Part shown: positions 1-37,559 of the stretch, piece after piece
Position numbering within the stretch: the first letter of the stretch is position 1
How the letters are laid out: every line of letters begins with the position of its first letter
Origin: Deltaproteobacteria bacterium
GTDB taxonomy: Bacteria; Desulfobacterota; Desulfomonilia; UBA1062
Assembly (NCBI GenBank): GCA_029552245.1
Contig: JAKPDW010000019.1
Location: forward strand, 1-37,559
Reading direction: 5' to 3'
DNA: 37,559 nucleotides
Program-made: the position numbers and the translations under genes
The notes under the pieces: generated by a model
The model's input: only the letters and a program-made list of their open reading frames with translations
What the model was told of the DNA's origin: nothing
Database searches by the model: none

Positions 1-813
1 GAAGTATGCCTGCTGACCCTCCTTGACCTCGCCGATATCTGCCTCGTCGATGTCCACCTGCAGCTCCATCTTGGAGAGGTCCTCGGCCAGCCTGAACAGG
101 ACCGGTGCCTGGAGGGACGCGGCGACGGTCTGGCCGGGTTCCACCTTCCGCTCGAGCACGACGCCGTCGATGGGGGAACGGATCAGGGCCTTGGAGAGGT
201 CCGCCTCGTCGGCCCTGAGATTCGCCTCTGCCTGGGACACCTGGGCCCGGGCGGAGGCGAGCGATGCGCGGGCCTTCTCCGCGGCTGCCTGCGCCGATTC
301 CAGGTCGAGGGCAGAGGGGCTCTCGCCCTTGGTGAGCTCGAAGAGGCGCCTGAGCCTCTTGAGGGTGCTCTCGCTCTCCGCGAGGGTCGCCTCGGCCTCC
401 ATGAGTTTCGCGCGGGCGGTCTGGAGGGTTGCCCTCGACTGCAGCACCTTCGCCTCGAGCTTCTCGGTGTCCAGGCGCGCCAGGACCTGGCCCTTGCGCA
501 CGCGGTCGTTGTAGTCCGCCTCCACGGTCCGGATGATGCCCGACAGCTCGCTGCCCACCTCCACCTCATTCAGCGGCTGGAGCGTCCCGGTGGCGCTCAC
601 CGTGACCACGAGGTCGCCCCTGGCGGCCTTCTGCGTCTTGTACACGTACTGCCCGGGGCCTTCCGACCTCGCGAAGAACGCTATGGCGGCGGCCGCGAAG
701 ACGGCGACAACCGCCAGCGCCTTGACGGTTCGGCCGTGCACGCGGGCAAGGCGTGCCTTGGCGGAGCCCCGGGTCTCGCCGTCCTTGTCCTTCAGGATCC
801 CTGTCTCGTCCAT
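1..813 (-). CDS. MacA/HlyD-type periplasmic adaptor subunit (partial, C-terminus beyond left edge)
   Basis: This is the membrane-fusion (adaptor) protein of a tripartite efflux or export pump, linking an inner-membrane transporter to an outer-membrane channel. The 271 residues present begin with a charged N-terminus and one membrane anchor (about 29-48, ALAVVAVFAAAAIAFFA). The first half of a lipoyl domain follows (GTLQPLNEVEVGSELSG), then a long alpha-hairpin coiled coil rich in A, E, K and L (about 115-205), the second lipoyl half (IRSPIDGVVLERKVEPGQTV), and the start of the beta-barrel domain. I chose the ATG at 813 because GGAGAGGGAG lies just upstream. An in-frame ATG at 837 has no comparable ribosome site. 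The outer-membrane gene ends 133 bases upstream on the same strand, so the two are probably cotranscribed. A MacB-like ABC permease is the expected next gene past the edge, but it cannot be seen. Confidence 0.9.
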   Translation of the reverse strand, partial: MDETGILKDKDGETRGSAKARLARVHGRTVKALAVVAVFAAAAIAFFARSEGPGQYVYKTQKAARGDLVVTVSATGTLQPLNEVEVGSELSGIIRTVEADYNDRVRKGQVLARLDTEKLEAKVLQSRATLQTARAKLMEAEATLAESESTLKRLRRLFELTKGESPSALDLESAQAAAEKARASLASARAQVSQAEANLRADEADLSKALIRSPIDGVVLERKVEPGQTVAASLQAPVLFRLAEDLSKMELQVDIDEADIGEVKEGQQAYF

Positions 814-946
814 CTCGACTCCCTCTCCGGCTGACATACCGCAATCGTCCGTGCTTTCGGGTGCGCCCCGCCTGAACGGGGTGACCCGCCTCCCGGGCGG
901 GCCCGGCCCGGCGGCACGATGGCGCGGCGGGCCCTCTTCCCGTTCG

Positions 947-2404
947 TCACGAGCCCTGAGCCCCTCGGGCCCCCTCCATGCCGGCCGGTCTGTACGGCCA
1001 GCCCCCGCCGAGCACCTTGTAGAGCCGCACGAGCGAGACGGCGAGGGAGCCCTTGCTCTGGGCGAGGCTGTCCTGGGCCGCCAGGAGCGTCCTCTCGGCC
1101 TCCAGCAGCCGCGAGAAATCCGTGTTCCCGGATGCGTACGAGGCCTTGGCGATCTCGAAGGCCTTCTGCGCCGAGACTTGAGCTTTCTCGAGGTTCTCCA
1201 GGCGGGCGGCCTCCTTCGCGTACGAGCTGACGGCGTTTTCCACCTCCTCCAGCGCGGAGAGCACCGTCGCCCTGTACGAGAGGCCCGCCTGCTCCAGCAG
1301 GGCGTCCTGCACCTCGACGCCCTTCTTGAGGGTGCCCCAGTGGAAGACGGGAACGCTCAGCGCCGGCCCCCAGCCGATCGTCCTCGACCCCGAGGAGAAG
1401 AGTTCCGAGGATCGCTCGGCGCTCAGCTGTATGGTGCCGTTCAGCGTGAGCTTCGGGTAGAGATCGGAGGCGGCTATGCCCACCCTGGCGCTCTGGGCGG
1501 CGAGCTCGCGTTCCGCCCTGCGGATGTCGGGCCTCCGCCTGAGGATGTCCGCAGGGACGCCCAGTGCGACGGTCGAAGGCAAGGGCGGGAGGCCGGGCGT
1601 CTTCGAGAGACGTTCCCTAAGCGCCCCCGGCGCCGCGCCGGTGAGCACGCAGAGCCGGTTCAGGCACGCCTCGACCGCGTCCTCGAGGACGGGGATGCCG
1701 GCCCGTGTGCTCTCGAGCGCCGAGCTTGCCTGCTCGAGGTCGAGGGCGTCTGCCAGCCCGGCCTCGTACCGGTTGCGTGCGAGCCTGTACGTCTCTTCCT
1801 GGTTCGCCGCGTTCAAGCGTGCGACCCTGAGCCGTTCCCGGTAGGTGCACAGGTTGAGGTAGTTGATGCCGATCTCTGCGCAGAGGCTCACGAGGGCGGC
1901 GTTGAACGCCTCCTCGGAGGACTCGTAGGAGGCCTGGGCCGCCTCCACCGAGCGCCTGGTCCCCCCGAACAGGTCGAGCTCCCAGCGCGCGTCCAGGGAG
2001 GCGTCGTACAAGGACCGGCTGGGTCCGTCCCCGCCGTCGCTTTTGGTGACCGATGCCGATGCGTCGAGAAACGGCAGGAAACCCGCCATCGAGATGTCCC
2101 GCCGAGCCTTGGCCTCGCGTATCCTCGCACGGGCGATCGCGAGATCGAGGTTCCCCTGGAGCGCCTCGTGCACGAGCGCCGTGAGCTCGCGGTCGCCGAA
2201 CCCCTCCCACCAGCGTGAGAGAAAGGCCGCATCCGGGGGATCGGGCGCGAGGCCCTTCCCGGAGACGGCGTGCCACCCGGCCGGCACGGGGGTGTCGGGC
2301 TCATGGTAGTCAGGGCCTACGGACACACACCCGGCCAGGACCGCGGCGGAAAAGAGGATCGGCAGGCCGAGCCGGGCAAAGACCTGCGAACGCAGCGTCG
2401 TCAT
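947..2404 (-). CDS. RND/MacAB-type efflux outer-membrane lipoprotein (NodT/OprM family)
   Basis: This is the outer-membrane channel of a tripartite efflux system, 485 residues, the usual length for the TolC/OprM class. The N-terminus is a lipoprotein signal with lipobox LAGC (Cys26), followed by the family hallmark GPDYHEPDTPVPAGW. Two outer-membrane-efflux repeats follow, with alternating helical and short beta segments. Typical motifs are LDARWELDLFGG in the first repeat and LGVPADILRRRPDIRRAERELAAQ at the start of the second (quoted in part: RRRPDIRRAE). The ATG at 2404 is preferred over the upstream in-frame ATG at 2443 because AAGGGAAGG precedes it and it puts the signal peptide at the N-terminus. 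A possible promoter (TTGACA at 2443-2438, 18-base spacer, TACAAA at 2419-2414) would start transcription almost on this codon, so it is doubtful. The gene is first in an apparent operon with the adaptor downstream. Confidence 0.93.
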   Translation of the reverse strand: MTTLRSQVFARLGLPILFSAAVLAGCVSVGPDYHEPDTPVPAGWHAVSGKGLAPDPPDAAFLSRWWEGFGDRELTALVHEALQGNLDLAIARARIREAKARRDISMAGFLPFLDASASVTKSDGGDGPSRSLYDASLDARWELDLFGGTRRSVEAAQASYESSEEAFNAALVSLCAEIGINYLNLCTYRERLRVARLNAANQEETYRLARNRYEAGLADALDLEQASSALESTRAGIPVLEDAVEACLNRLCVLTGAAPGALRERLSKTPGLPPLPSTVALGVPADILRRRPDIRRAERELAAQSARVGIAASDLYPKLTLNGTIQLSAERSSELFSSGSRTIGWGPALSVPVFHWGTLKKGVEVQDALLEQAGLSYRATVLSALEEVENAVSSYAKEAARLENLEKAQVSAQKAFEIAKASYASGNTDFSRLLEAERTLLAAQDSLAQSKGSLAVSLVRLYKVLGGGWPYRPAGMEGARGAQGS

Positions 2405-3322
2405 GGCCTTCCCTTTGTAGTCCACCGACCACGGCCGTGTCAAACGCTCGGTGAAGGGGCAGGGTTTTATCCGAAGAGGGGCCCGTGACGCCTCGAAGGA
2501 AACACGACCCCCGGCCAGGACGGCCCAGGGGCAGCAGGAGGCTTCACCGGAGCCGATGCGGCATCCCGCTCTCTCGACCCACTCGCGCGAGGACAGGCGT
2601 TGGACCTCTGTGCGGGTGGGTGCCCGCCGGCACGCTGGAGGCCTTCTTGCAGGTCAGCGGCAGCCGGGTGCGGCCCATGCGCATGGTGCGGCGCCGTGGG
2701 CATCGCTTCCCCCTCGTGAAAGCCCCTGCAGAAGCCTGTCCGAGCCCAAAGCCCGCCGTCGGGTGTGATGCTGCGTCTCCCCGGGGCGCGGGCGTGTCAC
2801 CCTGGGCCGCCCCTGCGCCGGGAACGCCCGTTCCAGGTGCCTGCCGAGATGGTCTCCTGGTGCATGCAGGGCCTGCACGTTCCTTTACGGTGCAGGCGCG
2901 TGACTTCGCGCGGGACCAGGGGTATATGATGTGATACAGGGTGCGCCCCTCACGGACAGGGCAAACCGCGAGCCTCTCACGGGTGGCGGCAGCTTTGGGG
3001 AGAACCCCCTGATGTCGGTCTTCGATGTCAGGTTTCGGTTGCGGCCGGGCAACGAGCTGGGCGCATCGTGGTTAGTGGTTCGAGCCCGGCCTCATTCCCG
3101 CTGTCGCACGTGCGGCCTCGGCCCGGCGACCGGCAAGGGGAGGCCCGGGTGATCTGCAGGCCGAGTGCCCTCGAGAATGCCGTGAAAGCCGGTCTCGGGC
3201 GGCAGGCGCCCGGCCCGCAGAGCTACACCGGCCGGGAGGCTGCCAGGCGCCCTGGGGATGCCGGCCCCGGCGGTGCGGGGCTTCGCAGGAGCCGAAGGGG
3301 CGACTCCGGCAGGGAGGATGCG
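2405..3322. other. 918-base region with no recognisable gene
   Basis: This lies between the divergent efflux and TRAP-protein genes. Several open frames cross it on both strands, but they are arginine-, proline- and glycine-rich, lack good ribosome sites and resemble no family I know, so I take them as GC-driven noise. A possible forward promoter lies at 2900-2928. A tRNA-like GGTTCGAGCCC near 3076-3087 is not supported by an acceptor or T stem. The stretch may hold a long 5' leader for the gene at 3323, or decayed sequence. I cannot assign it a function. Confidence 0.5.
2900..2928 (+). promoter_or_regulatory. possible sigma-70-like promoter upstream of dctP-like gene
   Basis: GTGACT and TATATG are separated by 17 bases, in a local AT-rich island (ggtatatgatgtgat) within an otherwise very GC-rich intergenic region. 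If used, it would give the TRAP-protein gene a leader of roughly 390 bases. The -35 match is only 4 of 6, so this is a weak call. Confidence 0.25.
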
Positions 3323-4387
3323 ATGGAGAAAAGGACCATCCTTGCGATCCTGGTCGCGGCATGGGCCGCATTCTGCATGCAGGCGGCAAGGGTAGAGGCC
3401 GCGCAGGCGGGCCCGGAGGTCGTGATCAAGGTGGCGAGCCTGGCCCCCAGGGGGTCGAACATCGCGACCCTCTTCGAGGAGATATCCCAGGAGGTATACG
3501 AGAAGACCGGCGGCGCGGTGAGGTTCAAGACCTACTGGGGGGGCGTGCAGGGCGACGAACAGGACGTCCTGAGGAAGGTCAGGCTCGGCCAGCTCCACGG
3601 CGGCGCGTTCATGGGGCCCACCCTGGGGTTGATCGCGCCCGAGGTCAGGGTGACGGACCTGCCCTACATCTTCCGCAATTACGACGAGGCCGACTACGTG
3701 CGGTCGAAGCTCAGGCCCGAGATGGAACGGCTCATCGAGGCGAAGGGGTTCAAGGTGCTCGGCTGGCTCAACCTGGGCTTCGTGTACACCTTCTCCAAGG
3801 TCCCGCTCGACTCGCTGGAGACCGCGCGCAGGCAGAAGTGGTGGGCCCTCGAGGGAGACCCGGTGGGGCAGGCGTTCTACCGCGAACTGGGCATCACGCC
3901 GGTCTCCCTGTCCATCTCGGACGTGGCGACCTCGCTGTCCTCCAACATGGTGGACTGCGCCCCGGCCACACCCTTCGGCGCCGTGGCGCTCCAGTGGTAC
4001 ACGCGGTTCAGGTACATGTCCGAGTACCCCTCCTCGAGCGTGTACGGAGCCATGCTCGTGAGGAAGGACGTGTGGGAGAGGGTGCCCCTCCAGGCGCGCG
4101 AGGTGATCCTGGAGACCGCGAGCAGGCAGTACGAGAAGATCAAGCTCACGGTGAGGGCCGAGGACGACCGCGCCCTCGAGCTGCTCAGGAAGTCGGGGAT
4201 CAGGGTCATGAAGGCCGACTTCAAGAACAAGGACGCGGCGTTCGTGTTCGAGGCGGCGAAGAGGGCGAGGGAGAACCTCGTGGGCAGGCTCTACTCCCGT
4301 GAGCTCCTGGACAGGATGCTCGGCCTGGTCGAAGAGTACCGGAGGCTCCACCCCGAGGACAGGAGGGTGATCCGGGCGGACCAGTGA
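3323..4387 (+). CDS. TRAP transporter substrate-binding protein, DctP family (orphan)
   Basis: A 354-residue secreted periplasmic binding protein. It has a signal peptide (about 1-27, cut near ARVEAAQA), then the DctP fold: VIKVASLAPRGS at the start, the WGGVQGDEQDVLRKVRLGQL segment (in part: GDEQDVLRKVR), LPYIFRNYDEAD, and SLSISDVATSLSSNMVD in the second lobe. In most DctP proteins the second lobe carries a K-x-R motif whose arginine binds the ligand carboxylate. Here the matching stretch reads KWWALEGDP (172-180), with tryptophan where arginine is expected, so the ligand may differ. The ATG at 3323 has AGGGAGG five bases upstream. No DctQ or DctM membrane subunit is nearby; the next genes are a DUF2288 protein and a PsiE-like protein. 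The family is clear and the substrate is unknown. Confidence 0.88.
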   Translation: MEKRTILAILVAAWAAFCMQAARVEAAQAGPEVVIKVASLAPRGSNIATLFEEISQEVYEKTGGAVRFKTYWGGVQGDEQDVLRKVRLGQLHGGAFMGPTLGLIAPEVRVTDLPYIFRNYDEADYVRSKLRPEMERLIEAKGFKVLGWLNLGFVYTFSKVPLDSLETARRQKWWALEGDPVGQAFYRELGITPVSLSISDVATSLSSNMVDCAPATPFGAVALQWYTRFRYMSEYPSSSVYGAMLVRKDVWERVPLQAREVILETASRQYEKIKLTVRAEDDRALELLRKSGIRVMKADFKNKDAAFVFEAAKRARENLVGRLYSRELLDRMLGLVEEYRRLHPEDRRVIRADQ

Positions 4388-4532
4388 CGGTGGGCCGTCG
4401 ACGGCGTCCCGGGGCTTCCCACGACGGGCGCTTCACCCAGGCCGTGAACACCCTCGTGCCCGGCCTGAAACGCGACTCCCCCGGGGCAGAGGCCCGGGGC
4501 CGGGTCGTCCTGTTTTCCCGCGTGGCCCGTCC

Positions 4533-4847
4533 TCAGCAGGACGGCACCTGGAATTCCTGGAAGAACACGAACGGCGAGACAATGATGAACCTGAAGAGGG
4601 AGCCCGAGGCCTCCCAGACCCTGATCTGTTCTTCCGTGGGGCGGGCGATGTCTCCCGACTCGATCCATGCCTTCACCTGCGAGGTGTTGTCGAGGGCCAC
4701 CTGTACGCCCACCTCCACCAGGTCCACGCCGGGTGAGACCATGAAGAGGGCCTTGGAGAGGAGGTCGGGGATGAGCCCCTTCCAGGTCGAGACCGCAACC
4801 TCGGCCGTGAGCTTTTCCCTCAGGTTTCGTTCGCGTTGAGTGTCCAT
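4533..4847 (-). CDS. DUF2288 family protein
   Basis: A small cytoplasmic protein of 104 residues. It matches the DUF2288 pattern: an N-terminal helix with LREKLTAEVAVSTWKGL, a central FMVSPGVDLVEVGVQVALD, then the conserved W/E/P segment VKAWIESGDIARPTEEQ, and a hydrophobic C-terminus (FRFIIVSPFVFFQEFQ). No activity is established for the family. The start ATG at 4847 has GAGGAG upstream. The gene converges on the TRAP-protein gene (145-base gap) and diverges from the PsiE-like gene. It is unusual only in being isolated. Confidence in the family is fairly good, and nothing more can be said about function. Confidence 0.75.
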   Translation of the reverse strand: MDTQRERNLREKLTAEVAVSTWKGLIPDLLSKALFMVSPGVDLVEVGVQVALDNTSQVKAWIESGDIARPTEEQIRVWEASGSLFRFIIVSPFVFFQEFQVPSC

Positions 4848-5164
4848 GCGCTCCTCGTTCTCTGGTGTGTCTTTCCACCATACACCCGCCCTTTCGGCGA
4901 TGCACGAAGAATATGGCGGGCACGGCTCGAAGCCTGAGCGGATGAGGGCGGGAAACGCCGGCGGCCCCAGGAGGGCTCCCGTCTGTGGCAGGGGTTTGTC
5001 CGGCGTGAGAGTCGGCCTGACAGGCCGCTGAAAGGCGTCCGCGCGGGGTGAGCCCAGGCGGTGGGTGGATGAAGGCAGGGGTGTCGGCCGAGGTGCATCC
5101 CCCGGGTCGCCCTACATTTCGCGACACGCTTGCAGGCCCGCGGGTGTGTGGTATAAGGACGGAT
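4848..5164. other. 317-base divergent intergenic region
   Basis: This separates the DUF2288 gene (minus) from the PsiE-like gene (plus). Apart from the candidate promoter at 5130-5157 I see no gene, RNA or clear repeat in it. Confidence 0.5.
5130..5157 (+). promoter_or_regulatory. candidate sigma-70 promoter for the psiE-like gene
   Basis: TTGCAG and TATAAG are separated by 16 bases. The -10 box ends only 7 bases before the ATG at 5165, so transcription would start on or next to the start codon and make a leaderless or near-leaderless mRNA. No PHO box is evident. Confidence 0.4.
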
Positions 5165-5641
5165 ATGGGAAGACAGGTCTCTACCTCGTGGATGGTCTCC
5201 TTCCTCAAGTCCTTCGAGCGCATCGTGGTGACCGCGCTCATTCTCCTCATGACCATCGTGGTCCTTCTCGCCACGGTGGACGTGGCACGGATCGTCGCGT
5301 ACGCCATCGCGGACCCGCCGCTCGGCCTCATCACCACCGACAGCCTGCTCGACATCTTCGGCGCCTTCCTGCTCGTGCTCGTGGGCATCGAGCTCCTCTA
5401 CACGTTGCGCGCGTACTGGGAGGAGGACGAGATCCACGTCGAGGTCGTCTTCGCCATGGCCCTCATCGCGATCGCCAGGAAGGTCATCATCCTGGACGTC
5501 AAGCACCTGGACAGCCTCGTGCTCCTGGGCATCGCCGCCCTCGTCGTCGCCCTGTCGGCCGGCTACTACCTGGTGGCAAGGCACGTCAAGGACGTCTGCG
5601 CCGAGAAGAGGAAGATCAGGCTTACATCCGAGGGGGGATGA
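5165..5641 (+). CDS. PsiE-like (phosphate-starvation-inducible E family) membrane protein
   Basis: A 158-residue integral membrane protein with four predicted transmembrane segments: about 19-45 (RIVVTALILLMTIVVLLA), 60-82, 90-108 and 116-138. The family features are the long first segment, the central LLDIFGAFLLVLVGIELLYTL (in part: GAFLLVLVGIELL), the polar Y-W-E-E-D-E-I-H-V-E loop, and the AIARKVIILD motif before the last segment. PsiE proteins respond to phosphate starvation in enterobacteria, but their molecular role is unknown. The start at 5165 is preferred over an upstream open extension because the extension is proline/glycine-rich and non-membrane. AAGGAC lies just before the ATG but overlaps the candidate -10 box. 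The gene is monocistronic by position. Confidence 0.82.
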   Translation: MGRQVSTSWMVSFLKSFERIVVTALILLMTIVVLLATVDVARIVAYAIADPPLGLITTDSLLDIFGAFLLVLVGIELLYTLRAYWEEDEIHVEVVFAMALIAIARKVIILDVKHLDSLVLLGIAALVVALSAGYYLVARHVKDVCAEKRKIRLTSEGG

Positions 5642-5921
5642 ACCCCTTTGTCCGAGGGGGGACGGCCGAGCCGGCCCGGAACAAGGGGGGGCCGTCCAGG
5701 CCCTCGGCCCGAGAGCCTTTGAGGCGTCCCGACCGGGCTCCATCTCTCGAGGGCACTGGTGGCGAGGCGTCCCGGGTTCGGGCGCGGGCCTCAAGCGCCG
5801 CGTTTCTCAGGCGCCCGTCGAAGGCCTCACCCTTCCGGCCGGTGGTGCGAGGATGCCGCGCTGCACCGGGGGAAGTGCCGTGAGGGCGCAACCGGCGCCC
5901 GAGGCCCCGGTTGCAGGAACG

Positions 5922-6752
5922 TCAGGGACTCGAAAGGCTCGATCGGTACGAGGAGACGTCGTCGAGGCAGTCTTGGCAGAAGAGCACGAGGTCCCCGCTG
6001 CCGCTCAAGAGCGCCACGAAGTCTGCCAGGTCTTGCGGCCCCTCGTTGAGCCAGAACATGACGCAGACCGGGTTCGCGCAGTGCCTGGGGTGCTCCGGGT
6101 CCTCGTGGGCGGTGCACGGGACGACGCCGTTGTTCACGAGCCCCAAGAGGTGCCCCGCCTCGTGCACGAGGGTCGCCTGTTCCACGTACCTCTTGACCAG
6201 GCCCGATCCGGAAGAGCTCTCAACCACGTCCTTGAAGACCGCGATCAGGCTCGTGCCGCCGAAGGAGACCCCGAGCATGCGGTCCTTTATGCCCTCGGCG
6301 TCCTCGTAGTAGCCGTTGAGGAACAGCACGTGGATGACCTGTTCCTCCGGGGGCGAGGTGGCGTCCCAGAGGGTTTGGGCGACGCCCACGATCTCGCTCG
6401 TGGTCCAGCCGTCCTGGTAGAGGGGGCCCAGCCCCGTCATGCGGGAGAGTTCCCACGGGACGGTGACATTCACGGTCGGGCCTGCCAGGGCCTCCAGGTT
6501 GGTCTTCAGGATCTCCCACCAGAAAGGCCGGTCGTAACCGTCGTCCGTGTACGGCTCGGCGCCCGTCTCGTAGGCGACCTCGACGGTGATCGCCTCCACG
6601 TCCGAGTAGAGACGCTCGAGATCCAGCAGGAGCGGCTCCGTGGATACGGTCCCCTGCCCGCCGTTTTCCGAGTGGCACGAGAGGACCGCAAGGACAATGA
6701 CGGCGAAGGCGACCCTCGACAGGGTCAGGAGCAACTGTCTCGTCTTGGACAT
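5922..6752 (-). CDS. lipoprotein zinc metalloprotease with archaemetzincin-like Cys/His motif
   Basis: A 276-residue putative lipoprotein (lipobox VLSC, Cys26) with a zincin site. HEAGHLLGL starts at His197, giving His197, Glu198 and His201. Archaemetzincins have HEXXHXXGXXHCX4CXMX17CXXC. This protein has HEXXHXXG followed by about 20 residues, then His224-Cys225, four residues, Cys230-x-Met232, 26 residues, and Cys259-x-x-Cys262. All the signature elements are therefore present, but with extra residues between the second and third zinc ligands and a longer final spacer. His224 is the best third zinc ligand and Met232 the likely Met-turn; the cysteines may bind a second zinc. Substrate unknown. 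The ATG at 6752 follows GGAGGGAG. It lies 49 bases downstream of the ychF-like gene on the same strand and is probably cotranscribed. Confidence 0.78.
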   Translation of the reverse strand: MSKTRQLLLTLSRVAFAVIVLAVLSCHSENGGQGTVSTEPLLLDLERLYSDVEAITVEVAYETGAEPYTDDGYDRPFWWEILKTNLEALAGPTVNVTVPWELSRMTGLGPLYQDGWTTSEIVGVAQTLWDATSPPEEQVIHVLFLNGYYEDAEGIKDRMLGVSFGGTSLIAVFKDVVESSSGSGLVKRYVEQATLVHEAGHLLGLVNNGVVPCTAHEDPEHPRHCANPVCVMFWLNEGPQDLADFVALLSGSGDLVLFCQDCLDDVSSYRSSLSSP

Positions 6753-6801
6753 CTCCCTCCATGATATACGCCGCTGCGCCTGGTGGCAACGGCCTCTTCG
6801 A

Positions 6802-7884
6802 TCACACGCCGGACCGGATGGACAGGATGTCGCCGTCATTCACCACGTAGTTCTTGCCCTCGAGCCGGATGAGGCCCTTCTCCCTCAGGGCCTTCTCCGA
6901 GCCGTGCGCCGTCAGGTCGTCGTACGAGAAGCACTCCGCCCTGATGAACCCCCTGGAGAGGTCCGTGTGGATCGAGGAGGCAGCCTCCTGGGCGGTGCTG
7001 CCCTTCCGAATCGTCCATGCCCTGACCTCGTCCGAGCCCACGGTGAAGAACGAGATGTACCCGAGCAGGCCGTATGCGGCGAGTGTCAGGCGCTCCCTGG
7101 CGGACGAGGCTATCCCCATGTCCTCCATGAGCGCTGCAGCGTCTTTCGGGTCGAGCCTGGAGAGCTCCATCTCGAATTTGCCCGCGAACTCCACCACCCG
7201 GTTCGCGCGGCCGAGGGCGTCCACGAGCCCCGGGTCCGCCGCGAAGGTCGTCTCGTCGGAGTTGAGGATCACGAGCATGGGCTTCAGGGAGAGGAACTGC
7301 ATCCCGCGGATGGATTTCTCCTCTTCGCCCGTGAGTTCCGGCATGTTTTGCCGGGCCTCGCCCTCGAGGAAGGCGACGACCTTTTCGAGGGCCGAGCGCT
7401 CGATGGCGAGCGAGGGCGTCTTCGCGCCGCGCTTCAGCTGGTGATCGATGCGCTCGAGCCTCGTCTCCGCGAGGACGAGGTCGTTGAGGGCGAGCTCGGT
7501 CTTCACGTTCTCTACGTCCGATGCGGCATCCGGCGGGCCGAGGGTCGAGTCGAGGTACGTCTCGTGGAAGTTCCTCGCGACGAGCGCGAGGGCGTGCACG
7601 CCCCTGGCGAGGGCCAGGTCGCTCGCCGAAAACAGCGACTTCCTCTCGGGCCGCCTGCCAGAAAAGCCGCAGAAGTCGACGAACTCGACGAGGGCGTGCG
7701 TGACCTTGCGCGGCCGGTAGAGCTCGGCCAGCCTGTCGACACGACTGTCGGACACCCGGACGAATGCCACGTTGGGTTCCATCCGGGCCGACTCGTACTG
7801 GTCCGTGGCCGCCCACAGCCCGGTGAGGGCGTTGAAGACGGTGGTCTTCCCCGATTTCGCCATGCCGATGAGGCCGATCTTCAT
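6802..7884 (-). CDS. ychF: YchF/OLA1-type NTPase
   Basis: A 360-residue cytoplasmic P-loop NTPase of the Obg-related YchF family, which usually prefers ATP. The Walker A motif is GMAKSGKTT (7-15). The G3 region reads EFVDFCGFSG instead of the common DxAGL. The G4 motif is NSDE (208-211), an N-x-x-E like the YchF motif linked to ATP preference. The middle holds a charged helical insertion (about 125-200). The C-terminus is the YchF-specific TGS-like domain, ending AWTIRKGSTAQEAA, IHTDLSRGFIRAE and NYVVNDGDILSIRSG. The first half is more divergent from E. coli YchF than usual, so this may be a paralogue. The ATG at 7884 has ACAAGG upstream. A metalloprotease gene follows on the same strand. Confidence 0.85.
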   Translation of the reverse strand: MKIGLIGMAKSGKTTVFNALTGLWAATDQYESARMEPNVAFVRVSDSRVDRLAELYRPRKVTHALVEFVDFCGFSGRRPERKSLFSASDLALARGVHALALVARNFHETYLDSTLGPPDAASDVENVKTELALNDLVLAETRLERIDHQLKRGAKTPSLAIERSALEKVVAFLEGEARQNMPELTGEEEKSIRGMQFLSLKPMLVILNSDETTFAADPGLVDALGRANRVVEFAGKFEMELSRLDPKDAAALMEDMGIASSARERLTLAAYGLLGYISFFTVGSDEVRAWTIRKGSTAQEAASSIHTDLSRGFIRAECFSYDDLTAHGSEKALREKGLIRLEGKNYVVNDGDILSIRSGV

Positions 7885-8061
7885 GGAGCCTTGTCCCTCC
7901 TGTCTCCGAGGATCGCTCTCTTACCACCGTCGACACCGAGGCGCAACCGCCGGTTGGGGTGGACGGGACGGGCTTAAGGGGCGCGGCCTCGTCCAGGCTT
8001 TGCCGGGTGGCGCACCCCGGTCATCGAGACGCGCGACCCCAGGCACGATAAACGATACTCC

Positions 8062-8073
8062 GGTGTATACACC
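8062..8073. promoter_or_regulatory. 12-bp perfect palindrome upstream of the degP-like gene
   Basis: GGTGTATACACC is a perfect inverted repeat in the divergent region between the ychF-like gene and the DegP-like protease. It lies 45 bases before the candidate protease promoter. It has the size and symmetry of a dimeric regulator's site, but no regulator is identified. Confidence 0.3.
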
Positions 8074-8117
8074 CTCGAACCGTGGCTGCCCCGGGCGGTG
8101 CCGCGGGCAAGAGCCCC

Positions 8118-8145
8118 TTGCGTGGGAGCGAGTTCGTGCTATTAT
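8118..8145 (+). promoter_or_regulatory. candidate sigma-70 promoter for the degP-like gene
   Basis: TTGCGT and TATTAT are separated by 16 bases. The predicted start near 8152 leaves a leader of about 19 bases containing the strong ribosome site AAGGAGGTG before the ATG at 8171. Confidence 0.5.
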
Positions 8146-8170
8146 GGGTGGCCCGGACAAGGAGGTGTAC

Positions 8171-9664
8171 ATGGCTGGTAGGCTCACTCGTTACGCGCTC
8201 TGCGTGCTGGCGGCGGTCTTTTTGTGCGTCTCGTGCACCCGGGACGCAGGGCAGGAGAAAAAGGCGCCTTCGCCTGGGGCGGCCCCCTCGGGCGGCCTCA
8301 TCAAACAGGAGACGGAACGCTCTTCCTCCCTCGCCAAGGGAGAGATCGACTTCAGGAACGTGATCGTCGAGGTGGCCAGGAAGAACATCCCTGCCGTGGT
8401 GCACATTGAGGTGACGCAGAGCCAGGAGATCGCGAACCCCTTCTCGCCCTTCGAGAACGACCCCTTCTTCCGCCGGTTCTTCAACTTCCCCGAAGGCCCG
8501 CGCAAGTTCAAGAGGGAGCTCAAGGGGATCGGGACGGGGATGATCATCAGCGAGGACGGGTACATCCTCACGAACAACCACGTGGTGGCCGGGGCGAGCC
8601 AGCTCCAGGTCATCCTCTCGAACGGCAGGCAGTTCGGCGCGAAGATCGTGGGGGCAGACCCCAAGACAGACCTCGCGGTGATCAGGATCAACGCGGACGA
8701 AAAGCTCCCCACGGTCGTGTTCGGGGACTCGGACAACGTCCAGGTGGGTGAGTGGGTGGTGGCCATCGGGCACCCGCGGGGGCTCGACCAGACCGTGACC
8801 CAGGGCATCATCAGCGCCAAGCACCGCAAGGGGATCACCGACCCGGACACCTACCAGGACTTCATCCAGACGGACGCGGCCATCAACCCCGGCAACAGCG
8901 GCGGCCCCCTGCTGAACCTCGACGGGCAGGTCATAGGCGTGAACGCCGTGATCGCCTCGCAGTCCGGCGGATCGGAGGGCCTCGGCTTCGCCATCCCGAG
9001 CAACATGGCCGTGCACATAGCCCGTTCGCTCATAGCCACGGGCAAGGTCCAGCGTGGGTGGCTCGGGGTCTCGATCCAGGACATCCCCTTCGAGAAGATG
9101 AAGGAGCTCAAGCTCGACAGCCCCAAGGGCGTCTACGTGGCGGACGTGCTCAGCGGCGGGCCGGCGCACAAGGCCGGTGTCAGGCCCGAGGACGTGATCC
9201 TGTCGGTCGACGGCAAGGAGGTGGCGGACTCGGCCGAGCTCAGGAACCTCATCGCGTCCACGCCCGTGGGAAAGGTCGTCAGGCTTGGGATCCTGCGTTC
9301 CGGCAAGAGGATCACGCTCGACGTCAAGGTGGGGAACCTCGAGGACTCGGTCAAGTTCATGGCCGTGGGGCTGAGGGAGAAGCTCGGGATTGACGTGAGG
9401 CCGGTGTCCGACAAGGAGCGTGACAGGTACGGCCTGGACAAGGACCAGGGCGTGGCGATCAGCTGGGTGGACCCGAAGGGGCCGCTCGGAAAGGCCGGTT
9501 TCGAGGTCGGCGACCTCATACTGGGCGTCGAGGGCAGGCCGGTCGAGGGCGTGGAGGACTTCGTCTCCCTCGCGGGCGCCATCAAGAAGGGGCAGCACGT
9601 GTCGGTCTACGCCCTGGATCACCGCACAGGCAGGACGGGGACCATCGAGGTGGAGGTGCGCTAG
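8171..9664 (+). CDS. DegP/HtrA (Do) family serine protease, lipoprotein form
   Basis: A periplasmic quality-control protease/chaperone of 497 residues. The N-terminus is a lipoprotein signal (FLCVSC, Cys22). The trypsin-like domain carries the full triad: His137 in TNNHVVAGA, Asp167 in DPKTDLAVIRI, and Ser243 in GNSGGPL. The Q-linker/LA-loop segment (residues 86-115) is rich in Phe and Pro, as in DegP. Two PDZ domains follow, about 297-385 (RGWLGVSIQDI) and 405-495. The membrane anchor differs from E. coli DegP, which is soluble. AAGGAGGTG precedes the ATG at 8171; longer in-frame upstream sequence is not signal-like. The gene stands alone and converges on the sigma-54 activator gene 30 bases away. 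Confidence 0.95.
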   Translation: MAGRLTRYALCVLAAVFLCVSCTRDAGQEKKAPSPGAAPSGGLIKQETERSSSLAKGEIDFRNVIVEVARKNIPAVVHIEVTQSQEIANPFSPFENDPFFRRFFNFPEGPRKFKRELKGIGTGMIISEDGYILTNNHVVAGASQLQVILSNGRQFGAKIVGADPKTDLAVIRINADEKLPTVVFGDSDNVQVGEWVVAIGHPRGLDQTVTQGIISAKHRKGITDPDTYQDFIQTDAAINPGNSGGPLLNLDGQVIGVNAVIASQSGGSEGLGFAIPSNMAVHIARSLIATGKVQRGWLGVSIQDIPFEKMKELKLDSPKGVYVADVLSGGPAHKAGVRPEDVILSVDGKEVADSAELRNLIASTPVGKVVRLGILRSGKRITLDVKVGNLEDSVKFMAVGLREKLGIDVRPVSDKERDRYGLDKDQGVAISWVDPKGPLGKAGFEVGDLILGVEGRPVEGVEDFVSLAGAIKKGQHVSVYALDHRTGRTGTIEVEVR

Positions 9665-9694
9665 GCTCCCCCTGCGCGTGCACGGGGATGCCCC

Positions 9695-12787
<3,093 letters not shown>

Positions 12788-12813
12788 GATGCACCTCCTT
12801 TGGGCGTTCACGG

Positions 12814-12842
12814 AGTGTAGGCCCCTTTGCCGCAGGAGGCAA
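12814..12842 (-). promoter_or_regulatory. candidate sigma-70 promoter of the activator gene
   Basis: Read on the minus strand, TTGCCT (12842-12837) and TACACT (12819-12814) are separated by 17 bases, about 27 bases before the activator's ATG. The -35 box directly abuts the repeat pair at 12843-12879. Confidence 0.5.
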
Positions 12843-12879
12843 GACGATATTTGGGCGGACAGTGACGACATATGGGCAG
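12843..12879 (+). promoter_or_regulatory. tandem 16-bp repeats, likely upstream activator sites
   Basis: GACGATATTTGGGCGG (12843-12858) and GACGACATATGGGCAG (12864-12879) match at 13 of 16 positions and are exactly 21 bases apart, two helical turns. They lie about 60-97 bases before the -24 box of the sigma-54 promoter at 12940, in the usual range for enhancer-binding protein sites. They also touch the activator's own promoter. Confidence 0.6.
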
Positions 12880-12939
12880 TTCCGCTGCATCCCAACTGAA
12901 ATCTCCCATGAAATGAATAGCGTGAGAATGCCCCGGGTG

Positions 12940-12955
12940 TGGCACGCCTTCTGCT
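12940..12955 (+). promoter_or_regulatory. sigma-54 (-24/-12) promoter of the CoA-transferase gene
   Basis: TGGCACGCCTTCTGCT fits the consensus TGGCAC-N5-TTGCW, with one mismatch in the -12 box and the required GG-N10-GC spacing. The predicted start is near 12966. The ribosome site GGGGAGG and ATG at 12997 follow. Confidence 0.72.
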
Positions 12956-12996
12956 CGTACCCCGGCTGACCACCACATACAACCGGGGAGGACGCC

Positions 12997-14355
12997 ATGG
13001 CGGAACAGTCGTCGCAGAAGGGATGGAGGGATGAGTACAAAAACAAGCTCGTGACGGCGGAAGAGGCCGCGGCCCAGGTACAGTCAGGCGACTGGATCGT
13101 GGTCCCGCCGGTCAACAGCGCGCCCATAGACATCCTGAACGCGCTTGCTGCCCGCAAGGACGAGATACAGAAGGTGAAGATCGCCAGCAACCTCCTGATA
13201 TACCCCTTTGCGTTCCTGGGAGGGGACTATGTCGGCAAGATCACGTACTACAGCGGGTACTGCGGCCCGCTGGAGAGGATGTTCATGCCCCAGGGGAACG
13301 TGGTTCCCTTCCCCATGCACCTTTCCAAGGCATACAAGGCGCTGGACCGTGCCAAGGCGCACGATGTGGCCATGATCGAGGTGACCCCGCCCGACGACCG
13401 GGGCTACATGAATTTCGGCCCCTGCGGCGTGGCCTATGGCAGGTATGCCACGAAAAAGTGCAGGAAGGTCATCGCCCAGGTGAACAGCAAGACCCCGTGG
13501 GTCCATGGCATCGAGAACGTGGTTCACGTGAGCGAGGTGGACTTCATCGTGGAAAAGGACCACGATCTCCCCGTCGTGCCCGAGATCGAGATAACGGACG
13601 TGGAGAAGAAGATCGGCGAGCACATAGCAGAGCGCATCGAGGACGGCGCCACCATCCAGCTGGGCATCGGGGGCATCCCGAACGCCGTCGCCTACTTCCT
13701 CCACGAGAAGAAGGACCTGGGGGTCCACGCGGAGATCCTCTCCGACGCCATCGCCGAGCTCGCGGAGCTAGGCGTCATCACGGGCAGGAAGAAGACCATC
13801 TTCCGCGACAAGATCGCGGTGGGCGGCCTGATCATCGGCACCAAGAGGCTGCTCGACTTCTGCGACGACAACCCGACCATCCTGTCCATGCCCATCCAGA
13901 TCGCGAACCACTACGACACCATCAGGCGCCACGACAACCTGTGCTCCATCAACTCGGCGCTCACCGTGGACCTCACGGGGCAGATCGCGTCCGAGACCAT
14001 CGGCCACTTACAGTACAGCGCAACGGGCGGCCAGGCGGACTTCGTGCGCGGCGCGCTCGCCTCGAAGGGCGGGAAGTCGTTCATCGCCCTGCCGGCAACG
14101 GGCAGGAACAAGGACGGGTCCCTCATGTCGCGGATCGTGCTGAACTTCGCGCCGGGCACCGTGGTGACCACGCCCCGGTCCGACGCCATGTACATCGTTA
14201 CCGAGTACGGCGTGGCGGACCTGTACATGAGGTCCATCCCGGACAGGGTCAAGGCCATGATCTCTATCGCCCACCCGGACTTCCGGGAGGACCTGGAGAG
14301 GCAGGCCTTCGAGGCGGGGCTCCTGATCCCCGCGACACTGCCGGTGAACGTCTGA
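12997..14355 (+). CDS. acetyl-CoA hydrolase/transferase family CoA-transferase
   Basis: A 452-residue family I-type CoA-transferase of the acetyl-CoA hydrolase / 4-hydroxybutyrate CoA-transferase group. It should move CoA between acetyl-CoA and another acid in the cytoplasm, activating a carboxylic acid without ATP. Family motifs are GIGGIPNAV (223-231), HAEILSD with the probable catalytic Glu246, ELGVITGRKK, the glycine-rich TGGQADFVRGA, and YGVADL near the C-terminus. The length is normal. The ATG at 12997 has GGGGAGG upstream and lies about 30 bases after the predicted sigma-54 start site. An acyl-CoA dehydrogenase gene follows 170 bases downstream, so the pair probably activates and then oxidises a fatty or related acid. 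The acid cannot be read from the sequence. Confidence 0.92.
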   Translation: MAEQSSQKGWRDEYKNKLVTAEEAAAQVQSGDWIVVPPVNSAPIDILNALAARKDEIQKVKIASNLLIYPFAFLGGDYVGKITYYSGYCGPLERMFMPQGNVVPFPMHLSKAYKALDRAKAHDVAMIEVTPPDDRGYMNFGPCGVAYGRYATKKCRKVIAQVNSKTPWVHGIENVVHVSEVDFIVEKDHDLPVVPEIEITDVEKKIGEHIAERIEDGATIQLGIGGIPNAVAYFLHEKKDLGVHAEILSDAIAELAELGVITGRKKTIFRDKIAVGGLIIGTKRLLDFCDDNPTILSMPIQIANHYDTIRRHDNLCSINSALTVDLTGQIASETIGHLQYSATGGQADFVRGALASKGGKSFIALPATGRNKDGSLMSRIVLNFAPGTVVTTPRSDAMYIVTEYGVADLYMRSIPDRVKAMISIAHPDFREDLERQAFEAGLLIPATLPVNV

Positions 14356-14383
14356 GGGCGCGGGGTGTGTAAAAGTAGCGTGA

Positions 14384-14426
14384 ACGATCGTTTCACAAAA
14401 GACGTTTCCTTTTGCGGCACGATCGT
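14384..14426 (+). other. symmetric 43-base stem-loop between CoA-transferase and acyl-CoA dehydrogenase genes
   Basis: The 8-base arms ACGATCGT (14384-14391 and 14419-14426) flank a 4x4 internal loop. Inside it a 6-bp stem, CAAAAG (14396-14401) with CTTTTG (14409-14414), closes a 7-base loop. Each outer arm is itself a palindrome. No T-run follows, so it is not a standard terminator. It could set the ratio of the two gene products, stabilise one mRNA end, or be a protein site. Confidence 0.5.
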
Positions 14427-14525
14427 GTATGAAAGGAAGGTTCCGTGTCTCCCTGTGCCCGCAGGGGGTCACGGGTGCCTTTGGAATTCGATGATTCCGT
14501 CAAGAACCGAGTAAAGGAGAGTGAT

Positions 14526-16241
14526 ATGAATTATCTGATCCAGCCAAAAAAGTTCAAGAGTCTCATGGCCGACGAGGGCTCGCGGGCCATCATGGAGAAG
14601 ACCATCGCCTTCTTCGAGAACATGGGGAAACAGAGGCTTCTCGACGACTACCACAGGGCCATCTGGTACCGCGAGTTCATCGACTTCATCGGCAGGGAAC
14701 GGATCTTCTTCAAGCTGCTCACGCCCAGCCAGTATGCGGACGGAGACCCGGACGCCCGCTGGGACACGGCGCGCAATTCCGAGTACTCGGAGCTGCTTGC
14801 CTTCTACGGGCTCGGGTACTGGTACTGCTTCCAGGTGACCATCCTCGGGCTCGGGCCGATCTGGATGAGCCCCAACGAGAAGGCGAAGAGGAAGGCCGCG
14901 AAGCTCCTCAGGGAGGGCGCCATCTTCGCCTTCGGCCTGTCGGAGAGGGCCCACGGAGCGGACATCTATTCCACCGAGACCGCGCTCACCCCGAAGGGCG
15001 ACGGCACGTACGTGGCCAACGGCGAGAAGTACTACATCGGCAACGGCAACGAGGCGGAGATGGTCTCGACGCTCGGCAAGGTGAAGGACGGGACGGACGA
15101 CTACGTGTTCTTCGTCACCAACTACCGGCACAAGGCATACCAGCTCAAGAAGAACGTCATAAACCACCAGGAGTACGTCTCCAACTTCGCCCTGAACGAC
15201 TACCCCGTCACGGAGGACGACATCCTCTCCAGGGGGCCGCACGCGTGGGACTGCGCGCTCAACACGGTCAACATCGGCAAGTTCAACATCGGCCCGGCTT
15301 CCATCGGGCTGGCCGAGCACTGCTTCTACGAGGCCATCACGCACGCGTCCAACAGGATACTCTACGGCATGAGGGTCACCGACATGCCCCACGTCCGGAA
15401 GAACTTCATGGACGCCTGGCTCAGGCTCGTGGCCATGAAGATGTACCAGCGCCGCGCCACCGACTATTTCCGCAACGCATCCCCCAAGGACAGGCGCTAC
15501 CTCCTCTACAACCCCACGAGCAAGATGAAGGTCACGCTCCAGTCCGAGGACGTGGTGAACCTCCTGTGGGACGTGATCGCGGCCAAGGGGTTCGAGAAGG
15601 ACACGTACTTCCACATGGCGGCCTCGGACATGCGCGGCCCGTCCAAGCTCGAGGGCACGGTGCACGTCAACGTCCAGCTGATACGGAAGTTCATGAAGAA
15701 CTATTTCTTCAACCCGGCCGAGTACGCACCCGTGCCGCCCGACTTCTCCCTCAAGGACGACATGTTCCTCTTCGACCAGGGTCCGACCAAGGGCCTGGGG
15801 TCCATACAGTTCCACGACTACAAGCCCGTCTTCGATGCGTTCAAGTCGCTGCCGAACGTGGGAGCGTTCATGAAGCAGACCGAGATATTCAAGGAGATGC
15901 TCGAGAAGGCGGGTCCGGACAAGGCGCAGGACATGGACCCGTCGTGGTCCTTGCCGCTGGGCGAGATGTTCTCCATCGTGGTCTACGGCCAGCTCATCCT
16001 CGAGCAGGCGCAGATAGACAAGGTCGAAGACGACGTCGTCAACCAGATCTTCGACTTTATGGTGCGTGACTTCGCCCACTTCGCCCTCCAGATCTACGGC
16101 AACCACGCCTCCACGGACGAGCAGCGCGGGTACTGCACGAAGATCATGCTCATCAAGGCGGTGCCTGCACCCGAGCAGTACCAGAGGGTGTGGGAGAAGT
16201 ACGTGTCGGCCCTCAACGGCGAGTACGAGATGAACCCGTAA
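14526..16241 (+). CDS. acyl-CoA dehydrogenase (long, about 570-residue type)
   Basis: A 571-residue FAD-dependent acyl-CoA dehydrogenase, which would oxidise an acyl-CoA to the 2,3-enoyl-CoA. It is much longer than the standard 380-400-residue enzymes and resembles the extended types I associate with fatty-acid-using and syntrophic Deltaproteobacteria. Motifs are FAFGLSERAHGADI (135-147, flavin/substrate loop), ANGEKYYIGNGNEAE (164-178), NTVNIGKFNIGPASIGLAEH in the third domain, and KLEGTVHVNVQ, where Glu376 is the likely catalytic base. A C-terminal extension of about 180 residues follows. AAAGGAG lies upstream of the ATG at 14526. It is second in the sigma-54 operon and is followed at once by a strong hairpin. 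Confidence 0.9.
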   Translation: MNYLIQPKKFKSLMADEGSRAIMEKTIAFFENMGKQRLLDDYHRAIWYREFIDFIGRERIFFKLLTPSQYADGDPDARWDTARNSEYSELLAFYGLGYWYCFQVTILGLGPIWMSPNEKAKRKAAKLLREGAIFAFGLSERAHGADIYSTETALTPKGDGTYVANGEKYYIGNGNEAEMVSTLGKVKDGTDDYVFFVTNYRHKAYQLKKNVINHQEYVSNFALNDYPVTEDDILSRGPHAWDCALNTVNIGKFNIGPASIGLAEHCFYEAITHASNRILYGMRVTDMPHVRKNFMDAWLRLVAMKMYQRRATDYFRNASPKDRRYLLYNPTSKMKVTLQSEDVVNLLWDVIAAKGFEKDTYFHMAASDMRGPSKLEGTVHVNVQLIRKFMKNYFFNPAEYAPVPPDFSLKDDMFLFDQGPTKGLGSIQFHDYKPVFDAFKSLPNVGAFMKQTEIFKEMLEKAGPDKAQDMDPSWSLPLGEMFSIVVYGQLILEQAQIDKVEDDVVNQIFDFMVRDFAHFALQIYGNHASTDEQRGYCTKIMLIKAVPAPEQYQRVWEKYVSALNGEYEMNP

Positions 16242-16249
16242 CGGACTGA

Positions 16250-16281
16250 GGGCCGGAGGGGGCTGCATCCCCCTCCGGCCC
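16250..16281 (+). terminator. 13-bp perfect hairpin after the acyl-CoA dehydrogenase gene
   Basis: GGGCCGGAGGGGG (16250-16262) pairs perfectly with CCCCCTCCGGCCC (16269-16281) around loop CTGCAT, starting 8 bases after the stop codon. No T-run follows, so it may act as a GC-rich, U-poor terminator or an mRNA 3' stabiliser. Confidence 0.65.
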
Positions 16282-16591
16282 AATCCGTACCTGCATCCGT
16301 CGGCTGCCCGGGGCACGGGCCTGCTCCGGGGGGCCCGGGTCACGACGTCGTCCTGCGGGCATGTGACGCGGGCAGCAAGGGGCGAGGCCGGGTCGATGAA
16401 GACCTTCCCGCTTCCCCGCCGTGACCTGTCCGGAACCCTTTGGCCGGGAATGGAGGCGAGCCTCTGCGGTCCGTCCATGGTGATCGCGGGTACCGAAAAT
16501 GCCCGTTTCACTCCGGGTGGGCCGTGAATGCCTCGGCGGCCGGCTTCACGGGGCGTTCCCGACCCCTCGATGACCCCCCCTGAAAATGGTC

Positions 16592-16618
16592 TCAAGTAAA
16601 GAGTCGTGATGCCGATAA
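16592..16618 (+). promoter_or_regulatory. FliA (sigma-28) type promoter
   Basis: TCAA, 15 bases, then GCCGATAA. The -10 octamer is a perfect match to the sigma-28 consensus and the 15-base spacing is correct. TCAA replaces the commoner TAAA at -35. It lies about 33 bases before the ATG of the 88-residue gene at 16651. Confidence 0.65.
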
Positions 16619-16650
16619 GATAAGCGAAGAACTCTCGAAAGGGGACCGCG

Positions 16651-16917
16651 ATGAAGGTCAGTCCTGAAATGGGTAATGTAATCAACATAATAAGAAGAGA
16701 GGGTGGGGATCAGGCCCTCAGGAAGGCCGATGCGGCCAAGGAGAGAAAGGAGATCGAGGACGTCGTCTCCATCGAGAACAGGCAGGCATCGAGCCCCGAG
16801 GTGAAGAGCGTGGACGAGGCGAGGGATCTCCTGGCGTCCGTGGTCGAGGCCCTCAAGCACGCACCCACGGATCTCTATGCCCTCGACGTGAACCGCGTCT
16901 CCGTCATGATCAGCTGA
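16651..16917 (+). CDS. small protein of likely FliA regulon; possibly FlgM-like
   Basis: An 88-residue, probably cytoplasmic, largely helical protein with no signal or membrane segment. Layout: an N-terminal helix (MGNVINIIRREGG), a charged A/K/E-rich stretch, a short EIEDVVSIEN strand-like segment, then two helices ending DLYALDVNRVSVMIS. This outline (short motif near VSI, then C-terminal helices with a D/Y/V pattern) recalls the anti-sigma factor FlgM, which is itself often FliA-controlled. The match is loose and I do not claim homology. The sigma-28 promoter upstream favours a motility link. AAAGGGGA precedes the ATG at 16651, and a strong terminator follows at 16945. It is monocistronic. 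No other flagellar gene is in the window. Confidence 0.6.
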   Translation: MKVSPEMGNVINIIRREGGDQALRKADAAKERKEIEDVVSIENRQASSPEVKSVDEARDLLASVVEALKHAPTDLYALDVNRVSVMIS

Positions 16918-16944
16918 AGCAGGCCCTTCCCACAGAAGAGACAG

Positions 16945-16980
16945 AACCACAGGCCGCCTCCGTGCGGTCTGTGGTTTTTT
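16945..16980 (+). terminator. Rho-independent terminator of the small FliA-type gene
   Basis: AACCACAGGCCGC pairs with GCGGTCTGTGGTT (one G:U) around a 6-base loop, and the final TT begins a run of six T. It starts 28 bases after the stop codon at 16917. Confidence 0.9.
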
Positions 16981-17160
16981 CCGTGTGGTCGCCCCCGCTC
17001 GTCCCTGTCTCCATACCCGTCACACATTCTCGAAGACCCCGTGTTTCCTTGCCGATCCGGTGGGCAAGAAAGGTCTCTGCGACATGCCGTTGCCGCAAGG
17101 CCCCGGGCGCCTGGTGACCCTCCGGCGGTTCGGATGAATTTTGTCCTTTGCCGCCAGGCC

Positions 17161-17249
17161 TTCGGCACAAGGCGCGCGCGGGTATGAGTCCAGGGCCGGG
17201 GCCATGTCGATATGGCCCTGATTCGGCACAAGGCTCGTGCGGGTATGAG
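17161..17249 (+). repeat. 28-bp direct repeat pair with 33-base spacer
   Basis: Copies at 17161-17188 and 17222-17249 match at 26 of 28 positions (core TTCGGCACAAGGC then GCGGGTATGAG). The spacer contains its own hairpin, GGCCAT-gtcgat-ATGGCC. There are only two copies, between convergent genes, and no cas genes. Confidence 0.8.
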
Positions 17250-17274
17250 AGGGGGGAGGCGATCCTGGGTGCCG

Positions 17275-18390
17275 TCAGTCCTTCGCAGGGGTGGACTCGG
17301 CGGAACGGGTCGTCTGTGAGGTCTCGGGCTCTTCCCCGTGTTCCAGCGTGTCGTCGAGCATGACCCTGTAGATGCGCTTTATGTCACGCGTGATCTCGGG
17401 CGTCAGGATGTCCTCGACCCTGGGCGGCCTGTTGACGAAGCGGTAGTAGTCGTCGCCGATGTACGGCCCCGAGATCTCCTGTGTGAAGGCGCGCGCCGCC
17501 ACGTCGGAGATGGCGAGGATGGAGAGTTCTTTCACGATGTCCCCGTGCGCCTTGGCAAGCTCGCGGACAGGCCAGAACATCGGCCAGTGATGGGCCGCGA
17601 TGCAGGCGACAAGCCTCTGAGGCATGCCCCAGTGCTTTGCGAGGAGCCCTCCGAGCGTCGCGTGGTCGATGCCGTAGTGCTCCGTCTCCTGCCTGAGCCG
17701 CTCCCTGGGGTCTTTCGAGAAGCCGCCGGGGGGTGCGGGCAAGGACGCGGCCATGACGGTGAGCGCGATATCGTGGAGCATGCCGAGGGTCACCATGGTC
17801 CCTCCAGGCACGCCGATGCGGCTCACACCCGTGAGGTAGGCCGCTATGGTGGAGGTGACGTTCGCGTGGACCCAGTCGGCCTTGTCCTGGCGGATGCCGA
17901 TCTTCCGTGTGCGCTCCTCCATGACGATCCGGTAGATCTCGTTGTAGCCGAGGATGACGATGGCGTTGAAGATGTTGTCCACCTTCTGCAGCAGGCCGTA
18001 GTACGGCGAGTTCACCCTCCTCAGGATGAAGGAGGTCAGGCCCTGGTCCTGGACGATGATCTTGCTGATCTCCCTCGGGTTGATGTCAGGGTCGTTGAGC
18101 TTCGAGGAGAGCTCGGTGATGAGCGGGGAGATCTGCTCGATCTTCTCCACGAGTTCGAGCACGGACTCGGGCGCATGGGAGAGGGCGTCCCTGTCGGGTT
18201 TCCATTCCTGGTTGTAGACCTCAAGGAAAGAACCGATGTCCTCCTGCGGCGAGACGCTGACGTATCTGGCGGGGGCCTTCCTTGTCGGCTTGGCCGGGGG
18301 TTGCGAACGCTTGGTGTCGGCCACGATCCAGACCAGCACGCCGACGGCAAGGACCACGACGACAAGAATGAAGGCGCTCATCACCATCAT
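17275..18390 (-). CDS. membrane-anchored HDOD domain protein
   Basis: A 371-residue signalling protein. One N-terminal membrane segment (about 3-24, SAFILVVVVLAVGVLVWIVA) is followed by a basic linker and a cytoplasmic HDOD domain (about 75-310). HDOD features are IIVQDQGLTSFILRRVNSPYYGL (in part: RRVNSPYYGL), NAIVILGYNEI, LGMLHDIALTVMA with the HD pair, and IAAHHWP. HDOD proteins usually act as scaffolds or regulators in bacterial signalling rather than as proven hydrolases. The tail is low-complexity E/T/S-rich. The start is one of two close ATGs (18390 or 18381) with only a weak AAGAG ribosome site. It diverges from a second, soluble HDOD gene at 18914. Confidence 0.87.
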   Translation of the reverse strand: MMVMSAFILVVVVLAVGVLVWIVADTKRSQPPAKPTRKAPARYVSVSPQEDIGSFLEVYNQEWKPDRDALSHAPESVLELVEKIEQISPLITELSSKLNDPDINPREISKIIVQDQGLTSFILRRVNSPYYGLLQKVDNIFNAIVILGYNEIYRIVMEERTRKIGIRQDKADWVHANVTSTIAAYLTGVSRIGVPGGTMVTLGMLHDIALTVMAASLPAPPGGFSKDPRERLRQETEHYGIDHATLGGLLAKHWGMPQRLVACIAAHHWPMFWPVRELAKAHGDIVKELSILAISDVAARAFTQEISGPYIGDDYYRFVNRPPRVEDILTPEITRDIKRIYRVMLDDTLEHGEEPETSQTTRSAESTPAKD

Positions 18391-18913
18391 GGTCTCTTAT
18401 CGGGAATCGATAGGCTATTCTTTAAGTGCATGACCGTTCTGTCATCGGCAGACGTCGAGCACCCCCTCGTCCTGAAGAAAAGCAGCCCGGACTCGATCGT
18501 GAGCCCCGCTCGCGCCTCGCATCCACGGTCTTTCGTGGGGAGGACCCCCGCCTTCCGGTCGAGACGTGACCGGGCGTAACCCGTGGTTCAAAAGTGCACG
18601 AGGGGCCTCGGAGAGAGGGTCGTCCGGGCAGGCAAAGTTCGTTCACGGGGGCCGTCCTTTCCCATGCGGGTATGCGTGAAAGGCCTTTGCCCCCTGGTGA
18701 ATGTCTTTGCCCAGGCGCACCCGGTGCCGTGACAGCCGCGGGTGTTCAAGTGGGCCGGTCCCCTTTCCGAAGGAACAGGTATGGCAGACAGGCGGACACC
18801 GAGCCTCAGTGTGGGATGCGTCCCGCCGGGGAAAGGGCGCACATGTGTGGCGGCCCGGCAGGCTGGCCGCGTCGCATGCCGTGAAGAGGTGACACCCGAG
18901 AGAAGGCGCGATC
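18391..18913. other. 523-base divergent intergenic region between two HDOD genes
   Basis: No gene is supported here; the open frames are arginine- and proline-rich with no family resemblance. It must hold the promoters of both HDOD genes, but I could not find a convincing sigma-70 or sigma-54 site. Confidence 0.5.
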
Positions 18914-19813
18914 ATGGTAGAGCACGTTGAGACGCCATCCCAGCGGGAGAAAATCCTCGCGATCCTCGAGAGGGCGCCCGATATCCTGACCCTTCCCGGC
19001 ATCATCCAGCAGATCCTGGAGGTGACGTCCAGGAAGAACTCCTCCGCTTCGGATCTCACCGCGATCATCGAGAGCGACCCGGCGCTCACGAGCAGGGTGA
19101 TCGCCGTGGCCAACTCGCCGTATTACGGGTTCGTCAAGAAGATCACGAACGTGTCGCATGCGATCGTGGTGCTGGGTTTCAGGGAGATCCAGAACATCGC
19201 GCTCAGCATGTCGGTGCTCAAGATGTTCGACCCCAAGGGCTCAGAGTTCGTGGACCAGCTGTGGAAGCACTCGTTCTGCGTCGGTGTGGCCTCGAGGATG
19301 ATAGCCGAGCACCTGAGGCTGAAGGTGGAGGGAAAGTACTTCGTGGGAGGGCTCCTCCACGACGTAGGGAAGATCTTCTTCTCCCAGTACGTGTTCACGA
19401 GCTTCGACAGGCTCCTGAGCGTCCTGTGGGAGGAGGACACCATGGAGAGCTACCACGCGCTGGAGGAGAGGATGCTCGGGATCACCCACCAGGAGGTGGC
19501 GAGGATCCTCCTCGGCGAATGGATGTTCCCTGCCGAGATCGTCGACGCCGTGGCCTGCCACCACGACCCCGCTTCCTCGGAGGTCGACCGCCTCTTCGCG
19601 TGCTGCATCCACCTGGCGGACGTCATCTGCACCGCCAAGGGCATCACCCCGCTGAAAGACCGTCACTTCGTGCTCATCGACCGGGGGGTGCTCCGGTTCC
19701 TCGAAGAATGTGGGCACACGCTCACCACCTCCGACGTCAAGTCCTTCATGGACAGGCTCGACCTCGAGATCGAGCGACAGAGCACGTACCTGTCCGCCTT
19801 CAGGAACCGGTAA
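18914..19813 (+). CDS. soluble HDOD domain protein
   Basis: A 299-residue cytoplasmic HDOD protein. The domain covers nearly the whole chain: LPGIIQQILEVTS at the start, IIESDPALTSRVIAVANSPYYG (in part: VIAVANSPYYGF), SHAIVVLGFREIQNIALS, GGLLHDVGKIFF with the HD pair, and VDAVACHHDP. It keeps His/Asp in LLHDVGK, like many HDOD proteins, but catalysis is unproven for this family. The ATG at 18914 has GAGAAGG upstream. The neighbouring divergent gene codes for a membrane-bound HDOD protein with the same NSPYYG core, so the two may be paralogues working in one response. No partner kinase or methyl-accepting protein is nearby. Confidence 0.9.
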   Translation: MVEHVETPSQREKILAILERAPDILTLPGIIQQILEVTSRKNSSASDLTAIIESDPALTSRVIAVANSPYYGFVKKITNVSHAIVVLGFREIQNIALSMSVLKMFDPKGSEFVDQLWKHSFCVGVASRMIAEHLRLKVEGKYFVGGLLHDVGKIFFSQYVFTSFDRLLSVLWEEDTMESYHALEERMLGITHQEVARILLGEWMFPAEIVDAVACHHDPASSEVDRLFACCIHLADVICTAKGITPLKDRHFVLIDRGVLRFLEECGHTLTTSDVKSFMDRLDLEIERQSTYLSAFRNR

Positions 19814-20134
19814 AGAAGGGCGTGCGGCTCTGGGTGCGAACCTGCTTCACCTCGCCACGGTATGGGTTCCGGCATGGGGCGAGTGCGGTCCGTGCGGAGA
19901 CTCGACGGGACCGACATGAACGTGCGAGGTCTGCCCTTGGCCCCGGTGAAGGCGTCTCGGCCCCTGGCGGTGACTCCACGGTATCACGGTCCTCATGGGC
20001 CGAGAAGGGCCCGCAACCGTAAGAGGGCATGGGACCCCGAGGGTGAAGTGGTCACGTCGGGCCTGTAGGCGGGCCGCACGTGGCAGGCCCCGGGCGCTCT
20101 TCACAGGCCGGCTCACGCCATCGACCGGCAGGGC
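19814..20134. other. 321-base convergent intergenic region
   Basis: It lies between the ends of the soluble HDOD gene and the apgM-like gene. A weak GCCGG/CCGGC inverted repeat lies near the apgM-like end. I see no gene and no clear intrinsic terminator. Confidence 0.4.
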
Positions 20135-21331
20135 TCAGCCGATGAGCCTGGCCAGCATGCTCGATCCCTCCTCGACGAACACGCCGGTCGCTCTCGCGTG
20201 GGCCTCCGTGAACCTCCTGCCGGGGGTCTTGCCTGGCGCACCGCTGTCGTAGAGGATATAGGGCACAGGATCGGCTGTGTGCGTCTTTTTGCAGATGGGG
20301 GTGGGGTGGTCGGGCATGACGAGCAGCCTGAACGGTGAGCCCAGGCGGCCCAGGCCTTCCAAGACCGGGCCCACGATCCGTGCGTCGAAGTCCTCGATGG
20401 CCTGGATCTTCTTTTCTACGCTGCCGCTGTGGCCGGCCTCGTCCGGGGCCTCCACGTGCACGTAGACGAGATCGTGGCGCCCAAGCGCCTCCAGGGCGGA
20501 GGAGGCCTTCCCCTCGTAGTTCGTGTCGAGCCACCCCGTGGCGCCAGGTACCTCTATGACCTCCATGCCCCTGAGCTTTCCGAGGCCCTTGAGGAGGTCC
20601 ACGGCCGAGATCATGGCACCCGTGATGCCGTACTCCTGCTCAAGCGTCGGCACCCGCATGGCCTTGCCCTCGCCCCAGGGCCAGAGGGCCGTGGCGGGCC
20701 TGAGCCCCCTGGACAGCCTGCTCCTGTTGACGGCATGGTTCTCGAGCAGGGCCATGGAACGCCTGATGATCTCCATGAGCAGCTCGTCGTTCGGGAGGTA
20801 CGCATCGACGGGCTCGCCGGTGATGTCGTGCGGTGGGGTGGTCTTGAGGCCGGGGTTGTCGTAGCCCCTGAGGACCAGGAGGTGGCGGTACTCGATCCCC
20901 GGGTGCATGCTTGCGCCCGGCATGTCCTGCACGATGGACTTGAGGTCCTCGATGAGCGCACCTGCCTCCTGCGTGGATATGTGGTCCGAGCAGTAGTCTT
21001 CCATGAACAGGGTGCCGTCGCGCCGGGAGATGGTGACGAGATTGATCCTGAAGGCCGTATCCCCCTCACCCAGCACGACCCCCATGCTCACGGCCTCGAT
21101 GGGAGCCCTGCCGGTGTAGTACCTGGACGGGTCCAGCCCCATGACCGCCATGTTCGCCACGTCGCTGCCCGGCGGGAACCCCTCTTTCACGGTTCTCACC
21201 ATGCCGAGTTCGCCCGAGACGGCGAGCCTGTCCATGTTCGGGATGCGCGCGCACTCCAAGGGCGTCTTCGAGCCGAGTTCTGGAAGCGGCTCGTCGGCCA
21301 TGCCGTCACCGAGCAGGATGATCCTCTTCAC
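20135..21331 (-). CDS. ApgM-like protein, proposed homoserine kinase
   Basis: A 398-residue cytoplasmic member of the alkaline phosphatase superfamily, related to cofactor-independent phosphoglycerate mutase. The metal-site residues are all visible: Asp9 in GDGMAD, the nucleophile Ser56 in PPGSDVANMAVMG, Asp297 and His301 in DEAGH, Asp341-His342 in MPDHPTP, and His351. This subfamily is commonly found beside homoserine dehydrogenase in genomes without classical ThrB and has been proposed as the missing homoserine kinase. Here it follows the homoserine dehydrogenase gene by 30 bases on the same strand, which fits that role in threonine synthesis. Phosphoglycerate mutase activity remains possible. 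It is the last gene of the run. Confidence 0.88.
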   Translation of the reverse strand: MKRIILLGDGMADEPLPELGSKTPLECARIPNMDRLAVSGELGMVRTVKEGFPPGSDVANMAVMGLDPSRYYTGRAPIEAVSMGVVLGEGDTAFRINLVTISRRDGTLFMEDYCSDHISTQEAGALIEDLKSIVQDMPGASMHPGIEYRHLLVLRGYDNPGLKTTPPHDITGEPVDAYLPNDELLMEIIRRSMALLENHAVNRSRLSRGLRPATALWPWGEGKAMRVPTLEQEYGITGAMISAVDLLKGLGKLRGMEVIEVPGATGWLDTNYEGKASSALEALGRHDLVYVHVEAPDEAGHSGSVEKKIQAIEDFDARIVGPVLEGLGRLGSPFRLLVMPDHPTPICKKTHTADPVPYILYDSGAPGKTPGRRFTEAHARATGVFVEEGSSMLARLIG

Positions 21332-21361
21332 CTTCGTTGTCCTCCGACGTTCAAAAAAGGC

Positions 21362-22687
21362 CTAGGACGGAGAGTTCTTGAGCTTCTTGTCCTCGACGCG
21401 GATCACCACCGGCTTCCCGTTCACCTCGGACAGGCTCGATATGGCCTCCACGGCGCTCTTCACGCCGGCCTCCCGCGCCTCGTGGGTGAGCATGACCACG
21501 GGGACGAAATCCACGCTGTCCGTCCCCTTCTGGATGACCGAGACGATCGAGATGCCGCGCTCGCCCAGGATCCCTGCCACCTTGGCCAGCACGCCCGGCC
21601 TGTCGAGGGCGTTGATCCTCAGGTAGTAGTTCGTCACCACGTCGTCGATCGGCAGGTACCTCTTGGGCGACGAGCTGCCCTTGCGGTAGCCCAAATGCGG
21701 TATCCTGCCTGCGGTGCCCGACAGGATGTTCCTCCCTATGTCGGCCAGGTCGCTCACGACCGCGGATGCGGTGGGCATCATGCCCGCACCCCTGCCGTAG
21801 AAGAGGGTGGAGTCCACGATGTCCCCCCGCACGTAGAAGGCGTTGAACACGCCGTCCACCTTGGAGAGCAGGTAGTTGGTGGGGACCAGGGTGGGGTGGA
21901 CCCTCGCCTCCACGCTGTCGCCCCTGTCGATGGCCAGCGCAAGCAGCTTCACCTTGTAGCCGAGGTCGCGCGCGAACGTGACGTCCATCTTGTCGAGCCG
22001 GGTGATCCCCTCCACGTAGACCCCGTTCATGTCCGGGGGTACGCCGTAGGCGAGGCTGGTCACGAGCGCGAGCTTGTGCGCCGCGTCGATCCCCTCGATG
22101 TCGAGGGTGGGGTCGCTCTCCGCGTAACCGAGCTTCTGCGCGCTCGAGAGCGCCTCGTCGAAGCTCGAGCCCTTCTCGCCCATCTCGGTGAGGATGTAGT
22201 TGCACGTGCCGTTGAGGATCCCGTAGATGAACGCGTAGTTGTTCGCCACGAGGGCTTCCCTCAACGTCTTGATGATGGGTATGCCGCCCCCGACGGCGGC
22301 CTCGTAGTAGAGGTCCCTGCCGAAGGTCTGCGCCGCTTCGAAGATCTCCTTGCCGTGGGTGGCCAACAGGGCCTTGTTGGCTGTGACCACGTGCTTGCCG
22401 CGTTCGAGGGCCTTCAGGATGAACGTCTTGGCCGGCTCGATCCCGCCCACGAGCTCGATGATGATGTCGATGTCGGGATCTTCGACCAGCCGCATCGCGT
22501 CCGTGGTGAGGAGGCCCTGGGGAATGGCTATGCCGCGATCCCGCGTGATGTCGATGTCGGCGATCCCCTTCAGGGACAGGGAAAACCCGAGCCTGTCCTC
22601 GAGGAGTCCGCGGTTTTCCATGAGGGTCCTGGCGACCCCGGTCCCAATGGTGCCGAGGCCGATGAGGCCTATCCTGATCGTCTCCAT
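21362..22687 (-). CDS. hom: homoserine dehydrogenase
   Basis: A 441-residue enzyme that reduces aspartate semialdehyde to homoserine with NAD(P)H, for threonine and methionine. The Rossmann motif GLIGLGTIGTG is at the N-terminus, followed by IELVGGIEPAKTFILKAL (in part: ELVGGIEPA), ANKALLATHG, the substrate-site segment GGGIPIIKTLREAL and GILNGTCNYIL, and DIEGIDAAHKLA. A C-terminal ACT domain (about 355-437, DRPGVLAKVAGILGERGISI) suggests feedback control by threonine. The ATG at 22687 has GGAGAAGG upstream and overlaps the end of the lipoyl synthase gene by 19 bases, so the two are likely translationally coupled. An apgM-like homoserine kinase candidate follows. Confidence 0.96.
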   Translation of the reverse strand: METIRIGLIGLGTIGTGVARTLMENRGLLEDRLGFSLSLKGIADIDITRDRGIAIPQGLLTTDAMRLVEDPDIDIIIELVGGIEPAKTFILKALERGKHVVTANKALLATHGKEIFEAAQTFGRDLYYEAAVGGGIPIIKTLREALVANNYAFIYGILNGTCNYILTEMGEKGSSFDEALSSAQKLGYAESDPTLDIEGIDAAHKLALVTSLAYGVPPDMNGVYVEGITRLDKMDVTFARDLGYKVKLLALAIDRGDSVEARVHPTLVPTNYLLSKVDGVFNAFYVRGDIVDSTLFYGRGAGMMPTASAVVSDLADIGRNILSGTAGRIPHLGYRKGSSSPKRYLPIDDVVTNYYLRINALDRPGVLAKVAGILGERGISIVSVIQKGTDSVDFVPVVMLTHEAREAGVKSAVEAISSLSEVNGKPVVIRVEDKKLKNSPS

Positions 22688-23682
22688 ACCTTCTCCTTCG
22701 TCGGTGAACGGTCCCCTGAGCCGCGCGCGGTCCTGATGTCGTCGAGGGTCTCCCGAGCCCTGAAAGAACTCCTCACGAGCGGCCCGGCTACACAATATCC
22801 GATGCCGAGCGATTTCGCAAGGCCGGCCCAAGTCTCGAAGGCCTCAGGTTCCCAGTATCGACGGACCTCTACCTGGCGCATCGAGGGCCTCAGGTACTGG
22901 CCTATGGTCACGATGTCGCAACCGGCGCCCGCGAGCGAGCGAAGGAGGTCCTCGATCTCGTCTGCGCGCTCGCCGAGACCGACCATGAATCCCGACTTGA
23001 CGACCGTGTGAGGGGCCAGCTCCCGGGCCGCCTCGAGGAGGCCGAGGCTCCGGCCCAGGTCAGCCCCGGGGCGGACCTTCTCCTGCAGCCTCCCGACGGT
23101 CTCCACGTTGTGTCCGAACACGTCGGGCCGCTCGCTCAAGACGAGTGAGAGCGGGTCCCTGAGGCCTCCGAAATCCGGGGTCAGCACCTCCACGGTACAG
23201 GCGGGGATCGAGTCTTTGATCGCTCGTATGGTCCGGGCGAAGGCGCGGGCGCCCTTGTCCTCGAGGTCGTCCCGGGTGACCGAGGTGATCACGACGTGCT
23301 CGAGGCCCAGCATGCGCGCCGCACGCGCCACCCGGGCAGGCTCAGTGGGGTCGACCGGCGCCGGGACGCCCTTCGCCACCCCGCAGAAACGGCACGCCCT
23401 CGTGCACACATCGCCGAGGATGAGGAAGGTGGCCGTCTTGTTCGCGAAACAGAGGGAGGCGTTCGGACAGCGGGCCTCCTCGCACACGGTGGAGAGGCCG
23501 CACCCCCTGAGGAGGGCCTTCATCTCGTGCAGGCACCCGTGATCCCGGCGGACGTGCACCCACGCGGGCAGCCTGGAAGACGAGCCCCGGCCTTCCACGG
23601 TCTTTTCTTGCGTGTCCTCTCCCGGGACCGGGGCGCGGGATGCGCAAGACGGCATCACATCCGGCGTTCCATGCTCTCCCAT
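22669..23682 (-). CDS. lipA: lipoyl synthase
   Basis: A 337-residue radical-SAM enzyme that inserts sulfur into octanoyl groups on lipoyl-dependent proteins. It carries both iron-sulfur sites. The auxiliary cluster is C67-x4-C72-x5-C78 (CEEARCPNASLC), and the radical-SAM cluster is C93-x3-C97-x2-C100 (CTRACRFC). The C-terminal serine motif is RSSF (304-307), where most family members have RSSY. TPDFGG and FGHNVETV are further family motifs. The N-terminal 35 residues are low-complexity and the ribosome site at 23682 is weak, so the true start may lie a little downstream. It overlaps hom by 19 bases and follows the LapA-domain gene by 9 bases. No lipB is in view. Confidence 0.94.
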   Translation of the reverse strand: MGEHGTPDVMPSCASRAPVPGEDTQEKTVEGRGSSSRLPAWVHVRRDHGCLHEMKALLRGCGLSTVCEEARCPNASLCFANKTATFLILGDVCTRACRFCGVAKGVPAPVDPTEPARVARAARMLGLEHVVITSVTRDDLEDKGARAFARTIRAIKDSIPACTVEVLTPDFGGLRDPLSLVLSERPDVFGHNVETVGRLQEKVRPGADLGRSLGLLEAARELAPHTVVKSGFMVGLGERADEIEDLLRSLAGAGCDIVTIGQYLRPSMRQVEVRRYWEPEAFETWAGLAKSLGIGYCVAGPLVRSSFRARETLDDIRTARGSGDRSPTKEKVWRRSG

Positions 23683-23691
23683 CTCGGTCTT

Positions 23692-23976
23692 CTACCTCTG
23701 GCCCCCGGATCCGCCGGACTTCTTGAGCCTCTCCCTGAGCTCGTCCCTGCGCCTCGAGAGCGCCTTGATCTCCTTGCCGTCGTTCGATGCGGCAAGGGCG
23801 GACAGGATGGAGACCGCCGTGCCCGCGGCGAGGCAGCCGAACAGCACAAGGTAGAGGGGGTAGGTCAGGGTCTTGAACGAGTAGAGGTGGACGGTGGCGG
23901 GTTCCTGGTTGGAGGCCGCGAAGAGGACGCCGATGACGGCGAGCGCCACGAAGGCCAGGGCCTTGATGACCCTCAA
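23692..23976 (-). CDS. LapA-domain (DUF1049) membrane protein, TTG start
   Basis: A 94-residue inner-membrane protein. It has two membrane segments (about 5-22, KALAFVALAVIGVLFAAS, and 37-60, PLYLVLFGCLAAGTAVSILS) and a short cytoplasmic coiled coil (EIKALSRRRDELRERLKK). This is the layout of the LapA/YciS family, which in enterobacteria takes part in lipopolysaccharide assembly control. The only good start is a TTG at 23976 that overlaps the stop codon of the HIT gene (TTGA), so translation is probably coupled. It contains the family NQEPATVHLYSF segment. No LapB-type TPR partner is adjacent. Confidence 0.85.
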   Translation of the reverse strand: MRVIKALAFVALAVIGVLFAASNQEPATVHLYSFKTLTYPLYLVLFGCLAAGTAVSILSALAASNDGKEIKALSRRRDELRERLKKSGGSGGQR

Positions 23977-24440
23977 GACAGGGCCTCCCTGATCTTCTTG
24001 TGCGTCTGCTCGATGTGCTCGGAGATCACGCGGGTGTGTCCCACGGCCGGCATGAAATTGGTGTCCCCTTCCCACCGGGGCACCACGTGGAGGTGGAGGT
24101 GGCCGGCGATGCCCGCGCCCGCGACCTCGCCGATGTTGATGCCGAGGTTGAACCCGTCCGGCTTGAGCGCGCATCTCGTGGCCTCGACGATCTTCTGGGA
24201 AACCGCCATGAGCTCGGCCGACTCCTCGGGGGTGAGCGAGCAGATGTCCGCGACGTGTCGGAAGGGTACCACCATGGTGTGCCCCGTCGTGTAGGGGTAG
24301 CGGTTCATGATCGCATAACAGGTGGCGCCCGAGGTGAGGATGAGGCCGTCTTCCCTCCTCGGCGCCTCGCACAGGACGCACCCGCCGTCCTTGTCCGAGA
24401 GGATGTATTCCATTCTCCACGGCGCCCACAGGTTTTTCAT
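23973..24440 (-). CDS. HIT family hydrolase/phosphorylase (AP4A phosphorylase-like)
   Basis: A 155-residue histidine-triad nucleotide-binding protein. The N-terminus MKNLWAPWRMEYI with CVLC (21-24, probable zinc site) and the triad segment GHLHLHVVPRWEGDTNFMP (His114, His116, His118) match the group that includes mycobacterial AP4A phosphorylase. It therefore probably cleaves diadenosine polyphosphates or related nucleotides in the cytoplasm. The ATG at 24440 overlaps the stop of the upstream phosphodiesterase gene (ATGA), and its stop overlaps the TTG start of the LapA-domain gene, so all three are coupled. The exact substrate is not certain. Confidence 0.9.
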   Translation of the reverse strand: MKNLWAPWRMEYILSDKDGGCVLCEAPRREDGLILTSGATCYAIMNRYPYTTGHTMVVPFRHVADICSLTPEESAELMAVSQKIVEATRCALKPDGFNLGINIGEVAGAGIAGHLHLHVVPRWEGDTNFMPAVGHTRVISEHIEQTHKKIREALS

Positions 24441-24925
24441 AGCTCGATGATCGTCCCTTCCACGCGCTCTGAGTCCACCGTGATTATACCCACCGAGCGC
24501 ATGGTTGTAAATCGATTGTCGGTTGGGGACCCCGGGTTGAAGAAGTAGGTGCCGTCTTGAGTTCCGGCATACGCCTGGTGGGTGTGCCCGTAGACGATCA
24601 CCCCGGCATCGGGCAGCGCCCGGCGCAGGCGTGACCTGATCCCCTCGGGCGATCCCCAGCCGTGGATCAGCCCGATGGTGACCCCTTCCACGGCCAGGGT
24701 CCTGGACATGGGCAACTTCGCCCGCACGTCCTGGCCGTCCATGTTCCCGCACACGGCGACCACGGTGTGCCCCGCCTCCTCGAAGACGCCGAGCACGTCC
24801 ATGCACACGATGTCACCCGCGTGGAGAACCAGGTCGACGTCCTTGAAGTGCATGCTCGCGATCTCTTCGAGGATCCTCTCCCTGGCCCTCAAGTGGGTGT
24901 CGGAGACCACGCCGATACGTGTCAT
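24437..24925 (-). CDS. YfcE/MJ0936-type metallophosphodiesterase
   Basis: A 162-residue calcineurin-like phosphoesterase. All metal-site motifs are present: SDTH (Asp9, His11), HAGD (Asp38), GNMD (Asn61), HGWG (His88) and GHTH (His114, His116). NPGSP follows, as in the YfcE group. Members of this family hydrolyse phosphodiesters in vitro and the cellular substrate is usually unknown. The ATG at 24925 has GGGGGAGG upstream; an in-frame ATG at 24943 has none. It overlaps the HIT gene by 4 bases and follows the nucleotide-sugar dehydrogenase by 68 bases on the same strand. Confidence 0.92.
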   Translation of the reverse strand: MTRIGVVSDTHLRARERILEEIASMHFKDVDLVLHAGDIVCMDVLGVFEEAGHTVVAVCGNMDGQDVRAKLPMSRTLAVEGVTIGLIHGWGSPEGIRSRLRRALPDAGVIVYGHTHQAYAGTQDGTYFFNPGSPTDNRFTTMRSVGIITVDSERVEGTIIEL

Positions 24926-24993
24926 GTCCTCCCCCTCCTCCATGGTATGGTCGACAGTGTCCAGCCTGCCCGTCGTTCAGGGCTCGCACGGGC

Positions 24994-26250
24994 CTAGAGG
25001 TACGCGTCAGCGTCGGGATAGATGCTCTTGACGTCGTACACGACGCAGCCGGGCGCCTTCAGGCGCGACAGGTCCATGTCCCTGAACGCGTCGTGCGCCA
25101 CCGCGGCGACGATGCCCTCGTAGGTGCCCTGTATCTCGTCTTCCGATGCCATGATCTCGATGCCGTATGCATCCCTCACGTCTTGGGGGTCTGCGACCGG
25201 GTCGAAGACATCCACCGTGCACTCGAACTCCCTCAGCTCGGTGATGATGTCCATGACCTTGGAGTTCCTGATGTCAGGGCAGTTCTCCTTGAAGGTGACG
25301 CCGAGGACGAGCACGCGGCTGTCCGTTATCCTGTGCTTCCTCTTGACCATCATCTTGATGAGCTCGGTGGCCACGTACCTGCCCATGCTGTCATTGATCC
25401 TGCGGCCGGCGAGGATGACCTGGGGGATGTAGCCGAGCCCCTCGGCCTTGTGCGTGAGGTAGTACGGGTCGACGCCGATGCAGTGCCCCCCCACGAGCCC
25501 GGGGGAAAAGCTCAGGAAGTTCCACTTGGTCGATGCGGCCGCGAGCACGTCCGAGGTCTTGATGCCCATGCGGGCGAAGATGAGGGCGAGCTCGTTCACG
25601 AAGGCGATGTTGATGTCGCGCTGGGCGTTCTCGATGACCTTGGCCGCCTCCGCCACCTTGATGGAAGGGGCGGGGTGGGTGCCCGCCCTGATGATGGAGC
25701 GGTAGAGTTCGTCCACGATCCGGGCCGTCCGAGGGGTGGAGCCGGAGGTCACCTTGACGATATCTGTGAGGCGGTGGCGCCGGTCGCCGGGGTTGATGCG
25801 CTCCGGGCTGTACCCGCAGAAGAAGTCCTCGTTGTACGTCAGGCCCGAGGCCCTCTCGAGGGCGGGGACGCACTCCTCCTCCGTGCAGCCGGGGTACACC
25901 GTGGACTCGAAGATCACGATGTCGCCCTTGCCGAGGGCCCTCCCGACGGTGTTGCACGCGTCCATGAGGAGGCTGAGGTCGGGCCTGTTGTAGGCGTCGA
26001 TCGGGGTGGGGACGGTCACGACGTACGTGTTGCACCTCTCAAGGTCTGATGCATCAAAGGTGTAGTCGAGCAGGCGCGCCTCAGCAAGCTCCGCGGGGCT
26101 CACCTCGCGGGTCCTGTCCATACCCGAGCGCAGTTCCTCTATCCTCCGCGGGTTGATGTCGAACCCCAGCGTGGGATAGCGCCTGCCGAACTCGACGGCC
26201 AGGGGGAGCCCGACGTAGCCGAGCCCGATCACTGCGATGCGGTGGTCCAT
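24994..26250 (-). CDS. nucleotide-sugar 6-dehydrogenase (TviB/WbpA type)
   Basis: A 418-residue enzyme that oxidises a UDP-sugar (probably UDP-N-acetyl-hexosamine) to the uronic acid in two NAD-dependent steps. It has the Rossmann motif GLGYVGLPLA (9-18), FESTVYPGCTEE, the hinge EAAKVIENAQRDINIAFVNE (in part: KVIENAQRDIN), and the catalytic Cys257 in GGHCIGVDPYY. The TviB-like N-terminus is LAVEFGRRYPTLGFDIN. The ATG at 26250 has AGGAGAAG upstream; the upstream extension is not conserved-looking. TATATA lies at 26298-26303 on the minus-strand leader and may be part of its promoter. No glycosyltransferase or other polysaccharide gene is in the window. Confidence 0.92.
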   Translation of the reverse strand: MDHRIAVIGLGYVGLPLAVEFGRRYPTLGFDINPRRIEELRSGMDRTREVSPAELAEARLLDYTFDASDLERCNTYVVTVPTPIDAYNRPDLSLLMDACNTVGRALGKGDIVIFESTVYPGCTEEECVPALERASGLTYNEDFFCGYSPERINPGDRRHRLTDIVKVTSGSTPRTARIVDELYRSIIRAGTHPAPSIKVAEAAKVIENAQRDINIAFVNELALIFARMGIKTSDVLAAASTKWNFLSFSPGLVGGHCIGVDPYYLTHKAEGLGYIPQVILAGRRINDSMGRYVATELIKMMVKRKHRITDSRVLVLGVTFKENCPDIRNSKVMDIITELREFECTVDVFDPVADPQDVRDAYGIEIMASEDEIQGTYEGIVAAVAHDAFRDMDLSRLKAPGCVVYDVKSIYPDADAYL

Positions 26251-26483
26251 CGCTTCTCCTTCCGTTCGCTGATGGGATTGTCGTGGTTTGGAGAGGGTAT
26301 ATACAGCACAACCCGAAAACATGACCACCCCAAAAATGTCGGGGCACCGGCGGGGTCCGAGGCCGTCGGGTGTCCCAAACCTCGAAGCGCCTGTACGCGC
26401 CTGCGCGTCCCCCAGGATGGGCGCTCGAGGAGGAGTGCACGACCGTCAGCCCGGGCAGACGACGGGTTCGTTCTCGGCCCGCC

Positions 26484-26512
26484 TTGACAGGGGGAGGGAA
26501 ACCTTCTAGAGA
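26484..26512 (+). promoter_or_regulatory. candidate sigma-70 promoter for the murI-fusA-gsp run
   Basis: A perfect TTGACA is followed after 17 bases by TAGAGA (3 of 6 to consensus), about 47 bases before the murI ATG. It lies in the 308-base divergent region 26251-26558, in which I see no other gene. Confidence 0.5.
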
Positions 26513-26558
26513 GATACCGGCTCCTGCTCCACACTACCCGCGAGGAAGCTGGCTCCCC

Positions 26559-27356
26559 ATGAACGGACACATTTCGCGCATCGGCGTATTCGACTCGGGC
26601 ATCGGCGGGTTGACCGTGCTCAAGTGCCTCCTCGATCTCGTCCCGGCCAGGGAGATGATCTACCTCGGCGACACGGCCCGGCTGCCGTACGGCACGAAGT
26701 CCCCCCGGACGATCGTGCGATACAGCCTCCAGTGCGGCAGGTTCCTGGCCGAGAAGGGGGTGGACATGCTCGTCGTGGCGTGCAACACGGCCAGCGCCCA
26801 CGCAGTCCCGGCCCTGAGGGAGGAGCTTCACATCCCCGTCGTGGGTGTGGTGGAGGCTGGTTCCAGGGCCGCGGTGGAGACAGGCGGCAGGAAGATCGGG
26901 GTCATCGGCACCTCGTCCACCATCCAGAGCCGGGCGTACGAGCTCACCATCCAGGGGCTCATGCCCGACGCGCGCATCTTCACCAAGGCATGCCCGCTGT
27001 TCGTGCCGCTCGTCGAGGAGGGCTGGTGCGAGGACGAGATCACCGCCATGGTGGCGAGGCGCTACCTCGCCGGGCTCGTCCAGGAGCACGTGGACACGCT
27101 GCTCCTCGGGTGCACGCACTATCCGCTCATCAAGGGCGTGATAGCATCGGTCATGGGCGAGGGGGTGACCATCGTCGACTCCGCCTACTCGACGGCCAGG
27201 GAGGTCAGGGACCTGGTGGGCGGCGAGGTCGACGGTGGGACGGCCCCGCACGTGGAGTTCTACCTCACGGACACGTCGCCCGCCTTCGTAGAGATCGGCG
27301 GGAGGTTTCTCGGCGGCGACATCGTGAGTGTGATCGACGTCGATCTTCATGTATAA
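26559..27356 (+). CDS. murI: glutamate racemase
   Basis: A 265-residue cytoplasmic enzyme that makes D-glutamate for peptidoglycan. The two catalytic cysteines are present: Cys75 in VVACNTASAHA and Cys185 in LLGCTHYPLI. Other family motifs are FDSGIGGLTVL (11-21), LGDTARLPYGTKSP and GVIGTSSTI. The ATG at 26559 is preceded by GAGGA at a slightly long distance (12 bases), and the upstream in-frame extension is not conserved-looking. It ends 9 bases before the EF-G-like gene, so the two are probably cotranscribed, an unusual pairing of a cell-wall gene with a translation factor. Confidence 0.95.
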   Translation: MNGHISRIGVFDSGIGGLTVLKCLLDLVPAREMIYLGDTARLPYGTKSPRTIVRYSLQCGRFLAEKGVDMLVVACNTASAHAVPALREELHIPVVGVVEAGSRAAVETGGRKIGVIGTSSTIQSRAYELTIQGLMPDARIFTKACPLFVPLVEEGWCEDEITAMVARRYLAGLVQEHVDTLLLGCTHYPLIKGVIASVMGEGVTIVDSAYSTAREVRDLVGGEVDGGTAPHVEFYLTDTSPAFVEIGGRFLGGDIVSVIDVDLHV

Positions 27357-27365
27357 TAAGCCGGC

Positions 27366-29393
27366 ATGAAGCGGGACACGAGGACAAAGAATCTCGAGCG
27401 CGTCAGGAACATGGGGTTCGTCGCCCACATAGACGCGGGCAAGACCACCGTGACCGAGCGGGTGCTCTTCTACACGGGCAAGATCCACCGCATGGGCGAG
27501 GTGCACGACGGCCAGGCCACCATGGACTGGATGCCCCAGGAGCAGGAACGGGGGATCACGATCACCTCGGCGGTGACCACCTGCGAGTGGAAGGGTCACG
27601 AGATCCACATCATAGACACACCCGGCCACGTCGATTTCACCATCGAGGTCGAGCGGAGCCTGAGGGTCTTGGACGGGGCGGTCGTGATCCTGTGCGGCGT
27701 CGGCGGCGTCGAGGCCCAGACCGAGACGGTCTGGCAGCAATGCCGCAAGTACAACGTGGCCGCGCTCGCCTTCGTGAACAAGCTGGACAGGCCGGGCGCC
27801 GATTTCTCGGCTGCCGTGCAGCAGATCAGGCAGCGCCTCGAGGTGACCCCGCTCGTCATCCAGATCCCGTACTACGAGGGGGACGTGTTCAAGGGGGTCA
27901 TAGATCTCATCGGGCGGAGGCTTCTTGTCTGGGAAGACACGCTCGGCGCGAGCATAGAGACCCTGCCGGTGCCCCCCGATGCGGCCGAGGAGACAGCATC
28001 GGCGCGGGAGAAGATGGTGGAGCTCATCGCCGAGCACGACGACAGGGTCATGGAGCTCTACCTCTCGGGCGAGGACCCGGGCGAGGAGACGATCAAGGAG
28101 GCGGTGAGGAGGCTGACGATCGAGCGTCTCCTCGTGCCCGTCATGTGCGGGTCCGCACTCAGGAACAAGGGGATACAGCCCCTCATCGACGGCATCGTCG
28201 AGTACCTCCCCTCGCCGCGGGAGGCGGTGCCTGCCGTGGCGCACAAGAGGGACACGCAGGAGCTGGTGGAGATACCCCCGGACCCCGGGGGGGACCTGGT
28301 CGCCTACGTGTTCAAGGTATACATGGACGAGGGGAGGAGGATGGTCTTCCTGAGGATATACTCGGGCGTCCTGGAAGTGGGCGACGAGGTCTACAACTCG
28401 ACCCGCAGGGTGAGCGAGAAGATCGCCAGGCTCTTTTCCATGCACGCCCACGTCAAGCAGCGCATAGAGAGGGCCACGGCGGGCGACATCGTCGCCGCCG
28501 TCGGGCTCAGGGACTCGGTGACCGGCGACACCCTCACGAAGCCCGGGGGCGACATCGTGCTCGAACCCATAGAGGCGCAGAAGCCCGTGATCTCGATGGC
28601 CATCGAACCGAAGAGCTCCGAGTACACCGAGAGGCTGCAGGAGGCCATGAGGAAGATCATGGAGGAGGACCCGACCATCAAGATCCACGAGGACCCGGAC
28701 ACCGGGCAGGTCATACTCGCCGGCATGGGGGAACTCCACCTCGAGATAGCCATAGAGAGGCTCCGCACGGCCTTCGGCGTCGAGATAAACGTGGGCAGGC
28801 CGCAGGTGCTCTACTGCTCGACCGTGGAAGGCGACTCGCGGGCCGAGAAGGTCTTCGAGAAGACCTTCGGGGACACGCAGCACCACGGGCACGTGGAGGT
28901 CACGGTCAGGCCGGCCAGGCGCGGGACCGGCAACGTGTTCAAGGTCGGGGACGCGGTGGAGGACGGGCTCAGGGAGTACGTGCTGATGGGGCTCGAAGAG
29001 GCGTGCCTGGCCGACCCCGAGTACGGGCACGAGGTCGTGGACGTGGAGGTGCAGGTCGACAGGGTGTGCAGGACGGACAAGACCACGCCCCAGGGATTGA
29101 AGATCGCCTCCCAGATGGCGCTGCACGAGGCCATGAGGAAGGCGAAGGTGGTGAGGCTCGAGCCCATCATGGAGCTTGACGCGCTGTCCCCCGAAGATTA
29201 TGTGGGTGAAGTGGTGGGCGATCTTTCGGCGAGGAAGGCGAGCATCGAGGGAGTCGTCACCAAGGGGAGGATACACGAGATCAAGGCGTATGTGCCTCTC
29301 TCGAACACCTTCGGCTACTCGACCGCCCTGAGATCCCTCACGAGGGGCAGGGGGAGCTTCAGCATGAGGTTTTCCGGGTTTGACAAGGTTTAG
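27366..29393 (+). CDS. translation elongation factor G paralogue
   Basis: A 675-residue EF-G-type translocase GTPase. G motifs are AHIDAGKTT (20-28), [17 protein letters not shown] and a SAL-type CGSALRNKG. Domains II-V follow, including [14 protein letters not shown] (domain III) and [16 protein letters not shown] at the end. It is slightly shorter than the main EF-G (about 690-700), and it is not beside rpsL, rpsG or tuf. This suggests a second EF-G (EF-G2-like) with a special role, for example in ribosome recycling or stress; that is inference. It follows murI by 9 bases and overlaps the gspC-like gene by 14 bases. Confidence 0.9.
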
Positions 29394-30240
29394 CGCACAG
29401 ACTCTCAGGCACGTGAGTCTCCTGGCCGTCGTCCTGGTGATCGCCGCATTCGCCTGGGTCATATCGGGTATCCTCGTGTCCGTGATCGGGCACGCCCTCT
29501 ACGAGCCGCCCTCGCCGCCCAAGGCCCAACCCGCCCGGGTGGTCGCGAAGAAGCCCGTCAGGCCCCTCTCGAAGGCGGACTACCAGGTGGTGGTCGAGAG
29601 GGATCTCTTCAAGGTCGGGCGCGCGAGGCCCGTCGATGTGAACCAGCAGGTGGACGGGGACGCGGCGCACCCGGTGGCCCAGATGGGCGTCACGCTCAGG
29701 GGGACCATCACGGGGCCGCGCGAGATATCGAGGGCCGTCATAGAGGATGCCGGCGACCAGAAGCTCTACCGGATAGGGGAGTCGGTCAAGAGCGCCACGA
29801 TCATCGCGATCCTCAGGAACAAGGTGATACTCGACGTGAACGGCCAGCAGCAGATGCTCGTCGTGGAGGAGCGCGCATCCAACGGCAAGGTCGCATCGGC
29901 GAGGGCTTCCACGCGGACGCCCAGGAGGCCGCGTGCGGCGCCCGCCTCGGCTGGGGACGCCATGAAGAACCTGGACCAGCTCGTGGGGAACGCCAGGGTG
30001 GTCCCGTACTACAGGGGCGGGCAGCCCTACGGGTTCAGGGTGAGTGACGTGGTCGAGGGCTCCGAGATCTACAACCAGGGGATGCGCACGGGGGACATCA
30101 TCAAGTCCGTCAACGGGGTCCCCATACGGACTCCCCAGGACGCGTTGAACGCATACCAGGAGCTCCAGAACTCCACCACGGTGCAGCTGGAGGTGGAGAG
30201 GCAGGGGGCCTCGATCCCCATCACCGTGTCCCTCAAGTAG
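29380..30240 (+). CDS. gspC: type II secretion protein GspC (TTG start)
   Basis: A 286-residue inner-membrane protein of the type II secretion system that contacts the secretin. One N-terminal membrane segment (about 12-36, [20 protein letters not shown] in part) is followed by a proline/lysine linker, the homology region ([13 protein letters not shown], then [21 protein letters not shown] in part), and a C-terminal PDZ domain (about 195-284, [23 protein letters not shown] in part). The best start is TTG at 29380, inside the end of the EF-G gene, with GAGG ten bases upstream. A GTG at 29413 is an alternative that would shorten the N-terminus by 11 residues. It opens the secretion part of the operon. 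Confidence 0.9.
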
Positions 30241-30264
30241 GGGCTGAGGCGCAGGGAGACGACC

Positions 30265-31806
30265 GTGTTCGAGCAGTTCTTCGGCCTTTCAGAGAATCCC
30301 TTCAACGTCACCCCCGACCCGCGGTTTCTGTTCCTGTCGAAGGCGCACGACGAGGCGCTGTCGTACCTGAGGTACGGGATCGATCAGCGCAAGGGGTTCA
30401 TTCTCATAACGGGAGAGGTGGGTGCGGGAAAGACCACCATCTGCAGGGCGCTCTTGGCGGGCCTGCCGAAGACGGTGAAGACGGCGCTCATCCTGAACCC
30501 CGCCCTGTCGGCGGTGGAGCTGCTGCAGGCGATCAACCAGGACTTCGGCATCGATGCGTCCTCCACGTCCAAGAAGGCGCTCTTGGACGAGCTCTATGAC
30601 TTTCTCATCAAGACGTTCGTGAACGGCGAGAACGCCGTCCTCATCATCGACGAGTGCCAGAACCTCGAGCCCGAGGTCCTGGAACAGATCCGCATGCTCT
30701 CCAACCTGGAGACCGAGAAGGAGAAGCTCCTCCAGATCGTGCTCGTGGGCCAGCCAGAGCTCGTGAAGATCCTCTCCGCGCCCGCGATGAAGCAGATCGA
30801 CGACAGGATCGTCCTCAGGTACCACATCTGGCCGCTCACCCTCTGGGACACGAGGAGCTACATCAACCACCGGCTCGTCATCTCGGGCTCCCACGGCGAC
30901 ATCAAGTTCACGTCGCTCGCCATGCGGTTCATACACCGCCATTCGGGGGGCATACCCAGGAGGATAAACGCGCTCGCCGAGCGCTGCCTGCTCATGGCCT
31001 ACCTCAGGACGACGAGGAAGATCACCCTCCCCATCGTGCTCTCTGCAGTGAGGGAGCTGAAGGGCAACTACCCCTCGAGGAGGTTGAGACCGGCCCTGGC
31101 CGCGGCCGCCCTGGCAGTCTTCGCCGCGGGCGCCTTTGCCGCCTGGCAGGTCATGCCCGGCATCATCCAGGGCCGAGGAGAGGGGGTGGGCTCGGAGGTC
31201 GTCAAGGAGAGGGACATCAAGGCCGTCCTGCCGGATGGCGCCCTCGGCACCGGGGCGGCTCAAACGGCCGGCGGGGCGCCGGTGCGTGACGTCAGGGGGT
31301 GGATCATACCCGAGTACGACGCGGCCCTCGATGCCCTGGGCAGGCTGCCCAGCGGGCTGTACGGGCCCGACTCCATGAACCTTCACCCGCGGCCCGAGTA
31401 CCTCCGGTACTGCCCGGCTCCCTCCGTGGTCTCGGTGGAGGGGGGGTACGTGGTCATGCTCGAGGCGGGTGAGGACTTCGTGAGGGTCGTGGGGGCGGAC
31501 AAGGCGGTGATCGAGATCCCCATGGAAGACTTCCAGAGGTTGTACAGGTGGAACGTGATGGTTCCGTACGCCCGTCCCCTGCACCCCGAGTACCTCTCGG
31601 CCGGCAGGAGCGGGCCCGTGGTGGAGGAGGTCCAGAAGGTGCTCCTGGGGCTGGGGCTCGTGGACATCGAGCCGGACGGCCTCTACGGCCCGGAGACCGT
31701 CCAGGCCGTGGAGCGTTTCCAGGAGCTCATGGGGCTCAAGAGGGACGGGATCGTGGGTCCCGAGACCTTGATTCTCCTGAGGAACATCGGGGGAGGCCCG
31801 CGATGA
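30265..31806 (+). CDS. gspA: GspA/ExeA-like AAA ATPase with peptidoglycan-binding domain
   Basis: A 513-residue protein of the ExeA/GspA class, which helps the secretin pass and assemble in the peptidoglycan. The N-terminus MFEQFFGLSENPFNVTPDP is the family hallmark. The AAA ATPase has Walker A GEVGAGKT (50-57) and Walker B VLIIDECQN, followed by one membrane segment (about 273-298). A periplasmic part ends in a peptidoglycan-binding domain (about 447-510, VQKVLLGLGL to FQELMGLKRDGIVGPET). The start is GTG at 30265 with GGGAG upstream. It overlaps the next gene by 4 bases (ATGA). Confidence 0.92.
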   Translation: MFEQFFGLSENPFNVTPDPRFLFLSKAHDEALSYLRYGIDQRKGFILITGEVGAGKTTICRALLAGLPKTVKTALILNPALSAVELLQAINQDFGIDASSTSKKALLDELYDFLIKTFVNGENAVLIIDECQNLEPEVLEQIRMLSNLETEKEKLLQIVLVGQPELVKILSAPAMKQIDDRIVLRYHIWPLTLWDTRSYINHRLVISGSHGDIKFTSLAMRFIHRHSGGIPRRINALAERCLLMAYLRTTRKITLPIVLSAVRELKGNYPSRRLRPALAAAALAVFAAGAFAAWQVMPGIIQGRGEGVGSEVVKERDIKAVLPDGALGTGAAQTAGGAPVRDVRGWIIPEYDAALDALGRLPSGLYGPDSMNLHPRPEYLRYCPAPSVVSVEGGYVVMLEAGEDFVRVVGADKAVIEIPMEDFQRLYRWNVMVPYARPLHPEYLSAGRSGPVVEEVQKVLLGLGLVDIEPDGLYGPETVQAVERFQELMGLKRDGIVGPETLILLRNIGGGPR

Positions 31807-32531
31807 GTTCCATCTACGAGGCACTCAAGCGGGCGCGCGCGGTGGAGTCGTCCTCCCTCGCGGCACACAGTCCCGCCGGGCCATCGCGGGCACGCCCGTA
31901 CAGGCTCCTTGCCCTCGCGGTGCTCGCAGGCGCGGCCGTGACCGCCGCCGCGATCTACGGGCTCGGCCTCGCGGGCCCCGAACAGGAGACGGCCCGCAAC
32001 GGCGCGGCGGTGCATTCAGCCGGCGTCGACCCGGGAGAGATCCTGGAGCTCATGCACAGGGCCGACAGGCTCGTCCAGGCCGGCGACCTCGAAGGTGCGG
32101 CGGTCAAGTACCGGGAGGCCCTCGGGCGCGCGCCCGGCTACACGGACGCCTACCTGAAGCTCGGCGAGGCGCTCTACCGGTTGGGCAGGTACGACGAGGC
32201 CGCGTCGACGTTCTCCCAGGGGCTCGCCAAGAGGCCGAACGATGCGCGGCTGTTGAATAATATGGGCAGTGTGCTATTAGCTAAGGGTGACGCCGCGCAG
32301 GCACTCGCCCTGTTCGTCCAGGCGAGGAGGAACTCGGCGGACTACGTCGAGCCGCTCTACAACATGGCATGTGCCTACGCACGGATGAACAGGAAGGACG
32401 CCGCCCTTTCGTCGCTCGGGCAGGCGGTACGCATGCAGCCCGAGGTGAAGCTCTGGGCGGCGAGGGATCCTGACCTGGCCTCGTTGAGGGGGGAGAAGGA
32501 GTTCGAGGCGATCGTGAACCCGAAGGAATGA
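31803..32531 (+). CDS. GspB-like TPR membrane protein
   Basis: A 242-residue protein that begins MSSIYEALKRA, the opening typical of GspB/ExeB partners of GspA. It has one membrane segment (about 34-57) and a periplasmic TPR array (about 70-205, with AAVKYREALGRAPGYTDAYLK in part and EPLYNMACAYARMNRKDAAL). It probably works with the adjacent GspA-like ATPase in secretin assembly or peptidoglycan contact. The ATG at 31803 overlaps the gspA stop. Around 32251-32290 the codons are unusually AT-rich (TTG AAT AAT ... CTA TTA GCT) for this genome, and this patch also forms a promoter-like sequence. Confidence 0.8.
   Translation: MSSIYEALKRARAVESSSLAAHSPAGPSRARPYRLLALAVLAGAAVTAAAIYGLGLAGPEQETARNGAAVHSAGVDPGEILELMHRADRLVQAGDLEGAAVKYREALGRAPGYTDAYLKLGEALYRLGRYDEAASTFSQGLAKRPNDARLLNNMGSVLLAKGDAAQALALFVQARRNSADYVEPLYNMACAYARMNRKDAALSSLGQAVRMQPEVKLWAARDPDLASLRGEKEFEAIVNPKE
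32253..32280 (+). promoter_or_regulatory. possible internal promoter inside the gspB-like gene
   Basis: TTGAAT and TATTAG are separated by 16 bases, within a run of about 13 codons that is AT-rich against a very GC-rich gene. It could drive gspD and gspE independently of the murI-side promoter. Rare-codon pausing is an alternative reason for the patch. Confidence 0.35.
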
Positions 32532-32550
32532 GGGTCCTCAAGGGGGAGAG

Positions 32551-34830
32551 ATGAAGATACGAAGGGTAGCGGGCCCGGTCCTGCTCATCTTGCTTTTGTG
32601 CGCGGGCCTGGCCTTCGGGGCGAGGCTCATCCAGGAAGAGACGCAGCCGACGGTCCCGAAGAAGGTACAGACCGTAGGACAGGACTCGCAGAAAGGCGGC
32701 GCCGTGCAGCAGGCGAACCCTGCGCCAGGAGCCGCGAGACAGCCGTCCGTCCAGACGGGAGAGCAGACGAAGGCTGCGGGCGGGAGGGTGCCGCCGCAGG
32801 GGGGAGACCAGGATGCGCGGGCGACGGCCCGGCCGCAACCCGCGCCCGCGGAGCGCGAGACGCCGGCGCCCCGCCAGGACGAGACCGCCGCGAACGGACA
32901 GTTCATCACCATGGACTTCGACGGCGTGGACATCAAGGTGTTCGTCAAGTTCATAGCGGACATCACCGGCAAGAACTTCATCATCGACGAGAAGGTCTCG
33001 GGCAAGGTCACGGTGGTCTCGCCGCGGAAGATGACCATGGACGAGGCCTACCGCGTGTTCTTGAGCGTGCTCGAGGTCAACGGGTTCGGGACGGTTGACG
33101 TGGGCGGCGTCACGAAGATCGTCAAGGCATCGGACGCCATAACCAAGAGCCTCCAGACCACGACCGAGCCCCCCGTTGCCAGGGACGACTCCATGGTGAC
33201 CCAGATCATCCAGCTCAAGTATGCGGACGCCAACGACATGAGGAACCTCCTCTCGCCCCTCATGTCCAAGGCCTCATCGCAGATCCTCGCCTACCCCCAG
33301 AGCAACGTGCTCATCGTCACGGACGTCAAGTCCAACATCAAGAAGATCATCGACATCCTCAAGGTCATCGACGTGGCCGGGTTCGCGCAGGAGGTGAGGA
33401 TCATCCCCCTCGTGTACGCCTCTGCCGCGGACTTGGCGGCCAAGCTCGCCGAGATCATCTCCGAGGAGGGATCCGACCAGCTTCAGCGGCTCAGGACGGC
33501 GCGCCAGGCGGAGAGCGTGGGTACGAAGACCTCGACCAAGATCATCCCCTACGAGCGCACGAACACCCTCATCGTCATGGCCCCGCCCCAGAACCTCCAG
33601 GGCATCGAGGACCTGGTCAAGAAGCTCGACATACCGACGCCGACCGGCAAGGAGGACATCCACGTCTACTACCTCCAGTACGCGAACGCGGAGGACCTGG
33701 CGAAGGTGCTCACCGAGCTCCCGACGCCCGAGAACCCCGAGGCGCAGGCCCAGCCTGCCTCGGCCGCAGGGGGCGCCGCGGCGCAGACCCTTTCCAAGGA
33801 GCAGCCCAGGGCCAGGACCGTGGCGAACCCCGCGCTCAAGCAGCAGAACATCAAGATCAGCCCCGACAAGGACACGAACTCCCTCATCATATACGCAGAC
33901 CCGTACCAGTACCGGAGCATCGTGGAGACCATCAAGTACCTCGACATACCCCGCAAGCAGGTGTACGTGAGCGCCGCGATCATGGAGGTCAACGCCACGA
34001 AGGACTTCAAGCTGGGCGTCGAGTGGACCTTCGCCGAGGACTTCGACTACGACGGCGGCAAGCGCATGGGCGCCGTCGTGGGCAGGACGGGCCAGTCGTT
34101 CGTCACGAGCCCGGGCGACCTCCCGTCGGGCCCCCTGGTCGGGGTCATAGGCGAGGCGATCACGCTCACCAGCGGGAGCACGAAGATCACCTTCCCCAAC
34201 ATGGCCTCCTTCATCAACGCCATGGCCAAGGACTCGGACGTGAACATCATCTCGACCCCGCAGATCCTCACCATGGACAACAAGGAGGCGGAGATCAAGG
34301 TCGGCGCGAACATCCCGTACGTCACCAGGGAGGACACGGACTCCACGAACATCAACCGGACCGTGCGCACCTACGACTACCGCGACGTGGGCGTGACCCT
34401 CAAGCTCACCCCCCAGATCAACCAGCAGGGCGACATCCGCATGAACCTCTTCCAGGAGATCACCACGCTCGTGTCGTCGGGCTCATCGAACGAGTACGCC
34501 CCGTCCACGCTGAAGAGGTCCGCGTCCACGACCGTGAACGTGAAGGACGGCTCGACCATGGTCATCGCCGGCCTCATCGGCGACACCCTGACCCTCGAGA
34601 ATTACCGGGTGCCGCTCTTGGGTGACATACCCATCCTCGGCTACCTCTTCAAGTCGATAGGCAAGAAGAGGGAAAAGACCAACCTCTACGTCTTCCTGAC
34701 CCCGCGGATCATCGACACCCAGGAGAAGACCGGCAGGCTGTACGAGGAGAAGGCCGGCGAGGCGAGAAAGAGCATGGGGGACAAGGTGCAGATCCCCGGG
34801 ACGACGAGCGATGAGAAGGCAAAACCTTGA
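32551..34830 (+). CDS. gspD: type II secretion secretin GspD
   Basis: A 759-residue outer-membrane secretin that forms the exit channel. It has a signal peptide (about 1-24), a low-complexity Q/P/A-rich stretch (about 25-115), then N-domains N0 to N3 (FDGVDIKVFVKFIADITGKNF in part; ILAYPQSNVLIVTD; YLQYANAEDLAKVL). The C-terminal secretin domain is in the last 300 residues (KQVYVSAAIMEVNATKD, KEAEIKVGANIPYVT, VAGLIGDT-like VIAGLIGDTLTLEN and VPLLGDIPILGYLFKS). GGGGGAGAG precedes the ATG at 32551. It overlaps gspE by 20 bases. Confidence 0.96.
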   Translation: MKIRRVAGPVLLILLLCAGLAFGARLIQEETQPTVPKKVQTVGQDSQKGGAVQQANPAPGAARQPSVQTGEQTKAAGGRVPPQGGDQDARATARPQPAPAERETPAPRQDETAANGQFITMDFDGVDIKVFVKFIADITGKNFIIDEKVSGKVTVVSPRKMTMDEAYRVFLSVLEVNGFGTVDVGGVTKIVKASDAITKSLQTTTEPPVARDDSMVTQIIQLKYADANDMRNLLSPLMSKASSQILAYPQSNVLIVTDVKSNIKKIIDILKVIDVAGFAQEVRIIPLVYASAADLAAKLAEIISEEGSDQLQRLRTARQAESVGTKTSTKIIPYERTNTLIVMAPPQNLQGIEDLVKKLDIPTPTGKEDIHVYYLQYANAEDLAKVLTELPTPENPEAQAQPASAAGGAAAQTLSKEQPRARTVANPALKQQNIKISPDKDTNSLIIYADPYQYRSIVETIKYLDIPRKQVYVSAAIMEVNATKDFKLGVEWTFAEDFDYDGGKRMGAVVGRTGQSFVTSPGDLPSGPLVGVIGEAITLTSGSTKITFPNMASFINAMAKDSDVNIISTPQILTMDNKEAEIKVGANIPYVTREDTDSTNINRTVRTYDYRDVGVTLKLTPQINQQGDIRMNLFQEITTLVSSGSSNEYAPSTLKRSASTTVNVKDGSTMVIAGLIGDTLTLENYRVPLLGDIPILGYLFKSIGKKREKTNLYVFLTPRIIDTQEKTGRLYEEKAGEARKSMGDKVQIPGTTSDEKAKP

Positions 34831-36511
34831 GCAGGTCCTGCTCGAGATGCAGGCGCTCGACCCCTCCTCGCTCGACAGGGCGAGGGAACTGGCCAGGGAG
34901 CAGGGCGTGGGGATCGCGACCGCGCTGTCGTCGGCGGGCCTCGTCAACGAGGTCGATCTCCTCGCCGCGCTCGGCAGGCTCTGGGGTTTGCCGGTCGTGC
35001 ACTCCATCTCCGATCTCGAAGTCGAGCCGACCGTTCTCGACAAGCTGCCGGTAAGCTTCCTCAGGCGCTACGTCATGGTGCCGGTCCGCAGGCAGGACGG
35101 GGCGCTCGTCGTGGCGGTGCACGACCCGCTCGAGCTCGAGGCCTTCTACGACGTGGGCAAGGCGCTCGGCGTCAGGGACATAAGACGCGTGCTCGCTCCG
35201 AGACAGGAGATCATGAGCGCCATCAACCGCCTCGTGGAGATGAAGGACGAGAGCGCCCAGGACATCATGGGCTCTATCGGCGACGAGGAGGAAGACGAGC
35301 TCCTCAGGGACCTCGAGAGCATCCAGGACATCACCGCCATGGAGACGGAGGCCCCGGTCATCCGCCTCGTGAACAGGCTCATGGTGCAGGCATACCGGGA
35401 GCGGGCCTCGGACATCCACGTGGAGCCGTACCCCAACGACGTGAAGGTCCGTTTCCGGGTCGACGGGATCCTCCACGACGTGTTGAGCCTCCCCAAGAGG
35501 CTCCACCCTGCGCTCGTGTCGCGCATCAAGGTCATGGCCTCCCTCAACATCGCCGAGAAGCGCCTCCCCCAGGACGGGAGGATCGGCGTGAAGCTTGGCG
35601 ACCATTCCGTCGACCTGAGGATCTCCACCGTGCCCACGGTGAACGGCGAACGCGTGGTCATGAGGATCCTCGACAAGTCGTCGGTGCTGTTGGGGCTGGA
35701 GGAGCTGGGATTCTACCCCGACGATCTCGCCACGGTGGAGCGGCTCATACGCCAGGAGCACGGTATCATCCTGGTGACCGGGCCGACCGGCTCGGGCAAG
35801 ACGACGTCCCTCTACTCCATGCTCAGCAGGATCAACTCGCCGGACAAGAATATCCTCACCATCGAGGACCCCATCGAGTACCAGCTCAAGGGCATCGGCC
35901 AGATACCCGTCAACGTCAAGGTGGGTCTCACCTTCGCATCGGGCCTGCGATCCATCGTCAGGCAGGACCCCGACGTGATCCTGGTGGGCGAGATCCGAGA
36001 CCTCGAAACCGCCGAGATAGCGATCCAGGCTGCGCTCACGGGCCACCTCGTCTTCTCCACGCTCCACACGAACGACTCGGCAAGCGCCGTGACAAGGCTG
36101 ATCGACATGGGCATCGAGCCCTTCCTCGTCACCTCGTCGGTGAACGCCATCGTCGCCCAGCGGCTCACGCGCAAGATCTGCTCCCACTGCAGGCAGCCCT
36201 ACCACCCCGAGAGCGAGACCCTCCTCGAGGTGGGGCTCTCCAGGGAACTGCTCGGGAGCGAGGGGTACCTCTGGAGGGGCGCCGGCTGCAAGGAATGCCT
36301 GGGTACCGGTTACAAGGGCAGGACCGGCATCTACGAGATCCTCCTCATGAGCGACTCGATCAAGTCGACGATCCTCAAGACCTCGGACTCCAACATCATC
36401 AAGAAGCAGGCGGTCTCGGAGGGGCTGCACAGCCTGAGGGAGGACGGGGCGCGGAAGGTGAAAGACGGCATCACCACCATCGAGGAGGTCCTCAGGGTCA
36501 CCCAGCAGTGA
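34811..36511 (+). CDS. gspE: type II secretion ATPase GspE
   Basis: A 566-residue cytoplasmic hexameric ATPase that powers the secretion pseudopilus. An N-terminal GspE domain (about 1-140) is followed by the AAA motor. Motifs are SDIHVEPYP (Asp-box region, about 200-208), Walker A GPTGSGKTT (324-332), EDPIEYQL, VRQDPDVILVGEIRD (Walker B, 383-397) and the His-box TGHLVFSTLHTND. A zinc-binding four-cysteine site (C457-x2-C460 and C493-x2-C496) is typical of GspE/PilB. The ATG at 34811 lies inside gspD and has no strong ribosome site, suggesting coupling. No gspF or pseudopilin gene follows in the window. Confidence 0.96.
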   Translation: MRRQNLEQVLLEMQALDPSSLDRARELAREQGVGIATALSSAGLVNEVDLLAALGRLWGLPVVHSISDLEVEPTVLDKLPVSFLRRYVMVPVRRQDGALVVAVHDPLELEAFYDVGKALGVRDIRRVLAPRQEIMSAINRLVEMKDESAQDIMGSIGDEEEDELLRDLESIQDITAMETEAPVIRLVNRLMVQAYRERASDIHVEPYPNDVKVRFRVDGILHDVLSLPKRLHPALVSRIKVMASLNIAEKRLPQDGRIGVKLGDHSVDLRISTVPTVNGERVVMRILDKSSVLLGLEELGFYPDDLATVERLIRQEHGIILVTGPTGSGKTTSLYSMLSRINSPDKNILTIEDPIEYQLKGIGQIPVNVKVGLTFASGLRSIVRQDPDVILVGEIRDLETAEIAIQAALTGHLVFSTLHTNDSASAVTRLIDMGIEPFLVTSSVNAIVAQRLTRKICSHCRQPYHPESETLLEVGLSRELLGSEGYLWRGAGCKECLGTGYKGRTGIYEILLMSDSIKSTILKTSDSNIIKKQAVSEGLHSLREDGARKVKDGITTIEEVLRVTQQ

Positions 36512-37041
36512 CCGGCCCCTGGCCGACGAAGGTGCCCGCTCGAGCCGGGGATGGTCCAAACCGGCCGGGACACCCGGGCAAGCCGGCCCCCGGCGTGGAT
36601 CTCGCCCCTGCAGACGGCCTCGATGGGTGAGGCTTCGAGCCTCCTCGCCGATGGCGACTGGTCATCGATCTTCCCGGCGGGTCAGCCCTCGAGGGCGCCC
36701 ATCCCCTCGGCCCGGGCGGTGCCGGCGGCAACCCGGTGCATCGAGCCCCTTTGGGCGGTACCGTGATGTGGGGGCGCCCCCGAACGGGGGATCCCGCTTG
36801 CGCCTGGAGAGCACGAAGAGGGGTTGCCAGTTGGCCTCGTCCCAAGGGGGTCAAGCTTGCGCCTGGAGAGAGCTCCCGCACGGGAGGGGACCTGCGGACG
36901 GGCTGTCCTGCGGCGACTCTCCCGCGGTGATGTCACGCACACCCCGACGGCCTTGTGCAGCAGGATGGAACGGCCCGGAGGCTCGAGCCACAAAGAGCGG
37001 CCGGGCTCAAGCACACCGATGGTGCTGACGATACGGTGGGT
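36512..37041. other. 530-base repeat-bearing gap after gspE
   Basis: No gene is supported. The region has a 12-bp palindrome GGGGGCGCCCCC (36770-36781) and the 16-bp direct repeats at 36796-36870. Open frames here are short, Arg/Pro/Gly-rich and without ribosome sites. It sits where gspF and later secretion genes often lie. Confidence 0.5.
36796..36870 (+). repeat. 16-bp direct repeats, 59-base period
   Basis: GCTTGCGCCTGGAGAG occurs exactly at 36796-36811 and 36855-36870. Both copies are preceded by GGGGG at 10 or fewer bases, so the shared unit may be about 25 bases. Confidence 0.75.
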
Positions 37042-37389
37042 ATGAGGAGATACGACATCTCGGCATCCATCGGGTCCATGGGAACGTTCGAGGTCATCAA
37101 GGAAAACCACACCCCGTCGGGGATGCCCGCCGAGGATTACTGGTCCGAGTGCTTCACCTGGGAGGAGCTCAAGGTCCTCGTGCCTTCCATGCGCAGGCTC
37201 GGGTGGCGGGTGAGGGTGGTGCCCGTCGAGGAAGCCGAGAGCGAAGGAAGGATCCACATCTACCCCTTCACCTACGGGGTCAACCACGACGTGCGCATGG
37301 TATCGCTGGCCGGGATGAGGCTGGTGCTCGCGCGGCATTCCCTGCCCACCCCGAAGTCCGACCCGACATCCAAACCATTGGGATATTGA
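37042..37389 (+). CDS. unrecognised small protein
   Basis: A 115-residue protein I do not recognise. It has no signal or membrane segment. The sequence is a plain mix of strand- and helix-like segments: MRRYDISASIGSMGTFEVIKE, then YWSECFTWEELKVLVPSMRRLGW in part, RIHIYPFTYGVNHDVRMVSLAG in part, and a polar tail. Tryptophan and tyrosine content and codon use look like a real gene of this genome. The ATG at 37042 has GGTGGG upstream. It lies after a repeat-bearing gap and just before a probable insertion sequence, and its stop is about 75 bases before the transposase start. It could be a host gene beside the insertion or a passenger. Confidence 0.6.
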   Translation: MRRYDISASIGSMGTFEVIKENHTPSGMPAEDYWSECFTWEELKVLVPSMRRLGWRVRVVPVEEAESEGRIHIYPFTYGVNHDVRMVSLAGMRLVLARHSLPTPKSDPTSKPLGY

Positions 37390-37559
37390 CATGATCCCAT
37401 CCCTGGATTAATAATTTTAGGTTCATGACAACTTTGGCACGTGAAAAGTGCTATAAGTTGGCTTATGGACAAGGTTAACAGGTACTGTCATCGTTCGCAC
37501 ATTTCCGAGAGGGTTTTTCGTCTTATTGTGAGGTATTTTTCCATGGATCTTGAGGCGAC
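37390..37559 (+). mobile_element. probable left part of an IS1595-family insertion sequence
   Basis: Composition shifts here to clearly AT-richer sequence (for example ggattaataattttagg) just after the gene ending at 37389. A transposase-like reading frame begins at 37465 and runs off the window. The exact left end and inverted repeat cannot be fixed because the right end is not in view. Confidence 0.6.
37465..37559 (+). CDS. IS1595-family transposase (partial, N-terminus only)
   Basis: The first 31 residues are open to the edge. The stretch NRYCHRSHISERVFRLIVRY resembles the N-terminal NRY..RSKISEAKFR opening I associate with IS1595-family transposases, which carry a DDE-type nuclease domain further on. 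Codon use is AT-richer than in the host genes, supporting recent acquisition. The ribosome site is weak. The catalytic domain is outside the window. Confidence 0.65.
   Translation, partial: MDKVNRYCHRSHISERVFRLIVRYFSMDLEA

Follow-up and report, generated by a model that had tools for sequence, protein, structure and literature searches.

A small gene with a conserved FliA-type promoter in a deltaproteobacterial genome encodes a candidate FliW ligand

Of the controls of CsrA that act through proteins alone, the FliW-CsrA-flagellin system is the best known. CsrA represses flagellin translation and FliW inhibits CsrA; to our knowledge, CsrA and flagellin are the sole FliW ligands known so far. 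In C. jejuni, and with the N72-flagellin of B. subtilis, it is the flagellin N-terminus to which FliW binding has been mapped, and the role of the C-terminal flagellin motif is disputed for this reason. In an alanine scan of C. jejuni CsrA, only V51A and N55A out of 75 mutants abolished FliW binding (PMC7829508), and N55 of CsrA is needed in Geobacter sulfurreducens too (PMC13407953). FliW protects residues 240-260 of the B. subtilis flagellin and acts as a flagellin stabiliser as well (PMC6070490), and the stoichiometric switch of FliW, CsrA and flagellin is 1:1:1 in this organism (PMC6529632). A conserved C-terminal flagellin Asn is essential in B. subtilis, according to a citation of the original work (Titz 2006, as cited in PMC5466977). 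Judged by tail length, it would be the Asn of the EN motif described below, since the motif Asn stands 49 residues from the C-terminus in the flagellins analysed here, which gives residue 255 in the 304-residue Hag. A literature search, with most subscription papers outside it, found no described FliW decoy or antagonist.

The window, the whole stretch of 37,559 nucleotides that was analysed, contains a gene for an 88-aa protein directly behind a sigma-28 site. The features of the region are the following.

16592-16618, + strand: sigma-28 (FliA) promoter TCAAGTAAAGAGTCGTGATGCCGATAA, read as TCAA-N15-GCCGATAA, with the -35 box at 16592-16595 and the -10 box at 16611-16618
16638-16645, + strand: Shine-Dalgarno-like AAAGGGGA; AAGGGG(A) is kept in most orthologues
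16651-16917, + strand: gene of the 88-aa protein, predicted to be FliA-dependent and to encode a FliW ligand
16765-16833, + strand: CsrA/flagellin-like block VSIENRQASSPEVKSVDEARDLL, codons 39-61 of the 88-aa gene, from sequence comparison
16943-16981, + strand: intrinsic-terminator-like hairpin with a U run (-26.6 kcal/mol, z -4.1)
17275-18390, - strand: HDOD-domain gene (PF08668), the convergent conserved neighbour of the 88-aa gene
18397-18424, - strand: sigma-28 site TAAAGAATAGCCTATCGATTCCCGATAA before the HDOD gene, kept in nearly all relatives

The site at 16592-16618 matched 11 of the 12 consensus positions (TAAA-N15-GCCGATAA) with the correct spacer of 15 nt, and its pattern was detected once in the window and in none of 100 dinucleotide-preserving shuffles. 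The -10 box lies 32 bases from the start codon at 16651. The earlier note had described an excellent sigma-28 site correctly placed before an 88-residue protein, and both parts of this description were confirmed; the D-L-Y-A-L-D-V stretch pointed out there corresponds to residues 74-80. The gene has its own sigma-28 site and is followed by the hairpin with the U run, and is therefore a single-gene unit; the hairpin was absent from the + strand listing of the consensus terminator scan. The -35 box is TCAA in the window's genome, versus TAAA in the consensus. Upstream, an acyl-CoA dehydrogenase gene (14445-16241) stands at the place held by rsmI in most relatives. The HDOD gene product has an N-terminal membrane helix, and no more than about 7 nt separate the -10 box of its sigma-28 site from the first ATG; the mRNA may therefore be leaderless, or the true start may lie further inside the gene.

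Orthologues of the 88-aa gene were detected in 18 of 24 same-family genomes, the window's genome and 17 others. The 17 orthologues (32-51% identity, six-frame protein search of 99 genomes) show that the gene is real; the same search gave no orthologue outside the same family. A sigma-28 site was found 58-65 nt before the start codon in 18/18 orthologues, confirming the promoter conservation in relatives that the earlier note had proposed to check, and in most relatives the -35 box overlaps the stop region of the upstream rsmI. The family profile search also reached distant homologues in other families of the phylum, six in all (f8, f17, f24, f52, f82 and f35); 29 of 395 genomes gave strong matches, with E at or below 4e-10, and weaker matches came behind these. 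At least 10 of the 12 sigma-28 consensus positions were matched at 31 of 37 loci versus 31 of 642 random windows of the same loci, counting the best site within 250 bases before the match, and some random windows themselves hold sigma-28 promoters. Family f24 is without its own sigma-28 site, and the gene directly follows fliD and fliS. In the examined genomes of a sister family of the same class, the gene, FlgM, FliD, Flagellin_C and an over-cut-off FliA were all absent. Degenerate-pattern scans of named genomes gave no relatives for the window protein, and those made for a relative matched six MAGs. No Pfam or NCBIfam model was matched above chance by any member of the family; single-sequence matches such as Hjc and V-ATPase E were far below the cut-off and differed between members, and are therefore considered chance matches. 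The alternative offered in the earlier note, a new motility-linked small protein, is borne out: the promoter is of FliA type and conserved in the orthologues, and the small protein behind it is unclassified in Pfam and NCBIfam.

The conserved block of the 88-aa family (V/I-x-x-E-N-x-x-A ... V-x-x-A-x-x-x-L) matched the C-terminal extension of the same-genome CsrA without gaps. The hhalign E-values were 1.7e-5 to 2.2e-5 with same-family members only, 1.6e-6 to 2.1e-6 with distant members included, and 1.4e-6 with distant members alone. As controls, 96 windows of unrelated neighbouring gene families gave a lowest E of 0.02, 40 column-shuffled queries per set a lowest E of 0.012, and reversed CsrA 0.4-0.6. 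The genome-wide family profile search independently detected the CsrA C-terminus as a weak second match in the window's genome (E 0.0075 and 0.0016), and weak matches in two other genomes (G214 and G098) overlap the CsrA genes. The C-terminal motif of the same-genome flagellin was matched less strongly than CsrA, with an hhalign E of 5e-4 (shuffles at 0.05 or above) and only 0.018 for the distant members alone. In the PDB profile search, flagellins were five of the nine weak matches, aligned at ENxxASxSRIRDVDMA. A flagellin-profile hmmsearch of 1740 ORFs placed family members among the top, with E 0.14 or worse and non-family ORFs interspersed, a ranking that is no more than suggestive.

The three groups of proteins share one register. 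In the ungapped alignment, Asn at position 0 was present in 22/22 family members, 30/30 CsrA and 9/9 flagellin sequences, and E/Q at -1 and A/S at +3 in all 61 aligned sequences. V/I at -4 was found by script in 21 of 22 family members (22/22 if one row is granted a one-residue gap), 30/30 CsrA and 7/9 flagellin sequences; V/L at +11, A at +14, L/M at +17 and L/V at +18 complete the common register. Positions -4 and 0 are V51 and N55 of the C. jejuni CsrA, and Val39 and the invariant Asn43 of the 88-aa protein align with them. The concise motif [VI]xx[EQ]Nxx[AS] places three kinds of FliW ligand, the 88-aa family being a predicted one, in a common register. The motif was found 21 times in 386 neighbouring ORFs (133,514 aa), always in the 88-aa family; the pattern was devised after the sequences had been inspected, and the block in common is short, spanning some 20-35 residues.

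AlphaFold predicted a helix to residue 47, a loop and a helix at 54-70, similar to the two helices of the CsrA extension. The mean pLDDT was 64 and the pTM 0.28-0.29 (two runs, 16 and 23 sequences), and because of this low pTM the models were used for helix boundaries only; a Foldseek search of the predicted structure against PDB gave no match. The 88-aa protein thus shares with the CsrA extension (PF02599 proteins of FliW-containing bacteria) the gap-free block, the V51 and N55 equivalents and the helix-loop-helix. Unlike CsrA, it is without the RNA-binding beta domain (no PF02599 match among the family members) and has its own FliA promoter, an extra disordered N-terminal part and a third C-terminal helix. 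With the flagellin C-terminal D1/D0 segment (PF00700) it shares the IENxxASxSxIxDVDxAxxMV motif in the same register and FliA dependence in the same regulon, whereas the N-terminal domain, D0-C helices recognisable by profile and any Pfam match are lacking (Flagellin_N and Flagellin_C, PF00669 and PF00700, 0/23 members).

The window's genome (G000) encodes FliA (G000:C69, TIGR02479, E 4e-84). A looser sigma-28 pattern gave 27 matches in the whole genome versus 0 for the backwards-read control, and inspection by eye placed FlgM, FlgL, FliS, an FlgC/FlgG-like rod protein, a hemerythrin-like protein and type IV pilus genes after these sites. These counts, including the FlgM, FlgL and FliS operons, show that such FliA promoters are in use in this genome. 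The flagellin gene is preceded by TAAA-N15-GACGATAA, and fliW lies just downstream of flgL, a FliA-promoter gene. The flagellin leader (C30, about 30531-30671; L166) is about 135-141 nt long with seven GGA triplets, as would be expected of a CsrA-repressed flagellin mRNA. One further sigma-28 site (G000:C43:16983-17008, L089) stands before a 74-aa ORF (MEVKNIFMNLIMRTYERQ...) that precedes flgM. Others were found before PilB-like and prepilin-like genes (G000:C43:90308-90334, C27:19296-19322 and C56:48476-48502), which suggests that type IV pilus genes may also be FliA-driven.

FliW (PF02623), the predicted partner and no relative of the 88-aa protein, was detected in 18/18 same-family genomes with the gene, and CsrA likewise in 18/18. 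One genome of the same family (G010, 97% complete, FliA present) is without the 88-aa gene, FliW, CsrA, Flagellin_C and FliD, and its flagellum has apparently been lost or remodelled; it has a diverged FlgM-like protein. Among the other same-family genomes that lack the gene, completeness does not exceed 86%. In the distant carriers G100 and G156, neither FliW nor CsrA was detected; fliW and csrA often adjoin in other genomes, so that one assembly gap could explain both absences.

We propose that the 88-aa protein is a dedicated, FliA-dependent FliW ligand and a rival of CsrA and flagellin, and we put the probability of this reading at roughly 0.6. The support at the sequence level consists of the promoter, its conservation and the shared block, the presence of FliW, CsrA, FliA and FlgM in the genome, and the GGA-rich flagellin leader. 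After the hook is finished, FliA would become active and the 88-aa protein would be made together with flagellin. Its C-terminal half is predicted to carry the helix-loop-helix block, as do the CsrA extension and the flagellin D1 end; with this block in common, it would be a competitor for FliW. Bound to the 88-aa protein, FliW would be unable to inhibit CsrA, leaving CsrA free to repress flagellin mRNA translation. With CsrA as the repressor of flagellin translation and FliW as the inhibitor of CsrA, one more FliW ligand would reinforce the repression and bring forward the response of the loop, and the 88-aa protein would set the amount of free flagellin at which the CsrA block is lifted or tightened. 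This direction of the effect, an anti-FliW factor and thus an anti-antagonist of CsrA, is put forward tentatively, at slightly below even odds. We infer the binding, the competition and the direction alike, and FliW binding is held more certain than the direction.

A tail that mimics the flagellin D0-C and binds FliS would make the protein a FliS client or an export-related mini-flagellin, perhaps exported, inserted in the filament or timing flagellin export. The flagellin-like C-terminal motif in the same register, the C-terminal hydrophobic pattern RISQLIS (compare NVLSLFG) and the position of the gene directly after fliS in f24 are consistent with this. We nevertheless consider it unlikely, because the FliS-binding D0-C helices of flagellin are not conserved in the 88-aa family (similarity ends around residue 61-67), several families have quite different ends (YYYQH, VRLW), and the match is stronger to CsrA, which is no FliS client.

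The same motif evidence could describe a FliW ligand of opposite effect, which would favour flagellin synthesis either by stabilising or delivering FliW or as part of a ternary complex of FliW with CsrA or flagellin; FliW stabilises flagellin as well (PMC6070490). A single shared binding surface would favour competition over a ternary complex, and we give this alternative a small chance only. A similarly small chance is left for an exported FliW sequesterer, the translational counterpart of FlgM, which supposes that the disordered N-terminus is an export signal. When export is blocked, FliW would be held and CsrA would repress flagellin translation; when the 88-aa protein is exported, FliW would be freed, CsrA inhibited and flagellin made. 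There would then be two parallel export-sensing brakes, FlgM acting on FliA and the 88-aa protein on FliW.

A second, diverged FlgM-type anti-sigma factor, bound to FliA via two C-terminal helices and exported at hook completion, is very improbable: FliA control, small size, the disordered N-terminus, the MKIN start as in the same-genome FlgM and a helix pair with a Y/H-x-L-N pattern speak for it, but PF04316 matched 0/23 members (hmmscan), hhalign to the same-genome FlgM aligned these four residues only (E 0.04-0.06, no better than column-shuffled queries), and a separate canonical FlgM gene accompanies the 88-aa gene in 17 of 18 carrier genomes (exception G008), in the window's genome at G000:C43:17378-17539 (E 2e-15). 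The FlgM-like anti-sigma factor suggested by the earlier note was accordingly abandoned, and the FlaG profile also named there had no match in the Pfam or NCBIfam scans. Two other comparisons gave noise: the FlgL C-terminus (hhalign E 0.24 and 0.28), and the flagellin N-terminus against the MKINPE N-terminus of the 88-aa protein, though by eye RINTNVAAIN resembles KINPEISNVIN.

Under the preferred reading, a dedicated ligand competing with CsrA and flagellin for FliW, the CsrA-FliW-flagellin switch itself is known, and what appears new is a family without a name as a third FliW ligand. If this is true, a third, dedicated and FliA-controlled ligand would change the model of the stoichiometric switch. 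It would also suggest a CsrA tuning route in delta-proteobacteria without known Csr sRNAs, and would explain a family that is spread over seven families of the phylum and lies outside the Pfam and NCBIfam models. Separately, we detected a second small-protein family at loci L157-L161 (genomes G309, G399, G269, G202 and G381), with the sequences MEISSLYP... and VTTQNLAS...VDxxQAxxLLxxVQ. It carries a related QNLAS motif without a sigma-28 site and is possibly another FliW-motif protein; at three or more of the five loci, the next gene begins with MK[IV]EDLL.
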